This document shows, one piece after another, positions 1 through 64,000 of a stretch of 64,000 bases of DNA; the stretch's first letter is position 1, and every line of letters begins with the position of its first letter. The notes beneath the pieces were generated by a model. It saw only the letters and a program-made list of their open reading frames with translations, was not told the origin of the DNA and did not search any database. The stretch covers positions 9,590,001 through 9,654,000 of the forward strand of contig NZ_JASTWJ010000001.1 of the NCBI RefSeq assembly GCF_030499515.1, in the 5' to 3' direction. Made by a program: the position numbers and the translations under genes. The DNA is from Streptomyces sp. DT2A-34 (GTDB lineage Bacteria > Actinomycetota > Actinomycetes > Streptomycetales > Streptomycetaceae).

Positions 1-1044
1 CGGGCTGTCGGCGATCACGTATCTGGTGTTGGCCCCGCCGCCCCAGTACTCGAAGGGGAGCATCCACTTGCCGTCCGTCGTCCGCACGACGTTCGTCATG
101 CCCGGCCGGCCCCCGCCGATCTCCTTCTTGCCGCCGCCCATGTCCTGGGTCAGTCCCGCGAGGTCCACGACGGGATCACTCCAGTTCGCGCTGCGGCCGT
201 CCCAGGTCTTGTGGACGAGGATCTGACCGAGGGAATCCCTGGCGGTGTCGTTCGCGGGGTCCAGTATCGGGACGCCGGTGTCCGGGTTGAAGCCGACGTA
301 GTCGTTCTCGTCGGAGTAGTAGCAGACGAGCTTGCCCTTGTAGACCATCAGGTACGGCTCCCAGAGGGGATCGACCTGCTTGTTCGTGTTGGCGTTCGCG
401 ATGTTCTGCCCGGTGGCGCCCGCGCTGCCGCCCTGCCAGCCGCCGGTCGCCACGACGTTGAGGATCTTCCATGTCGCACCTTCGTCGGTGCTGGAGTACA
501 GCGCGATCGCCATGTCCTTGCGGTCACCGTCGTTGGACGGCGTCCAGTTCGGATCGGCCGCCTTGTGCTCCTTGTAGTAGTAGTCGTCGCCCGACACGAC
601 GCCGGCGAGGAGCAGCGTGCCCTGCTTCAGGTTCCCGACGTCCTGCGGAAGCGTGTAGAGGTACGGGTTGGTCCAGTTGCTCGTGTACTTCGCGTACTTG
701 GAGTCGCTGGAGATGTACGCCGGAGCCTTGACCTCGGACAGCGGCTGCCACGACGTGCCGTCGTCGTCGCTCTTGTAGACCGGGAGCGTCTGCTTGTCGG
801 CGCTTCCCGTCTCCGTCCCAACCGTGGACTTCTCGAACGACGCGACCAGACGCCCGCTCGGCAGCTGCGCCGACTTGGGGTAGATCGCGCAGTTGCCACG
901 TCCCTTCAGGCACGGTTCGCTGCCGAGCTGGTACAGGGTGCCTCCGGTCGGGTTGTACGCCTGCGCGCCGGACGCGGGGATGGCCAGCATCGCGGATGCC
1001 GCGACGAAGGTTCCCAGCGCTTTCCCTGCTCTTCTTCCGTGCAT
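1..1044 (-). CDS. Secreted sialidase-fold (BNR repeat) glycosyl hydrolase, 3' end outside window
   Basis: The frame is open from an ATG at 1044 to the left edge (348 codons seen), so the C-terminus is missing. A GAGGAGG ribosome site lies just upstream. The N-terminus has an Arg/Lys cluster, a hydrophobic stretch and a likely cleavage after SGAQA, so it is exported. Two Asp-box motifs are visible (SDDDGTSW near residue 90, SSTDEGATW near 185), which is the hallmark of six-bladed propeller hydrolases such as GH33 or GH93. The substrate cannot be read from the sequence. It is the last visible gene of the GH42/ABC operon and starts 46 nt after the GH42 stop. A decayed homologue lies at about 22.3-23.0 kb and carries a lectin-like C-terminus, which may show what follows beyond the edge. 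Confidence 0.85.
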   Translation of the reverse strand, partial: MHGRRAGKALGTFVAASAMLAIPASGAQAYNPTGGTLYQLGSEPCLKGRGNCAIYPKSAQLPSGRLVASFEKSTVGTETGSADKQTLPVYKSDDDGTSWQPLSEVKAPAYISSDSKYAKYTSNWTNPYLYTLPQDVGNLKQGTLLLAGVVSGDDYYYKEHKAADPNWTPSNDGDRKDMAIALYSSTDEGATWKILNVVATGGWQGGSAGATGQNIANANTNKQVDPLWEPYLMVYKGKLVCYYSDENDYVGFNPDTGVPILDPANDTARDSLGQILVHKTWDGRSANWSDPVVDLAGLTQDMGGGKKEIGGGRPGMTNVVRTTDGKWMLPFEYWGGGANTRYVIADSP

Positions 1045-1090
1045 TGCTCCTCCTCGGGGGATGGCCATGGTGATGCCTGTCTGGGGCGGA

Positions 1091-3229
1091 TCAGGAGACG
1101 AACACGCGTACGTCCCAGGCGCCGAGGTCCAGGGCCGCGCCTGCGGGGAGTGACGTGCCGTTCAGGGCGTCGGAGAGGTCCACCGGGGCGGGGACGCTTG
1201 TCGGCTCCCAGCTCCAGTTGTGGACGATGTGGACGCGGCGTCCGTCGGGAGAGGTGCCGGTCGTCGCGGTGACGGATGCCGGGAGGTCCTGCCACCCGCT
1301 GCTCGCGGCCGGGGCCATCCAGGCGGCCAGCGCCCGGGCGAGGGAGCGGCCGGGGATCGTGCCGACGTAGGTGACGCGGCCCGCGCCGTGGCGGCGGGTG
1401 GTGACCGCCGGCCAGCGGCCGAAGTGGGGGTGGTCATAGCCGGCGAGTACGTCGGCGTCGACGACCGCGACGCCCTCGATCCACTGCGTCGCCGTGGCCT
1501 CCGCGGGCACCTCGAACGCACCGCCGGGCACGGCGCTGATCGGGACCTCACCCGTGAGGTTGCTGAACTCGTCGTGCTGGACGCCCGCGGCGGCGACCAG
1601 ACGTCCGGGTGTCGGCTCGTGGCGGGCCCTGGCCTCGTGATCGGCGTAGCCGGTGCGCGGTCCGAGGACCAGGTGGCCGCCGGCCTCCGCGTAGGCCTCC
1701 AGCCAGTCGAGCGTGCTGTCGTCGACGACATACAGGGCCGGGGCCACGAGGACGGGGTGGCGCTGTACGGCTTCCCCGGGTGTCATGCCCTCCCGCTCAC
1801 CGCGCGGATCGTGCAGCTGCCGGGCGTGGACGATGCGCACCTGGCGGCCGGCGTCGAAGGCGCCGCGGTAGAAGGGGTCGAAGACGCGGTGGTAGGCGGC
1901 CGGGTCCGGCTCGCCGTCGGGTGTGGCGAGCGGCGGGTACTTCTGCATCAGCCACTTGCTGGGCATCGAGTAGACCATCGTGATGTCGGCGTCCGGCTCG
2001 AGCCCCGCGACGAGCGGACCGGCCGCCTCGAACTCGGCGCCGAGACGAGCGATTTCGGCATAGGTCCGGCCGGGCTGTCCGGTGTGCGGGAGCACGCCGC
2101 CCCAGTAGGTCTCCGCACCGAAACGCAGGGTCTGCCACTGCCAGTACTCGATCATCCGCGCCCCGCGCGCGACGTGCGCCCAGGCGGCCTGCCGCCACTG
2201 ACCGTCGTAGCCGGGCCGGTTGTCCCACGCGAAACCGATGCTCTGGGCGTTGGTCTCCGTTACCAGGAACGGCTCCTGACGCGAGGAGAACATCCAGTCG
2301 GCGGTCTGGTACATCGACCACACCCCGGTGGTCTTCCACTTCTGCTCGTGGGCGTCGGGAGTGGGGTCGGGCAGCAGGAGGCCGTCCTGCATGTCGTAGT
2401 ACGGGTTGCCGGAGGCGATGTCGAGGCGGTCCGACATCTCGTCGTCCTCCACCCCTTGGCGGGTATAGGAGATGCAGGTGGTGACGAACTGCTCGGGGCG
2501 CGCGTACTCGCGGACGATGTCGGCCTGCCAGCCTATGAACTCGGTGACCTGCCGGGCCTGGAACTCCCGCCAGGCGACGTCGTACTGGGGCTGTTCGTTG
2601 CCGTCCGGCGTCCACAGGTCGGCCCACGTGGACAGGCGGTGGGACCAGTAGACCAGGCCCCACTCGCGGTTGAGGGTCTCGACGTCCCCGTACTTCTCTC
2701 GCAGGTGGTCCACGAAGCGCTGGAAGACGCCCTGGTTGTGCAAGAGGTGCAGGCCCGGCTCGTTGTCGACCTGCCATCCGATGACCGCCGGGTGGTCGAC
2801 GTACCGGGCCACCATCTTGCGGATGATCCGCTCGGCGTGGAACCGGAACGCTGGGTGGGTGAAGTCGATCTCCTGGCGGGCGCCCCAGCCGAGGCGCTGC
2901 CCGGTGGCGTACTCGGCGGTGATCTCCGGGTACTGGCGGGCCAGCCACGGCGGCGCGGCGTAGGTCGGCGTGCCGATGATGACGGAGATGCCTCGTTCGT
3001 GGGCGCCGTCGAGGACGGGCTGGAGCCAGTCGAGGTCGAACCGTCCGCTCGTAGGCTCCCAGGTCGACCAGACCGACTCGCCGACCCGGATCACGGTGAA
3101 GTTCGCCTCGGCCATCAGGTCCAGGTCGGTCTTGAGACGTTCGTCGGGCCGCAGCTCGGGGTCGTAGGCGGGCGTGTACTCGTGGTAGTACGCGGCGCCG
3201 AAGAGGACGCGGGCAGGCAGAGCCGCCAT
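1091..3229 (-). CDS. GH42 beta-galactosidase, 712 aa
   Basis: This is a full-length GH42 beta-galactosidase, removing terminal beta-galactose from oligosaccharides. It has no signal peptide, so it acts in the cytoplasm. The N-terminal TIM barrel begins VLFGAAYYHEYTP. The acid/base Glu sits in WQVDNEPG (about residue 157) and the nucleophile Glu in FLVTETNAQS (about residue 315). A trimerisation-like domain and a C-terminal beta domain follow, which is normal length for the family. The start at 3229 is preceded by GGAGG; the frame stays open further upstream but overlaps the permease gene and is not used. The gene lies downstream of the sugar ABC genes, so the imported galactoside is probably cleaved here. 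Confidence 0.95.
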   Translation of the reverse strand: MAALPARVLFGAAYYHEYTPAYDPELRPDERLKTDLDLMAEANFTVIRVGESVWSTWEPTSGRFDLDWLQPVLDGAHERGISVIIGTPTYAAPPWLARQYPEITAEYATGQRLGWGARQEIDFTHPAFRFHAERIIRKMVARYVDHPAVIGWQVDNEPGLHLLHNQGVFQRFVDHLREKYGDVETLNREWGLVYWSHRLSTWADLWTPDGNEQPQYDVAWREFQARQVTEFIGWQADIVREYARPEQFVTTCISYTRQGVEDDEMSDRLDIASGNPYYDMQDGLLLPDPTPDAHEQKWKTTGVWSMYQTADWMFSSRQEPFLVTETNAQSIGFAWDNRPGYDGQWRQAAWAHVARGARMIEYWQWQTLRFGAETYWGGVLPHTGQPGRTYAEIARLGAEFEAAGPLVAGLEPDADITMVYSMPSKWLMQKYPPLATPDGEPDPAAYHRVFDPFYRGAFDAGRQVRIVHARQLHDPRGEREGMTPGEAVQRHPVLVAPALYVVDDSTLDWLEAYAEAGGHLVLGPRTGYADHEARARHEPTPGRLVAAAGVQHDEFSNLTGEVPISAVPGGAFEVPAEATATQWIEGVAVVDADVLAGYDHPHFGRWPAVTTRRHGAGRVTYVGTIPGRSLARALAAWMAPAASSGWQDLPASVTATTGTSPDGRRVHIVHNWSWEPTSVPAPVDLSDALNGTSLPAGAALDLGAWDVRVFVS

Positions 3230-3276
3230 GAAGGAAACCTCCGGGGAGTGGGGGAGTGGTACGAGGGCTGCGTGCC

Positions 3277-4209
3277 CTACTGCTTGACGCCACCGGCGGC
3301 CAAGCCGCTCTGCCAGTACCGCTGGAGCATGAGGAAGGCCACGACGAGCGGAAGGATCGAGATCAGGGAGCCGGTCACGACGAGGGCGAGCATGTCGCTG
3401 CTGGAGCCGGCCCCGCCGTTCTGGGCTTGGGCGGCCCAGGAGGAGAGGCCGACCGTGATGGGGTACAGGTCCGGGTCGTTGAGCATGATCAGCGGCAGGA
3501 AGTAGTTGTTCCAGGTCGCCACCAGCGTGAACAGCAGGACGGTCACCAGGCCCGGCGCGAGCAGCCGCAGCGCGATCGTGAAGAAGATCCGGGCCTCCCC
3601 GGCGCCGTCGATGCGGGCGGCCTCCAGGATGCTGTCGGGAATGGCGTCCTGCGCGTAGACGCGCATCAGGTAGAGACCGAACGGGTTGACCAGAGAGGGC
3701 AGGGTGATGGCCCAGGGCGTGTTGACCAGGCCCGCCTCGGCGAAGAGCAGATAGGTCGGGATCGCCAGAGCGGTGGTCGGGACCATCACCGCGCCGAGAA
3801 CGAGGTTGAAGCCGATCCGGTCGCCGCGGAAGCGGAACTTGGCGAAGCCGTACCCGGCCGCGGCCGCGAGCAGCGCCGCACCGACCGCGCTGACGCCGGC
3901 GTACATCACCGTGTTGAGCAGCCAGTGCACGAAGACCCCGTCGTCCTGGGTGAAGGTCGCCTTGACGTTCGCCAGCAGTTGCGGGGCGTCGGAGAACCAC
4001 AGGCCGAAGCTGTTGAACAGGTCCTGGGTGCTCTTGGTCGAGGCGATCAGCAGCCAGAACAGCGGGAGCAGGAAGTAGGCCAGGGCGGCCAGCATGGCGA
4101 TGGTCAGCGGGGTGCTGCGGCGTGAACGGGAACGGCGGCGTCGCCGAGGCGCGACGGGAGCCGCGTCCGTCACCGGGGCGGCGGTGACCGTGGGGGTCGT
4201 GGTCGTCAC
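3277..4209 (-). CDS. Sugar ABC transporter permease, MalG/CUT1 type, 310 aa
   Basis: This is an inner-membrane permease of a CUT1 carbohydrate importer. It has an Arg-rich cytoplasmic N-terminus (RRRRRSRSRR, about residue 25), then six hydrophobic segments. The EAA loop that docks the ATPase reads EAARIDGAGEARIFF (about residue 205). The GTG start at 4209 overlaps the TGA of the upstream permease by four bases and has AGGAGG six bases before it, so the two permeases are translationally coupled. No ATPase gene is present here; a shared MsiK-type ATPase encoded elsewhere is usual for Streptomyces (inference). Confidence 0.93.
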   Translation of the reverse strand: MTTTTPTVTAAPVTDAAPVAPRRRRRSRSRRSTPLTIAMLAALAYFLLPLFWLLIASTKSTQDLFNSFGLWFSDAPQLLANVKATFTQDDGVFVHWLLNTVMYAGVSAVGAALLAAAAGYGFAKFRFRGDRIGFNLVLGAVMVPTTALAIPTYLLFAEAGLVNTPWAITLPSLVNPFGLYLMRVYAQDAIPDSILEAARIDGAGEARIFFTIALRLLAPGLVTVLLFTLVATWNNYFLPLIMLNDPDLYPITVGLSSWAAQAQNGGAGSSSDMLALVVTGSLISILPLVVAFLMLQRYWQSGLAAGGVKQ

Positions 4210-5102
4210 GGGGTCCTCCTGCGGTTCGCGGTGAGCAGGATGGCGTAGGAGGCGATCACGATGACGAGGCCGAGGAGGAAGGACACCGTGGCCGCGTAGT
4301 TGACCTGCTGGCCGGTGAAGGCGAGGGAGTAGGCGTAGAGGTTGGCGGTGTAGGAGCTGCTGATGACGTCCGGGGCGACCTTCATCAGCAGGTTCGGTTC
4401 GTTGAAGAGCTGGAAGCTGCCGATGACGGAGAACAGCAGGGTGAGCATCAGTGCCGGCTTGAGCGCGGGGAGTTTGACGGACCATGCGATCCGCCAGGCG
4501 CCGGCGCCGTCCATCGCTGCGGCCTCGTACAGCTCCTGGGGGATGGTGCGCAGGGCGGCGTACAGGATGATCATGTTGTAGCCGACGAACTCCCAGGTCA
4601 CGATGTTCGCCAGGCTGCCGAGCATCCAGCTCTCGCTGAGGAAGCCGGGGACCGGCAGGTCCAGGTTCCGGCTCAGCTGGGCGAAGGGGCCGAAGTCCGG
4701 GCCGTACAGATAGCCCCACATGAGTGCGGCGACCACGCTCGGGACGGCGTACGGCACGAAGATGCCCAGCCGGATCACCCGGGCGAGCCGCAGCAGCCCG
4801 CTGTCCAGCGCGAGGGCGAACAGCAGTGCCAGCAGCAGCATCACCGGGACCTGGATCACGAAGAACAGCGCGACGCGTCCGACGCCGTGGATGAGCAGGG
4901 GGTCCTGGACGGCCTTGACGTAGTTGTCCAGCCCGACGAACGCCGTGCCGCCGATGAGGCGTTCCTGGAACAGGCTGAGGTAGGCGGCGTAGCCGAGCGG
5001 GGCGAGGAAGAGCAGGACGAAGAGCACCATGAACGGTGCGACGAACAGCGGCCCTGCCGCCCGGCGCTTCCCCTTGGCGGAGGTCGCGGTGGTGACGGCC
5101 AT
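4206..5102 (-). CDS. Sugar ABC transporter permease, MalF/CUT1 type, 298 aa
   Basis: This is the partner permease of the importer, with six transmembrane segments. The EAA motif reads EAAAMDGAGAWRIAW (about residue 195), followed by a conserved Pro-rich turn. The ATG at 5102 follows the TGA of the binding-protein gene by one base, so the genes are read from one transcript. It ends inside the start of the MalG-like gene in a GTGA overlap. Confidence 0.93.
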   Translation of the reverse strand: MAVTTATSAKGKRRAAGPLFVAPFMVLFVLLFLAPLGYAAYLSLFQERLIGGTAFVGLDNYVKAVQDPLLIHGVGRVALFFVIQVPVMLLLALLFALALDSGLLRLARVIRLGIFVPYAVPSVVAALMWGYLYGPDFGPFAQLSRNLDLPVPGFLSESWMLGSLANIVTWEFVGYNMIILYAALRTIPQELYEAAAMDGAGAWRIAWSVKLPALKPALMLTLLFSVIGSFQLFNEPNLLMKVAPDVISSSYTANLYAYSLAFTGQQVNYAATVSFLLGLVIVIASYAILLTANRRRTP

Positions 5103-5103
5103 C

Positions 5104-6495
5104 TCAGCTCCCCTTGACGGTGAAGCCCTGGCCCTTGGCGTACGTGGTCAGCCGCGACTGCCAGGTGCCGAGCGCGCGCACGGTGTCGGTCTTGTCGGCG
5201 AGGGACTTGCCGACCGTCTCGGTCCAGTCGGTGGCCGCCTGGTCGAGGAACGGCGGCCACTGGAAGGAGGAGTTGACCGTGGAACTGATGTCGGCGAACA
5301 GCTGGTTGACCTTCTGGCCGCCGTAGAACGACGGCGCCTGGCCGACGAACTCGGCGTCCGTGAGCAGGGCCTTGGTCGCCGGGAAGAAGAACTGCTCGGT
5401 GGCGAACATGCGCGCGCTGGCCGGGTCGCTGTTGAGGAACTGCGCGAACACGGCCGCCGCGATGGGGTTCTTGGTGGAGCGGATGACCGCGGTCGTGGAG
5501 CCGCCCCAGTTGCCCGAGCTGGGCTTGGCCGTATCCCACTGCGGCAGCGGGGCCGCCCGCCACTTGCCCGCGGTGGCCTTGGCGGAGCCGGAGAGGAAGA
5601 CGGGCCCCCAGGCGGCGGTGAGCCAGGTGGCGTACTTGCCCTTGTTGAGCGCGGCGTACCAGGCGTCGGTGAAGTCCGGCTCGACGCCGATGACCCCTTC
5701 CTTCGCGAGCCCGCCCCAGTATTCGCCGAGCTTCCTGGAGACGGCGTCGTCGACGCTGATGGTGATGTCGCTCTTGTCGGACGTCACATAGGGCTTGGCG
5801 CCCGCCTGCCACTGCAGGCCGTGCCAGGCGGGCGGCTGGTTCGCCGCGAGGTTGGTGATGTAGACGTCGGGGTCGGCCTTGTGAAGCTTGCGCGCCGCCG
5901 CGGCGAACTCGTCCCAGGTCCCCGGCACTTCGATGCCGTGCTCGTCGAAGATGTCCTGCCGGTACAGCATGCCCATCGGGCCGGTGTCCTGGGGGATCGC
6001 CCAGACCTCGCCGTCGCTGCCGCTGACCTGTCCCCAAGTCCAGTCGACGAACTGGTCCTTGAGCGCGGAGGCACCGTAAGGCCGAAGGTCCAGCAGACTG
6101 TCTGTGATCGTGAAGGTCGGGATCGCCTGGTATTCCATCTGCACCATGTCCGGAGCGCCGCTCCCGGCCTTCAGCGCCGTACGCAGCTTGGTGTACTGCG
6201 GGGTGCCCTGGCCGGCGTTGACGATCTTGACCTTGACGGCTGGGTACTTCTCCTCGAAGAGCGCGATCTCCTTGGCGATGTTCGGGACCCAGGTCCAGAA
6301 CGTCAGCTCGGTCGGCGTCTTCATCGCCTTGTCGATGTCGGCCTGACTGACCGGCTTTGCGGCCGCGGAGGAACCGCCGGAGGTACCGCCGCCGCAAGCC
6401 GTGAGGGCGGCGCCGAGCGACAGGGCGCCCGTCGCGGTGAGGAACAGACGACGGTTCATGGAGGACGAGCTGGCGAAGGATCCGGACGTGGGCAT
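5104..6495 (-). CDS. Sugar ABC transporter substrate-binding lipoprotein, 463 aa
   Basis: This is the extracellular solute-binding protein (SBP family 1) that captures the sugar for the two downstream permeases. The N-terminus carries MNRRLFLTATG, then a hydrophobic run and the lipobox LTAC at about residue 34, so it is lipid-anchored outside the membrane. The start at 6495 is chosen because GGGAG lies 6-7 bases upstream; the internal ATG at 6459 has no such site. Aromatic-rich segments such as WTWVPN and SFQWPPF fit carbohydrate binding. The ligand is not identifiable, but the GH42 enzyme in the operon suggests a beta-galactoside (inference). Confidence 0.92.
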   Translation of the reverse strand: MPTSGSFASSSSMNRRLFLTATGALSLGAALTACGGGTSGGSSAAAKPVSQADIDKAMKTPTELTFWTWVPNIAKEIALFEEKYPAVKVKIVNAGQGTPQYTKLRTALKAGSGAPDMVQMEYQAIPTFTITDSLLDLRPYGASALKDQFVDWTWGQVSGSDGEVWAIPQDTGPMGMLYRQDIFDEHGIEVPGTWDEFAAAARKLHKADPDVYITNLAANQPPAWHGLQWQAGAKPYVTSDKSDITISVDDAVSRKLGEYWGGLAKEGVIGVEPDFTDAWYAALNKGKYATWLTAAWGPVFLSGSAKATAGKWRAAPLPQWDTAKPSSGNWGGSTTAVIRSTKNPIAAAVFAQFLNSDPASARMFATEQFFFPATKALLTDAEFVGQAPSFYGGQKVNQLFADISSTVNSSFQWPPFLDQAATDWTETVGKSLADKTDTVRALGTWQSRLTTYAKGQGFTVKGS

Positions 6496-6693
6496 GGTGA
6501 ACTCCCGCCGATGGCGAAGGGACAGCACGCCGGGCGAGGGCGTGCGGAAAGGGGATGACGAAGGAGAAAGCGGGCGTGGGCGCGACGATCTGGACGTCGG
6601 AGCCGACGGATACGGGAAGCGCGGCTGCGCGGGCTGCGACCGGTGTACGGCACGCAGGTGTGTGCGGAACGGACCGCAGCGCGCTGCGGCCAT

Positions 6694-6709
6694 GTGGCTC
6701 GAGAGCCAC
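6694..6709. promoter_or_regulatory. Candidate LacI-family operator upstream of the sugar operon
   Basis: The 16 bases form an inverted repeat, GTGGCTC-GA-GAGCCAC, with perfect 7-bp arms. The site is about 200 bases upstream of the binding-protein start and between it and the LacI-family gene. Length and position suit a LacI-type operator, but no binding data exist. Confidence 0.5.
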
Positions 6710-6868
6710 TGGGTGAAGGCGAATGCGCGCGTCGTCCGTGTGGCGGGGTCGTCCGCAGTGGCGGGACGCGGTCGGGCTGGGTAGGGCTGAACCATGGCCG
6801 GTACGGCGGCCAGCCCCTCGGCTCACGCGCCGGGTCTGGGCTCTGCGGCCCAAACTGATCGGCGCCGT

Positions 6869-8011
6869 TCAGTGGTGGGTGGACGGGCCCTTCTTCGGGA
6901 GCGAAGGACTGGACGCCTCGCCACGGGATCGAGAGGTGCTATGTCGTCGACGTCCCGGGGGCGTCCGGGGCGGCGGGGGCTGGGTCGAAGCACGGACGAC
7001 GAGGTCGACCGGTGGGTCGCTCGCCGGCAGAGCCTCTGCCTGCGGGTTCTCGATGGCGTGCACGAGTCGTTTGAGCCCCTCCTGCGCCACGGTGTCGAAC
7101 GGCTGCCGCACCGTGGTCAGTGGAGGAGTCACATAGGCGGCGACCGGGATGTCGTCGAAGCCGACGACGCTGACGTCCTCCGGCACCTGCCGGCCGGCTT
7201 CCGTCAGAGCCCGGATCAGGCCGATGGCCATGTCGTCGTTGGCGGCGAACACCGCCGTCACCTCGGAGTCGGCGGCCAGTTGCAGGCCCGCCGCATAGCC
7301 GGAGGCGGCCGACCAGTCGCCCTCGACGACCGGCGGCTCCTCCCTGCCATGTGCGGCCAGCGCCGCCCGCCATCCCTCGAGACGGTCCTTGGCGGCGTAC
7401 CACCGCTGGGGACCGGCGAGGTGATGGACCGTCGGGTGTCCCAGGTCCAGCAGATGTTCGACGGCCGCCTGTGCCATCAGATCGGCGCCGCGCCCCCCGA
7501 ACAACACTGTGGAGGCCGCGAAGGGCGGTGGCGCGCCAAGGACCAGAACGGGCACGTCGACGCGGACGGAGAGGTCTCCTTCGCCGCCTTCCTCGTCGAT
7601 CGGCTCGGAGATGACGATCCCGTCCACGCCCTGGTCGAGGAGCGAGCCGACGGCGCCGGCGACCCCCGCCGGGTCGCCTTCCATCGTGTTGACCACGCGG
7701 AGCGCGTAGCCCGTGTCCCGGACGACCCGCTCCACACCCATGAGCAGTGAGGCGGGACCGTACAGGGCCGTGCCCAGTGTCACCACGCCGATCGAGCGGG
7801 TCCGTCCGGAGGCCAGCGCCCGGGCGGCGTTGTTGCGCCGGTAGCCGAGCTGTTCGGCGGCTTCGAGGACGCGCCGGCGTACCTCGGCGGACACGTATGG
7901 CTCGTCGTTGAAGACCCTCGACACCGTTTTCTGCGAGACCCCGGCCACCCGGGCCACGTCCACGCTGCGCGGCGCGCCGGTGCTTCCGTCCCGTCCTGTC
8001 CCTCGCGTCAT
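6869..8011 (-). CDS. LacI-family transcriptional regulator, 380 aa
   Basis: This is a repressor-type regulator. The N-terminal helix-turn-helix reads VDVARVAGVSQKTVSRVFN (about residues 16-34), followed by the hinge helix and a periplasmic-binding-protein-like sensor domain (about residues 70-335). The C-terminal tail (about residue 345 on) is Pro/Arg/Ser-rich. The start at 8011 has GGGAG six bases upstream; the frame is open further but lacks a site there. The gene is immediately upstream of, and on the same strand as, the sugar ABC/GH42 operon, which it probably controls with a sugar as inducer. Confidence 0.93.
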   Translation of the reverse strand: MTRGTGRDGSTGAPRSVDVARVAGVSQKTVSRVFNDEPYVSAEVRRRVLEAAEQLGYRRNNAARALASGRTRSIGVVTLGTALYGPASLLMGVERVVRDTGYALRVVNTMEGDPAGVAGAVGSLLDQGVDGIVISEPIDEEGGEGDLSVRVDVPVLVLGAPPPFAASTVLFGGRGADLMAQAAVEHLLDLGHPTVHHLAGPQRWYAAKDRLEGWRAALAAHGREEPPVVEGDWSAASGYAAGLQLAADSEVTAVFAANDDMAIGLIRALTEAGRQVPEDVSVVGFDDIPVAAYVTPPLTTVRQPFDTVAQEGLKRLVHAIENPQAEALPASDPPVDLVVRASTQPPPPRTPPGRRRHSTSRSRGEASSPSLPKKGPSTHH

Positions 8012-8048
8012 GACGTCTCCCGATGGCGACACGATCGAGCCCAATGAT

Positions 8049-8069
8049 GTCAGACGCCGTTTGTCTGAC
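8049..8069. promoter_or_regulatory. Inverted repeat upstream of the LacI-family gene
   Basis: GTCAGAC and GTCTGAC form perfect 7-bp arms around a 7-base spacer, 38-58 bases upstream of the regulator start. This could be an autoregulatory operator or a leader hairpin. The rest of the 8.07-8.46 kb interval shows no supportable gene. Confidence 0.35.
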
Positions 8070-8457
8070 TGCGCGGTCATGTCTACGCAGTCATACGGCA
8101 GGCGTCAAGAGTTTGGAACGCATCCGTAACGGTCCGTCGGGGCCGGGCCACCGACGGACCGGGGTCGTGGCGGCGAACAGCCGGCGCCCGTGCGGCGCCG
8201 CATACGACGGTTCGGCCGCCCGGTCGCGGCCGGCTCCCCGTCGGCGGACACCAGGCGGCGCCGACAGCGGCGTGGGGGCCCTGTCACACCCTGGAACGCC
8301 GACTTCCGGCATGGCACGGTCTGCCGTGATGCGAGAACAGTGACCAGGCTTGATGCTCGGTGAAGATCGTCTTGCGTCAAGGGGAGTCCCCTTCTCACCC
8401 CAACCTGTTCAGCCCGCCCCGCAGTAGCAGGCAACCGAGAACCGAGGAGATGAACTG

Positions 8458-8841
8458 ATGACCACCACTGCTCCCTGGCTCGACGACGAACTCGACCGGG
8501 TCGGATCGGCCGAGGAAATCGAGGTCGCCTCCCGGCGCCGGGAGGGCGAGCTGAGCAGTTGGCGCACCATCTGGGTCGTGCGCGTGGGCGACGGCATCTA
8601 CGTCCGCTCCGTGAACGGCCCCACCTCCGCCTGGTTCCGCGGCACCCGAACCCGACACGAGGGCCGTGTCGAGGCCGATGGGGTCGAGAAGGACGTGGCG
8701 TTCGAGGACCTCGACGGCGAGACCAACGACGCGGTCGACGCCGCCTACCGCACCAAGGACAGCCGGTACTCCGCCAACACCATCCAGCGCATCACGAGCT
8801 CCACCGCGGGCTCGACGACCATGCGGCTCCTGCCTCGCTGA
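8458..8841 (+). CDS. DUF2255 family protein, 127 aa
   Basis: A small soluble protein with the DUF2255 pattern: EIEVASRR near residue 22, a central IWVVRVGDGIYVRS strand, then GPTSAWFRG and a Y-x-KD-S-RY segment near residue 100. The family has a compact beta-rich fold related to pyridoxamine-phosphate-oxidase-like or nitroreductase-like proteins, and its function is unknown. GAGGAG lies upstream of the ATG. A small frame and the antiporter remnant follow on the same strand. Confidence 0.88.
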   Translation: MTTTAPWLDDELDRVGSAEEIEVASRRREGELSSWRTIWVVRVGDGIYVRSVNGPTSAWFRGTRTRHEGRVEADGVEKDVAFEDLDGETNDAVDAAYRTKDSRYSANTIQRITSSTAGSTTMRLLPR

Positions 8842-8860
8842 CCGCCGCGGGAGAAGAGCA

Positions 8861-9001
8861 ATGTTCACTGTCACCGCCCACGCCGCCACGTCGCCCGGCG
8901 AGCCCCTCGCCCCGACCAGCGCCGAGCATCGTGATCCCGGACGCCACGATGTCGCGCAGTCGGTCATCCGACTCCTGACCCGGCTGGTAGCCATGCCGTG
9001 A
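8861..9001 (+). CDS. Possible 46-aa small protein
   Basis: A short frame from ATG 8861 ends at TGA 8999-9001, overlapping the GTG start of the antiporter remnant by four bases (GTGA), as in coupled genes. There is a weak purine-rich site before it. The product (begins MFTVTAHAAT) has no family I recognise. It may be a real leader-like protein or chance. Confidence 0.3.
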   Translation: MFTVTAHAATSPGEPLAPTSAEHRDPGRHDVAQSVIRLLTRLVAMP

Positions 9002-10586
9002 TCGGTCTCGAACTCGTCGTGGTTCTCGGCGTGGCAGTGCTCCTGGGCAACGGCCTCGGTGAGCGCTACCGGATCGCCCCGCCCGTCGTGCTGCTCGTCT
9101 TCGGCGCGCTGCTCGGCTTCGTGCCCGCGCTGCGCGAGGTGGAGCTGCCGCCGGAGGCGGTCCTGCTGATCTTCCTTCCGGTGCTGCTGTACTGGGAGAG
9201 CCTGACCACCTCCCTGCGGGAGATCCGGCGGGATCTGCGCGGCATCATGCTGATGAGCACCGTGCTGGTCATCGGCACCGCCGGAGCCGTGGCGACCGTG
9301 GCGCACGAGCTGGGCCTGGCCTGGGGGCCGGCATGGGTGCTGGGCGCCGCGGTGGCTCCTACCGACGCGACGGCCGTCGGAGTCCTCGCCAAGGCGCTGC
9401 CCCGCCGCAACGTGACTCTGCTGCGCGCGGAGAGCCTCATCAACGACGGCACCGCCCTCGTGGTCTTCGGTCTGGCCGTCGGCATCACGGTCGGCGAGGA
9501 GCTGAGCACTTCACCGTCCCGCACGTCACCTGGTTGTTCGCCGTCTCCTACCTCGGCGGAGTCGCGGCCGGAGCCTTGGTCGCGTGGCTGGTGATCAGGG
9601 CGCGACGGGTCTTCGACAACCCGCTGCTGGGCAACGTGGCCATGATCCTCACCCCCTTCACGGCCTATCTCCTCGCCGAGCTGATCCACGCCTCCGGCGT
9701 CCTCGCGGCCGTCTCCGCCGGACTGATCATGAGCCAGGCCGGACCGCGCATGGCCGCGGCCGCGATGGCCGCCAGGCGGAGGAGTTCTGATCGCTGGCAA
9801 CCTTCCTGCTCAACGGTTCCCTGTTCGTCCTCGTCGGCCTGCAGGCACAGGCGGCCGTACGCGAACTGCGCGGCAGTGACCTCACCCACGCCCTCATCGC
9901 CGTCGCGGCCGTCTCCGCCGTGGTCGTCGCCGGGCGCTTCGCCTTCAACTTCACCGTCCCGTACCTGATCCGTCTGCTGGACCGCCGTCCTCAGCAACGC
10001 CTGCGCCGGATGAACTACCGCGCCCGCGTGGTCACGTCCATCGCCGGCTTCCGGGGTGCCGTCTCGCTGGCCGTGGCGCTGTCGGTGCCGACGACACTGG
10101 ACTCCGGCGCGCCCTTCCCGGACCGGGACACGATCGTCTTCGTCACCTCCGGCGTCATCGTCACCACCCTGGTCGTACAGGGCCTGCTGTTGCCGGCCGT
10201 GGGGCGGTGGGCCCGGCTGCCCCGCGACACCTCCATCCAGGAGGAACGCTTCCTCGCCGAGACGACCGCCACCGAGGAGGCCCTCAAGGCCCTCCCGGAA
10301 CTCGCCGAGCAACTGGACACCGACCCGGCCGTCGCCGAGCGCATGCGCCAGGAGTACGAAACCCACCTGCTCGTCGTCCGCGCCGGCGGCGGCGAGACTG
10401 ATGACGAGGACCTCCTGCGTCACGACCGGCACTGCACCGCCCTGCGCCTGGCCATCCTCGCCCACAAACGCGCCAGTGCTCCGCCTGCGTGACGACCACG
10501 AGATCGACGACACCGTGCTGCGCCAGGTCCAGCGCCATCTCGACCTCGAAGAAGTACGGCTGTCCCGACGCCAAGCCGCCGAATGA
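8998..10586 (+). pseudogene. CPA1-type Na+/H+ antiporter, broken by frameshifts and a stop
   Basis: Pieces of one cation/proton antiporter (hydrophobic helices, APTDATAVGVLAKALP motif, C-terminal cytosolic tail) are spread over three frames. Relative to one continuous protein, a base is missing near 9502 and another near 9765. TGA at 9788-9790 stands where Trp is expected (AEEF-stop-SLATFLLNG). One extra base lies near 10475, after which the tail LRLRDDHEIDDTVL continues to a stop at 10586. Four separate lesions argue for a dead gene, unless assembly quality is poor here. The intact gene would export Na+ or K+ in exchange for protons across the membrane. Confidence 0.85.
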
Positions 10587-10609
10587 CCCCCACCAGGACA
10601 GGAGTCACT

Positions 10610-10993
10610 GTGAACGCATCCCCGGACGAGAACGCCCGTGAAGAGGTCCTCGCCGCCTACCGCGCCCACCTGCAGGCGATGGCCGACGGCGACACCGACG
10701 CCCTGGACGACCTGCTCGACGACGGCTTCACCCTCACTCACATCACCGGGTACCAACAGCCCAAGGCCGAGTGGCTGTCCCAGATGCGAGCCGGCCAGTT
10801 CGTCTACCACAGCGTGATCGAGAAGAACGTCACCGTGGACGTGCAAGGCGATGCGGCCCGCCTCGTCGGCCGCATCGTCACGGAGGCAACGGTCTAGGGC
10901 ACGCACGCCGACTGGCCGCTGCAATTCACCATGGACTACGCCCGAGACGGCGAAACGTGGATTGCGCTGCGATCCGTGGCAACGACCTGGTGA
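10610..10993 (+). pseudogene. NTF2/SnoaL-like protein interrupted by TAG
   Basis: A GTG start at 10610 with AGGAG opens a small NTF2-fold protein (REEVLAAYRAHLQAMADGD, then DDLLDDGFTLTHITGY). At 10895-10897 a TAG interrupts it after VTEATV, and the frame continues with GTHADWPLQFTMDYARDGETW to TGA at 10993. The full length (about 127 codons) and the C-terminal strand pattern fit DUF4440/SnoaL-type proteins, where Tyr or Trp would be expected at the stop. The truncated 95-residue product lacks the last beta strands. Confidence 0.75.
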
Positions 10994-11821
10994 CACCTAC
11001 GCGGCCGGCCCGCCGCGGGCGGGGCTCGGCGGGCGGGTTCCGGCCCCGGGATACGGCCCGCTACCGGCACGACGCGATCAAGGACGGCACCCGCCTCCCC
11101 CTCTACGGGGACTTCGTCTCCAACATCACCCCTTGCGCCTTCTGGCCTGTGCAACCTCTACAAGCCGTTACCCCAAGGCGCCCGCACCGGGCCTCTCAGG
11201 GCAACAGACAGGACCTGACAGACGCAGGTCCTGCACCATGTTTGTCTCCCTTGCCGACTGTCCCTTGTGTGTCCCGGCAACCCAGCCGGACAGGATCCGC
11301 TCGCCATGGCGTACCTGCCGGGACTTGATGGCACGACACCCGGCGCACATCCCTGTGGCCCCTCACACGCGCGGCAGGCGAGCCCAGACTGGTCGGTTTC
11401 AGCTATCCGCTTCCCACCGCGACCACTTCCCGCGTCCCGGCGGGCGACTCAGCCGAGGAGCAAGGCGACTGCGCCGCTGCCCGGTGCGGCGCGGCGCGCT
11501 CCGTTCGGTCGGTCGGTGCGGCGGAGAGATGGAACTCCGGCGGTCCGATCGTGTGGGTGCGGGAGGGCCAACGCCCACCTGGCGGGAGGGGATACCTGCG
11601 CCGCACCACCTGACCGTCACGCTTTCACACCACTGGGTGCCCGACGACGGCAGCCGGGTGGTCAGGTACGGGTGCAGAGGTAGCGTACGGTCGGACTCCT
11701 GTGCGAGCCTCGCCCTGTGTACCGTCGTAGCAGGCCGCGAGGTCTGCACCGACGAGCGGAAAAGGGCGATGGCACTGTCCTCGCTCCTGCTGGGCGAGGC
11801 TGACCGGAAGGCACGCTGAAC
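10994..11821 (+). other. Interval without a supportable gene
   Basis: The 828 bases hold several open frames on both strands with no convincing start, site or family. One plus-frame stretch (RYRHDAIKDGTRLPLYGDFV, about 11060-11120) reads like a protein fragment I cannot assign. The promoter of the next methyltransferase should lie at the right end. Confidence 0.4.
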
Positions 11822-12448
11822 ATGACCGGGCAACGCGACCGTTGGGCGGAACTGACCGGCGGACAAGCCGGAGAGGAGTACGCTCAGCGTTTCGCGCGGC
11901 TCGCCGAATCGGGCCACGACATCCACGGCGAGGCCGCCTTCTGTGCCGCGCTGCTGAAGCCAGCGGCCCGGGTGCTCGACGCCGGCTGCGGCACTGGCCG
12001 GATCGCGATCCGGCTCGCCGAGCTGGGCCACTACTGCACCGGCGTGGACGTTGACCCCTCGATGCTCGCTGTTGCCGGCCGCGACGCGCCCACGCAGGAG
12101 TGGCTCCTCGGCGACCTGGCCCGTCTGGATGCCCTCGGCTTGAATCCGGGCTTCGACCTGGCGCTGGCCGCCGGAAACGTCATCCCTCTGCTGGCCCCCG
12201 GTACCGAACCAGCTGTCGTCCGGCAGCTGGCCGCCGCACTGCGCCCCGGCGGTCTGCTGGTCACGGGAATGGGACTGGACGCGGCACACCTGCCGCTGCC
12301 CGAACCATCGGTGACCCTTGCAGAGTTCGACCACTGGTGCGCCCAGTCCGGACTGACCCTGCGGCAGCGCTACGCCACCTGGAGCAGCGACCCCTACCAC
12401 CAAGACTGCGGTTATGCCGTCAGCGTGCACTCCCGCCCCACCACGTGA
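11822..12448 (+). CDS. Class I SAM-dependent methyltransferase, 208 aa
   Basis: A soluble Rossmann-fold methyltransferase. Motif I (VLDAGCGTGRIA, about residues 50-61) binds S-adenosylmethionine, the acidic TGVDVDPSML follows at about residue 72, and the post-motif region is LRPGGLLVTG near residue 140. The substrate is unknown. It has an AAGG-like site, starts at 11822, and sits alone between intervals without genes. Confidence 0.9.
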   Translation: MTGQRDRWAELTGGQAGEEYAQRFARLAESGHDIHGEAAFCAALLKPAARVLDAGCGTGRIAIRLAELGHYCTGVDVDPSMLAVAGRDAPTQEWLLGDLARLDALGLNPGFDLALAAGNVIPLLAPGTEPAVVRQLAAALRPGGLLVTGMGLDAAHLPLPEPSVTLAEFDHWCAQSGLTLRQRYATWSSDPYHQDCGYAVSVHSRPTT

Positions 12449-12522
12449 GTCCGTGCCTATCCGCGACGATGTCGCCTGGCCGGCGATCGCCGACCACCTC
12501 GGCGCACGACAGTGTCTGCCCC

Positions 12523-12534
12523 GGGCACGTGCCC
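12523..12534. repeat. 12-bp perfect palindrome
   Basis: GGGCACGTGCCC is a perfect palindrome 75 bases after the methyltransferase stop. It could be a regulator site or part of a weak hairpin. No neighbouring start makes its role clear. Confidence 0.3.
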
Positions 12535-12626
12535 GCGTGCTTCCACACCTTGATCGTCTGCCACGGGATGGGACACCATCCCAGGCGGCGGAGAAGTGCC
12601 CCCGTTCAGCGGGCCGAAAATGGGGG

Positions 12627-12742
12627 GCCTGACCTGCAGGTTCTCTCTCGTTCTCCGAACCTGACATGATTCCGATGACGCACCATGTTGAGTGTGTCGT
12701 GATCCTTGAGCCTGCGGCAAAGGGCGCCTGACCTGCAGGTTC
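12627..12742 (+). repeat. Direct repeat of a 17-mer containing ACCTGCAGGT
   Basis: GCCTGACCTGCAGGTTC occurs at 12627-12643 and again at 12726-12742, 99 bases apart. Each copy contains the perfect palindrome ACCTGCAGGT, so each could be a dimeric regulator site. The interval 12449-13718 has little coding support apart from the small minus-strand gene at 12768-12953. Confidence 0.5.
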
Positions 12743-12767
12743 GGGACGTCAGCAACCCCGACCGGTG

Positions 12768-12953
12768 TCAGCCGTCACTTCCCTGGGCGGAGACGATGTG
12801 GCCGGCCTCGGCGGCGCAATGGTCGGGCTGGTCGGCGGGGGCAACGGTCATCGTGGCTCCGAGGGCCGCAGTCGCCAGGAACCCGCTGCCGATGACACTC
12901 AGGGGACTCGGTGTGGCGGGCTTGTGGTTGTCGCGCTGGTTGGGCCTGCTCAT
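12768..12953 (-). CDS. Small putative exported protein, 61 aa
   Basis: The product starts MSRPNQRDNHKP and continues with the hydrophobic VIGSGFLATAALGATMTVAPA, like the N-termini of small Streptomyces secreted proteins. Only a short tail with one Cys follows. GGAG lies six bases before the ATG at 12953. I do not recognise a family, and no partner gene is adjacent. Confidence 0.4.
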   Translation of the reverse strand: MSRPNQRDNHKPATPSPLSVIGSGFLATAALGATMTVAPADQPDHCAAEAGHIVSAQGSDG

Positions 12954-13398
12954 GTCTGACTCCACGTGGTTCTCACCGCAACTCCGGGCTGGTGGCGAGG
13001 GACCAGGCTTGCCGGTTCAACAGCCTGAGTGAAGCTGGTTGGTCGTCATGTCAACCTCTCGTAAGAATTGGGCCGGACCTTCCCGCCGCAGCTATGTCCA
13101 GCCGAACTTGCATGTGTGCACCGCGCACTGGGGCCGGGGGCAAACGGCCGTGGGTCTTGTCCGCTCGGGGGAAGGCGGAAGTTCGTCCGGTAACCGCGGT
13201 CGCGTCAGGGCTGTTCTCGACGACAAGGACATCGTGTACCCGACTGGAGCCTTGTCGTGCCGTCGCTGCGAGAGCGCCCTGGCGTGAGCGTCGTGGTACG
13301 ACCGGACTCTGTGGCCGTCGCACGCCGTCGTGAGGTGTCTTCTCGCCTCGCGGGTGCCATCCACCAGCGCTCCTGAAGTCATCGGTTCGGTGCGGCGA

Positions 13399-13412
13399 GT
13401 TCTTACAAGAAC
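13399..13412. promoter_or_regulatory. Palindrome upstream of the DUF1996 gene
   Basis: GTTCTT-AC-AAGAAC is a perfect 6-bp-arm inverted repeat about 310 bases upstream of the start at 13719. It may be an operator. The intervening 13.4-13.7 kb sequence shows no convincing gene. Confidence 0.3.
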
Positions 13413-13718
13413 CTGACGTGGCGATCGAATTCCTCCGTCACGGCAGTCCCACGGGCAACTGTGGTTCCTGGCGAAGGGATCGACGGATGCGTCGAGAGCC
13501 GGATGAGTCGGGAACGAAGGGGCCAAGCAGTCCCCGACGGTCCGTGCCCAGGCGGGCGGAGCACCCCGAGTCGCGGACGGATGGCCTTGCGCGACGACCG
13601 GCCGGCCCTTCGTCGGCAACGGGTCCCTCAGCGGGGCCGACAGGCAGGACAGCGCTTCTCTCTGGCGGGACTCGCCTCGTGAAGTGATGTTCCACCAAGA
13701 AGAGTTCGGAGGAAGTCC

Positions 13719-15242
13719 ATGCGGCGCAACACGCGCAAACGATCGAAGACCACGGGCGGCAAGGTCATTGCCGCCGCTGCGGCTCTCACGCTCGGAGCAG
13801 GCGGGCTGGTGGTCGTGAATGTGTATGCCTCCGCCCACGAGACATCGGGCGCCAACACCGTCAAACGATCGTCTCAGGGTGGGACCGGCCAAGCCGCGGC
13901 CTCGGAAGCCTCCACCATTGACTGCCCCGACGTGGGCAGCCGACTGCAGCAGGTGCCGGACCAGGCCAGGGTGGAGGTCGACAAGCAGCTTGCTTTGCTG
14001 GACAGCCAGATCTCCGAGGCCTATCAGCGGCTGCAGAGTTCGACCCGGGCCATAGAGCAGGACAGCGACTTCGCCGACAACGCGATCATGGGTCCCCTGA
14101 AGGACAAGCGGGTCGCGACGATCGACCGGATCGCCATCGCCATCGGCAGGGTGGGGGACAGGCCACAGGGCCTTGAGTCACTGGCCGCCTGTACGCTGCG
14201 CGCTTCCGGCAGCCAGAACGACGCCGGTGACAATCAGAACGGCGGCCAGGAGCAGGGCCAGGAGGACGGCCAGGGACAAGAACAGGGCAACGGCCAGGGG
14301 CAGCCCGCCGGTGGCGGACAGGCAGGCAACGGGCCGGTCGCCGCCGACTTCGTCGACATCACCACGGTCCAACCCAATGTGACAGCACCCCGCGCGTCGC
14401 GGGAAGCCTCCCGGGGGACCTTCACGACCCAGTGCGGGGTGAACGAGAACAAGCTGTACAACAGCGACAACGTCATCGTCGCGCCCGGTGTGGACAACGG
14501 TGCTCATCACACGCATGACTACGTCGGGAACCAGGCGAACGACGCGTTCGCCGACAACGACGACTTCGCGGGCGGCGAGACGACATGCCGGAACCAGGGC
14601 GACAAGTCCTCCTACTACTGGCCGGTCCTGCGGCTGCAGGACGGCACCGAGGAATTCGACGCCCAGCAGCAGGGCGGCGGCGCCGAGGGCAATGCCGGCA
14701 AGATCCTCACCGCATCCGAGGTGACCCTGGAGTACGTGGGCAACGCGACCAGCAAGGTGGTGGCCATGCCCAGGTTCCTGCGGATCATCACCGGTGATGC
14801 GAAGGCGTTCACCAATGGCACCGCGAACGCCAACGCGGCGTGGAGCTGCACCGGCTTCGAGGACCGCCAGTTGACGGACAAGTACCCGATCTGTCCCGAG
14901 GGCAGCAGTGTGGTGCGGACGTCCAAGTTCCAGAGCTGCTGGGACGGCCAGAACATCGACAGCGCCAACCACCGCGCCCACGTCGCGTTCGCCGATCCGA
15001 ACTCGGGCGCTTGTCCGAGTGGCTTCAAGGCCATTCCGCAGCTCGTACAGCGTCTGGTCTACGACGTGGACGCGCCCAGCCTGAACGACAACGGCCAGTC
15101 GAGCCCGTTCTACGCGGTGGACGGCTTCCCGGAGCAGATGCACAAGCCGATCACGGACCACGGTGACTTCGTCAACGTCTTCGACGAGCAGCTGATGAAT
15201 GACATGGTCCAGTGCATCAACACCGGCCGCCAGTGCCAGTGA
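13719..15242 (+). CDS. DUF1996 secreted protein, copy 1, 507 aa
   Basis: The N-terminus [12 protein letters not shown] followed by a hydrophobic segment (about residues 17-38) directs export. A mature N-terminal region has an all-helical look (about residues 65-165). A Gln/Gly/Asn-rich linker (about 170-210) leads to the DUF1996 domain (about 215-500), which begins [10 protein letters not shown]. It contains [11 protein letters not shown] and a closing [11 protein letters not shown], with several paired cysteines. DUF1996 is a secreted domain of fungi and actinobacteria of unknown biochemistry. GGAGG lies upstream. A close paralogue is at 45787-47262, and a strong terminator follows at 15318. 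Confidence 0.93.
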
Positions 15243-15317
15243 TGGCACGGCATTGAGCCGCTGTCCGGGCCAACGGTGACTGCCGGCCAACGCCCATGAC
15301 TGAGACAAACACGCGTC

Positions 15318-15352
15318 GGCGACGGGTGTACGAAACCCGTCGCCCGGCGTTT
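15318..15352 (+). terminator. Stem-loop terminator after DUF1996 copy 1
   Basis: GGCGACGGGT (15318-15327) pairs perfectly with ACCCGTCGCC (15335-15344) around a 7-base loop, followed by a T-rich GTTTTGCTT within 12 bases. It sits 75 bases after the stop codon. Confidence 0.8.
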
Positions 15353-15631
15353 TGCTTCAGTCAGATGCCCTTGGCCGGAGGTGGTCCCGGTATGCCCGGC
15401 TGATGCTCGGCTGACCGCTGTCCCACGCGCGAGGAGATGGTGGCAGGGCTGGGGTCGCGTCCAGCTGTCGGAGGCGTTGTCGTGCTCGCCGTCAGCGCAT
15501 CTCGCCCACGCCGGAGAAGGCCGGCATTGAGCAGCCGACGACGCGTCGGCTCGGAGGAGCTGAAGTACCGGGGCCGCTCCTGGGGAAGACGGTTCGACGG
15601 AGGCCAACCGTCAGCTGACCCGGGCCCTGGA

Positions 15632-16483
15632 TCAGCGAGACGCAACAGCTTGTCGCGCTGCGGTGTCCGCCTCGGGCCATGCGGCGGGCTTCAGGGCGAA
15701 GGGGAGGATCGCTTCGGCCATTGCGTCGGGGTCGGTGAGATGCGCGTCGTGTGCCTGGCCGGGGATCTCCACGAGGCGGCCGTTCGGCATGGCCTGCTGG
15801 AGGCGCCGGGATGTGTCGGTGAGCCACGGGGGGCTGAGCTGCCCGACGACCAGGAGAGTGGGGGTTTCCAGGAGAGCGAACCGCTCGAGGTCGTCGCCGA
15901 AGGCGTCCATGGCGCGGACCTCGCGGGCCCAGGTCGGGGTCATCGACGCTCGTACGGACCACACCGGCTCGCGGCGGAACGCCTCGATCGCTTCCTCCGG
16001 CAGCTTCAGGAAGTTCTGGAGGCCGAGGGTCAGCGCGTGGTCGAGGTCGCCCTTGTGCACTGCCTGTTCGAACGGTGCGATGGCGTCGCCTCCGACGGGG
16101 CCGTGCAGCGGCACGGGGGGCTCGTAGAGGATGAACCCGGCGGGAGGTTGCTTGAGCGCGAGGCCCAGGGTGACGAGCCCGCCGTAGGAGTGGCCGAGCA
16201 AGATCGCCTCGGGGCCCGCGAGTTCGAGGACGGCGGCGATGTCCTCCTGCTCGCGCTCGATGCTGAAGTCGGGGCTGTCGCCGCTGGCTCCGTGGCCACG
16301 GCGGTCGACGGCGTACGTGGTCATGTGGGGCGCGAGGACGTCGGCCAGGAGCTGCCAGTCCTAGGCGGTGCACAGGGCTCCCGGGGACACGACCAAGGGA
16401 CGTCCCTGTCCGGTGACAGTGACGGCGACGGCGGTGCCGTCGGCGGAGGTGACCTGAGTCCGCCGGGGGCTGATGTCGGTCAT
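15632..16483 (-). pseudogene. Alpha/beta hydrolase interrupted by an in-frame amber codon
   Basis: A start at 16483 with an AAAGGAAAG site opens MTDISPRRTQVTSADGTAV, then the oxyanion strand LVVSPGAL. TAG at 16361-16363 interrupts just before DWQLLADVL. The same frame then carries YAVDRRGHGASG, the nucleophile elbow GHSYGG and the His loop GQAHDAHL to the stop at 15632. Everything except the one codon fits an intact hydrolase of about 283 residues. A CAG-to-TAG change would explain it. A restart at the ATG of MTTYAVDRRGHG (16324) would lack the first strands. It is divergent from a PadR regulator. Confidence 0.75.
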
Positions 16484-16558
16484 GTTCTCTTTCCTTTCGG
16501 GGATGTGCGCCTGGTCGTGCGGTTGCTTCACGACGCGGCGTGGTTCCTGCCCGACCGT

Positions 16559-16590
16559 ACATCGAATCGATGTGAACATCGATTCGATGT
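16559..16590. promoter_or_regulatory. PadR-type operator, 15-bp perfect arms
   Basis: ACATCGAATCGATGT and ACATCGATTCGATGT are exact reverse complements separated by GA. The site ends 14 bases before the PadR start and 75 bases from the divergent hydrolase start. PadR proteins bind ATGT/ACAT dyads, and this element contains such half-sites, so it probably controls both genes. Confidence 0.85.
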
Positions 16591-16604
16591 GAGAAGATGG
16601 CGTC

Positions 16605-17183
16605 ATGCTGGAACTCGCGATCCTGGGCTTCCTCGCCGACGGCCCCCTGCACGGCCATGAGCTACGCCGCCGCGTCACCCAGCTGTCCGGGTATACGCGT
16701 CCGGTCAGTGACGGCAGCCTCTACCCGGCCATCAGCCGCCTGACGAAGGCGGGCCTGCTGGAGCGGCGCGTCGAGCCGAGTGCGGGCGCGGCGCGGTACG
16801 TCCTGTTTCTGACCGAGGCCGGGCGCGTCGAGATGCTGAAGCGGCTGCGCGAGCCCGCCGAGCACGAGATCACCGACTTCACGCGGTTCTTCACGATCCT
16901 GGCGTTCCTCTCCCAGCTCCCGGACGTCATCGACCAGCACGCGGTGCTCCGTCGGCGGCTGGAGTTCTTGGAGGCGCCGGCGAGCTTCTTCTACGACTGT
17001 GACCGCCCCCTGCGTGCGGAGGAAGTCGCCGACCCCTACCGGCGCGGCATGCTGCTCACCGCCCGCGCCATCAGTCGCGCCGAACGCGCCTGGCTGCGCG
17101 AGATCCTGGGCGAAGACGACCCCGGCCCCGGCGCCGCGCACCCCAGCGAGGGTCCCGGTACGCTCGATGAACGCGTGAGCTGA
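16605..17183 (+). CDS. PadR family transcriptional regulator, 192 aa
   Basis: The winged-helix domain (residues 1-85) has LAILGFLADGPLHGHEL and the DGSLYPAISRLTKAGLL recognition region. A C-terminal helical dimerisation domain (about 95-175) follows. Such regulators repress neighbouring detoxification or export genes and respond to aromatic or drug ligands. The site GAGAAG precedes the ATG. The divergent partner is the interrupted alpha/beta hydrolase, with the long palindrome between them. Confidence 0.92.
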   Translation: MLELAILGFLADGPLHGHELRRRVTQLSGYTRPVSDGSLYPAISRLTKAGLLERRVEPSAGAARYVLFLTEAGRVEMLKRLREPAEHEITDFTRFFTILAFLSQLPDVIDQHAVLRRRLEFLEAPASFFYDCDRPLRAEEVADPYRRGMLLTARAISRAERAWLREILGEDDPGPGAAHPSEGPGTLDERVS

Positions 17184-17195
17184 GAGGCACCGGAG

Positions 17196-17395
17196 GCCTG
17201 TACATGTTGATCTGGTCGAAGGTGCCCATCGCCGGCCAGGCGTCCTTGTCACCGAAGGCGATCGGGACCAGCTTGTCCTTCTCCATCTGCTTGCACAGGG
17301 CGACGAACTGGTCCCAGGTGGTGGGGACTTCGTAGCCGTACTGCTGGAAGACGCTCTTCCGGTAGAAGATCGCCCACAGGGACGTGGCAAACTCC
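17196..17395 (-). pseudogene. Fragment of an ABC sugar-binding protein
   Basis: About 65 codons on the minus strand read as the middle of an SBP family 1 protein (LWAIFYRKSVFQQYGYEVP, then TWDQFVALCKQME and FGDKDAWPAMGTFDQ). There is no start and no downstream part; unrelated sequence begins at both ends. It is not a copy of the binding protein at 5104-6495. Confidence 0.75.
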
Positions 17396-17520
17396 GGGCG
17401 CGGGCCTGCTCGTTCGGGTTCCGTGAGGGTGAGCCGATGGAAGTACTTCCAGAGACCCCTCGCACCCCTCCCTTCTCGGGGGAGAAAGGGATCGGGGGAC
17501 AGAACTCTCCCTGCCGAAGG

Positions 17521-17740
17521 CCATGTGCAAAGGCGCTGTACGCTGCCGAGCACGACGCCGACGGGGCCGCGCAGGCCGTCACCGTCGACCGCAGCATCGG
17601 CCGGGGCCGTATCACCGGCATCGACACGCGCACCGCGCTCGCCCACCCGGGCGCGCTGCGGGTGATCAGCCAACCGCAACGCCCCGAAGCTGCCGTACCG
17701 CGACAACAGCGGGTCCGACAATCCGCCCGGCTGACGACCA
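17521..17740 (+). pseudogene. Fragment of a xanthine dehydrogenase-type molybdenum subunit
   Basis: The plus strand reads YAAEHDADGAAQAVTVDRSI and GRGRITGIDTRTALAHPG, typical of the N-terminal part of xanthine dehydrogenase large subunits. It then changes frame near 17680 to NAPKLPYRDNSGSDNPPG, which is also conserved there. The rest of the protein is absent. The remaining 17.74-18.02 kb holds the helicase promoter region. Confidence 0.7.
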
Positions 17741-18023
17741 CCGAGACCACCTGGGCCGAACCGGACCTGGATCTTGGTGAGTGGGGGCCGCTTTCGCAGG
17801 GAGACGCCTTGCGGTTCATCGCGTCGAGACAATCCGCACAGGCGGGTCCGACTGCCGTTCCTCGGCTGAGCGGCACGGCCACGGGAGGCCCGGGCGGTGT
17901 GCACCGTGCTAGCGTGGGGCGTTTGCAGTGTCGCTGTGTCGGTGCCCGCTTCGTGGTCCCTGGCCGGTGGCCGCGTCCCCGCCGCGCCTTCCTCGGTACG
18001 GTCCCTTCGGAGGAAGGCTTTCT

Positions 18024-19445
18024 GTGAGCGAATCAGCACGTGCCGATGCCCGGCGGCAGGACCATGCGTCCGAGGCGGCGGGCGCCACTGCGGCGCTGCC
18101 CACGGTGGCGTCCTTCGCCGAGCTGGGGCTGCCGGCCGAGGTTCTGCGGGCGCTCGACGAGCACGGTGTGACGGTGCCCTTCCCCATCCAGGCGGCGGCA
18201 CTGCCCAACGCGCTCGCGGGACGGGACGTCCTGGGCCGGGGCCGCACAGGATCCGGCAAGACGCTCGCCTTCGGCCTGGGGATGCTCGCCCGGACGGCCG
18301 GGCAGCGCGCGCAGCCCAAGGAGCCGCTGGCGCTCGTTCTGGTGCCCACCAGGGAGCTGGCGCAGCAGGTCGGTGAGGCGCTCACCCCGTACGCCGAGGC
18401 GCTGCGGCTGCGGCTCGCGACTGTGGTGGGCGGAGTGTCCATCGGACGGCAGGCCGCGGTGCTGCGGGACGGCGCCGAGATCGTCGTCGCCACGCCCGGT
18501 CGGCTGCACGACCTCATCGGGCGCAAGGGCTGCCGACTGCAGCGGGTGCGCATCGTGGTCCTGGACGAGGCCGACCAGATGTGCGACATGGGGTTCCTGC
18601 CGCAGGTCACCGAGATCCTGGACCAGGTGCGTCCCGACGGGCAGCGGATGTTGTTCTCCGCCACCCTCGACCGCGACGTCGACCAGCTCGTGCGGGACTA
18701 CCTGCGCGACCCCGCCGTGCACTCCGTGGACCCCTCGTCCAGCGCGGTCTCGGTGATCGAACACCACGTCTTCGTCGTGCACGGCCCGGACCGGTACGCC
18801 GTGACCACGGAGATCGCCGCCCGGGACGGCCGCGTCCTGCTGTTCCTGGACACCAAGCACGGCGTCGACCAGCTCACGCGGCATCTGCGGGCCAGCGGCG
18901 TGGCCGCTGCCGCCCTGCACAGCGGGAAGTCCCAGCCGCAGCGCACCCGGACCCTGGCCCAGTTCAAGAGCGGGCAGGTCACTGCCCTGGTCGCCACGAA
19001 CGTTGCCGCACGCGGCCTGCACGTCGACGACCTCGACCTCGTGGTCAGCGTCGACCCGGCCACCGACCCGAAGGACTATCTGCACCGCGCGGGCCGCACG
19101 GCCCGGGCCGGCCGCTCCGGCACCGTCGTGACACTCGCCATGTCAGGACAGCGCCGCGAGACGAGCCAGGTCATGGCGGACGCCGGCGTCGCCCCCAAGG
19201 TCACCAAGGTGCGGTCCGGTGAGGCGGAGCTGAGCCGGATCACCGGCGCCAAATCCCCCTCCGGAAAGCCTCTCGACGGCGGGCCGGCCGCACCGCGCCC
19301 CAAGAACCACAACGCCCCGTTCCGTGGCCTGGGCAGCACCAAGGACGCGAAGAGCGGCTCCGGCGGCAGGCCGTCCCGCAAGAGCAGCGAGGCCCGCAAG
19401 CTCGCGGAGGCCCGCGAGGCGGCCCGGGTGCGGCGCGGCGGCTGA
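18024..19445 (+). CDS. DEAD-box ATP-dependent RNA helicase, 473 aa
   Basis: All core helicase motifs are visible. The Q motif is near FPIQAAALP, motif I is GRTGSGKT (about residue 75), Ia is PTRELAQQ, motif II is DEAD in VVLDEADQM, and III is SAT. The C-terminal lobe has VLLFLDTKHGVDQL, ARGLHVDDLDLVV and HRAGRTARAG. A basic, Gly/Ser/Lys-rich tail (about 385-473) probably binds RNA. The GTG at 18024 has GGAGGAAGG upstream. Such proteins remodel RNA in ribosome assembly or cold stress; the exact target is unknown. Confidence 0.95.
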   Translation: MSESARADARRQDHASEAAGATAALPTVASFAELGLPAEVLRALDEHGVTVPFPIQAAALPNALAGRDVLGRGRTGSGKTLAFGLGMLARTAGQRAQPKEPLALVLVPTRELAQQVGEALTPYAEALRLRLATVVGGVSIGRQAAVLRDGAEIVVATPGRLHDLIGRKGCRLQRVRIVVLDEADQMCDMGFLPQVTEILDQVRPDGQRMLFSATLDRDVDQLVRDYLRDPAVHSVDPSSSAVSVIEHHVFVVHGPDRYAVTTEIAARDGRVLLFLDTKHGVDQLTRHLRASGVAAAALHSGKSQPQRTRTLAQFKSGQVTALVATNVAARGLHVDDLDLVVSVDPATDPKDYLHRAGRTARAGRSGTVVTLAMSGQRRETSQVMADAGVAPKVTKVRSGEAELSRITGAKSPSGKPLDGGPAAPRPKNHNAPFRGLGSTKDAKSGSGGRPSRKSSEARKLAEAREAARVRRGG

Positions 19446-19883
19446 GCCCGGCTTCCCGGACTGACGGGCCGCGTCGTCGCCCATGCTGCTGGACGGACAC
19501 GTGGGCGTGATCTTCTTCGGGAGAGCGTCTATCACCTGTGGACTTCGGTGTACGCGAGGACGCGCAGGACGAGCAGGACGAGCAGGGCGCGCAGGGCGCG
19601 CAGGACGAGCAGGGCGCGCAGGAGGGTGGTGGCGTGCCGGGCGTTCACGCGGATCTTGGTCAGGAAGCGCCAGGAGGACGATCACGTGCTACCGATCCCC
19701 GCTCCGACCAACACGAGAACCCCGTCGAGACGGCACGCCAGCACCGCTGACCAGCAGGAATCAGGATGACAGGGCCTCATTGCCCGGCGTGACCCCGAGC
19801 GGCTAGGGTCCCACCACGAGTGATCGCATAGTCGTCGAAGCGTGCTGCCCCACAGCGGGCCCGCGTCGGCACAGGGGGACGTT
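19446..19883 (+). repeat. Low-complexity tract of 9-base units (19558-19625) in a gene-free interval
   Basis: From about 19558 to 19625 the sequence is built of variants of GCGCAGGAC/GAGCAGGGC, 9 bases each. This gives Glu-Gln-Gly-Ala repeats on one strand and Ala-Arg-Pro repeats on the other. No start with a good site gives a convincing protein. I see nothing else between the helicase and the WXG100-like gene. Confidence 0.5.
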
Positions 19884-20534
19884 GTGAGTACAGAGCCCGA
19901 TTCCGTGGCGCCCATATCCGCGCCGAGCACCGGCCCGGATCCCCGGACCAGCTACCGCCTGGACATGCCCGCGCCCGACGTCGGCCCGGACGTCCGCACC
20001 GGCCCTGACTCCCGCGACTCCCAACCGGCGGACCGGACACACCAGATGCCCGCCCCGGACGGCCCCACCGACGTCCGCGACCGCAATCCCGCACCCGGGA
20101 CGAACCCTGACCCCGGCTTCGACTACAACGGCATCCAGGCCATGTCGGCCGGAACCGGCCCGGGAGGCGCCACCGGCCCGAGCAGCACCCCCGCTACCCA
20201 GTCCGGCGGCGCCGACGACAACGGTTACGGCGTGAGCAACGCCGAACTCGGCAAGATGGCCGACGAGTTGGACCTGGCCGCACAGATCCTCGAGAAGGCG
20301 GACAAGGGCCTGGCGGAATCCGACACCACAGCGCGTATCCACACCATGCTCACCAGCGGACGCATGCTCAGATCGACAACGAGCGACTGGGACGACGAAA
20401 TCACCCGCCTCGCCAAGCAATGCCGCTCACTGGCCGACAAGATGCGCCAGACGCACACGAATTACACGACTCAAGAGCAGCGTACGGCGCAGGATTTCCA
20501 GGCGATCCTCGCTTCGCTCGAGGGGGATGCGTAA
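19884..20534 (+). CDS. WXG100-like protein with long Pro/Asp-rich N-terminus, 216 aa
   Basis: The GTG at 19884 has GGGGG upstream. Residues 1-110 are Pro/Gly/Asp/Ser-rich and probably disordered. Residues 115-216 are two predicted amphipathic helices (AELGKMADELDLAAQILEKA and ITRLAKQCRSLADKMRQTHT) with a turn between, resembling ESAT-6/WXG100 partners of type VII secretion, although the turn here shows SDWDDE rather than a strict WxG. The stop TAA overlaps the ATG of the next gene (TAATG), so the three genes are coupled. No secretion ATPase is near. Confidence 0.75.
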   Translation: MSTEPDSVAPISAPSTGPDPRTSYRLDMPAPDVGPDVRTGPDSRDSQPADRTHQMPAPDGPTDVRDRNPAPGTNPDPGFDYNGIQAMSAGTGPGGATGPSSTPATQSGGADDNGYGVSNAELGKMADELDLAAQILEKADKGLAESDTTARIHTMLTSGRMLRSTTSDWDDEITRLAKQCRSLADKMRQTHTNYTTQEQRTAQDFQAILASLEGDA

Positions 20535-21841
20535 TGGCAACGCTCACTGACCGGCCGGAGGGCGAGGACCACGAGCACGCCGATGCGGTCGAGCGGCAGA
20601 ACATCACGGTCGGGGAACTGGAAGACGTACGTCCACAGGCCTGGTCGCGGGCGGCCGGCGAGTGGGCCGACCTGGCCGCGGCGGCCACCGAGGCCCGGGA
20701 CCACGTCCAGAACGTCCTGCTCAAGCTGCCCTTCGTCTGGGCGGGCCCGGCCGCCATGATGGCTCGCGTCCAACTGTCCGTACTGCATGACGAATTGACC
20801 ATCGCACACCGCGAGTCGAAGGCTGCCGCAGCAACCCTCGAAGCGGCGAAGAGCGGGTTCGAGCTCGCCCGCACCTGGCTCGACGAGGCCCAGGAGATGG
20901 CCCGGTCGAAGGACCTGACCCTGCACGACAGCGGAGGCGTCACCATCCCCGAGCGGGACTACCCGCCCAACGACCCGGACAGCGCGGGGGCGGCCCGGCA
21001 GGATCAGGAGAACGCGGACAGCCTCCTCACGCGCGCGACCGCCGCCCTCAGCTACGCCGCCGATGTCGACGAGCACACCGGCTACGAACTCGAACGCATC
21101 AAGAAGGCGGTGGCGTACACCGTCCTGGACGACCAGACCGAGGCCGCCGTCAAGGCCGACACCGAGGGCGCCAAGAATCTGAACCGCGTCTTCTCCGGCG
21201 GGGGCGGAGTACTGCTCCCGCCGCCCGCGCCCGACAAGGGTTCCGGCGATTACAACACCCGCGAGGCCACCGACGAGGACCGTGCCGTCAAGAACAAGAT
21301 GGGCTTCTTCGCCATGGGTTCCCCCGCGGTGCTCGGCGGCCCTCAGTCGGCCAAGCACATGCTGCACTACCTCTCCAACACCGGGGAACCGCTGGACATC
21401 GATGTGGACGCGTTGATGGGCGACCTCCCGGACATGAATCGCAACGTGGAAGCCCAGCTCGCGGAGAACGCCCCCAACTGGGAGGCGCAGGCCCTCGCCG
21501 AGTACGAGCGCACCGGGAAGCCCGTGAAGTACGTCCAGCAGACCGGCTGGCAGGGCTGGACCGCCGAGAAGGACCCCGACTGGTATCACGCGGTCGGCTC
21601 CTTCCACTACAACACGGTCGCCCAGGTCGAGGTCGTCCCGGGCCCGGACGGCGAGCCCAGGACCACGATCCGCTACCAGACCCACGTGTACGACCGCTAC
21701 AACTGGGACGCGAACAAGGCGACTCCGGTACCCGCGATGGGCAACGTGTCGGACGCCCAAATGGCCAGGCTCCACCAGTCGGGTCAGGCCAAGGAGTACG
21801 ACATGGGCGGGCAGAGCGAAGTACGCACATGGAACGGGTGA
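20534..21841 (+). CDS. Possible type VII secretion substrate with C-terminal unknown domain, 435 aa
   Basis: Coupled to the preceding gene by TAATG. Residues 30-160 are helical with a turn near WAGPAAMMARVQLS, like an LXG/WXG export domain. A middle linker (about 200-270) precedes a C-terminal region (about 275-435) with WYHAVGSFHYNT, VYDRYNWDANK and a closing HQSGQAKEYDMGG. A similar Tyr/Trp/Asp-rich tail occurs in many uncharacterised actinobacterial proteins from memory; the activity is unknown. It could be a toxin, an enzyme or a structural partner. There is no signal peptide. The following gene is a membrane protein that overlaps its end. Confidence 0.8.
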   Translation: MATLTDRPEGEDHEHADAVERQNITVGELEDVRPQAWSRAAGEWADLAAAATEARDHVQNVLLKLPFVWAGPAAMMARVQLSVLHDELTIAHRESKAAAATLEAAKSGFELARTWLDEAQEMARSKDLTLHDSGGVTIPERDYPPNDPDSAGAARQDQENADSLLTRATAALSYAADVDEHTGYELERIKKAVAYTVLDDQTEAAVKADTEGAKNLNRVFSGGGGVLLPPPAPDKGSGDYNTREATDEDRAVKNKMGFFAMGSPAVLGGPQSAKHMLHYLSNTGEPLDIDVDALMGDLPDMNRNVEAQLAENAPNWEAQALAEYERTGKPVKYVQQTGWQGWTAEKDPDWYHAVGSFHYNTVAQVEVVPGPDGEPRTTIRYQTHVYDRYNWDANKATPVPAMGNVSDAQMARLHQSGQAKEYDMGGQSEVRTWNG

Positions 21842-22311
21842 CTACGCGTATGGGCCCCACGAGGCCGGGCCGGCGCAGGTGGCTGGTGTGGTTCCTGGCC
21901 TTGTGCGTGGTGTGGACGCTCGGCGTGATCGCTTGGGCTGCCGTCGCGCTGCTCACGCCGGCCGGTGACGGTCCGGAGGAGGCAGTGGAGCGCAAGGCGG
22001 GAATGCACCACGATCAGCATCAACCCGCGGGGCGCTACTACATACCGACGTACGCCAAGGTGGAGAAGGACGGCACCGCGGTGCTCCGGTACGAGGTGGG
22101 CAACAGCCAGGACTCGAGCGTCGAGGACTTCCTGCGTACGTACGACATCACCGCCGAGCCGAAGCGCACCAGCCCGTCCAAGGTGACGTACTCCGACCGC
22201 TTCGGCGACGTACGGCGAACGTTCACGATCACCTACAACCCGTCGCCTGAGCCTGGTGGGTACGACTACGCGCGGATCACCGTCAGAGCCAGGGGCACCG
22301 ACGCAAGCTGA
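21829..22311 (+). CDS. Single-pass membrane protein of the WXG100-like cassette, 160 aa
   Basis: The start at 21829 overlaps the previous gene by 13 bases. One transmembrane segment (about residues 18-45, WLVWFLALCVVWTLGVIAWA) is followed by an extracytoplasmic domain of beta character (YYIPTYAKVEKDGTAVLRYE). No known family is recognised. By position it could be an immunity protein or an accessory to the substrate-like gene, but the sequence does not prove this. Confidence 0.75.
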   Translation: MERVTTRMGPTRPGRRRWLVWFLALCVVWTLGVIAWAAVALLTPAGDGPEEAVERKAGMHHDQHQPAGRYYIPTYAKVEKDGTAVLRYEVGNSQDSSVEDFLRTYDITAEPKRTSPSKVTYSDRFGDVRRTFTITYNPSPEPGGYDYARITVRARGTDAS

Positions 22312-22319
22312 AGGTCCGG

Positions 22320-23030
22320 AACAGGCCGGCAGTGCGGAGATCGGTGGCGGACCGGCTGCCGGTGGCGCTGTTGTCGACCCATTGGCTGATCCGCTGGCCG
22401 GCCGTCGCGTTCCCTGTCCAGATCGCCGCCGCGCGGCCACCCGACTTGTTCAGCAGACTCATGCCGCCGTTCGGCTCGGTCACCACGTGCCAGAACTGGG
22501 TGTCCGGGTTCGCCGCCGAACCGGGCTCCTCCAGCCGGACGTCGGAACGTCCCCGTTGCCGAGGTTCGCGTCGTTGGTGTTGTTCCCTGTGCCGATCACC
22601 TGGTCGGTCTTGCGGTTGACCAACTGGTAGTAGGCGCCGGCCGACTGGCCGAGATCCACCTCGGCGAAGGCGATCGTCGACGTGCCCTGGTTGTTGAGGA
22701 TCGCGACGCGGCCGGTGCCGTTGACGTACTGCAGGTTGCGGCTGTAGCCAGCCCGCGAGGTCGTGGCGTCCACCGGGAAGCCGGATGAGGACCGGGCTGC
22801 CCCCGGCGGCGAGCGGACGGGAGCCGGGGTCGACCGGCAGCGACGTGACGGCGTCGCCGGTGGGGGAGCCGGTGAAGAACTAGGTGAGCATCCACTTGCC
22901 GTCCGTCGTGCGGACGATGTTCGTCATGCCCGGCCGTCCGCCGCCGATCTCCGTCTTGCCGCCGCCCAAGTGCCTGACGTATCTGTCGGTCCGCTGCCAG
23001 TCTCCGGAGTTGACCTTGCGGGGGTGTGTC
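22320..23030 (-). pseudogene. Remnant of a homologue of the left-edge sialidase-fold hydrolase
   Basis: On the minus strand, 22887-22975 encodes GGGKTEIGGGRPGMTN and VRTTDGKWML, about nine-tenths identical by eye at DNA level to bases 60-145 of the left-edge gene. A stop follows at about 22878. An internal deletion and frame changes come next. A lectin-like tail then follows (AGYSRNLQYVNGTGRVAIL, DANLGNGDVP, GGMSLLNKSGGRAAAIWTG). The 5' half of the gene is absent. Confidence 0.8.
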
Positions 23031-23261
23031 GGCGAACCACGATTTCCTCAGGGGGAGACTCCATGTGCGGGTGCGCTGCAGGGAGTGGGTCGCCTGCCAA
23101 CTGCGGTGCCGGGTCGCCCACCCGCCCCGGGGTGCGTCCAGGGAAGCGGTTTACGGGTTCGACTTGATCCGGGGGTTCGCGGTGCTCCTCCGCCGAGCCG
23201 GGCTGGAGATCGGCCCGATCGAGGTCGCGGAGTCTGATGTGGCCGGGCTTTCACGGTGCTG

Positions 23262-23612
23262 TCAGGCGCCGCTGCTGTCGCACAGGGCGGCGCCCAGGAC
23301 CTCGTTGCCCTGAGTTCCGCGCCCGGGGAACGTGATCAGGGCGCCGGGTGCCGCCGTCCGGCAGGGGACCTCGGTTCCGTCCAGGTAGAGGACGGTCAGG
23401 GTGTAGGTGCTGGAACAGTCGTTGGTGGCGAAGGTGTAGCGCCAGTCCACGGTGAGGTGCACGCAGTCGGGCGCGGCCGTCAGGCTCTGCGCCGATGGTG
23501 CCGATTCCAAGGGCGCCTCCGCTTGGGGCGCGGCGTACGCCGCTGTGCCGGTCGTCGTTGCGCACAGAGCCACCGCAAGACTTGTGAAAGTTGAACACAT
23601 GAACCGCGTCAT
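23262..23612 (-). CDS. Secreted alpha-amylase inhibitor, tendamistat family, 116 aa
   Basis: A signal peptide (about residues 1-28, ending AYAAP) precedes a small beta-sandwich domain. Cys50 and Cys66, and Cys84 and Cys111, are spaced 16 and 27 residues, against 16 and 28 in tendamistat. The inhibitory Trp-Arg-Tyr triad is at 57-59, seven residues after the first Cys, exactly as in tendamistat. It should act outside the cell and block animal-type alpha-amylases. The start at 23612 has AGGG-type purine runs upstream. A pullulanase-type remnant lies just upstream on the same strand. Confidence 0.9.
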   Translation of the reverse strand: MTRFMCSTFTSLAVALCATTTGTAAYAAPQAEAPLESAPSAQSLTAAPDCVHLTVDWRYTFATNDCSSTYTLTVLYLDGTEVPCRTAAPGALITFPGRGTQGNEVLGAALCDSSGA

Positions 23613-23965
23613 CACCCTGATTCCCTTCACTTCATGAATGAGTAGCCCAAATCTAGGAGGATCCGAGAAGAGCATGAAAAGGTTTGCGGCAACTTTCAGA
23701 AATTTCCGGCAACACTTTCACAGGGCAATAGTCGGCCCGTCATGTCGTGAACAGCCAGGTCAGAGTGGTCGGTTGACGGTTTGTGGTGTCTGAGGGGCCC
23801 GGCTGGAGGAGCGGGCGGTGTGGACGGACGCTGCCGCGCCGCGCGGCGACAGAGCAGGACTCATACGTGCCACCAGGGTGCGGTGCCGTCGACTGGCGAA
23901 GGCGGCGATGAGTCCGAAAGTGGTTGGCCGGCCGGCAGCCCAGGGTGGCGGCCACTGGAAGGCGG

Positions 23966-24290
23966 TAGCCCGGGCACCTCGAAGGTGCCTGTGCTCTTGG
24001 TGCAGGTGGCCGCCTTGACCACCTGGTCCGCACCGGAGGCCCGCACAGGATGCAGCCGGTAGTCCCTGCCGCTCAGTTCCGTCACCCGTTGGGACTGCCG
24101 CTCGGCGGTGGCGTTGAACACGACCACCAGGTCACCGAGTTCCATGGTGGGAAGGGCAGCGCCGACTGCACCTGCGCGGCCGTGTCGAGGGAGAACGCCT
24201 TCTCGGTCGTACGGATCCTCAGCAGGTCCCGGTAGGTCGCGGAGGTGCCGTTGCCGTCCCGGCAGTCCCAGTGGACCGCGTTGTACCAGT
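23966..24290 (-). pseudogene. Fragment of the C-terminus of a pullulanase-type alpha-1,6-glucosidase
   Basis: The minus strand reads YNAVHWDCRDGNGTSATYRD then LLRIRTTEKAFSLDTAAQVQ, and after a frame change near 24155 LGDLVVVFNATAERQSQRV and GTFEVPG. This matches the end of secreted starch-debranching enzymes. The rest of the enzyme is missing, and an unrelated frame (HVVAWQAARVEHLARAV) is joined upstream. It lies next to the alpha-amylase inhibitor gene. Confidence 0.7.
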
Positions 24291-24462
24291 GACCGGCGAC
24301 CGCCCGCGCAAGGTGCTCGACTCGCGCGGCCTGCCACGCGACGACGTGCGGGAACGACATACGGCCGGCGTGTGCGCGCGGCGAGCGGCTGCCCGCACAT
24401 GACGGTCGCCTCTCGGGGCGGCCGAGGAGGTGTCGACGAAATCCGGCTGATCGCCGCCGCCA

Positions 24463-27216
24463 TCACGTCGGGGTCTTCGGGTCGGCTGCCTCTTCGTCCG
24501 GGGGCGTGTCCGCGTCGGCCGGTGTCGGGACGGGCTGCCGGAGGGCCGCGGGCAGGGCCTGTTCGGCCCAGATCACCTTGCCCTGCGGGGTGTACCGGGT
24601 GCCCCAGCGCTCAGCCATCTGCGACACCAGGAACAGGCCCCGGCCTCCCTCGTCCGTCGTCGCGGCGTACCGCAGATGCGGTGAGGTACTGCTGCCGTCG
24701 GCCACCTCGCAGATCAGCGTACGGTCGCGGATCAGCCGCACGTGGATCGGCCCGGCGCCGTAGCGGATGGCGTTGGTGACGAGCTCGCTCAGGATGAGCT
24801 CCATGGTGAAGCCGAACTCCGACAGGTCCCACGCTTCGAGCCTTTGGGACACGGCGTCGCGCATACCCGCGACGGCGGCCGGGTCCGGCGGTACGTCCCA
24901 TTCGGCGATCCGGTCGGGCGGCAGTTCCCGCGTGCGGGCGACGAGCAGGGCGACGTCGTCCTTGGGACGCCCGGGGAGCAGACTGGCCAGTACGTCCTGG
25001 CAGGTCTCCTCGGGCGCCCGGCCGGGGTGGCCCGTGAGCGCATCGCGCAGCAGTTCCATTCCCACGTCCAGGTCGCGGCTGCGGTCCTCGATGAGGCCGT
25101 CGGTGTACAGGACGAGCTGGGTTCCCTCCGCGAGGCACAGCTCCGCGGTCTGGAACGGCATGCCGCCGAGGCCCAGGGGCGGACCGGCTGGTACGTCCGG
25201 GAAGGTGACGGTTCCGTCGGGCTGGACCAGCGCGGGCGCCAGATGCCCCGCACGCGCCATGACGTAGCGGCGCGTCACGGGGTCGTAGATCCCGTACAGG
25301 CAGGTGGCGCCCACGACGCCCGCCGCACTCTCCGCCGCCTCGTGCTGGTCGATGCTCCCGACCAGGTCGTCCAGATGGCTCAGCAGCTCGTCCGGTGGCA
25401 GATCGAGGGAGGAGAAGTTGTGCACCGCGGTCCGCAGCCGTCCCATCGTGGCGGCGGCGTGCAGGCCGTGGCCGACCACATCGCCGACGGCCAGCGCCAC
25501 CCGGCTCCCCGGCAGGGGAATCACGTCGAACCAGTCTCCGCCCACGCCCGACTGGGCGGGGAGGTAGCGGTAGGCGATGTCGAGGGCGTTCTGCTCGGGC
25601 ATGGCCTGCGGCAGCAGGCTGCGCTGGAGGGTGACCGCCAGGGCGTGCTCGCGGGTGTAGCGGCGGGCATTGTCGATGCTGATCGCGGCACGGGCCACCA
25701 GCTCCTCCGCCAGCGACAGGTCCTCCTCGTTGAAGCGCTCATGGTGTCGCGCACGCCAGAAGTTGGCCACGCCCAGCACGACGCCGCGAGCCTGGATGGG
25801 GGCGGTGATGAGGGAATGGATGCCGTAGTCGATGATCGCCGTGGCGCGTTCCGGGTCCTGCACGCGCCAGCCCGTGGCGGCCGGCAGATCGCTCACCAGC
25901 TGGGAGCGGCCGCTGCCGTAGCCGCGTGCCTGGGGCGTGGAGGGCAGATAGTCGAAGAGCCGGCCCTGTTCGGAGAGCGGATGGTCGTCCTGGATGCCGC
26001 ACACGGCCGCGCGTCGCATGTCCGTCGCCGTGGGGGCCGGCTCCTCGCCGTGCAGGACGGCGTCGGCCAGGTCCACGGTGACGAAGTCCGCGAAGCGAGG
26101 AACGGGGACCCGCGCCAACTCGTCGGCGGTGCGGAGCACGTCCAGGGTGGTACCGATGCGCAGTCCGGCGTCGTACAGCAGCCTGAGCCGCTCCCGCGCC
26201 ACCTCCGCCCTGCCGGTCACCGCCTGCAGCTCGGTGGAGTCGCGCAGCGTCACCACCGTTCCCTCGGGGCCTCCCTCGCGATGCGTGGGCCGTTGGTTGA
26301 CCGCGAGCAGCCGCTCTCCCGCGAGGTGCACCTCGTCGGTGGCCTCGCGCCCGGAGGCGAGCAGCGCCTTCGTCTCGGGATCGAGGCCCGGCAGTTTCGA
26401 GACGGGCCGTCCCTCGACGTCCGGGGGCAGCTCCAGCAGCCGTCTGGCCTCGTCGTTCGCCAGGATCAGCCGCCCGTCGGCGGCCACGATCAGCACCCCT
26501 TCCCGCACGGAGTGGAGGACCGTGTCGTGGTGCTCGTGCATCAGGGTCATCTCGTCCGGGGCCAGGCTGTGCGTCTGCCGTCGCAGCCGCCTGCCCACCA
26601 GCGCCGTCACACCGGTGGACAAGGCGAGCGCTCCGGCCCCGGCGCCCAGGATGATCGGTAGCTGCCGGTCCAACTGGCTCTCGACGTTCTTGACCTTCAT
26701 CCCGGCCGAGACGAGGGCCACCACCTCGCTGTCGGCGTTCTCGATCGGGACCGTGGCCTGCACCTCGCGACCGAGCGGGCCATTGACGCTCTCCACGTAG
26801 ACCTTCCCCGCCAGCGACGGCCCGATCTCGCCCACGAACCGCTTTCCGATGCGGTCCGGCAAGGGGTGCGTGTACCGGATGCCCTCAGTGTCCATGACCA
26901 CGATGAAGTCGACGCCGGCGGCCCGGCGTGCCGCCTCGGTGAGCGGCTGGAGAATCTTGCTCGGATCCGGGGTCCGCAATGCCGCCAGGACGCCCGGTGA
27001 GTGCGCGAAGGTCTGTGCCACGGCCGTGGAGCGGCGCGTGGCCTCGGCGCTGGTGTCCCGCTCCGACTGCAGAATGAGAGCGAAGACGCCGCAGGCTACG
27101 AGCAGCACTACCAGAGCCACCTGGAAAACCAACACCTGCCCGGCTACGCTCCGCGTGCTCTTGCTGATCAGACGCTTGACCGGGAAGTGTCGAAAACGGG
27201 CGAAACGATTCGCCAT
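24463..27216 (-). CDS. Membrane sensor with PAS, GAF, SpoIIE phosphatase and kinase-like ATPase domains, 917 aa
   Basis: Domain order by eye: transmembrane segment (about 27-50), an extracellular single-Cache-type sensor (about 55-180, DFIVVMDTEGIRYTHP), a second transmembrane segment (about 188-208), PAS (about 230-325), GAF (about 350-510), and a PP2C/SpoIIE phosphatase (about 535-745) with GVGGDWFDVIPL and VGDVVGHGLHAA metal sites plus TDGLIE. An anti-sigma-type HATPase (about 765-890) ends it, with ELVTNAIRYG and DEGGRGLFLV. Such proteins set the phosphorylation state of anti-anti-sigma factors in response to an external ligand. A second SpoIIE gene is divergent, with 183 bases between. 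Confidence 0.93.
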   Translation of the reverse strand: MANRFARFRHFPVKRLISKSTRSVAGQVLVFQVALVVLLVACGVFALILQSERDTSAEATRRSTAVAQTFAHSPGVLAALRTPDPSKILQPLTEAARRAAGVDFIVVMDTEGIRYTHPLPDRIGKRFVGEIGPSLAGKVYVESVNGPLGREVQATVPIENADSEVVALVSAGMKVKNVESQLDRQLPIILGAGAGALALSTGVTALVGRRLRRQTHSLAPDEMTLMHEHHDTVLHSVREGVLIVAADGRLILANDEARRLLELPPDVEGRPVSKLPGLDPETKALLASGREATDEVHLAGERLLAVNQRPTHREGGPEGTVVTLRDSTELQAVTGRAEVARERLRLLYDAGLRIGTTLDVLRTADELARVPVPRFADFVTVDLADAVLHGEEPAPTATDMRRAAVCGIQDDHPLSEQGRLFDYLPSTPQARGYGSGRSQLVSDLPAATGWRVQDPERATAIIDYGIHSLITAPIQARGVVLGVANFWRARHHERFNEEDLSLAEELVARAAISIDNARRYTREHALAVTLQRSLLPQAMPEQNALDIAYRYLPAQSGVGGDWFDVIPLPGSRVALAVGDVVGHGLHAAATMGRLRTAVHNFSSLDLPPDELLSHLDDLVGSIDQHEAAESAAGVVGATCLYGIYDPVTRRYVMARAGHLAPALVQPDGTVTFPDVPAGPPLGLGGMPFQTAELCLAEGTQLVLYTDGLIEDRSRDLDVGMELLRDALTGHPGRAPEETCQDVLASLLPGRPKDDVALLVARTRELPPDRIAEWDVPPDPAAVAGMRDAVSQRLEAWDLSEFGFTMELILSELVTNAIRYGAGPIHVRLIRDRTLICEVADGSSTSPHLRYAATTDEGGRGLFLVSQMAERWGTRYTPQGKVIWAEQALPAALRQPVPTPADADTPPDEEAADPKTPT

Positions 27217-27399
27217 GCGACCTTTTTAACACCGGTGATCCCGAGTGGCCAGGGCCCGCCCGATCCTTGATCGGCTGACCCCAGGCGTCCGTGCAGCCAT
27301 GCGTCGCGTGGCCCCGGCTCCCTCCAGGTGTGGCCGTCCGCCGCGGATTCTCGCGTGCTGCGCATGATCTCTCCGCGCTTGATGTCTACTTAGGTCGAT

Positions 27400-28539
27400 A
27401 TGATGCATTTTGTGATCATGTCTGCGCGGCTGTGGCGCCGTCGTCCCGCCTACAGCGGCCGATGGGAAGCTGTCCGGCTGTCACCCGTGGTCCTGACCGT
27501 CCTCATCGCCGGTCTGGCGTTCTCCACACCCAGGGAGATCGCCGTCAGCCGCCTTCTGCCCGCCGCACCCGCCCTTGCCGCCGCGATGTGGCCCGTACTC
27601 CCCACGATCCTGCTGGGGACGTTCTGCATGCTGATCATGATCGTCCTCAGCTTCTTCTACACCGATCTGGGGACGCAGTACACGGCAGCCGCGATCGTCG
27701 CGGTCACCTTGGCGGCCGCCTACGGGAGTCACGTCCGACTTCAGCGAGAGGAAATACTCTTCCAGGTCCGGCTCGTCGCCGACGCAGCCCAGCAGGTGCT
27801 GCTGCGCCCGCTGCCGCGCCGCATCGAGGACGTCGAGATCGAGTCGCTCTATCTGGCGGCCCAAGAACAGGCCCGGATCGGCGGCGACTTCTATGAGGCG
27901 ATCGGTACACCGCACGGGGTCCGGCTGCTCATAGGCGACGTACGGGGCAAGGGCCTGTCCGCAGTGGGGGCGGCCTCGGCGGTGATCAGCTGCTTCAGGG
28001 AGGCCGCGTACGACGAGCCCGACCTGCGGGGCATCGTCCACCGCCTGGAGACCACGGTCACGCGCCACAGCGCTGCGTTTCCCGCCCATGACCAGCCCGA
28101 GCACTTCGCCACTGCTCTCCTCGCCGAGATCCCGCACGGCGGCGGCCACGTACGACTTCTCAACTGCGGGCACCCCTCGCCGTTGATCGCGCATGGCGGG
28201 AAGGTCCGGGTCCTGGAGCCGGCCGTCCCCTCCCCGCCCCTCAACCTCGCAGCGCTCATCGGTGCCCGCTACTGGGTCGAGACGGTTCCCTTCGCCCCGG
28301 GTGACCAGTTGCTGCTGTACACGGACGGCGTATCGGAGGCCCGGGATCACACCGGCGCGTTCTTCCCGCTGCCGGACTGGATGCGGCGGCAGAGTCTGGA
28401 GCAGCCCCGCGAGCTGCTCGACCAGCTGCACCGGGATCTGCTTCAGCACAGCGGCGGAAGGCTCGACGACGACATCGCGGCCCTCGCGCTGAGGTGCTCC
28501 GAGGCACAGGACCGGGGAGCCGTCGGCGTGGAGGGCTGA
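27400..28539 (+). CDS. Membrane-anchored SpoIIE/PP2C phosphatase, 379 aa
   Basis: Three hydrophobic segments lie in residues 25-110, followed by a PP2C-type phosphatase domain (about 125-370). Metal-binding motifs are RIGGDFYEAI and IGDVRGKGLSAVG, then LNCGHPSPLI and LYTDGVSEARD, and a final DDDIAALAL. It probably dephosphorylates an anti-anti-sigma factor. There is no obvious ribosome site before the ATG at 27400; 27418 is an alternative start. It is divergent from the larger sensor phosphatase, so the two may share regulation. Confidence 0.9.
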   Translation: MMHFVIMSARLWRRRPAYSGRWEAVRLSPVVLTVLIAGLAFSTPREIAVSRLLPAAPALAAAMWPVLPTILLGTFCMLIMIVLSFFYTDLGTQYTAAAIVAVTLAAAYGSHVRLQREEILFQVRLVADAAQQVLLRPLPRRIEDVEIESLYLAAQEQARIGGDFYEAIGTPHGVRLLIGDVRGKGLSAVGAASAVISCFREAAYDEPDLRGIVHRLETTVTRHSAAFPAHDQPEHFATALLAEIPHGGGHVRLLNCGHPSPLIAHGGKVRVLEPAVPSPPLNLAALIGARYWVETVPFAPGDQLLLYTDGVSEARDHTGAFFPLPDWMRRQSLEQPRELLDQLHRDLLQHSGGRLDDDIAALALRCSEAQDRGAVGVEG

Positions 28540-28749
28540 GTTCGCGCGCCGTAGGAACGCGCACGTCAGGGGCACATATGGTGGGACAACATAGTTCTGC
28601 GGCGAGCTATGCGCGCGGCCACTATGCCTGCTCCCGTGCTGACTTGGTGCTGACTACGCTCCGTAGAACTCGGGCCTCTGGGGCTCATCGACCCGGAGTT
28701 GCGCCGCAGCGGGCTCAGCTGTCCGAGGACGCGAGGCTCACGGCCGCGT

Positions 28750-29465
28750 GCCCGCAGTGCGGCGCCGACGCGGACGGCGAACAGGGAGTTGCCGCCCAGT
28801 TCGAGGAAGTCGTCCTCCAGGCCGACCGGGACGCCCAGCACCTCGCTCCAGATGTCCCGCAACTGATCGGTGAGGTCGTTGCCGGCGGTGACCGGATCGG
28901 CGTCCCGGGCGGGAGCGGTGGGCGCCGTGCCGTGTGGGCCGTGGCGGTGTCGGCCGGGTCGTCGCGACGGACCGCTATGGCTGCCGTCCGCACATGCGGG
29001 TCCTCCAGCAGGACCGCGCGGATCTCCTCCAGCTCGATCCGGAAGCCGCGGATCTCGACCTGGCTGTCGATCCGCCCGAGGTGTTCGAGGCGGCCGTCCG
29101 GGCGGAGGCGTCCCAGGTCGCCGCTGCGGTACGTGGTGCCGTCGGTGAAGGAGCGGGAACGAAGCGCCTGGCGGTCAGTTCCTCCTGACCGAAGTAGCCG
29201 AGCGCGACCCCGGCGCCGCCGACGCAGATGTCACCCGCCACCCCGGGCGGCAGCAGCCGACCGGCCGGGTCCGTCACATACAGGTGCCAGCCGGGCCCCG
29301 CACGCCCGACGGAGCGGGTGGCGGCGAGTGCCAGTCGCCGGGTGAGGGTCTGCTCGGTCACATGGACCGTCGTCCCGGTGATGCCGAACATGTTCACCAG
29401 CCGGCAGAGCGATTCGGGGTGCCGGTCGAACCAGGGCAGCAACATGCGTGCGTCGAGCGATCCTC
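28750..29465 (-). pseudogene. Remnant of an NRPS module: adenylation C-terminal part plus carrier domain
   Basis: The minus strand encodes adenylation motifs A5-like (NMFGITGTTVHVT), A6-like ([20 protein letters not shown]) and, after a frame change near 29160, A8 ([19 protein letters not shown]). A carrier domain with the phosphopantetheine site ([15 protein letters not shown]) follows. No condensation, thioesterase or adenylation N-terminal part is present. Gly stands where Glu is usual in the A5 motif. The module cannot be functional as read. Confidence 0.8.
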
Positions 29466-29990
29466 CGGTCACGGATCAGGGTGTCGACCATCTCCAGTGC
29501 GCGTGCCACGGCGCGGTCGCCGCGAGCCTGACGCACAGGCACATATGTGCACGTCCGCGCCGATCCGGCCCGGGGCGCTCGTCGAGGCCCTGCGGGCGGG
29601 GCGGTCCGGCAAGGCGGCCGGCGCTCTCACGGTCACCTGCATCGGCATCGCGGCCAGTGGATCACCTTGGCCGAGGCCATCGGGCTGATCGCATGGTTCG
29701 GCTACAGCGTCGCGACCGTGATCACACCTCACGGCGGGCTTCGACGCGGCGGCCTGGTCATGTTTGCGCCTATCCGTTTCGTGCCGAGCGCTTTACCGCC
29801 GTTGAACGGCCCTCTTGTCGTGTAGCACCCGTTCCAACTGGAGTGAACACTACATACAGGTAGGGATGTGATGTCGATCGAGAGCATGGCTGGCATCAGC
29901 GCCATGGGGGGCGTTCCACGCCCCCGGGGCGGCGCTAGCGTCCGAGAGGTCGGTCGTTCCAGTCGAACTCGTTGCCGCCCCCCACCGTCG
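29466..29990 (+). other. Interval without a supportable gene
   Basis: Short frames on both strands have no recognisable family. A plus-strand stretch (LVEALRAGRSGKAAGALTV, about 29580-29640) may be another gene fragment. I see no strong hairpin or tRNA here. Confidence 0.4.
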
Positions 29991-30168
29991 GCCCGACCTG
30001 TCGAAGGCCGATTTCTACGATTACTGGCTGAACCAACACGGTCCCCTTGCCACCGAGCTCGTCAAGAAGCTCGGGGCTTACCGCTACGTCCAGAGCCATA
30101 CGAACAACCAGGATCTCGGCATCCTGCTCGCCAAGTCGCGCGGCCAACTCGGTCCGCTGTCCCGTACA
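29991..30168 (+). pseudogene. EthD-domain fragment
   Basis: The plus strand reads DLSKADFYDYWLNQHGPLA and AYRYVQSHTN, the N-terminal half of an EthD/DUF4286-type dimeric alpha-beta barrel protein, preceded by degraded sequence instead of a start. The second half is absent. Such proteins are found in aromatic and ether degradation clusters, which fits the nearby MhpB-like remnant. Confidence 0.65.
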
Positions 30169-30499
30169 TGATCTCTGGCGTGGTGGGTGACCTGCTCGCT
30201 TCCTCCTCACCTGGCAAGGGGGAGGTATGGCGAAGGTGTGCGGCAGTACGCCGCACTGGCTACGCGGTGAACTCGGGCCAGACGGAGCCCGGAATCGTGG
30301 CGGTCCGCGCAGTGGTGCACGAGCCCGGCGGTCGTACCGTAGCCGCCTCGCCGTGTCCGTGCCGAGCCTGAGACTGCCGACCAGCCGGACCGGACCGTAG
30401 CGGTCGGAGGACTCGCCTGCCATGGGCTGCCGTGGGCACCACGCGTCAGCCCGGAAGGTGTTCCTCCCGCTGGCCGCGGGAGGAACCGAAGGAGCAAAC
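30169..30499 (-). terminator. Gene-free interval with a terminator hairpin (30460-30486) for the DUF5302 gene
   Basis: GTTCCTCCCGC (30460-30470) pairs perfectly with GCGGGAGGAAC (30476-30486) around a 5-base loop, 14 bases beyond the stop of the minus-strand DUF5302 gene. The rest of the interval has no gene I can support. Confidence 0.65.
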
Positions 30500-30745
30500 T
30501 CAGCCGCCGCTCTTTCGCCGGAACGACCGCTGACTGGCAGCCGGTCCGTGCGCGCCTCGAATCTTCGACGCGTCGGTGTTCGCGGACAGGTCCGCCGCGG
30601 CCTCCTCCTGCTTGGCGCGCTTGCGCGCCAGGGCCTCCCGGAACTTGCCCTTCAGGTCATACTGGCCGTCCTCGTCGGGCGCCAGGGCAGGGCTCTCGGA
30701 CTCGGCCGGCTCCGAACCTTCTTGCCATGGAGACTCTGTAGTCAT
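30500..30745 (-). CDS. DUF5302 family protein, 81 aa
   Basis: A small charged cytoplasmic protein. The acidic N-terminus is followed by YDLKGKFREALARKRAKQ (about residues 31-48) and the conserved end HGPAASQRSFRRKSGG. These are the DUF5302 hallmarks; the function is unknown. AGGAAGG lies five bases before the ATG at 30745. The gene stands alone between remnants and has its own terminator. Confidence 0.88.
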   Translation of the reverse strand: MTTESPWQEGSEPAESESPALAPDEDGQYDLKGKFREALARKRAKQEEAAADLSANTDASKIRGAHGPAASQRSFRRKSGG

Positions 30746-30862
30746 GGTGACCTTCCTGGGTTCGGGCAATGTCAGCACAGCTTGTCATGCCGGGTCCCGC
30801 GCTGGGCGCCGCGTCCGGCGCCGAGCGATCCGCAGCCCGTCTCACACCCCGGCCGGGGCCCC

Positions 30863-31770
30863 TCAGTTCTGAGGTAAGCGTGCCGTCATCCCCCCGAATC
30901 CGGCGATGTACTCGGGGATGGGGCGGTAGAAGCGCGAGGTGACCTCGTCAGGACCGGCGGTGCTCAGCGCGGCGAGCGCGGCGAGCCAAGTGCGCACCTC
31001 GTGCGCCGAGTTGCCCGCGCCGGCAGCCATCGACTCGGGAGTGAGCGCGTCGCATCGGCTCAGTTCGCCCGAGGCACAGGTGTCGAGGAACCGCTCGTCC
31101 CACTCCGGGTTGAGATCCTGGTGTCCGCCTCTCCACGCGCGAACTGCCGGGCGGCGTTGATCACCCGCTGCTGGCGGGCGTCGCGGGCCGCGGCTGTGGG
31201 GTGGCGGCCGTTCAGCAGCATGTCCCGCTGTGCCGGGGGCGCCGTGGCCCACTGCGGCACTGGTGGGTCATGTGACAGGCCGCCGGAACCGATGCAAGGA
31301 CGCGCTCGGACAGGGTGCGCAGGTGGCTGCCGACCGCTTCTCCCATGCGGCGGATGCGGCGCATGGAGAAGGGGCGGGCCACACCGTTGACGAAGACCGG
31401 GATGACCGGCCGGGCGTCGATGCCGCCGAAGAGGATCTCCAGTGGTTGTACGGCGCCGTGGTCGATCTCCATACGGCGGGAGATCGCCATGTCGATGTCC
31501 TGGTCGAGCACATGCTGGGCCAGTGCCTCCGCCTGCTCGGTGGGAACGTCCAGCGGCCCGGACTGTGTGGCGTAGTCGCCGGCCGCGTAGGCGGTGTATC
31601 CGACGCAGAACGGCGGCATCAGCTCGTAGAAGAAGCCGTTGCAGTGGTCGGGAGCGAAGGGCACGACGAGCGTCGGGTCGAACTCCTCGACGAAGTGCCG
31701 TGCGTCGGCGAACGCAGAGATCCGTCGGCGACCCCACCACCACGACGGGAACGGGGGAGTCCGTGTACTC
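30863..31770 (-). pseudogene. MhpB-like extradiol dioxygenase, N-terminus lost and frameshifted
   Basis: The minus strand reads, in order, [36 protein letters not shown] and [21 protein letters not shown] frame change near 31300 leads to [14 protein letters not shown], and another near 31120 to [19 protein letters not shown] and FYRPIPEYIAGFGGMTA. This matches type III extradiol dioxygenases (2,3-dihydroxyphenylpropionate 1,2-dioxygenase), which cleave catechol rings with Fe(II). The first 50 or so residues, with a conserved His, are missing. Confidence 0.8.
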
Positions 31771-32328
31771 CTTCTCCGCCCAGACGCGTTGCCTCTCAGG
31801 GGCGAAGCACACCAGTGTGGCGCCGAGTTCGCGTACCTGGTCCAGACCATCGGACGTGGCCCGCCCTTCCCGGCCGCGAAAGCGATACTTCCCCGAACCC
31901 GGCTTCCCCACAGGGGCGGGTGGGGGAGCCGGTAGCGGGCAACACCCCTGCGCACAGCATCCGCCGACTCAGGATGGCCCTCGGTCATGTCCCAGCCGGC
32001 GTTGCCGTCCGGGGAGCCCTCGCCCGCAGACGGCTCCCGTGGGATGTGCCCGACGACCAGCCGGACGGTCCGTGCCGGCCACCCAGGCGCCCACTTACCC
32101 GTTCCTCTCCCGCAACCAAGGGAGCCGCGTTGAACCATCCCCGCCATCCCCGGACGGCCGTCACAGGATCCGAGACCGCGGGCCTCAGCGTGTCGGCGCT
32201 GCGTTCGCTGATGCGTTGACGCCGACACTGTGGTTCGGCCGTTCTCGGTCCAGTAGCGGCAGCCCGTCCGGGCCCGCTGGGACAGCAAACGTCAACGGGA
32301 CATCAACGGCCTGCTGGGACCAGCGAAA
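31771..32328 (-). other. Interval without a supportable gene
   Basis: A minus-frame stretch at about 31740-31870 ([20 protein letters not shown], then [13 protein letters not shown]) reads like protein but I cannot assign it; it may be another decayed gene fused to the dioxygenase remnant. The remainder shows no support. Confidence 0.35.
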
Positions 32329-33000
32329 CTAGCTCGTGGAGAAGCTCGCCGTGGCCAGGACGGTTCCGTCCGGGGCCATCAGGCGGGCGCCGGTCAGTGT
32401 CGTCGGGTCGGTCGCGGCCGGCCCGCCCCAGTATCCGTAGCCGTCCTTGAGCGGGAAGGAACCCATCGGGACCGTCGATCCGTCGGCGTGTACGAGCAGA
32501 CAGCGCACCGGGCCACGGCCGTTCCCGTCCAGGTCGACGGACATGTACACCCAGCCCTCGTCACCGGCATGAGCGTAGATACGGCCCACCTCGTGGCCGT
32601 CGGAGACCAAGGCCGCCTCCCGTAGGCCGCCGTCCGTCCGCTGTGAGACCGGCGGTGGCCCGGCCTCGACCACCGTGCCGATCGTCCATCCGCCGAAACC
32701 GCAGGCCAGGGCCGCGGCCACGGCGGCCGCCGCCAGCCGTAGCCGGTGCCTACGCCGCTTCGGCGCGGGCGCCGCGCCCAGAGCCCGTACGACCCGGCTC
32801 TCGAAACCGACCGGCGGCTCGGCGCCCGGCAGCAGCGCGAGCAGACCGTCGCCGACCACCGTCAGCCGCTCGACGTGCTCCCGGCAGTCCGGGCAGCGGT
32901 CCAGATGGGCGACCGCATCGGCGCGCTCGCGGGCAGGCAGGACCCCGAGCGCCAGCTCGGCGTCCAGCTCCCGCAGCCGCTCGCACTCCATGCCGCTCAC
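32329..33000 (-). CDS. Membrane anti-sigma factor with zinc-finger ZAS domain, 223 aa
   Basis: Residues 1-75 form the anti-sigma domain with the His32-x3-Cys36-x2-Cys39 zinc motif. A transmembrane helix (about 87-110) follows, then an extracytoplasmic domain (anti-sigma K type, about 115-223). It should hold the adjacent ECF sigma factor at the membrane. The GTG at 33000 overlaps the sigma stop by four bases; an ATG at 32991 is an alternative. Confidence 0.9.
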   Translation of the reverse strand: MSGMECERLRELDAELALGVLPARERADAVAHLDRCPDCREHVERLTVVGDGLLALLPGAEPPVGFESRVVRALGAAPAPKRRRHRLRLAAAAVAAALACGFGGWTIGTVVEAGPPPVSQRTDGGLREAALVSDGHEVGRIYAHAGDEGWVYMSVDLDGNGRGPVRCLLVHADGSTVPMGSFPLKDGYGYWGGPAATDPTTLTGARLMAPDGTVLATASFSTS

Positions 33001-33572
33001 CGCTTCTCCGCCGCTTCAAGCAGGGCACGTACCTTGAGCGTCCCGGTCCGGATCCGGGTCTTCGCCGTGCCCAGCGGAACGTCCTCCGCGTCGGCCACCT
33101 CCCGCGCCGTCATCCCGTAGATCCCGGCCATCACCAGGGCCCGCGCCTGCTCCCGGGGCAGCTCCGCCACCGCGCGCCGGACCCGCTCCGCGCTGTCGTC
33201 AGCGAGCGCCCGCCGCTCGGGCGTCTCGGTCACGATGCCGAGCAGCGCGTCCAGGTCCTCCGGATCGACCGGGCTCGCCCGCCGGGCCCGCACCGCGTCG
33301 ATCGCGAGGTTGTGCGCGATCGCCGTCAGCCAGGACCGTACGGAGCCGCGCCGGGGGTCGTACACCTGCGCGTGCCGCCAGGCCCGCTCGAAGGTCTGCT
33401 GGGCGACGTCCTCGGCGAGCTGGGGGTCGCCGAGGACGGCGAGGGCCACGCCGAAGACCGTGCGCTGGAAGCGGCGCACGAACGCGACGGCGAGCTCCGG
33501 ATCGCCCGTCGTCAGACCGGTGAGCAGTGCCTCATCGGGGACCCGCCCGAGGGAGAGGCCCATGCGCCACAT
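32997..33572 (-). CDS. ECF RNA polymerase sigma factor, about 190 aa
   Basis: Region 2 includes FQRTVFGVALAVLGDPQLAED and the aromatic-rich FERAWRHAQVYDP. Region 4 includes GMTAREVADAEDVPLGTAKTR (the -35 recognition helix). It pairs with the overlapping anti-sigma factor and so resembles the SigK/RskA-like group. The start is uncertain: 33572 (MWRMG) or 33563, neither with a strong ribosome site. The divergent cupredoxin gene at 33719 is a likely target. Confidence 0.9.
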   Translation of the reverse strand: MWRMGLSLGRVPDEALLTGLTTGDPELAVAFVRRFQRTVFGVALAVLGDPQLAEDVAQQTFERAWRHAQVYDPRRGSVRSWLTAIAHNLAIDAVRARRASPVDPEDLDALLGIVTETPERRALADDSAERVRRAVAELPREQARALVMAGIYGMTAREVADAEDVPLGTAKTRIRTGTLKVRALLEAAEKR

Positions 33573-33718
33573 ACCAGGGATACGTTCCGCCGCCCGGAAG
33601 GGATTGCCCGGAAGGGATTGCCTTACGTCCATTCTCCGCCCGCGCGATCCAGCGGCCGCAATCCTTCGGCCCGGCAGCGTCGTACCCCTTGCGGGGGGAC
33701 GATCCGGAGGACCGACTC

Positions 33719-34189
33719 ATGACCACCCCGCACATCCGCCGCCGCGTGCTCCTCGGCGTGGCCGCCGGCGGCCTGACCGCCCTGCTCGCCGCCTGTGGAG
33801 GCGGCGGCAACGGCAGCAGCAGTAACGATGACAGCACCAGCGACGGCACCGGCACCGGCACCGGCACCCAGGTCACGGCGGAGCTGTCCGACTTCCGCAT
33901 CAAGCTCTCGACGGAGAAGTTCCAGCCCGGTGAGTACACCTTCACCGCGAAGAACACGGGCTCGCACGACCACGCCCTGGAGATCGAGGGCCCCGGCGGC
34001 GAGAACCGCAGCAAGACGCTTGAGCCGGGTCGGTCCACGACCCTCACGGTGACGCTGAAGTCCGGCTCGTACGAGGTCTACTGCCCGGTCGACGGACACA
34101 AGGACCTCGGCATGAAGACGGACATCACCGTCGGCGGAGCCCCGGCACCGTCCGACAACAACGACACCTCTCCGGGCAATGGCTACTGA
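33719..34189 (+). CDS. Cupredoxin (type 1 copper) lipoprotein, 156 aa
   Basis: A Tat-like Arg-Arg-Arg N-terminus and the lipobox LLAAC (Cys26) anchor it outside the membrane. A Gly/Ser/Thr linker (27-55) precedes one cupredoxin domain. The copper ligands are visible: His in SHDHALE, then Cys, His and Met in YCPVDGHKDLGM with the classical spacing. It probably carries electrons or binds copper in the envelope. GGAGG precedes the ATG. The membrane protein that follows overlaps by 11 bases. Confidence 0.93.
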   Translation: MTTPHIRRRVLLGVAAGGLTALLAACGGGGNGSSSNDDSTSDGTGTGTGTQVTAELSDFRIKLSTEKFQPGEYTFTAKNTGSHDHALEIEGPGGENRSKTLEPGRSTTLTVTLKSGSYEVYCPVDGHKDLGMKTDITVGGAPAPSDNNDTSPGNGY

Positions 34190-34826
34190 CGGAGCGGCCG
34201 CGAGGCTCGTCCTGCGCCTGGCCGGCGCCGGGCTGACGGCGGCGATGGCCGCCATCCATCTGCGCCTGTGGGCCGAGGGCTACCGGGACCTCGCCACCAT
34301 CGGGCCGCTCTTCCTGCTCAACGGCGTCGTCGGCATCCTGCTCGCCCTGGCGCTGCTGGTCATGCCCGTGCGCGGGCTCGGCCCGGTCGCCGCCGTCACC
34401 GCGCTGTTCACGGCCGGCACGCTGGGCGCACTGTTCCTGAGCCTCACCGCGGGCCTGTTCGGATTCAACGAGTACATCGACGCGGAGCTGGTCCGCCCGA
34501 CCCTGTACGTCGAGACGGCGGGAGTGGTCGTCCTGACCATCCTGGCGGTGACGGCCTTCACCCACCGTCACCGTCACCGTCCTCGTCGCCAGGCCCTGTC
34601 GTTTGGATCAGGCCGCGGCTGTGGTCTGGTGCGTGCAGCCGCGAGGCGGAGGAGGGAGTCGGCGAGTGACGACAACGCGGCCGGGGGTGTCGCCTATGGG
34701 GGAGGGGAGCGCGTGCCGGGCTCCGCGACGCCGGGAGCGGCACAGTGGCTGCAGGGTGCGGAATCGCACTACGCGGTTGTCGTACGGATGATCTACAGTC
34801 GCGCTGTTCTCAAGGGGAGGAGATGA
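34179..34826 (+). CDS. Four-helix membrane protein partnered with the cupredoxin, 215 aa
   Basis: Four hydrophobic segments lie in residues 8-132 (for example GVVGILLALALLVMPVRG), then a His/Arg tail (HRHRHRPRRQ). The family is unknown to me, but such proteins are often next to cupredoxins. It overlaps the cupredoxin gene by 11 bases, so they are probably one unit. The last 75 residues are Arg/Ser/Gly-rich and unlike the rest, so the original stop may have been lost or replaced. Confidence 0.75.
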   Translation: MATDGAAARLVLRLAGAGLTAAMAAIHLRLWAEGYRDLATIGPLFLLNGVVGILLALALLVMPVRGLGPVAAVTALFTAGTLGALFLSLTAGLFGFNEYIDAELVRPTLYVETAGVVVLTILAVTAFTHRHRHRPRRQALSFGSGRGCGLVRAAARRRRESASDDNAAGGVAYGGGERVPGSATPGAAQWLQGAESHYAVVVRMIYSRAVLKGRR

Positions 34827-34829
34827 CGC

Positions 34830-35561
34830 ATGGTGCGTGGGGGGCGGTGGGTTGTCTTGTGCACGGCCGCGGTGCTGGTGGTGGCGGGGTGCGGGCAGCG
34901 AGCGGCGGAGCACGGGCCTGACTTCGCGAGCGCTGAGGAGCTGCCGGAACGGCTCGGTGCGGACGGCATCACCATCACGGTCGGCGATCCCGACGCGCCG
35001 GTGAAGGTGCACCTTTACGAGGATCCCCGCTGTCCGTACTGCGAGCAGTTCGAGACCACCGGGGGCGGTCCGCAACTGCGGGAGGCGATGCTCGACCGCT
35101 GGGCCAGAGCCGAGTACACCCTCGCCTCCTTCCTGGACGACCGGGTCGGCGGCACCGGGTCGAAGAACGCGGTCAACGCGCTACGCGCCGCGCTGGAGGA
35201 AGGCAAGTTCGTGGAGTACCACGAGGTGCTCTACGCCAACCAGCCCGAGGAGAGCGTCGACGGCTACACCGAGGCCTACCTGCTTCGACTGGCCGACAAA
35301 GTGGAGGGCCTGCGCAGCCCGAAGTTCGACGCGGCCGTGAGATCCATGAAGTACCGGGCCTTCGTCACCGCCTCCCAGAAGGCCTACGAGAAGGCCGGGG
35401 GAGCCAAGGAACCCGAAGGCCCCGGTACACCCACCGCGGTGATCAACGACAAGCGGATCCCGCTGCAGTACAACGCCCTCCTCCTGGAGAGCGATACCTT
35501 CGCCGAATTGCTGCAGAAGATCTACGACCAGCCCGGCGAGTGGGAGAACACCCATCTGTGA
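34830..35561 (+). CDS. DsbA-like thioredoxin-fold lipoprotein, 243 aa
   Basis: The lipobox VVAGC (Cys21) is followed by a thioredoxin fold with the redox motif Cys68-Pro-Tyr-Cys71, an inserted helical domain, and the cis-Pro loop GTPTAVIN near residue 205. It belongs to the DsbA/thioredoxin_4 family, which forms or reshuffles disulfides in exported proteins. GGGGAGGAG lies upstream of the ATG. A putative terminator follows at 35676. Confidence 0.92.
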   Translation: MVRGGRWVVLCTAAVLVVAGCGQRAAEHGPDFASAEELPERLGADGITITVGDPDAPVKVHLYEDPRCPYCEQFETTGGGPQLREAMLDRWARAEYTLASFLDDRVGGTGSKNAVNALRAALEEGKFVEYHEVLYANQPEESVDGYTEAYLLRLADKVEGLRSPKFDAAVRSMKYRAFVTASQKAYEKAGGAKEPEGPGTPTAVINDKRIPLQYNALLLESDTFAELLQKIYDQPGEWENTHL

Positions 35562-35675
35562 ACCGCCGCGCCATGCGCCGCCGGATCAAGCGGCTCGGCA
35601 AGGAAGTGCGGAACCGAATACCGGCACGCCCCGCCAACGGCGGCCGCGCCCAGGAAGCCGGGGAAGGCACGGGAG

Positions 35676-35720
35676 TTCTGAGACGACCATCCGTGTTGTT
35701 CCGGACGTGGCATCTCAGAA
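35676..35720. terminator. Hairpin between convergent genes
   Basis: TTCTGAGA (35676-35683) pairs with TCTCAGAA (35713-35720), with a partly paired interior. It sits between the DsbA-like stop at 35561 and the DUF2278 stop at 35729, so it could stop transcription from both sides. Confidence 0.45.
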
Positions 35721-35728
35721 GGACTCGG

Positions 35729-36739
35729 TCAGAAGGACACCGTCCACCCCTCGCGACGCGCCTCGGTTTCCGTGTACGACACACCGTGGACCTTGAGCCC
35801 GGAAGGGTCGAGCAGGGTGATCGCCCCACCTCGGTTGCCGAGGGCGAAGCCGTTGCCGCCCTGGACGACCACCGTCTCGCCTGCGGGGACGTGCTCCGCG
35901 GGCAGCGGGAGCATGTGATCGTTCTCGTCGGCCAGTTGCCAGCCGTTGAGGTCGATGGATTCGGGTGAGGCGTTGATGAGGGTCACCGTCTCCCGCTCGG
36001 GTGCCGGGCCCTTGGGGTTGACCATGGCGGCCAGGATGCGTACTTCGGCCTCGCGCTGGACGGGCCGGGCAAGTGCTGTCTCGATGCCGTGGCCGGTCTG
36101 TTCGTCGGTGTGCCAGGCCTGGGACTGGAAGGCCAGGAACACGGCCACCCAGCGTGATTCGGCGGGGAAGTGGAGTATCAGTGCGCCGTCCTGCCAGACT
36201 CCGTTGCTCGGACGGAAACGCCCTACGCTGCCCTGGTTCATATGGATCTCGTGCACACCATTGCCGGGCTCGAAGCCGAACACCTTGTCGCGCTTGTTGC
36301 GTTCCGGCCCCCATCGCTCGCCGAAGAGGTACAGGGCGGCCGTGGGATCGCCGAGGGCACGCTCGATGTAGTGGTCCAGCCTGTCGGCGAGGTCGTTGTC
36401 GGGGCCGGCCACATCAGGAGGCAGCTCGCGCATCGATTCCGGGGCGAAGAGATTGCCGCGGATGAAGTCCAGGCTCGCCGTGCCCGGCCGGGACCGCAGC
36501 TCGGTCCAGCCACTCCCCGCCGGGGGAAGCTGTGCGGTCACGGGATGCCGGAAATCGTCGATGGCCAGGAACAGCAGCTCGGAGGGAGCCTGCTGGGACA
36601 GGACGTTGACCGCACCGCGGTAGTGAGTGCCCCTGCCGTCGGTGAGGTGCAGCTGGTAATGCGGGGTGTCGTCGGGCGCCCCTTCACGGCGCCGGTCGAC
36701 GACCTTGCATGCCAGCACGCCGTAGTTCTTCAAAGGCAT
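35729..36739 (-). CDS. DUF2278 protein with C-terminal lamin-tail domain, 336 aa
   Basis: The N-terminal DUF2278 domain begins MPLKNYGVLACKVVD and spans about residues 1-220, including NQGSVGRF and DGALILHFP. A lamin-tail domain (LTD, about 230-336) follows with ITLLDPSGLKVHGVSY. DUF2278 is unassigned, but LTD domains often accompany nucleases. There is no signal peptide. The upstream EEP nuclease gene is 74 bases away on the same strand, so the two probably act together. Confidence 0.9.
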   Translation of the reverse strand: MPLKNYGVLACKVVDRRREGAPDDTPHYQLHLTDGRGTHYRGAVNVLSQQAPSELLFLAIDDFRHPVTAQLPPAGSGWTELRSRPGTASLDFIRGNLFAPESMRELPPDVAGPDNDLADRLDHYIERALGDPTAALYLFGERWGPERNKRDKVFGFEPGNGVHEIHMNQGSVGRFRPSNGVWQDGALILHFPAESRWVAVFLAFQSQAWHTDEQTGHGIETALARPVQREAEVRILAAMVNPKGPAPERETVTLINASPESIDLNGWQLADENDHMLPLPAEHVPAGETVVVQGGNGFALGNRGGAITLLDPSGLKVHGVSYTETEARREGWTVSF

Positions 36740-36813
36740 GAGTCTTCCCTCCGCCGGTACGCAAGCCGGAACGAAGCCGGTATGGAAAGGGGAAAGAGAA
36801 AAGGGGAAAGAGG

Positions 36814-37794
36814 CTAGAGATCGAGGACCACCCAGGCGGGATCGTGATCCGATCCGTCACCGCCATGCCTGGTACGTCGGTCGATGTGGGAGCTCTTGTG
36901 CCGCGTCGTGAGGCTCTCGCTGAGCCAGATCTGGTCGAACAACTCGTACTTGGCGGGCTGTCCGGTGTCCTTGAACCGATGGGTCCACGACCCCGAGGCA
37001 GGCGGCGGAGGATTGTCGGGCTTGGGTTCCCGGGTCTCCTCCGGATGTGCGAGCGCCTCCGTCAGCCTCAACTGGCGTGTCGGCTCGGCCAGTTTGGCGA
37101 GCGTCGGTGCGTCAGGAGTGTCGTTCATGTCGCCCAGCACGATGTAGCGCCCATCGGGGCGGGTCCGTTCGCCGATGATCCGGACGATGATGTTGGCCTG
37201 GCGGGTGCGTCGCTCGTCGGCGAGGCGCTTGCCCTCCTCGGGGTCGGTGTTCCGGTCGACGAACTGGCTCTTGAGATGGTTGTTGAAAACGGTCAGCAAA
37301 TCCTTGCCGGGGTCACGGGGATCCAGTATGTGCACTTCCAGCAGGTCCCGGCTGAAGACGCGTTCACCGGGCACGTCCGGATGGGCCGCGTGTTGCCAGG
37401 AGGTCACCGCCCCTACCGGGAATTTGGACAGGACGGCAACATCGATCAGGCGGGGATCATTGCCCTCGATCAACGAGAGATGCGGGTAGGCGCCGCCAAG
37501 GTGCTGAGTAACGAAAAAGCGCAGGGTGTCGATGTCCTCGACTTCCTGCACGGCCAGTATGTCCAGGTCCATTTCGTTGATCCGTCGGGCGAGCACCTTC
37601 TGTTCCTCGGGAGCTATTCCCTTGACCAGCTTGCCTTTGTACCTACGGATCCGCGCGCTCTCGGGGTCGTCGAAGACATAGCTGGAGGTCAGCTGTCCCT
37701 CGGCATCAACCGGATGGACCGCCGATATCTCTGCCTGGAAGTTGAACCGTGAAAAGAGATTGTTGAGGTTGAACGTTCCCACGGCGACATCCAT
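36814..37794 (-). CDS. Endonuclease/exonuclease/phosphatase family protein, 326 aa
   Basis: All EEP catalytic blocks are visible: TFNLNN (about residue 7), LAVQEVED (about 81), NNHLKSQF (about 168), VLGDMND (about 218) and GSDHDPAWVVL at the end. These proteins hydrolyse phosphodiester bonds of nucleic acids or other substrates with Mg2+. No signal peptide is seen. The start at 37794 follows GGAGG. The DUF2278/LTD gene is downstream in the same operon. Confidence 0.9.
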   Translation of the reverse strand: MDVAVGTFNLNNLFSRFNFQAEISAVHPVDAEGQLTSSYVFDDPESARIRRYKGKLVKGIAPEEQKVLARRINEMDLDILAVQEVEDIDTLRFFVTQHLGGAYPHLSLIEGNDPRLIDVAVLSKFPVGAVTSWQHAAHPDVPGERVFSRDLLEVHILDPRDPGKDLLTVFNNHLKSQFVDRNTDPEEGKRLADERRTRQANIIVRIIGERTRPDGRYIVLGDMNDTPDAPTLAKLAEPTRQLRLTEALAHPEETREPKPDNPPPPASGSWTHRFKDTGQPAKYELFDQIWLSESLTTRHKSSHIDRRTRHGGDGSDHDPAWVVLDL

Positions 37795-38158
37795 GGTGAC
37801 CTCCGAGATCGACCATCTGTCCCCTGTTCCCTCGAACATGTCCAGCGTAACCCGGTCGGCCAGCCGACGAAAACGGGGCCGGTGGCTTGGCTGTTGAATG
37901 CGGAATTGGGCGCGGGAGTCCAGGTGGAGCCGTCGGGGTGGCGGGCCGGGGGCTCTGCGTGATTGCGATTGATCCGGTTCGTACGTGACGTGGCGTCACG
38001 TTTGTTGGCGGACCGCGGAAACAGCACAGGCGCGGCCTCGATGATCATGCGGATGTCGATTTCTGGGCCTGCTGCCCGAGCTTCACGGGGTCGCCGCTAC
38101 CCGCGGGAGCGCTGCTGAGTGTGGCCGCCGCCCCCTCCCGGCTCGGCGTACGATCCGG
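37795..38158. other. Intergenic interval, no gene seen
   Basis: 364 bases between the EEP start and the reductase stop, with no supported frame. The promoter of the EEP/DUF2278 operon should lie at the left end. Confidence 0.5.
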
Positions 38159-38722
38159 CTAACGCGCCACGCGGTAGTGGAGGTAGACGAATCTTGAGCT
38201 GAAGGTGCGGGTCTCGACGAGTTCGAGATCCACCCGGCGCTCGCGTTCGGGAAAGAACGGAATGCCACCGCCGACCAGTACCGGGTAGACCATGACCCGG
38301 TACTCGTCGATCAGACCCAACGCGGCCGCGTCGGCGGCGAGAGTCGCGCCGCCGATCGCGATCTCGCCCTCCCCCGGCTCGGCTCGCAACCGCTCGATCT
38401 CCTCCGCCAGGTCGCCGGAGGCCAGGCGGGCATTGCCCTGCACTGTCGACAGCGTGGTGGAGAACACCACCTTTGGGAGCGGATTCCAGAGCGCGGTCCA
38501 CTCAAGCATTGAGTCGTCGAGCGAGGGATCCTGGTCGGCGGTCTCCCAGTACAGCATCGTCTCGTACAGCCGTCGTCCCAACAGGTGGACGCCGACCTGT
38601 CGAATCTCGTCGATCCAGAAGCGAAAGACCTCCTCATCGGGCGCCGTCCAGTCGAACCTGCCGTCCGGCCCGACGATGTAGCCGTCAAGTGAGACGCTCA
38701 TCGAATAGGTCACGCTGCGCAT
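38159..38722 (-). CDS. Dihydrofolate reductase-like (RibD C-terminal) protein, 187 aa
   Basis: The start MRSVTYSMSVSLDGYIVGPD is the usual N-terminus of this family. The glycine-rich NADPH loop IAIGGATLAADAAALGLIDE (about residues 123-142) and the end LVGGGIPFF are conserved. Such proteins are annotated as pyrimidine reductase-like or DHFR-like, and the true substrate is unknown. GAGGAGG precedes the ATG at 38722. Confidence 0.93.
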   Translation of the reverse strand: MRSVTYSMSVSLDGYIVGPDGRFDWTAPDEEVFRFWIDEIRQVGVHLLGRRLYETMLYWETADQDPSLDDSMLEWTALWNPLPKVVFSTTLSTVQGNARLASGDLAEEIERLRAEPGEGEIAIGGATLAADAAALGLIDEYRVMVYPVLVGGGIPFFPERERRVDLELVETRTFSSRFVYLHYRVAR

Positions 38723-39471
38723 CGAAAGTCCTCCTCGGTAACGGGTTCGACAGTACGACTCCGGACGCCGCAGGACTCATCGCGGCTCGCGGGATCCCCT
38801 GGGCCGAGTCACCTCACGAGATCATTTCGTTGAGAAAACCTCAGTGAGGGCTGAGAGCGCGTCGGCGAGACGACCTTGCATTTCGCATACGGCTTCAGCC
38901 GCGAGTTGAGCAGAGGAGGCGGCTTCGCGGATAGCCGGCCACCTTCGCTCACCTGCCTACCAGTCCGAGCAGCAGGGCGCCACCATACCGGCGGCGACGG
39001 AGAGCAGGATGAGGATCGCCAGGAGCGCCACCAGCATCTGCGCCGGTCCGAGACCCAGGGGGAGTGTTCCCCGCAGTTTCGCCTCGGATGCCGTGGTGGA
39101 GAGCGCGATTCCAAGGACCTGCTGCGTCCCCGGGCCGAGCTGGAGGTGCTGGTGGCGGGGCTGGCTCCGAAACGATCGACGACGAGGGGGGCGAACTGTT
39201 GCTCGCACGGTTGGAGGCCATGCGGGCCTGCGCCGACGAGGTTTTCCCGGAAGCCGACATGGCCTTCGACGCCACCATGGCCGACCTCTGTGGCGACGTG
39301 GTCCCGAGGGACATGTTCAAGGGGATGCGGGCCGTGATCCAACGCGGTTGGATCGCCACTTGTGCACGGCAGCATGAAGGCAGCCGAGTTCGCGACCGTG
39401 CGCGCGCACCATGTCGGCCATGAGCGGGGGACGGAACATGTACGGGTCGAGGGTGATCCTTACGAGATGCC
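38723..39471. other. Decayed interval with unassigned fragments
   Basis: A minus-strand tail (LGPAQMLVALLAILILLSVA, 38957-39060) looks like a small membrane protein end. A plus-strand stretch (LLLARLEAMRACADEVFPEA, then MFKGMRAVIQRGWIATC, 39195-39360) reads like part of a helical protein. Neither has a start, ribosome site or known family. They are probably remnants of different genes. Confidence 0.4.
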
Positions 39472-39755
39472 TCAGGTGGCGTAGAAGGCGGGGCGGGGCT
39501 TCATGTCCGTAAGGACGATCCGGCCGGACTTCCGCGCTTCCACTGTGGAGTTGGAGACGACGGTCGCGGCGTAACCGTCCAGGCGGACGGTCCCCGCTCG
39601 CCCGCAAAATGCAGTGATCCTCGGCGAGACCGGCGAGACCGGCGAGACCGGCGAGACCGGCGAGGAAACACCGCACGAGCGAGGTCTTTCCGATACCTGC
39701 CGGCCCGTCGATGAGGACGACTTGCGGCTCACCCCCCCCGCCGCCCGGACCAACC
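39472..39755 (-). pseudogene. ATP-binding regulator fragment with 9-bp repeat expansion
   Basis: The minus strand starts with VVLIDGPAGIGKTSLVRCF, a Walker A motif as in LuxR/AfsR-type ATP-binding regulators. It then runs into the repeat at 39622-39666 and, in another frame, an unassigned tail (VRLDGYAATVVSNSTVEA to a stop at 39472). No Walker B or DNA-binding domain is present. Confidence 0.55.
39622..39666 (+). repeat. 9-bp tandem repeat, four full units
   Basis: CGGCGAGAC occurs four times head to tail and then begins a fifth. On the minus strand it encodes repeated Ala-Gly-Leu directly after the Walker A helix of the remnant, suggesting slippage. Confidence 0.8.
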
Positions 39756-39887
39756 GGGCACCCAGCTACGGCAGTTTCTGGAGCACTCCGTACTCCACGC
39801 TGATAAAGGGCGACTGGCCTACGGTGAAGCAACCGCGGGCCCGGTCCGGGTTTCCGGTGGCGACGACAGTCGCAAGGAGAGCTGCTG

Positions 39888-40445
39888 CTACAGCCAGCGC
39901 CGCAGCAGCAGGTGCGGGGCGCGCCGGGTGAGCCAGGCGCTGAGCAGGCCGGTGACGGCGCCGGCGGCAACGTCGCCGGCGTAGTGGGCGCCCGACTGTA
40001 TCCGCTCGACGGCCACCAGGCCCGTCGGCACCGCACACGCGATACCGACGGCCGGCCACGTGGGCGCGACGGCCGCCGTGAAGGCCACCGCGGCCGCGGT
40101 GTGGCCCGAGGGAAAGGACGGGGAGCTGGGGCGGTCATCGACCTCGTCGTGCGGAAACCACTCCTTCGGTGGCCTGGGTCGGTCGGCGAACCGCTTGCCC
40201 AGGCCGTTGGAGACCAGCTGCGCCAGCGTGAGCGCCGCCATGCCCGCGGTTGCCGCCTTACGGCCCCGCCACCCGCCGAGCGTGGCCATCAGTGCGGCCG
40301 CGCCACACCACAGCTTCGCGCTCTCCGCGGTCTCCTCCACCAAGGAGAGCACCTGGCCGACCCGGGCCGGAATGCGGGAGCCCGCCTGCTGTGTCACGGC
40401 TCGATCGGCTTCATGCAACCCCGCCATCAACCTCATGAACTGCAC
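39888..40445 (-). CDS. PAP2-family membrane phosphatase, 185 aa
   Basis: The acid phosphatase signature is complete: KRFADRPRP (about residue 84), PSFPSGHTAAA (about 110) and ERIQSGAHYAGDV (about 148), with hydrophobic helices around them. These enzymes dephosphorylate lipids such as undecaprenyl or phosphatidyl phosphates at the membrane. The first residue is uncertain (GTG 40445 or ATG 40436), with no clear ribosome site. Confidence 0.9.
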   Translation of the reverse strand: MQFMRLMAGLHEADRAVTQQAGSRIPARVGQVLSLVEETAESAKLWCGAAALMATLGGWRGRKAATAGMAALTLAQLVSNGLGKRFADRPRPPKEWFPHDEVDDRPSSPSFPSGHTAAAVAFTAAVAPTWPAVGIACAVPTGLVAVERIQSGAHYAGDVAAGAVTGLLSAWLTRRAPHLLLRRWL

Positions 40446-40500
40446 GTATCCAGAGGAGAGCAGTCCACACGCAAGATCTGCGCTTCATCCCGGGGACGGC

Positions 40501-40902
40501 TCAGCGGTCCGAGGTCCGGAAACCGCCGGCGCTGATGTTGGCCATCACGGTGCTCGTCACGCGGTAACGGCCGTTGGGGACGTCGCGGGATTTGGTGACG
40601 TGCACGGTCAGCGGTCCGGCCCATTCGTAGCCCTTGTGCTCGCCGTGTCGTGCCAGCTTGTCGGTGAGAACCTGCGCCACCTGGCCCTCGTCGGGATCGA
40701 GTTCGTCATGGACGTGTTCGGCGAGTTCCACGTCGTACGCGTTCGGGACCACCACCCGCCTCTGACTGCACACCACGGCGTTGTTGTCGCATTCACGCCG
40801 CAGCGCCCCCACCAGTTCGACCGGCTCCCTGGGGAAGATCTGCGCCACCAGAGCCCCCTCTACGCGCTCGAGAGCCCGTTCCCATGCGGTGAGCGTGCTC
40901 AT
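40501..40902 (-). CDS. FhaA N-terminal (DUF3662) domain protein, 133 aa
   Basis: The sequence matches the N-terminal domain of FhaA: ERVEGALVAQIFPREPVELV, then LRRECDNNAVVCSQRRVVVPN and YDVELAEHVHDELD. In FhaA this domain precedes an FHA domain that reads phosphothreonine in cell-wall regulation. Here the FHA part is absent and the protein ends at residue 133, so it is a stand-alone form. AAGGAG lies 11 bases before the ATG at 40902. Confidence 0.85.
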   Translation of the reverse strand: MSTLTAWERALERVEGALVAQIFPREPVELVGALRRECDNNAVVCSQRRVVVPNAYDVELAEHVHDELDPDEGQVAQVLTDKLARHGEHKGYEWAGPLTVHVTKSRDVPNGRYRVTSTVMANISAGGFRTSDR

Positions 40903-41053
40903 GTACGTCGTCACTCCTTCTTGCTCGTCGTCACTGACCGTCACTGGTCATCAGTGCTGTGCTGTGGCAGGCGCTCGTCCTCGTGTCCGACGGTCCTGCC
41001 GGGACCCAGGAGCCTGCGACCACGACGCTCGCGGCCGCGATGACCACCCGTGT

Positions 41054-41968
41054 TCACTCGAGGCGGCGCCGGTCTTCACCGTCCCACTTGCGGGTATCAC
41101 GCGGTTCGACGTACGGCTCCTCCTGCGGCGGGTACCCGCCGGCGATCGCGCGCTGCCGGGCGGTCTCGGCGTCGAACTCCAGGCCCAGCAGGATCGCCAG
41201 GTTGGTGATCCACAGCCACACCAGGAAGACGATCACCCCGGCGAAGGTGCCGTAGGTCTTGTTGTACGAGGCGAAGTTCGCCACGTAGAACGCGAACCCG
41301 CCGGAGGCGATCATCCAGATCACGAGGGCCAGGAAGCTGCCCGGGGTGATCCACTTGAAGCCGCGGATCTTCGCGTTGGGGCCGGCCCAGTACAGGATCG
41401 CGATCATGAGGGTGACCAGGACCACCAGGACCGGCCACTTCGCGATCGACCACACGGTCACCGCCGTGTCGCCGAGTCCGAGCACGTCGCCGGCACGGCG
41501 GGCCAGGGGGCCGGTGAAGACCACGATCAGGGCGCTGACCACCGCGAGGACCATCAGCACGACGGTGAGGGCGAGCCGCAGCGGCAGCACTTTCCACACC
41601 GGGCGGCCTTCCGGCACGTCGTAGACGGCGTTGGAGGTGCGGATGAACGCGGCCACATAGCCGGACGCCGACCACACGGCCAGGGCCAGGCCGACGATCG
41701 CCATGACCGACCCGATGCCGGCGTTGCCCTGCAACTGCTGCACCGCGTTCCGGATCACGTCGCGCGCGGCCCCCGGCGTGAGCTGCTGGACGTTGTCCAG
41801 AACCGTCCTCGTGGCCGACTGCCCGGCGATGCCCAGCAGGGAGACCAGCACCAACAGCGCGGGGAACAGCGACAGGATGCCGTAGTAGGTCAGGGCTGCC
41901 GCGCGGTCGGTCAGCTCGTCGTCCTTGAATTCCTTGGGGGGGGGGGGCGGGGCGCCTCTTCGCCGCAT
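41054..41968 (-). CDS. YihY/virulence factor BrkB family membrane protein, about 304 aa
   Basis: Six hydrophobic segments follow KEFKDDELTDRAAALTYYGI (about residue 12), the family's first conserved block. Later blocks include SASGYVAAFIRTSNAVYDVP and NLAILLGLEFDAE. The role is uncertain; BrkB-like proteins are inner-membrane proteins. The 5' end is odd: a run of 12 G (C on the coding strand) encodes Pro-Pro-Pro-Pro just before the conserved block, the ATG at 41968 has no ribosome site, and the normal longer N-terminus is not recognisable. A slip in the tract would switch the frame. Confidence 0.82.
   Translation of the reverse strand: MRRRGAPPPPPKEFKDDELTDRAAALTYYGILSLFPALLVLVSLLGIAGQSATRTVLDNVQQLTPGAARDVIRNAVQQLQGNAGIGSVMAIVGLALAVWSASGYVAAFIRTSNAVYDVPEGRPVWKVLPLRLALTVVLMVLAVVSALIVVFTGPLARRAGDVLGLGDTAVTVWSIAKWPVLVVLVTLMIAILYWAGPNAKIRGFKWITPGSFLALVIWMIASGGFAFYVANFASYNKTYGTFAGVIVFLVWLWITNLAILLGLEFDAETARQRAIAGGYPPQEEPYVEPRDTRKWDGEDRRRLE
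41936..41947. repeat. 12-G homopolymer inside the yihY-like gene
   Basis: Twelve consecutive G on the plus strand (C on the coding strand) lie about 20-30 bases after the predicted start. Such tracts slip in replication and are also prone to sequencing error. The 41.97-42.55 kb interval beyond it has no gene I can support. Confidence 0.85.
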
Positions 41969-42555
41969 GCTGAGGGACCCCGGCTGAAGACGCCATCGCC
42001 CGGTGCTCGGGGTGCCGTGTCGGTTTGGCTCCTGACCACGTCCGTTCGCCGTGATCTTCGGACGCTCCGACGGCAAGTCGGTGCGTCGGCGGGCGGCTAC
42101 GTGCGGAACGTGATCGAGCGGGTGATCCCCAGTGCGCCCGGCGCCCGCGCTGCCGGGCGCACCCGACGGCCTTGCGCGCTCGGGATCGGAGGCGCATCCA
42201 ATGGGGCGCTCTGGCAGGACCAGCGAACGGCGCGGGTGGGGGGTACCCAAGGGGGCGGGGGCCCGGCGGCGCGGCGGAGCCGGTTGGTGATCGTCCCCGG
42301 TCGCCGACACCGCCATCACCGTCGTGCCCTGGCCGAGAGGCGCCGCCGCGCCTCGCGATCGTCCGCGTCGGGGGCGGGTCCGCCCGGCAGACCAGCGAAC
42401 TCACGCCGTTCCGACTCACACGGCCCGCGGCCCGGTCGCGTTGCTGATCTTCTTCCGTAGGTCCGGGACCCCTCCCCAGCCGCCTGCCGGAACATAGGGC
42501 ACCTGCGAAGGAGCAAGTTGTCCTGTAGGTACGGCAGTTGGGGGAGTGAGTCGGT

Positions 42556-44307
42556 ATGCGTCGGTCCGAAGAGCCGTCGGGTGTCGGTGGCACGGGAGAG
42601 CAGCCGGGTGGACCTGAATCCACGCCGCCCGAGCCCCCGCCGTCGTTCCCGCCCCCGCCCCCGCTGCCCGATGGTGCGCCGGCCGTAGAGCCGCCGAGCT
42701 CCGAGTGGTTGGCCTACACGCTGCCGGAGGAGCCCGACGACGCCGTGCCGGCGGACCCGTGGCGGGCCGCGGCGGCCGGCCTGTTCAACCTCGGCGGGCT
42801 CGGGCTCGGGTACGTGCTCCTGCGGCGCTGGCCGCAGGCCGTCCTGTGCTGGATCGCGACCGGCTGGCTGCTGGTGGCCGCGCTGCCCGCAGACCCCGAC
42901 GGGCTGCCGGACGGGGCGGTGTGGGCGTACGTCCTCGTTCTGGTGTCGGCCGCGGTCCACGGGGCGTGGCTGGCACGCCGTGCGCGGCTGACGTTGCCGT
43001 GGCGGTCGACGGTCGCCGCCGGGCTCGGGCTCGTGCTGCTCGCCGTGCCGGCCGGTGGGGCGGTGGGGTACGAGGCGGCGCGGGAAGAGGCGTACCAGCG
43101 GATGCTGCTCGACCGGCTCGCCGAGACGGACCGGCTGGTCACCGCCGCCTCGCAGCGGGACGGCTTCGCCGAGGCCAAGAAGGACTACGAGCGGGCACTG
43201 AAGGCCTACCGTGAGCTCAGCGACGACCACCCCGGGAGCCGGGCCGCCCAGCGCATCCCCGACCGCCTCGACCGGTTCTACGACACTGTTGCCGCGCCGT
43301 ACCGCGAGAAGGAGTACTGCGAGGCCCTGGAACCCCTGCGCTATCTGTGGAACGTGCCCGACACCACAGGCGCCATGCGGCTCGGCTCCCTCGCCGAGTG
43401 GCCCGAGGAGCCCCTGGCCACCTCGCTCTACGAGTGCGGCATCACGAACCTCGGCTCCGACGCCGTGTCCGAATCGAAGGCGAACGGCGGTGCACTGGCC
43501 GACCTCCTGCGTACGTTCCCGGACTCGGCGCAGGCCGCCAAGGTCGAACCGGCTGTCAGCGCGGAGATCGCCAAGCGGTCCAAGGCCCTGAAGGGCGACG
43601 ACCCCTGCCCTGCCAGCGAGGAATTGCAGGCCATCAGCCGGACCATGGTCGACCTGCCCGCGGGCAGCCCCGGTGACGGGCTGCGCACGGACGCCGTCAA
43701 CGCGGTGGAGTCCGGCGCCTACGCCTGCGGGGTGGACGAGTTCGAGGACGCCAAGTTCGGCGCGGCGGCCGAGACACTCAACGACTTCGCCGACAAGTAC
43801 GAGGACAACAAGAACGCCAAGCGCGCCCGGCAGATCGCCATCGCCGCGGAGATCGCCGAGGAACGACCCGAGGCGGGCCGGAAGCTGCCGCCGTCCCGTG
43901 GCCCGGGCGGCTCCAAGATGCCCATGGAGATCAGCAACGACGCCCCGACCGCAGTCGAGTTCCTCTACACCGGCCCCGTCACCGGCAGCGTCTACCTCCC
44001 GGCGTGCGCCGAGTGCACCGAGTACTCCAGCGAGTCGAACGCCGAGAGCGCCGCCTGCTCGAACAGCGGCATCGACTACCCGACCAGCTACCTCAACCTG
44101 CCCGCCGGCAACTACCACACCCTCATCAAGTACGCCGACGAAGACGCGGAGGACGTGACGAACAAGGCCGACGGAATGAGCATCGATCCCGGATACACGT
44201 ACACCAACTGCACATACGTCGTGAGCGAGAGCAGTTACCCGGGGTACCCCAGCCTTCCCACCCTGCCGGAGCTCCCGGAGATCGAGCCCCTCGAGCCGAT
44301 CGTCTGA
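42556..44307 (+). CDS. Large membrane-anchored protein of unknown function, 583 aa
   Basis: A Pro-rich cytoplasmic N-terminus (about 1-55) precedes three or four hydrophobic segments (about 70-180, including GLFNLGGLGLGYVLLRRW). A long helical extracytoplasmic region with TPR-like spacing follows (about 180-450, GFAEAKKDYERALKAYRELS; FEDAKFGAAAETLNDFADKY). A beta-rich Cys/Tyr-containing C-terminal domain (about 455-555) and a Pro/Leu/Glu tail complete it. I do not recognise the family. GGGGGAG precedes the ATG. A large hairpin follows the stop. Confidence 0.88.
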   Translation: MRRSEEPSGVGGTGEQPGGPESTPPEPPPSFPPPPPLPDGAPAVEPPSSEWLAYTLPEEPDDAVPADPWRAAAAGLFNLGGLGLGYVLLRRWPQAVLCWIATGWLLVAALPADPDGLPDGAVWAYVLVLVSAAVHGAWLARRARLTLPWRSTVAAGLGLVLLAVPAGGAVGYEAAREEAYQRMLLDRLAETDRLVTAASQRDGFAEAKKDYERALKAYRELSDDHPGSRAAQRIPDRLDRFYDTVAAPYREKEYCEALEPLRYLWNVPDTTGAMRLGSLAEWPEEPLATSLYECGITNLGSDAVSESKANGGALADLLRTFPDSAQAAKVEPAVSAEIAKRSKALKGDDPCPASEELQAISRTMVDLPAGSPGDGLRTDAVNAVESGAYACGVDEFEDAKFGAAAETLNDFADKYEDNKNAKRARQIAIAAEIAEERPEAGRKLPPSRGPGGSKMPMEISNDAPTAVEFLYTGPVTGSVYLPACAECTEYSSESNAESAACSNSGIDYPTSYLNLPAGNYHTLIKYADEDAEDVTNKADGMSIDPGYTYTNCTYVVSESSYPGYPSLPTLPELPEIEPLEPIV

Positions 44308-44333
44308 CTCACTGGGATCGCCGCAGCACCACC

Positions 44334-44378
44334 CTGAGCTTGTTCTTCAAGGTCCAGGACCCCGAAGAACAAGCTCAG
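44334..44378 (+). terminator. Large nested hairpin after the 583-aa gene
   Basis: CTGAGCTTGTTCTTC (44334-44348) pairs perfectly with GAAGAACAAGCTCAG (44364-44378). The 15-base loop itself contains GGTCC-A-GGACC, giving a second hairpin inside the first. It begins 27 bases after the stop. A terminator is likely, although there is no T run. The rest of 44.38-44.74 kb shows no gene. Confidence 0.65.
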
Positions 44379-44738
44379 AGGCAGCTGCTGACGCTGCTCG
44401 GCCCGGTCACGAACGTTCGCTCCGGGAACGGAACCGGTCGTGTCAGGGCCAGGGAGTGTCGAAGTACCCGCGAGCGGTGGGTGAGCGACGCCGCGCCCGC
44501 GCAGCCATCGGCGGCGCAACTCGGCGCCCAGGGCCAGCCGGAGCGGTCGCGTTGCGCCACGCGTCACCGATCGAGACGACGTCTTGCAGCGGCCGGCAAA
44601 TGAACTCACCGGCCTGTGCACCCCTGGTCGGCGCATGCGGTTGTGAGGATTCAGGGAAGGAAGCGAGGCCGACCTTGCTGCCGGTGCGGGCGCGATGGAG
44701 CATCAGCGCCGACTGTTGTTGCTCTGGGGGGAGTTGCC

Positions 44739-45191
44739 GTGCCGATCCTGTTCGCTCTGCTGCTGGCCGCTGTGGTGGCCGTTCTGCTGATGGGCGTGGT
44801 GCAGCTCCGAGAGCAGCACCGGGAGACGCTGCGGGCCACCGTGCTGCAGGCGCAGGTGGACCTCCTGAAGGCCGCGGCGGGCGACCCGGACCTGGCCAGG
44901 GCCGCGGCCGGGCCGCAGCTCACCGGCTCGGAGCCCGGAGAGGCGCGCCGGCATCTGTTCTTCGAGGCGCAGTTGACCGCCTGGGAACTCCGGTGGCGCA
45001 TCGGTGCCCTGTCCCAGCAGCAGCTCCGCGCACACGCCACGGCGCTTCTGGCCGGCGAGGAGGGACGTCGGTACTGGGAGCGCACCCGCACCGACCGCGC
45101 CGGCCTGGCCGGCGACGACCCGAAGCTGCGGACCTTTACCAAGGTGTTCGACGCCGCCTGGCAAACGCTGAAGCCCGCCGACGCACGCTGA
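44739..45191 (+). CDS. DUF6082 family membrane protein, 150 aa
   Basis: A transmembrane helix (about residues 2-22, ILFALLLAAVVAVLLMGVV) is followed by a helical domain with LREQHRETLRATVLQ, LTAWELRWRIGAL and YWERTRTDRA. These are typical of DUF6082 proteins, common in Streptomyces and of unknown function. The GTG at 44739 has GGGGAG upstream, and a terminator follows the stop. Confidence 0.8.
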   Translation: MPILFALLLAAVVAVLLMGVVQLREQHRETLRATVLQAQVDLLKAAAGDPDLARAAAGPQLTGSEPGEARRHLFFEAQLTAWELRWRIGALSQQQLRAHATALLAGEEGRRYWERTRTDRAGLAGDDPKLRTFTKVFDAAWQTLKPADAR

Positions 45192-45205
45192 GATGAGGAT
45201 CTCGA

Positions 45206-45234
45206 GGGCCGGGCGCGGCACGCGCGTCCGGCCC
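45206..45234 (+). terminator. Terminator hairpin after the DUF6082 gene
   Basis: GGGCCGGGCGCG (45206-45217) pairs with CGCGTCCGGCCC (45223-45234) with one G-T wobble and a 5-base loop, 15 bases after the stop. Confidence 0.7.
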
Positions 45235-45786
45235 TTCGTGCGTGGGGGGCGTCGGGACGTGGTCACGGGGCACCCACACGGCTGACGACGGCAGCCCGAC
45301 CCAAGACGATTCAGCAAGCGGGACAATTGCCTGGTCATGGCGGCTTCCGTGCCCATAACCTGCGCCCGTGACGGGGGACCACGAAACGGGTTCGGCTGTC
45401 CGCGTGGGCGGGAGGAGTCCGCGAGCAATCAGGCTGTGCTTCGAGGCGACGACCGATCACGCCCCCGGTGAAGACATGCGCAACCTCGCCATCGAAGTGC
45501 GCACCTTCCTGGAGTCGGAACCGCTGGAGTGCGCGGGGCGGTCGGCTGATCGCCCGCTGCGGGACCTCCCAACCGGCCGCGGCTGTTGCTCGGCGCGCCC
45601 GATTCCGGCTCCGGCCCGCCACCCCTGAGCCGGCAAGGCCCACGAGTCCGGCGCTCCAAGTTCTTACCGAGGCATGACACGCCCCCGAAGCCCCCCTCGC
45701 ACGCTGATCCCACCAGTAACTCTGGTCACTGCCGGCCATTCGTCCCCTGAAATCCCCACCGGGAGCGACCACCTCGGAGGAATCCC
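45235..45786. other. Intergenic interval before DUF1996 copy 2
   Basis: About 550 bases. A short plus frame (MRNLAIEVRTFLESEP, about 45475-45530) looks slightly protein-like but has no ribosome site. Nothing else is supported. The promoter of the DUF1996 gene should be at the right end. Confidence 0.4.
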
Positions 45787-47262
45787 ATGCGACGCAACAC
45801 GCGCAAGCGATCGAAGACAACACATCGGGCCGTCGCAGCGGCGGCAGGTCTGGCTCTGGGCGCAGGAGGGCTGATAGCGGTCAACGTGTATGCCTCCGCC
45901 GGCGAGAGCGGAAACAGCAACTCGACCAAACGCGCCTCCCAAGAGCGGGCAGACCAAGCCCTGGCGACCGGAGCCGCCACCATCAGCTGCCCGGATGTCG
46001 GGGCCGCACTGACCTCGGTCCCCGACCAGGCAAGGCCACAGGTCGACAAGGAACTCGCGCTTCTCGACAAGCAGGTGGCCGACGCGTACCAGCGGCTGCG
46101 GGGTTCGGCCAAAGCCATACAGCAGGACGGCAACTTCGCCGACAACGCGATCATGGGTCCGCTGAAGGACAAGCGGGTCGCGACCATCGACCGGATCGCG
46201 ATCGCCATAGGCAGGTCGGGCAGCAGGCCGCAGGGCCTCGAAGCCCTCGCCGCCTGTACGCTGCGCGCCACCGGCAATCAGCCGGACACGGGCCAGGGAG
46301 GCAGCAGCGGACAAGACGGTAATGGTGAACAAGGCGGACAGGGCGGCAACGGCCCAGTGGCCGCCGACTTCGTGGACATCACCACCGTCCAGCCCAATGT
46401 GCAGAACCCCCGCAAGACGCGCGGCGCATCCCGGGGCATCTTCACCACACAGTGCGGCGTCAACGACAACAAGCTGTACAACACCGACAACATCATCGTC
46501 GCCCCCGGTGTGTCCAACGGCGCGCACCACACGCACGACTACGTCGGCAACCAGGACAACGACGCGTTCACCACCAACGAGGAATTCGCCGCCGCCGACA
46601 CCAGCTGCCGCAACCAAAACGACAAGTCCACGTATTACTGGCCGGTGCTCCGCCTGCAGGACGGCACCCAGGAGTTCGACGCCCAGCAGCCCGGCGGCGG
46701 CGCGGAGGGCAACACCGGCCGGATTCTGACCGCGTCGCAGGTCACCCTGAACTTCGTCGGCAACCCGCGTGGCAAGGTCGTGGCGATGCCCAAGTTCCTG
46801 CGGATCATCACCGGCGACGCCAAAGCATTCACCAACGGCACCGCGAACGCCAACGCGTCATGGAGCTGCACCGGCTTCGAGAACCGGCAGCTGACGGACA
46901 AGTACCCGGTCTGCCCCGAAGGCAGCAGCCTGGTCCGTACGTCCAGGTTCCAGAGCTGCTGGGACGGCCGGAGCACCGACAGCGCCAACCACCGCTCACA
47001 CGTCGCTTTCACCGACCCGAGGACCGGCAACTGCCCGAACGGCTTCAAGGCCATTCCCCAACTGGTCCAGCGTCTGGTCTACGACGTGGACGCGCCCAGC
47101 CTCGACGACAACGGACAGTCCAGCCCGTTCTACGCGGTGGACGGTTTCCCGGAGCAGATGCACAAGCCGATCACGGACCACGGTGACTTCATCAACGTGT
47201 TCGACGAGAGCCTGATGAACCGGATGGTCCAGTGCATCAACACCGGGCGAAAGTGCCGATGA
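45787..47262 (+). CDS. DUF1996 secreted protein, copy 2, 491 aa
   Basis: This is a paralogue of the gene at 13719, with the same start [12 protein letters not shown], the same export segment and the same helical N-terminal region ([20 protein letters not shown]). The Gly/Gln/Asn linker is shorter and different (about residues 165-195). The DUF1996 domain (about 200-488) again contains [21 protein letters not shown] and [14 protein letters not shown]. The ribosome site GGAGG precedes the ATG. The function is unknown, but the pair probably acts outside the cell. Confidence 0.93.
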
Positions 47263-47467
47263 CCTCCCCTCGGTGATCTGAGGCCCGTCCAACCTTTCGG
47301 GCTGCTGCTGGTCGCGCTGGCGCTCGAGACCGCCGTCGGCGCCGCGAGGGCGCGACACGCCGGGGGCGGGCACGCGTGCTGTGGGTGGAGTACGCGTGCC
47401 CACCACAGGAGCGCTGCGGAGCTCTGAGCGATCCGCGTCACTTCCCCTGCCGGGACATCGGGTTCGT

Positions 47468-49873
<2,406 letters not shown>

Positions 49874-50005
49874 TCAGGGAAGGCGTGGGAGGTCGACAGC
49901 ATGGAGGCCGCCGTGGCCGACCGGAGATCAAGGGACCGGCTCACGGAGCGGTCGGCGCGACGCGGAACCGAGCCGACCAATCCGGTCAGGCCAGAAAGGC
50001 CCACT

Positions 50006-50845
50006 TCATGCTGGGTCCAGGTCGGTGTGCAGCATGTGGTGGTCCGAGTATGGGGTCGGATGCACATGGTGCCTGAGGGGGGCGATGCCTCGCAGGAAGA
50101 CGTAGTCGAACTTGCTGTGCCAGTCGGTGGTCGGCGTGCAGGTGCCGGCGGAGGAGGGACGGCACTGGGGGTCCGTGTCCGCGGCCAAGGCCCATATCCC
50201 GGTGAGTTCGGGGGCGTACGGCACGGCGTTGAAGTCGCCGAGAACGATGGCGCGGTCGTACCGGGCGACGTCCGCGGCGAGTACGGCGGTCTGGTCTGCT
50301 CGGACTGCCTCTTGCCGCCGTTGGGCGAGGTGGGTGTTGAAGACCCGGACGGATCGGCCGCCCACAGTGGTGGTGACTGCCATGTAGCCGCGGTCCTCGG
50401 ACCCACCGTCGGGGTATTCCACATTGACGTGGTCCGTCATCGGTGCCGCCGAGAGGACCGCCTGGCCGAAGGCCCCCGGACTCCACGGCGCTCCCCCGCA
50501 GCGGCCCCAACTCCGAAGAACCATCCCGTACTCGACGTGGTAAACGAGCCCGTAAAGAGCCTCCAGATAGTCCCGGATCCTTTCGACGTCACCCACGCAC
50601 GCTTCTTGCAGGCCGATGACCTGGGGCGCAAACGTGGCGATCTCCGCTGCCCGGTCTACGTTGCTGTCCTCGCAGGGATTGCAGATGTTCCACGTCATGA
50701 CCCGGTTCGGTACGACACCCCTGACGGCGTCGACGGGCAGTGGCCCGGCGGAGAGGGCACCGCTCGGGGCACTGGGGCCGACTAGCACCATCAAGGCCAC
50801 GGTCATGGCGCCCGCGAGCAACCTCATGCCCCGTCCGAGCACCAT
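50006..50845 (-). CDS. Secreted DNase I-like endonuclease/exonuclease/phosphatase, 279 aa
   Basis: A signal peptide (about residues 7-33, LLAGAMTVALMVLVGPSAPS) precedes an EEP domain with MTWNICNPCED, VIGLQEACVG, NTHLAQRRQE, VLGDFNAVPY and a final YSDHHMLHTDL. Several Cys pairs fit an exported enzyme. The likely substrate is extracellular nucleic acid or a phospho-compound. GAGGAGG is only two bases from the ATG at 50845, so the GTG at 50842 may be the true start. katG lies downstream on the same strand, 348 bases away. Confidence 0.88.
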   Translation of the reverse strand: MVLGRGMRLLAGAMTVALMVLVGPSAPSGALSAGPLPVDAVRGVVPNRVMTWNICNPCEDSNVDRAAEIATFAPQVIGLQEACVGDVERIRDYLEALYGLVYHVEYGMVLRSWGRCGGAPWSPGAFGQAVLSAAPMTDHVNVEYPDGGSEDRGYMAVTTTVGGRSVRVFNTHLAQRRQEAVRADQTAVLAADVARYDRAIVLGDFNAVPYAPELTGIWALAADTDPQCRPSSAGTCTPTTDWHSKFDYVFLRGIAPLRHHVHPTPYSDHHMLHTDLDPA

Positions 50846-50985
50846 CGCCTCCTCACAGTGGACACCCATGGCATCTGCCGTCTCCATGCACGAGGTTATG
50901 GGACGGCGCTTGGCCCACGGAACGGGCTCCCGCAACTCCAGCTCCCGCAAGTCGGCCAGAATCAAGCAGCCGATCACCGAGATCC

Positions 50986-51190
50986 GGCGGGCCGCCGACG
51001 CCGCGCGGTGATACGGCCGCTCGGCCGGCCGGAGGGACAGGGCTCAGGGTCCGTCGGATGCGGCTCGGCGGCCATCGCGCGCAGCCGGTCCTCGAGCGCG
51101 TGCGCCTCGGCCTCGGTGAGCCAGAGGTGACGCAGCACGGCCTGGCCGGGCCGGCTCGGCTGCGCGGTGGCATCGAGCAATAGTTTGCGC
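50986..51190 (-). pseudogene. Possible fragment of an ArsR-type regulator C-terminus
   Basis: The minus strand reads AVLRHLWLTEAEAHALEDRL, as at the end of some helix-turn-helix regulators, without the DNA-binding part. Assignment is weak. The plus-strand interval to 51.55 kb has an unassigned stretch (LINAALGEMLGGLADGPGEL, 51250-51310) and no supportable gene. Confidence 0.3.
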
Positions 51191-51557
51191 TGGTCAACAA
51201 CAGCTTCAGGTTGCATTCAGGACGCAGCGGTCGGTCCGGAATTCCTGATCAACGCCGCCCTTGGAGAGATGCTAGGGGGACTGGCCGACGGTCCCGGCGA
51301 GCTGCGCAAGCCGAATGCGCCCATGTCGACCACAGGACTGGAGAAGTGGGGCATGCCCCAGACGCGTCGGCGACCCGCCACGGGATGATGCCACCACTGA
51401 CCTCGTGTAGGTGAGCCGGCGCTGGATGCGGCCGCCCCGCTGGCGCCGGCGTCCTCCTGCATGCCGCGACCACACAGTCGCCGGCTACTTCACGGCTGCC
51501 GTACGAGTTGACGACCCCGGAGCCCTGCACTTCAGCCTTGGTTTCCGGGCCGGAGCC

Positions 51558-51815
51558 TCAGCTGTTGGCCAGGGTGCGGTCCAGGAGGGAGAGCAGGCGG
51601 TCCCAGTGGCGCTTCAGCCCGGAGGCGCTGAACGCGTCGGTGTCGGACATGGTGAAGCCGTGGACGGTGCCGGGGTAGATCTCGCAGGTATGGCGGACAC
51701 CTGCGGCATCCAGGGCCTGGTTGAGTTCGCTGAGAGCCTCGGCCGGCATGTCGTTTTCGGAGAGGCCGAGGTGGACTTCGGCGGTGAGCTCGGAGATGAG
51801 GCGGTGAACAGGCGC
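51558..51815 (-). pseudogene. C-terminal fragment of a dienelactone hydrolase
   Basis: About 85 codons read as the end of a dienelactone hydrolase-family enzyme (HLGLSENDMPAEALSELNQA, and the catalytic His region EIYPGTVHGFTM) to a proper stop at 51558. The N-terminal part with the nucleophile is missing; the divergent gene begins about 90 bases away. Confidence 0.7.
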
Positions 51816-51903
51816 CGGGTCCCAACGACGGCACGCCGGACAGGTCGGCGACGGCGCCCGTGTTGTCATGCCCAGAGGGCCCGCCGCACGAGCACGCCGG
51901 GTC

Positions 51904-52827
51904 ATGATGCAGGATCGCCCCGTGGACAACACCAGCAGACGCACCGTCCTCGCTTCCGTCGCCGCCGTGGCCGCGGGCCTGCCCACCCTCAACGCCGTGA
52001 TGGGCAGCGGGGCCACGCCGGCCGCCGCAGCCGACCAGTACGGGTCCAACACCGAGCTGTACACCCGTACCGCGGCCAAGGAGGGCACCGACTGGATGCG
52101 CCGGTTTCGTATCGGCGCGCCGGTGCAGGTCACGGACAATGCCCGCAGCACGAGCAGCGCCGTCAGCAGTACGGCGGTGATCGCGCCGCACGGTGGTGGG
52201 ATCGAGGCGGGTACGAGCGAGCTGTGTATGGCCATCGCCGGTTACACGCCCTTCGACGCCAACACCGATCCGGCGAGCGCGGCGGTGCCGGGAGAGCCGC
52301 AGCGGGACTACTGGATGTTCGAGGCCCTGGCCAACTCCTCCGCGCAGCACGTCACATCGACCCACTGCGACGACCCGGCCGCCCTCGCTGTCTGTGCCGG
52401 CAACCTGTACGCCGTAGCCCTGCACGGCTTCGAAGACACGGCCGCGAAGAAGGTCATCATCGGCGGTCGGGACGAGCGGCTCAGGCGCAACCTGCTGGCG
52501 GCCTTCACGAAGTACGGCCTGACCTCTCCCACGAGCAACGTCGATTGGGACGTGACCGTGGTCCTGGCGGGCCCCACCGACCCCATCAACGGCGACGACC
52601 CGGCCAACATCGTCAACCGAACCCGCACGGGCGCCGGCGCCCAGCTGGAGCTGTCCACGGCGCTGCGCAAGGCGATGTTCGGTGATTTCTCCGGCGCGGC
52701 CAAGCGCAGGACGACGGCCGGTCTGCCGAGCGCCGACAGCCCCTACGCCGACCGCTTCTGGAACGGTTTCGTGAGCGCCGTCCGCGAGGCGATCAAGAAC
52801 CACGAGCTCGGCCTCGACTCCCTCTGA
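51904..52827 (+). CDS. Exported poly-gamma-glutamate hydrolase-like (YjqB/PghP family) protein, 307 aa
   Basis: A Tat-like N-terminus (SRRTVLASVAAVAAGLP, about residues 11-27) leads to a zinc hydrolase domain. Conserved blocks are VIAPHGGGIEAGTSE (about residue 87), HVTSTHCDDP, LYAVALHGFED and VIIGGRDERL. The family includes phage-related gamma-polyglutamate hydrolase; substrate specificity is inferred from it. The start is uncertain (ATG 51904 or 51907). Confidence 0.87.
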   Translation: MMQDRPVDNTSRRTVLASVAAVAAGLPTLNAVMGSGATPAAAADQYGSNTELYTRTAAKEGTDWMRRFRIGAPVQVTDNARSTSSAVSSTAVIAPHGGGIEAGTSELCMAIAGYTPFDANTDPASAAVPGEPQRDYWMFEALANSSAQHVTSTHCDDPAALAVCAGNLYAVALHGFEDTAAKKVIIGGRDERLRRNLLAAFTKYGLTSPTSNVDWDVTVVLAGPTDPINGDDPANIVNRTRTGAGAQLELSTALRKAMFGDFSGAAKRRTTAGLPSADSPYADRFWNGFVSAVREAIKNHELGLDSL

Positions 52828-53314
52828 GCTCGGGCCTGGACAGCGTCGACAGCCAGGACCCGGCGGAGCTGGGACAACTCGGCCAGCCGCTGTTTTCCAG
52901 AGCCGCCCCGGCCTCCCCAGCCTCCAGATCCTCCAGAGCGCCAAGCAGCCTCTGCCGAGTGTGCTCGCTCACGGCCGCGACAGGGCGTTTCCTGCCCGAA
53001 GCGTCCTGGCGGAAGGAGGCGAACTGCACCGCGCCCCGCCTGAAGTCGCTGGGCGGTGACGGAGAAGGGGCTGTCCGTCATGGCGTACGAGACGGGGACG
53101 GCCGCCGTCGTCGTCGTGGTCGCGATCGTGCCGACGGCCGGCGCGAGCGAGCCGGCTGCCGCCAGAGCGAACCGCCGTCAACGCGTCCGCCCCCGCCCGA
53201 CGGCCCTCCGGTGCCCGGGGCAACGTGGCCGGGTGCGCCGGTCAGCTCCAAGGTGTTCGGGTAATCGCCCCGCCCGTCGACCACCGACCGGCCGCCCTGC
53301 GACGCGTGTCCCCG
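52828..53314. other. Interval without a supportable gene
   Basis: The minus strand has a stretch (EHTRQRLLGALEDLEAGEAG, about 52900-52970) that could be part of a helical protein, with no start or family. Nothing else is supported. Confidence 0.4.
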
Positions 53315-54217
53315 TCACGTCCCGCGGACCGGCTTGTCCAGGACGAGCGCGACGTATCGGCTGGCGCGCTGGACGGGCACGTGGGCCAGAACGACGCTGG
53401 AGAGGGAGAGCCACTGAGCGTGGGTCAGATCCTTCAGAGGGGGCAGCAGTCGGCCCAGGAGCCGGCGCCCGGCGGGGGTGAGGGCCAGCCTGGCGCCAAG
53501 GAGGCCGAGGGTCATGAAGCGTCGGGTGACGGGGCGGGTCCAGTCATGGACACGGCATGGACGGTATCCGATGTCGATCGCGTGACGGATGTAGCGGACG
53601 AGCGGTTCGAACTCCTCGAACGCCCACGTGTCGCGAACGACGCGGCCGGGATCGGCCGCGTTGATCTCGGTGGGGTCACCGGTGGCCCAGGCGAAGTCGA
53701 CGAGGACGAGCCGGCCGCCTGGCTTGAGGAGGCGGTAGGCCTCCTCCAGGAAGGCGCGGCGGCCCTCGGGACCGAAGTGGAACGCGGCCTCCAGGCAGTG
53801 CACCTTGTCGAACTCGGCGTCGCCGAAAGACGAATGCGCGCGCAGGTCGGTGGCGTCGGCTTGGAGGAAACGGGTGCGGCCATGGTCACCGTGCCGCTGG
53901 ACGGCCTGCGCCACATGGGGCGGATAGAGGTCGATGCCGGTGGCGAAGGCGCCTTGCTCGGCGATACGGCGGGTGGTGCGGCCGGTGCCGCAGGCGACGT
54001 CGAGAACCTGTTCGCCCGGTTGGATGCGCAGCAGGGCGAGGGAACGGCTGACGAGGTCCTCCTGGAAGGACGACAGGCCGCCGGTGAGGCGGGGGAGCGT
54101 GAGGGGAGTGAAGTAGCCGAGGTTGAGGAGGCTTCCCCAGCCGAGAGAGTGCAGTACGGACAGGAGCGGGTTGTTGTCGGTCTCGTAGGCGTGAGCGAGT
54201 TTGAGAGGCGTGTTCAT
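53315..54217 (-). CDS. SAM-dependent methyltransferase, 300 aa
   Basis: Motif I (VLDVACGTGRTTRRIAEQG, about residues 70-88) is followed by GIDLYPPHV, ADATDLRAH and LLKPGGRLVLVDFAW (about residue 165), a class I methyltransferase of UbiE/natural-product type. The 60-residue N-terminal helical part (NLGYFTPLT) resembles O- or C-methyltransferases acting on hydrophobic substrates. The substrate is unknown. The ATG at 54217 has a weak GAGAG site. A 6-bp repeat lies upstream. Confidence 0.9.
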   Translation of the reverse strand: MNTPLKLAHAYETDNNPLLSVLHSLGWGSLLNLGYFTPLTLPRLTGGLSSFQEDLVSRSLALLRIQPGEQVLDVACGTGRTTRRIAEQGAFATGIDLYPPHVAQAVQRHGDHGRTRFLQADATDLRAHSSFGDAEFDKVHCLEAAFHFGPEGRRAFLEEAYRLLKPGGRLVLVDFAWATGDPTEINAADPGRVVRDTWAFEEFEPLVRYIRHAIDIGYRPCRVHDWTRPVTRRFMTLGLLGARLALTPAGRRLLGRLLPPLKDLTHAQWLSLSSVVLAHVPVQRASRYVALVLDKPVRGT

Positions 54218-54318
54218 GGGGGGCTCTCGTCGAGGGGGCGAACGTGATCACTTCCTGGTGATCGGACAAACGTCGCCGCCCGGCCAAGGTAACGACCGCT
54301 GCCGCGCGGTCCGTACGC

Positions 54319-54339
54319 ACCACTACCACTACCACTACC
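54319..54339 (+). repeat. 6-bp tandem repeat upstream of the methyltransferase
   Basis: ACCACT is repeated three times plus ACC, about 100 bases upstream of the methyltransferase start. It may be a regulatory spacer or a slippage tract. Confidence 0.7.
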
Positions 54340-54388
54340 GCGACCTCGCCCCCCCACGCGCACGCACCGTGCCACCGCCACCTGGGGA

Positions 54389-55564
54389 TCACTTTTCGGA
54401 TTCGGCGAGCTGCCCGGACGGGCGCTGGTGCCGGGGCCCGGGCTGCTCGTAGCGCCGCCACTCGCGGCCGCCGTCGCGAGAGATCCACAGCCCTTCGTCC
54501 GCCACCAGTTCGTACGTCGCCGTCGTCGCGTCCGCGATGCCGTAGAGCGTCGTGCCGGCGACGGTGAACGACGTGAATGTCGCCGGTGTCTTCAGCGCGT
54601 GGAAGGCGCTGTTGGTGCGGTCGTCGGCGAGCCAGTAGCGGCCGCCCTCCTCGCCGACGAGCAGCCGCCCGTCCGCGAGCAGCTCCAGGACCAGCGACTC
54701 CGGGCCATGCTCCAGGTCCGTCCAGGGAATGCCGCCGCCGAGGACCGTCTGCCAGTGCCCGCCGCCGTCCGTCGTCACCGACACGCCGCGCACGTCCTCG
54801 CCCCGGACGAGGGACAACGCCGCGGTGCCGCCCCGCGCGGTGAGGATGCCTCCCGCGTACGGCTTCGGGACGGCCGTGGAGCCAAGGGTGCGACCGCCGC
54901 GCTGCCGAACGACGCGGTCGGGGTCTTCGGTCAGGGACTGCTCCAGGCTCCAGGTCGTGCCACGCTCGTCCACGGCGAGGCGGACGGCGTCGTCCGGCAC
55001 GTCGGCCGGGGGCGCCACGGTGCGTGTGGCGGGGCGGTAGACGAGGGTCGGCTCCAGTTCGGCGAGCAGGATGTCGCCGGGGCGGGTGCGCAACGGGGTC
55101 TCGGTGATGGCGACCTTGTGCCGCTTGCCGCGTACGTCGAGGGCGTACGCTCCCTCGGCCCCCTCTCCCGGCCGCACCCGCACGAAGCCGCCGGGCACCC
55201 CCTTGAACGTGGCCGGCACCGCCTCCGCGTCCGCGTGTTCCGCGTGCTCGGCGACCGTACGGCCGTCGGGGCCCACGATGCGCCAGGCGGAGGCGGCGGG
55301 CCCCTCGTCGTCCTCGACGTTGCCGGCCTCGTACGTCAGGAGCAACGAGCCGTCGTCCGCGCGGACCACGCCGGCCGGGGCGCCGGCCGCCTCGATGACG
55401 TCGGCGGGGCGTGGGTGAGGGTCTTCGATGACCCGCTTGTACCTCGCCTCACGGTCGCCGGAGTCCCCGTCGTCGGAGCGGTCCGGGCCGCAGGAGGTCA
55501 GCGCCAGTGCCGACACCGCACTCGCCGCGGCCACAAGCCGGATCGTGCGCCTTCCGGGTTTCAC
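54389..55564 (-). CDS. Lipoprotein with Asp-box repeats, 391 aa
   Basis: The lipobox ALTSC (Cys25) anchors it outside the membrane. The body is beta-rich with at least two Asp-box-like motifs (TTDGGGHWQTV near residue 275, SRDGGREWRR near 375), so a propeller fold is likely. No catalytic motif is recognised. The GTG at 55564 overlaps the TGA of the upstream small secreted-protein gene by four bases, so they are coupled. Confidence 0.85.
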   Translation of the reverse strand: MKPGRRTIRLVAAASAVSALALTSCGPDRSDDGDSGDREARYKRVIEDPHPRPADVIEAAGAPAGVVRADDGSLLLTYEAGNVEDDEGPAASAWRIVGPDGRTVAEHAEHADAEAVPATFKGVPGGFVRVRPGEGAEGAYALDVRGKRHKVAITETPLRTRPGDILLAELEPTLVYRPATRTVAPPADVPDDAVRLAVDERGTTWSLEQSLTEDPDRVVRQRGGRTLGSTAVPKPYAGGILTARGGTAALSLVRGEDVRGVSVTTDGGGHWQTVLGGGIPWTDLEHGPESLVLELLADGRLLVGEEGGRYWLADDRTNSAFHALKTPATFTSFTVAGTTLYGIADATTATYELVADEGLWISRDGGREWRRYEQPGPRHQRPSGQLAESEK

Positions 55565-55803
55565 TGTTGGCTGGGTGCCGCCAGGTCGGCTACCAGCATT
55601 TCCAGGGCCGACTTCGGGACGGTGCCGCTCGACCCGCTGTCTGTCTGCCTCCAGTTCGGGCTCGAGTCCGTGGATTCTGAGCCTGTGGTGTCGTTGACAC
55701 CCTGGAAGATGCCGAAGTCGATGGGCCCGTCGTCAGCTGAGGCGGGGATGGCGGCAGTGAGGAGAGCCGCACCGGCGAGTGCGGCGGCAGCGATGATCTT
55801 CAT
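55561..55803 (-). CDS. Small secreted protein, 80 aa
   Basis: The signal peptide MKIIAAAALAGAALLTAAIP ends at ASA, leaving a mature part of about 57 residues, acidic and Ser/Thr-rich, with no Cys. The stop overlaps the next gene's GTG (GTGA). I know no family for it. It may be a partner of the lipoprotein with which it is coupled. Confidence 0.75.
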   Translation of the reverse strand: MKIIAAAALAGAALLTAAIPASADDGPIDFGIFQGVNDTTGSESTDSSPNWRQTDSGSSGTVPKSALEMLVADLAAPSQQ

Positions 55804-55828
55804 GCGTGGCTCAACGATGAGACCGGCA

Positions 55829-56968
55829 TCAGGATGTTCTGTTCCGCACCTTTGGCGGACTGGGGAAAAGGATCCGAAAGCGATCGGGTTCCGCCGGATC
55901 CCGATCAACGACTTGGATGGGCGTCCGCGCCCATTGCCACACGCTGATGCCCGGCACGCGGGAGAACTGGATCTGCCCGCGGGTGCCTTCGACGGCGACG
56001 CCCGGCCAGGATTCGGCCGTGTGCGCCCGGTCCGTGCCGTGCGAACGCAGCACATCGGCAAGGACGGCGACCGTGTCGTAGCCCTCGTAGGCGACGAAGG
56101 AGGGCGCTTCGGCCAGCCGTTCGCGCAGGGCCGTCTCGACTCGTGCACCGAGTGGGCTGAGGCGCTCGGGCAGATAACGCAGGAACGGGATCGCGGTGTC
56201 GGCGTCGCCCAGCGACGTCGCCCACTCGGCGAACTCCGGTTGCCCGGCCGGAGCGCCGATCATGACTTCGGTGAGGCGCTGGTCGCGGCGCACGGACCTG
56301 ACGATCGACGCTGCCGGCTCCGGGTGACCGACCAGGAGGAGGAGGGCTGTCGCGCGCTGGTCGACGAGTTCGTCGCACACGGCCGTGGGCGTGAGCGCGC
56401 TCATGTCGAGTTCGGTGACAGCGCCGCCGCGTGTCGCGAGGTGGTTTCGCAGAACGCGGGTCCCAGAGGCCCAGTAGATACTCGGCTGGGTTGCTACGGC
56501 GATGCGACGGTGGCCCGCGCCGAGGAGGAAGTCCGCGTAGACCTGCCAGCCGCGGGACTGCGGTGGGGAGAGGCGCGCGACCCATTCCGTCGGCTGTTCG
56601 GTGAGCGTGTCGAGCACCGCTGACGAGCAGAGGAACGGCAGGCCGAGGGCGTCGGCCCTGGTGGCGGCGGCGCGAGCGACGACGCTGTGATACTCGCCCG
56701 CCAAGGCGGTGACGCCCAGGCGAGCCAATTCGTCCACGGCGGCCGCTGCCCGCTGCGGATCAGCCGCGGTGTCCCGGACCACCAGCTCAAGTGGCCTCCC
56801 GCCGATCCCGCCGGCGTCATTGACGTCGCGAACGGCCAGCTCGAGTCCGGCGAGCAGGTGTTGGCCCGCCTCGACCCAGCCAGGCCGAGTCAGCGGAACG
56901 AGAGCGCCGATCCGGACGGATGAGCCGTCAGACCGCTGCGCCCCAGGCGGCGATGGTGGCGTATTCAT
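55829..56968 (-). CDS. LivK-like periplasmic-binding-fold protein without signal peptide, 379 aa
   Basis: The two-lobe binding fold of branched-chain amino acid receptors is clear: RIGALVPLTRPGWVEAGQHL, VRDVNDAGGIGGRPLELVV, LAGEYHSVVARAAATRADAL and YEGYDTVAVLADVL. No signal peptide, lipobox or fused domain is seen; the first 18 residues are polar. Without transporter genes nearby it could be a cytoplasmic sensor domain protein rather than a transporter component. It is divergent from the carboxylesterase. Confidence 0.85.
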   Translation of the reverse strand: MNTPPSPPGAQRSDGSSVRIGALVPLTRPGWVEAGQHLLAGLELAVRDVNDAGGIGGRPLELVVRDTAADPQRAAAAVDELARLGVTALAGEYHSVVARAAATRADALGLPFLCSSAVLDTLTEQPTEWVARLSPPQSRGWQVYADFLLGAGHRRIAVATQPSIYWASGTRVLRNHLATRGGAVTELDMSALTPTAVCDELVDQRATALLLLVGHPEPAASIVRSVRRDQRLTEVMIGAPAGQPEFAEWATSLGDADTAIPFLRYLPERLSPLGARVETALRERLAEAPSFVAYEGYDTVAVLADVLRSHGTDRAHTAESWPGVAVEGTRGQIQFSRVPGISVWQWARTPIQVVDRDPAEPDRFRILFPSPPKVRNRTS

Positions 56969-57180
56969 GCGCCGGTCTCTCCCGCCCGACGATTCGGCAG
57001 CGGTTCGCCCCGATCGCAGAGTGGCGAGGCTCGGTAGTACGCGTTCGTCTCATCTCGCCGTGGCGGGCGCACCTGGGTGATCATGCCGGCCATTGCATCC
57101 ACGACCATCGCCGACAGGCAACCGATTATTTGTTCGCCGAGCTGCCAAGCTGCGAGAAGCGGGACCCGCACCCCGCTGTG

Positions 57181-57202
57181 ACTGGTCGAGATAGTTGTCA
57201 CC
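57181..57202. repeat. 22-nt repeat, left copy upstream of the carboxylesterase
   Basis: The reverse complement of this segment reads GGTGACAACTATC then TCGACCAGT. It matches 58988-59009 at 20 of 22 positions in opposite orientation, so the two bracket the carboxylesterase gene. The core GTGACAAC also occurs at about 58912 and 58935. The rest of 56.97-57.31 kb holds the divergent promoters and no gene. Confidence 0.7.
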
Positions 57203-57308
57203 TGGTCGTGGTAACTGTCATCGGTGCCTCCGAGGGCCTGTCGATCCCTTGCCGGCGGATCCAAACTCACTCGCGTGGCAGCCTGTTGAGGGGTGAGACT
57301 GGCGCGCA

Positions 57309-58835
57309 ATGAATGAGCAATCGGGTGCTGAGGTGGTCTTTTGGACAGCGAGGGGCCGTGTGCAGGGCAGAGGGCCCACTAACGGCGTCACTACGGTGCT
57401 CGGCATCCCGTACGCAGCCGCGCCGTTCGGCGCCCGTCGATTCAGGGAGCCGCAGCCAGCGCCGGCCTGGGGTGGGATTCGGGACTGCACGGCCTTCGGA
57501 CCCATCTCGCCGCAGTCAGCTGAGCTGCCCGGGGCGCCCGTGTGGCGCCCCGGGGACGAAAATGTTCTCACCGTCAACGTGTGGCTGCCGGAGCACACGC
57601 ATGACGGCGCGCTGCCGGTGTTCTTCTGGATCCACGGCGGCGCCTACACCTTCGGCTCCTCGGCTCAGCCCGACTTCGACGGCGCGGCCCTGGCCCGCGC
57701 CGGGCTGGTAGTGGTCAGCTGCAACTACCGGGTGGGCTTCGAGGGCTTCGGCCACGTGCCCGGCTTCTCCGACAACCGCGGTCTTCGGGATCAGGCCGCC
57801 GCCCTGCGCTGGGTTCAGGAGAACATCGAGGCCTTTGGCGGCGACCCAGGTAACGTCACCGTCGCCGGGCACTCCTCCGGGGCAGGCTCGGTCGCCTGCC
57901 TGATGGCGATGCAGCAGATCAAGGGGCTGTTCCGGCGGGCCATTGCCCACAGCGTGCCCAATGCCTTCTACACGGTCGAGCTCGCAGCGGCGGTCGCCGA
58001 GCGGATCGCCGCGGAGGCCGGCGTCGCACCGACGGCGGAGGGGCTGCTGTCCGTACCGCCCCAGGCTCTGGTGGCCGCCTCCGACAAGGTCGCCGCCCAG
58101 TGCAGGGCCGCCCCCGTAGCGACGATCCATGCCTATGACCCGGTGATCTTTCAACCCGTCGTCGACGGCGAGGTCCTGCCCGCGGACCCGCTCCGCCTGA
58201 TCGCCTCCGGGGCGGCACGGGACGTGGACCTACTCGCATGCCACACGTTGGAGGAATGCTGGTTCCTCCACGCGGTCGGAGCCGTCCGGGAAGTCACCAG
58301 CGAGGCAGAACTGGAAGAATTCGCCGAAGCCCTGCGCCTGCCGGCCAACTTGGTCAACGACTACCGGACGTCCATGCCCGACGCACCGGTGCTCGACCGC
58401 TACCTCTCGATGTTCGGCGACGCGAAGTTCGGCGAGTACACCACCCGCCTCGCCGAGCACCACGCGAAGGCTGGCGGCCGGTCCTATCTGGCCCGCTTCG
58501 CCCGCAGGCGCGCAGACGCCCGGCCCTGGCACAACGCGGATATCCCCTTCGCGTTCGGCAACCTGGACGCTCTCGGCGCCGAATTCCTCACCGGCGGCCC
58601 GCCCGATGAGCTCGACCACGCCCTCTCCCAGCGCATGCTCTGCTCCTGGGCCGACTTCGCCGCCACCGGCGACCCGGGCTGGCCGGCCGTCACCGCCACA
58701 ACCACGCCGGTCAAGTCTTGGGCGCTCCCCCACGACCACCTGACCGATGACGACACGTCCCCCTTCCGCACCCAATGGCGGAACGTCAGGTTCGACCTGT
58801 TGCACCCCGGGCGAGCGGCAACCGGGCATCGATAG
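57309..58835 (+). CDS. Type B carboxylesterase, 508 aa
   Basis: A full-length carboxylesterase/lipase of the alpha/beta fold. The oxyanion loop FFWIHGGAYTFG is near residue 110, the catalytic Ser lies in VAGHSSGAGSVA (about residue 200), and the acid/His part is in the C-terminal half (RPWHNADIPFAFGN). ENVLTVNVWLP and GDPGNVTVAGH are family blocks. No signal peptide is seen. It should hydrolyse carboxylic esters of unknown type. The start at 57309 lacks a strong site. A 22-nt inverted repeat brackets the gene, and a strong terminator follows the next gap. Confidence 0.93.
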   Translation: MNEQSGAEVVFWTARGRVQGRGPTNGVTTVLGIPYAAAPFGARRFREPQPAPAWGGIRDCTAFGPISPQSAELPGAPVWRPGDENVLTVNVWLPEHTHDGALPVFFWIHGGAYTFGSSAQPDFDGAALARAGLVVVSCNYRVGFEGFGHVPGFSDNRGLRDQAAALRWVQENIEAFGGDPGNVTVAGHSSGAGSVACLMAMQQIKGLFRRAIAHSVPNAFYTVELAAAVAERIAAEAGVAPTAEGLLSVPPQALVAASDKVAAQCRAAPVATIHAYDPVIFQPVVDGEVLPADPLRLIASGAARDVDLLACHTLEECWFLHAVGAVREVTSEAELEEFAEALRLPANLVNDYRTSMPDAPVLDRYLSMFGDAKFGEYTTRLAEHHAKAGGRSYLARFARRRADARPWHNADIPFAFGNLDALGAEFLTGGPPDELDHALSQRMLCSWADFAATGDPGWPAVTATTTPVKSWALPHDHLTDDDTSPFRTQWRNVRFDLLHPGRAATGHR

Positions 58836-58987
58836 GCAAGGGGGTACCCGAGCCCAGCCAGCGGCCACAAAATCCCGGCCGGTGACAGCAAGCATGGAAA
58901 TCACGAGGTAGTGACAACAAGAACGACCAAGCGATGACAACTACCCCGCTCAGAACTGGGATGACGTCCAGGTCGCACGTCCAAGCT

Positions 58988-59009
58988 GGTGACAACTATC
59001 CCGACCGGT
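58988..59009. repeat. 22-nt repeat, right copy downstream of the carboxylesterase
   Basis: GGTGACAACTATC then CCGACCGGT is the inverted partner of 57181-57202. Two weaker direct copies of the core (GTGACAACAAG at 58912, GATGACAACTACC at 58934) lie just upstream in the gene-free stretch 58836-59022. Confidence 0.7.
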
Positions 59010-59022
59010 CACACCCGCGAAA

Positions 59023-59065
59023 CCCCCTGCCCCGCACCGCGGGCATTGCGGTACGGGGCAGGGGG
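59023..59065. terminator. Strong bidirectional terminator hairpin
   Basis: CCCCCTGCCCCGCACCGC (59023-59040) pairs with GCGGTACGGGGCAGGGGG (59048-59065) with one mismatch around a 7-base loop. It lies between convergent genes: the carboxylesterase ends at 58835 and the secreted repeat protein at 59087. Confidence 0.85.
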
Positions 59066-59086
59066 TGAACGCGCGGCAAGCAGCCG

Positions 59087-59380
59087 TCAGTGACCGATGG
59101 TCCGGTCGAAGTCGGACATGTCCTGGTCGAAGCCGGATGCATCCTGGTCGAAGCCGGGCGTTTCCTGGTCGGAACCGGACGCGCCCTGGCCGGCATCGGA
59201 CGCGCCCTGGCCGAAGCCGGAGTCGTCCTGGTCGAGACCAGGCGTGGCCGGAGAGCTGTTTCCGAAACCAGCTCCGGCGTTACTCATGTCGTCGCTGTCG
59301 TAGGCGAGGGCCTGGCCCGCGCCTCCGAACAGAACGGTCCCGGCCAGAACGGTGGCGGCCAGCAGGGTAGGTGCACGCAC
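59087..59380 (-). CDS. Small secreted acidic repeat protein, 97 aa
   Basis: The GTG at 59380 has GAAGGAG six bases upstream. A signal peptide (about residues 1-26, ending GQALA) precedes an acidic mature part built of degenerate Gly-Phe/Ser-Asp-Gln-Asp/Glu units (PGFDQDASGFDQDMSDFD) that repeat about every 8 residues. No family is recognised. The repeats suggest calcium binding or a flexible surface coat, but this is inference. The 59.38-59.66 kb stretch has no supported gene. Confidence 0.7.
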   Translation of the reverse strand: MRAPTLLAATVLAGTVLFGGAGQALAYDSDDMSNAGAGFGNSSPATPGLDQDDSGFGQGASDAGQGASGSDQETPGFDQDASGFDQDMSDFDRTIGH

Positions 59381-59663
59381 GAGCGTCTCCTTCGGTCGGT
59401 GTGTGCTCGCCAGAGGTATGCCGCCGGCCCGCACGCGAGATGCGTTGATGGGCCCACAGGCACCCGAATAGGCGGTGCACATGGCGGTACCCGCGGTGGG
59501 GGCCCTCGCCGGAGAAATCGAGGCGGGCGTGCCAGGAGAACGACCCGCTCGATGACCCAACAGCGCGGTACGGACGTGAAGTTGGGCACGCCCAGGGTGT
59601 CGCCCAGCAGGTGGCGCTTGATCGAGTTGAGCTCGCCGGGTCGACACCGCACAGCGGCGTACG

Positions 59664-60572
59664 TCATTCCGGGCGTACCGTGCCGCCGGACCAGGGAGCC
59701 CGTGCTCCGGTGTCGTCCCGGGTGGCGTCGGGGGCGCTCCAGCTGGCGAGGAGGGCGAGGGCCTGAGCGGAGGCGGAGCCGGGTTCGGCGGTGTACACGC
59801 ACACGGTCTGGCCCGGGTCGGACGGGAAGGCCAGGGTCTCGTGGTGCAGGGCGAACTCGCCGACCACGGGGTGGTGGAAGCGCTGGGTGCCGTGGACGCA
59901 CTGGGCTACTCGGTGACTGTCCCACCAGACGCTGACCTCCGGCACCTTGACCACGGCCTCGCCGATCAGCTCGTTGAGCAGGGCGTCGTCGGGATGGCGT
60001 CCCGCTTCCAGGCGCAGATCCGCCACGACGATCTCCGCGACCTCGTCCCAGTTCCTGTACAGCTCGCGGGCGGCGGGGTCGAGGAGGACGTAGCGGGCGA
60101 AGTTGCGCTCGCGGTACGGCAGGGCGTCCCAGTCCGTGATCAGGGCGCGGGCCAGCTGGTTGGCGGCCAGTACGTCCTGGCGGTGGTTGGCGACGAAGGC
60201 CGGTGAGACGCCGTTGAGGACGTCCAGCATCCGATGGACCTCGGGGCGCACGCGCTGCACGCGTTCCGGCCGGCGGCGCCTGGGGCGGGTGGAACGAGGC
60301 CGGGCGAGGTCGAAGAGGTGGCCGCGTTCGTCGTCGTCCAGGCGCAGGGCGCGGGCCACGGCATCCAGGACGGCCTCGGAGACGTTGGGGTGGCGGCCCT
60401 GTTCGAGACGGGTGTAGTAGTCCGTGCTCACCCCGGCCAGACGGGCGACCTCCTCGCGGCGCAGGCCCGGTACCCGGCGGACGCCGCCGCCCGGGGCCAC
60501 GCCCGCGGCGTGCGGGCTCAGCCGGGCCCGGCGGGTGCGGAGAAAGTCTCCCAGCTCTGCGTTCTGCGCCAT
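59664..60572 (-). CDS. XRE-family regulator with MmyB-like C-terminal domain, 302 aa
   Basis: The helix-turn-helix has VPGLRREEVARLAGVSTDYY and TRLEQGRHPNVSEAVLDAV (about residues 35-75). The MmyB-like ligand-binding domain follows (about 105-285) with FVANHRQDVLAANQLARAL and FHHPVVGEFALHHETLAF. Such regulators control adjacent exporters or redox genes. It is divergent from the MFS exporter with about 200 bases between, so the exporter is a likely target. Confidence 0.93.
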   Translation of the reverse strand: MAQNAELGDFLRTRRARLSPHAAGVAPGGGVRRVPGLRREEVARLAGVSTDYYTRLEQGRHPNVSEAVLDAVARALRLDDDERGHLFDLARPRSTRPRRRRPERVQRVRPEVHRMLDVLNGVSPAFVANHRQDVLAANQLARALITDWDALPYRERNFARYVLLDPAARELYRNWDEVAEIVVADLRLEAGRHPDDALLNELIGEAVVKVPEVSVWWDSHRVAQCVHGTQRFHHPVVGEFALHHETLAFPSDPGQTVCVYTAEPGSASAQALALLASWSAPDATRDDTGARAPWSGGTVRPE

Positions 60573-60775
60573 CCCGCCAGTATTCGCTCAGGGCGGTGCG
60601 GCCACCTGGTCCAGGGTGGCCCAGCTGGACCCAGGCTCAACTGGGCCAGGTTCGCGGGCCGACCCGCCTTGCGGCGGCGCGAGTCTGGAACAACGCCGTC
60701 CTGTTCTCGCCAGGCCCTCTCCTGCCCGAACGGCATCCCGCTCGCCCGGCAATGTCCTCTGGAGCACCCCGCACC

Positions 60776-61992
60776 ATGCCTTTGATCATCTACGTCCTCG
60801 GATTCGGTACCTTCGCCCAGGGCACCTCGGAGTTCATGCTCTCCGGGCTGCTGTCCTCCCTCGCCGGTGATCTGGGCGTCTCGCTGTCCGAGGCGGGGCT
60901 GTTGGTCTCGGCGTTCGCCGGCGGCATGGTCGTCGGCGCGCCGCTGCTGACGCTGGCCACCCTGAGGCTGCCCCGCCGGGCCGCACTGGTCGGCTTCCAG
61001 GTGGTGTTCGTCGCCGGGCACGCGGCCGCCGCGCTCGTGCCGCACTTCGGCTTCCTGCTGGTCATGCGCGTGGTCACGGGTATGGCGTACGCCGGTTTCT
61101 GGGCGCTTGCCTCGGTCACCGCGGTCTCCCTCGTCCCCGCCGACCGGCGCGGGAAGGCGATGTCCGTGGTCGTGTCCGGGCTGAGCCTGTCCATGATCCT
61201 CGGCGTTCCGGCCGGCACGCTGCTGGCCCAGCACGCCGGCTGGCGGGCGGCGTTCTGGGCGGTGGCCGTCATGTCCGCACTGTCCGCGACCGCGGTGCTT
61301 CTCGCCCTGCCCGGCGGACGCGGCACCGGGGCACCGCAGTTGAGGTCGCGTACCGAACTGGGCTCCTTGGCGGTGCCCCGGCTGTGGGTCGCCTACGCCA
61401 CCACCGCGCTGACCGTCTCCGCCACCATCGCGGTCTTCTCCTACCTGGGCGCCCTGCTGGAGGACGTCACGGGCATCTCCGAGGGGCTCGTGCCGGCGGT
61501 GCTCGGCCTGTACGGCGTGGGCGCGCTGGCCGGCCTCACGGTGGGCGGCCGCATCGCCGACCGGGTCCCGTTCGGGGTCCTGCTGACCGGCATGGGCACG
61601 GTCGCGGCCGTAGCGGCCACCATCGCGCTGACCGCGGACCTCCCCGCGGTGGTGATCCCGCTCGCCGTCCTCCTCGCCGCCGGCGGCTTCATGACCAACC
61701 CGGCGGTGAACGCCCGCGTGTTCGGCATCCTGGGCGAGACCAGGACGCTGGGCGGCGCGGTGAACATCGCCGCCTTCACGTCGGCATCGCCGTGGCTCCC
61801 TGGGTGTCCGGGCTGGTGATCGACGCGGGCCCCGGCCTGGCGGGCATCGGCCGGGTCGGCGCGGCCTTCGCCGTGGCGGCTGTCGCGAGCACGCTGCTGG
61901 ACCGACACCTCACCCGCCGCCACCAGCGCACCGCGCCCACCCCGGCCCCTGCCCGGCGCGACGTCCCTGAGTCGGCCGCGGCCTCCCGGTGA
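60776..61992 (+). pseudogene. MFS multidrug exporter (Cmx-type), frameshifted near its end
   Basis: The first 330 or so residues are an intact 12-helix MFS exporter, with IIYVLGFGTFAQGTSEFMLS at the start and the family motif in MSVVVSGLSLSMILGVPAG. At about 61779 one base is missing: NIAAF should continue NVGIAVAPWVSGLVIDAG, which is present in the next frame to a stop at 61992. The broken frame stops at 61819 and loses the last helices. A single change makes this either a recent mutation or an assembly error. The start at 60776 follows GGAG; ATG 60752 is an alternative. Confidence 0.85.
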
Positions 61993-62094
61993 GCTCGGCG
62001 GCCCGCGCCTCGGCGAACCGAACCGGTCCGTGCGCCACGACCGGCGGCGCTGCGCAGCGGAACCGGGGTCCGTGCGGCCGGCTTCGGGCGCACG

Positions 62095-62181
62095 GACCCT
62101 GCTCAGACCCTGCTCAGACCCTGCTCAGACCCTGCTCAGACCCTGCTCAGACCCTGCTCAGACCCTGCTCAGACCCTGCTC
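62095..62181 (+). repeat. 11-bp tandem array, about eight copies
   Basis: GACCCTGCTCA is repeated exactly seven times head to tail from 62095 to 62171, with a nearly complete eighth copy to 62181. It lies between the convergent ends of the MFS gene (61992) and the cysteine desulfurase (62188). The period is close to one helical turn. Confidence 0.97.
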
Positions 62182-62187
62182 CCTTCG

Positions 62188-63471
62188 TCAGGCGCTCTGT
62201 TGCAGTCGGCGCAGCGACGCGACGAGCTGGTCCACCTCGTCGGACGTGTTGTAGAGCGCGAGAGACGCACGCGCCGCCGACTCCAACCCGTAGTGGGCGA
62301 GGGCTGGTTGGGCGCAGTGGTGACCGGCGCGGACGGCGATTCCGTCGCGGTCGAGCCAGTCGGCGACGGAGGCCGGGTCCTGCCCCGCGAGCGTGAAGGT
62401 GAGCACCGCGATCCGGTCGGACGCCGAACCGATCAACTGGAGCCCGGGCACCGTGGCAAGGGCGTCGCGCGCACACGACAGGAGACGCTCCTCGTATGCC
62501 GCGACGGCCTCGCGGTCCAGGGACGTCAGCCAGTTCAGGGCGGCGAGCAGTCCGATGACGCCGGAGATGTGTCCGGTACCGGCCTCCATCTTGTGCGGGG
62601 CGGCCGCGAACGTGGTCCTGCCGAAGTCCACGGACTCGATCATGTTGCCGCCGCCCTGCCACGGTGCCATGCCGGCGAGGAGGTCCGGCTTCGTGTACAG
62701 GACACCGATGCCGGTCGGCGCGAACAGCTTGTGACCGGAGAACGCGTAGAAGTCCGCGTTCAAGTCCTGGACGTCGACGGGGAAATGAGCGACGGCCTGG
62801 GCACCGTCCACCAGGACCTTGGCGCCATAGCGGTGGGCGAGCGCCGTCATCTCCTTGACGGGCGGGACGGTGCCCAGGACGTTCGAGGCGTGGCTGATCG
62901 CGACGAGCCGGGTGCGCGAGGACAGGAGATCCGCGTACGCGTCCTGGTCGATCTCTCCGTCCGCGGTGAGCGGGACCGGCACGAGCCGGGCCCGGGTCTC
63001 CTTGGCGACCATCTGCCACGGCACGATGTCCGAGTGGTGTTCGAGGACCGGCACCAGAATGTCGTCCCCGGGCCCGAGGTTGGCCCGGCCCCAGCTCTGC
63101 GCGACGAGGTTGACGGCCTCCGTGGTGCCGCGCACGAACACGACACCGTCCGGGCTCGGGGCGCCGAGGAAGTCGGCGACGGCCGCCCGGCCCGCCTCGT
63201 ACGCCTCGGTGGCCTCCCGCGCCATGGTGTGGGCCCCGCGGTGGATGTTGGAGTTGGCGGTGCCGTAGTAGGCGGTGAGCGCCTCGATGACCTGGCGCGG
63301 CTTCTGGGTGGTGGCTGCGTTGTCGAGCCAGATGAGGGGGTGGCCGTTGACCGGCCGGTGCAGGATCGGGAAGTCGTGACGCACCGACTCGGCGGTGAAA
63401 CCGCCCGGTCGGCGCCGAAGCGCGGAGGGATCGGTCGGCGTCGGCCACGCCGTGACGTCAGGCGTAGTCAT
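62188..63471 (-). CDS. SufS-type cysteine desulfurase, encapsulin-associated, 427 aa
   Basis: A class V PLP-dependent enzyme that takes sulfur from cysteine, leaving alanine and an enzyme persulfide. The PLP lysine lies in FSGHKLFAPTG (about residue 240), PLP contacts in LEHHSDIVPW and ISHASNVLG, and the persulfide Cys in VRAGHHCAQPALAHYG (about residue 372). The N-terminal extension before the core is short (about 28 residues, Pro/Thr/Arg-rich), unlike the long targeting domain of cyanobacterial encapsulin cargos. The gene overlaps the upstream encapsulin gene by 14 bases, so the pair is coupled. In family 2A encapsulins this enzyme is the packaged cargo. Confidence 0.95.
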   Translation of the reverse strand: MTTPDVTAWPTPTDPSALRRRPGGFTAESVRHDFPILHRPVNGHPLIWLDNAATTQKPRQVIEALTAYYGTANSNIHRGAHTMAREATEAYEAGRAAVADFLGAPSPDGVVFVRGTTEAVNLVAQSWGRANLGPGDDILVPVLEHHSDIVPWQMVAKETRARLVPVPLTADGEIDQDAYADLLSSRTRLVAISHASNVLGTVPPVKEMTALAHRYGAKVLVDGAQAVAHFPVDVQDLNADFYAFSGHKLFAPTGIGVLYTKPDLLAGMAPWQGGGNMIESVDFGRTTFAAAPHKMEAGTGHISGVIGLLAALNWLTSLDREAVAAYEERLLSCARDALATVPGLQLIGSASDRIAVLTFTLAGQDPASVADWLDRDGIAVRAGHHCAQPALAHYGLESAARASLALYNTSDEVDQLVASLRRLQQSA

Positions 63472-64000
63472 GGTACTTGGACACCTCGACGTTCTGGAGT
63501 ACGGCGATGGCGTCGTCCACCAGCACGGCGGTGTTGAAGTAGGCCGTCATCAGGTAGGACGTGATGCCCTTCCGGTCCATGCCCATGTTCCGCATGGACA
63601 GGCCGGGTTCGACCTCGTCCGGCACCGCCGCGGGGCGCAAGCCCACCACGCCCTGCTCGGCCTCGCCGACCCGCATCAGCAGGATCTCGGTGGTACCGGC
63701 GGCCTCGCCCGAGCCGCCCGGACACGGCACCTTGTCGGAGGGCAGCAGCGGCACGCCCCGCCAGGTCAGCAGCGGACTGCCGAACCGGCTGTCCGTCACC
63801 GGCGGCACCCCCCGCCGCGTGCACTCGCGCCCGAACGCGGCGATCGCCCTCGGGTGCGCCACGAAGTAGGCGGGCTGCTTCCACACCCTCGCGAGCAGCT
63901 CGTCCAGGTCGTCGGGGGTGGGAGCGCCGGTGCGCGCCTGCACGCGCTGACCGGCCGGGACACTGTGGAAGAGCCCGAGGTCGGGGTGGTTGAGCATCAG
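63458..64000 (-). CDS. Family 2A encapsulin shell protein (SrpI-like), 5' end outside window
   Basis: About 180 C-terminal residues are visible and the frame is open to the right edge. Conserved family 2A blocks are PAYFVAHPRAIAAFGREC, WRGVPLLPSDKVP, GLSMRNMGMDRKGITSYLMT and NVEVSKYHDYA at the end. These proteins have the HK97 fold and form a nanocompartment shell. The desulfurase gene starts inside its last codons. Whether a serine acetyltransferase or other accessory lies upstream is not visible. Confidence 0.9.
   Translation of the reverse strand: MMLNHPDLGLFHSVPAGQRVQARTGAPTPDDLDELLARVWKQPAYFVAHPRAIAAFGRECTRRGVPPVTDSRFGSPLLTWRGVPLLPSDKVPCPGGSGEAAGTTEILLMRVGEAEQGVVGLRPAAVPDEVEPGLSMRNMGMDRKGITSYLMTAYFNTAVLVDDAIAVLQNVEVSKYHDYA

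Follow-up and report, generated by a model that had tools for sequence, protein, structure and literature searches.

The window, a 64,000-nucleotide stretch of the 10.3 Mb genome of Streptomyces sp. DT2A-34 (G000:C1:9590001-9654000), carries at its right edge the 3' part of a predicted encapsulin shell gene (180 residues of the protein) and, directly downstream, the gene of a SufS-like cysteine desulfurase (Table 1). The 14-base overlap of the two genes that the first-pass annotation had described is exact, the shell frame ending at 63458 and the enzyme ATG standing at 63471. No in-frame ATG, GTG or TTG lies upstream of this ATG, and the enzyme frame stays open for only ~25 codons beyond it, all inside the shell gene, so the enzyme has no longer start. 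Open-frame inspection thereby ruled out the longer in-frame start that had been named as a possible objection, and the ATG at 63471 is the first available.

Table 1. Features of the shell/desulfurase locus (window positions unless a locus is given)
Feature	Position	Strand	Remark
Predicted family 2B encapsulin shell gene, 3' part	63458..64000	-	Extends past the window edge
Whole shell gene	L007:1959-3350	-	463 aa; L007 covers the DNA right of the window
Cysteine desulfurase gene, SufS-like, encapsulin-cargo lineage	62188..63471	-	427 aa, ATG start
14-base shell/enzyme overlap	63458..63471	-	H-D-Y-A-stop / M-T-T-P-D; enzyme start inside the shell's last codons
GAGGTG, ribosome-binding-site-like, putative role	63482..63487	-	Within the shell gene, upstream of the enzyme ATG
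Enzyme front end, 24 residues before conserved F25	63400..63471	-	Stands where an N-terminal tail would be
Shell codon N421, SrpI F262 position	63587..63589	-	Alignment to SrpI
Shell codon Y432, SrpI Y273 position, kept	63554..63556	-	Alignment to SrpI
Enzyme codon K248, in SGHK	62728..62730	-	SufS family pattern
Enzyme codon C386, in RAGHHCAQP	62314..62316	-	SufS family pattern

The convergent exporter reported downstream of the desulfurase is indeed there, as an MFS gene. Its frame (window 60596-61992, plus strand) is apparently split into overlapping ORFs at 60596-61819, which matches MFS_1 over residues 68-394, and 61384-61992, which points to a broken gene or else to an error in sequencing. 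A perfect 11-base tandem repeat (window 62095-62181; 7.9 copies of GACCCTGCTCA) sits where the MFS region and the desulfurase gene converge, between their ends. A small ORF at window 59087-59647 (minus strand) may encode a secreted protein, with a hydrophobic stretch and a repetitive tail rich in D, Q and G. To the right of the window, L007:3657-11889 (minus strand) encodes in a row the large subunit of glutamate synthase, a CysJ-like diflavin reductase and a HemS/ChuX-domain protein, with ~300 bases from HemS to the shell gene. We considered a larger sulfur operon comprising these upstream genes and rejected it: among the other 31 genus loci with enzyme and shell (stretches of 6.5-18 kb), none has GltB or HemS, and only L074 matches CysJ, weakly (34%). 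The three are local neighbours only; they also occur together in G014 (L228, 79-85% identity), which has no copy of this enzyme among its matches.

When 16 shell upstream regions were aligned, the best-conserved sequences were two short blocks, TTGTGA/TTGCGG and GACGATC/CACGATC, which sit ~18 bases apart in L007 and could form a promoter. An Rfam search of L007 1-7000 gave no match, and a sigma-70 and terminator scan returned none.

The shell is a SrpI-like HK97 shell protein (PF19307, 3e-103). The first-pass annotation had placed it in family 2A, a distinction that the part of the shell inside the window does not allow to be judged. The DNA to the right of position 64000 supplies a cNMP-binding domain (PF00027, shell residues 103-190, 6.4e-15), and the family 2B model NF041163 scores 624 bits (cut-off 400), far above the 384.4 bits of the family 2A model NF041162, which barely exceed its cut-off of 380. 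A quick tree restricted to the HK97 part (49 rows: 10 from the clade defined below, 2 near, 8 other 2B, 15 2A and 14 2B without this enzyme) puts the shell on the 2B side with a branch support of 100; this tree separates 14 of the 15 2A shells from 2B and places one 2A row, L093, on the 2B side. Because the 2B profile far outscores the 2A profile, the insert is present and the HK97 tree agrees, the 2A label falls and a family 2A shell was rejected. Among solved structures, 9bhu, 9bje and 9bix come closest in sequence (full-length alignment), followed by SrpI (6x8m). For one 2B insert domain, the relevant section of PMC12407261 reports an inability to bind cyclic nucleotides.

The enzyme scores 523 bits against the SufS model TIGR01979 (cut-off 475). 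Against the family 2 cargo model NF041166 its 633 bits miss the cut-off of 800, since the match spans only positions 220-623 of the 623-position profile. K248 and C386, invariant in 13 aligned relatives, are presumably the PLP lysine and, as we take it from the SufS family pattern, the catalytic cysteine, respectively. Escherichia coli SufS (6ndn, 1jf9) belongs to the same catalytic fold family, enzyme residues 25-424 aligning with 3-402, but it has no shell link and lacks the 22 extra N-terminal residues that follow from the alignment of enzyme residue 25 with residue 3 of the 406-residue chain 6ndn. A quick tree of 67 cores sets 51 shell-linked enzymes (13 of 39 clade, 2 near, all 8 other 2B and 28 of 55 2A) apart from 16 shell-less ones (15 and the organism's own SufS) with an SH-aLRT of 99, and the Streptomyces group lies inside the shell-linked set together with L047 and L043 (98). 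As the core groups with shell-linked enzymes, we regard the enzyme as a member of the cargo lineage and not as a freshly recruited housekeeping SufS. AlphaFold models built from 13-row alignments were poor (pLDDT 53.8 for the shell and 67.2 for the enzyme) and were excluded as evidence of disorder.

We found the enzyme in 33 of 295 genus genomes, this one included, at 66-100% identity, the next matches being at 52-57%; among 394 genomes of the class there are 3 more carriers, all of the same genus, and the close copies L079-L083 (74-81% identity) are all five in Streptomyces. The shell gene lies directly upstream in 32 of the 33 genus loci, the remaining enzyme being at a contig end, and it stands at -1 on the same strand in all 37 neighbourhoods with called genes. 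No third gene is common to more than 10 of these 37, and a conserved accessory gene was not found in them; a conserved acetyltransferase or rhodanese partner was rejected on the same count, these families not being searched by name. On the sequences compared, shell and desulfurase are a two-gene Streptomyces unit.

The pair analysis took in 137 loci (L007 and L041-L176), with a shell upstream in reach in 104 and not in 33. With the duplicate L130 (identical to L045) dropped, these gave comparison sets of 39 clade members, 62 other shell-linked pairs and 2 near ones (L043 and L047). Counted from the end of the shell stop codon, the enzyme starts at -14 in all 39 clade members, our own copy included; for L159 this value is by construction, with a check of frame and ATG. 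The same placement at -14 and the same check were applied to L047, L052, L060 and L061. Since the position is the same in 39 of 39, the overlap is more than chance.

The claim of a short enzyme front end holds, at 24 residues before the conserved F25. Across the 39 members this segment ranges from 8 residues (L074) to 194 (L069); clade front ends were measured to the conserved F, and the other lengths given here were taken to the point where the BLAST match begins, with an accuracy of a few residues. On the tree, short and long states call for 9 changes, or at least 5 when counted by starred branches, against a mean of 11.2 for shuffled labels, so front-end length follows the tree only slightly. 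Front ends of ~80 residues or more occur in all 62 other shell-linked enzymes, and L047, the nearest row outside the clade, has ~124, which makes loss of a tail the simplest reading.

Two targeting motifs, LARLANEFFS and AASPYYFLDG, are described for the CyD cargo in the pertinent section of PMC8049743, and we sought both as patterns modelled on them. The aromatic pattern occurs in 44 of the 62 other shell-linked enzymes (against a mean of 4.8 and a maximum of 11 in 500 shuffles), and in 50 in a broader form, while neither form occurs in any of the 39 clade members; the EFF pattern is found in 14 of the 62 against 0 of 39. Our own enzyme has neither a PYYFL-type nor a LANEFF-type motif. L043 and L047 both contain ARYWL, which fits the strict aromatic pattern and, judged by sequence, may be a motif remnant. 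L043 (in G068) pairs a divergent 2B shell, with P at the SrpI F262 position, with a short-fronted desulfurase (22 residues, 4-base overlap), and G068 also has a long-tailed 2A pair, L044, the two forming natural controls in one cell. The suggestion that the packaging signal is different or very short is supported; the tail and motifs of the SrpI-CyD type are missing.

The other partner has changed as well. In SrpI, weak cargo density is placed at the three-fold axis, near the conserved F262 and Y273, in the portion of PMC8049743 that treats cargo density; in our alignment these residues correspond to N421 and Y432. The F262 position holds F (51), L (8) or Y (3) in all 62 other shells and N (38) or D (1) in all 39 clade members, with A in L047 and P in L043. 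All 39 keep Y at the Y273 position. The F262 position is also F in all 51 distinct same-genus 2B shells without this enzyme among the 76 matches listed, which come from 41 genus genomes (52 loci read, L008 being the same as L177; the five matches in the list that go with this enzyme were deliberately omitted). Of 121 shell columns at least 85% conserved in the others, 11 are switched in the clade; the stretch SrpI 252-283 contains 16 of the 121 and 5 of the 11 (p 0.006; p 0.011 and 0.009 at 80 and 90% thresholds), p-values that are indicative only because the stretch was chosen after the switched columns were known and because 19 columns of the enzyme core are switched too. These core changes show a general divergence of the clade. 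Shells with other cargo or neighbours conserve F262 as well, and 12 of the 62 other enzymes lack the broad aromatic motif yet have F, L or Y at this shell position, so F262 may be structural. The link between enzyme tail and shell residue is thus, from these alignments, suggestive. The enzyme core lies within the encapsulin cargos, so that the two halves of a reported contact have apparently been lost together, and this joint loss of tail motif and shell residue may have been a single evolutionary event.

Known systems share the gene order and differ in these same features. The SrpI-CyD system of Synechococcus elongatus PCC 7942 (family 2A; PDB 6x8m/6x8t; described in the excerpted text of PMC8049743) has a homologous shell (339 bits, HK97 part aligned over 221-462) adjoining a SufS-type desulfurase gene, but SrpI has no cNMP-binding insert and carries F262 where this shell has N421, and its cargo has a 225-residue tail with both motifs. 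Family 2B desulfurase operons, of which the pertinent part of PMC8346489 counts 199, are represented by L084, L104, L086-L088, L091, L095 and L116, in which a 2B shell is followed by a desulfurase of the same lineage; these eight differ in having ~136-334 front residues, L or Y at the F262 position and, in 7 of 8, the aromatic motif. In Streptomyces 2A operons (L041, L042 and L044-L046) the shell is likewise followed by a desulfurase that starts near or inside the shell end, but the cNMP domain is absent, F occupies the F262 position and tails of ~215-300 residues carry both motifs. Other Streptomyces 2B shells, such as L008 and L009 of this genome (46 and 42% identical to this shell) and Sl-Enc1 and Sl-Enc2 of S. 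lydicus (introduced in part of PMC12407261), have the same insert-bearing architecture, with other neighbours; all 51 that were read carry F where SrpI has F262. The genome thus holds three 2B-like shells, and L008 and L009 adjoin ORFs that, read by eye, are polyprenyl synthase-like and terpene cyclase-like.

The sequences themselves show which families the two proteins belong to, that their genes are strictly paired with a fixed overlap, that the tail and its motifs are absent and that one shell residue has been replaced. Since the enzyme lacks a long tail and the shell lacks the residue thought to touch it, loading would have to work otherwise. We infer that the enzyme is located inside the shell and that the SrpI F262 position is the tail docking site in this family. 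The explanation we prefer, and to which we give about an even chance, is that of a two-gene 2B shell/desulfurase unit whose enzyme is still cargo and is loaded through its folded body during coupled translation, not by a tail. Neighbouring synthesis and an altered inner surface of the shell would together replace the long N-terminal tail found in its relatives. A bolder form, in which this is a native cargo that needs no targeting peptide, tail and docking residue having been discarded together, so that overlap-coupled translation would put the enzyme beside its own assembling shell and an altered three-fold inner surface would hold the folded enzyme, we advance as tentative and somewhat doubtful. 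Weighing against any tail-free loading are the long fronts of all 62 other enzymes and the sufficiency of the SrpI-CyD tail, which by itself brings sfGFP into the shell, the first 100 residues being less effective (as reported in one section of PMC8049743).

A base-exact pair in which both halves of the contact have changed fits an enzyme still made for the shell and held in another way. The lost tail motif and docking residue fit equally an enzyme that has gone from the shell and is now cytosolic or on its outer face, the genes staying paired for joint expression; in front-end length some members come close to free SufS (L074, with 8 residues before the conserved F), but pairing in 32 of 33 loci, a base-exact overlap in 39 of 39 and the lack of any other conserved neighbour as replacement cargo in 37 neighbourhoods speak against such a departure, which we consider rather unlikely. 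The first-pass annotation had called the enzyme almost surely the cargo. The coupling on which that view was based is reinforced by the pairing and overlap counts, whereas its certainty is not sustained, given the missing tail and motifs and the replaced F262 residue.

Loading could also depend on a very short N-terminal signal that docks in the shell, the rest of the front end being a spacer of free length. Of the 39 clade members, 37 begin with MT[TI]P[DE] and 2 with MTTAE, 32 have a V, L, F or M as sixth residue, and this start is the only front-end sequence common to the shortest and the longest members. The same codons, however, encode the last residues and the stop of the shell, so conservation of MT[TI]P[DE] alone is no evidence of a signal and need not be the enzyme's own; the sixth residue, which the overlap does not include, varies to A, P, T or S in the other 7, and we judge a signal of this kind distinctly improbable. 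Ordinary drift, with a tail shortened by chance in a redundant system, N421 neutral or structural and loading unaltered, would agree with the clade-wide switches elsewhere (11 of 121 shell columns, only 5 of them in SrpI 252-283, and 19 in the enzyme core). It sits poorly with the hydrophobic residue that all 62 and all 51 other shells have at this position and with the retention of catalytic residues and pairing, and we consider it very unlikely.

Under the preferred explanation, loading through the folded body, the enzyme is expected, by analogy with other family 2 desulfurase systems, to release the sulfur of cysteine within the shell so that it can be stored or passed on in a controlled way; PMC12407261, in the passage concerned, cites desulfurase encapsulins for sulfur storage. 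The titles and abstract openings searched describe no desulfurase cargo without a tail; an earlier notice is possible. Where family 2 shells hold their cargo is a question that cryo-EM density has left unsettled. The clade names single shell positions for it, that of SrpI F262 (N421) and, close by in sequence, V419M, A430T, L436A and S439N, and it offers a natural series for a direct test, in which the enzyme front end runs from 8 to 194 residues within one clade while shell partner and overlap stay constant.
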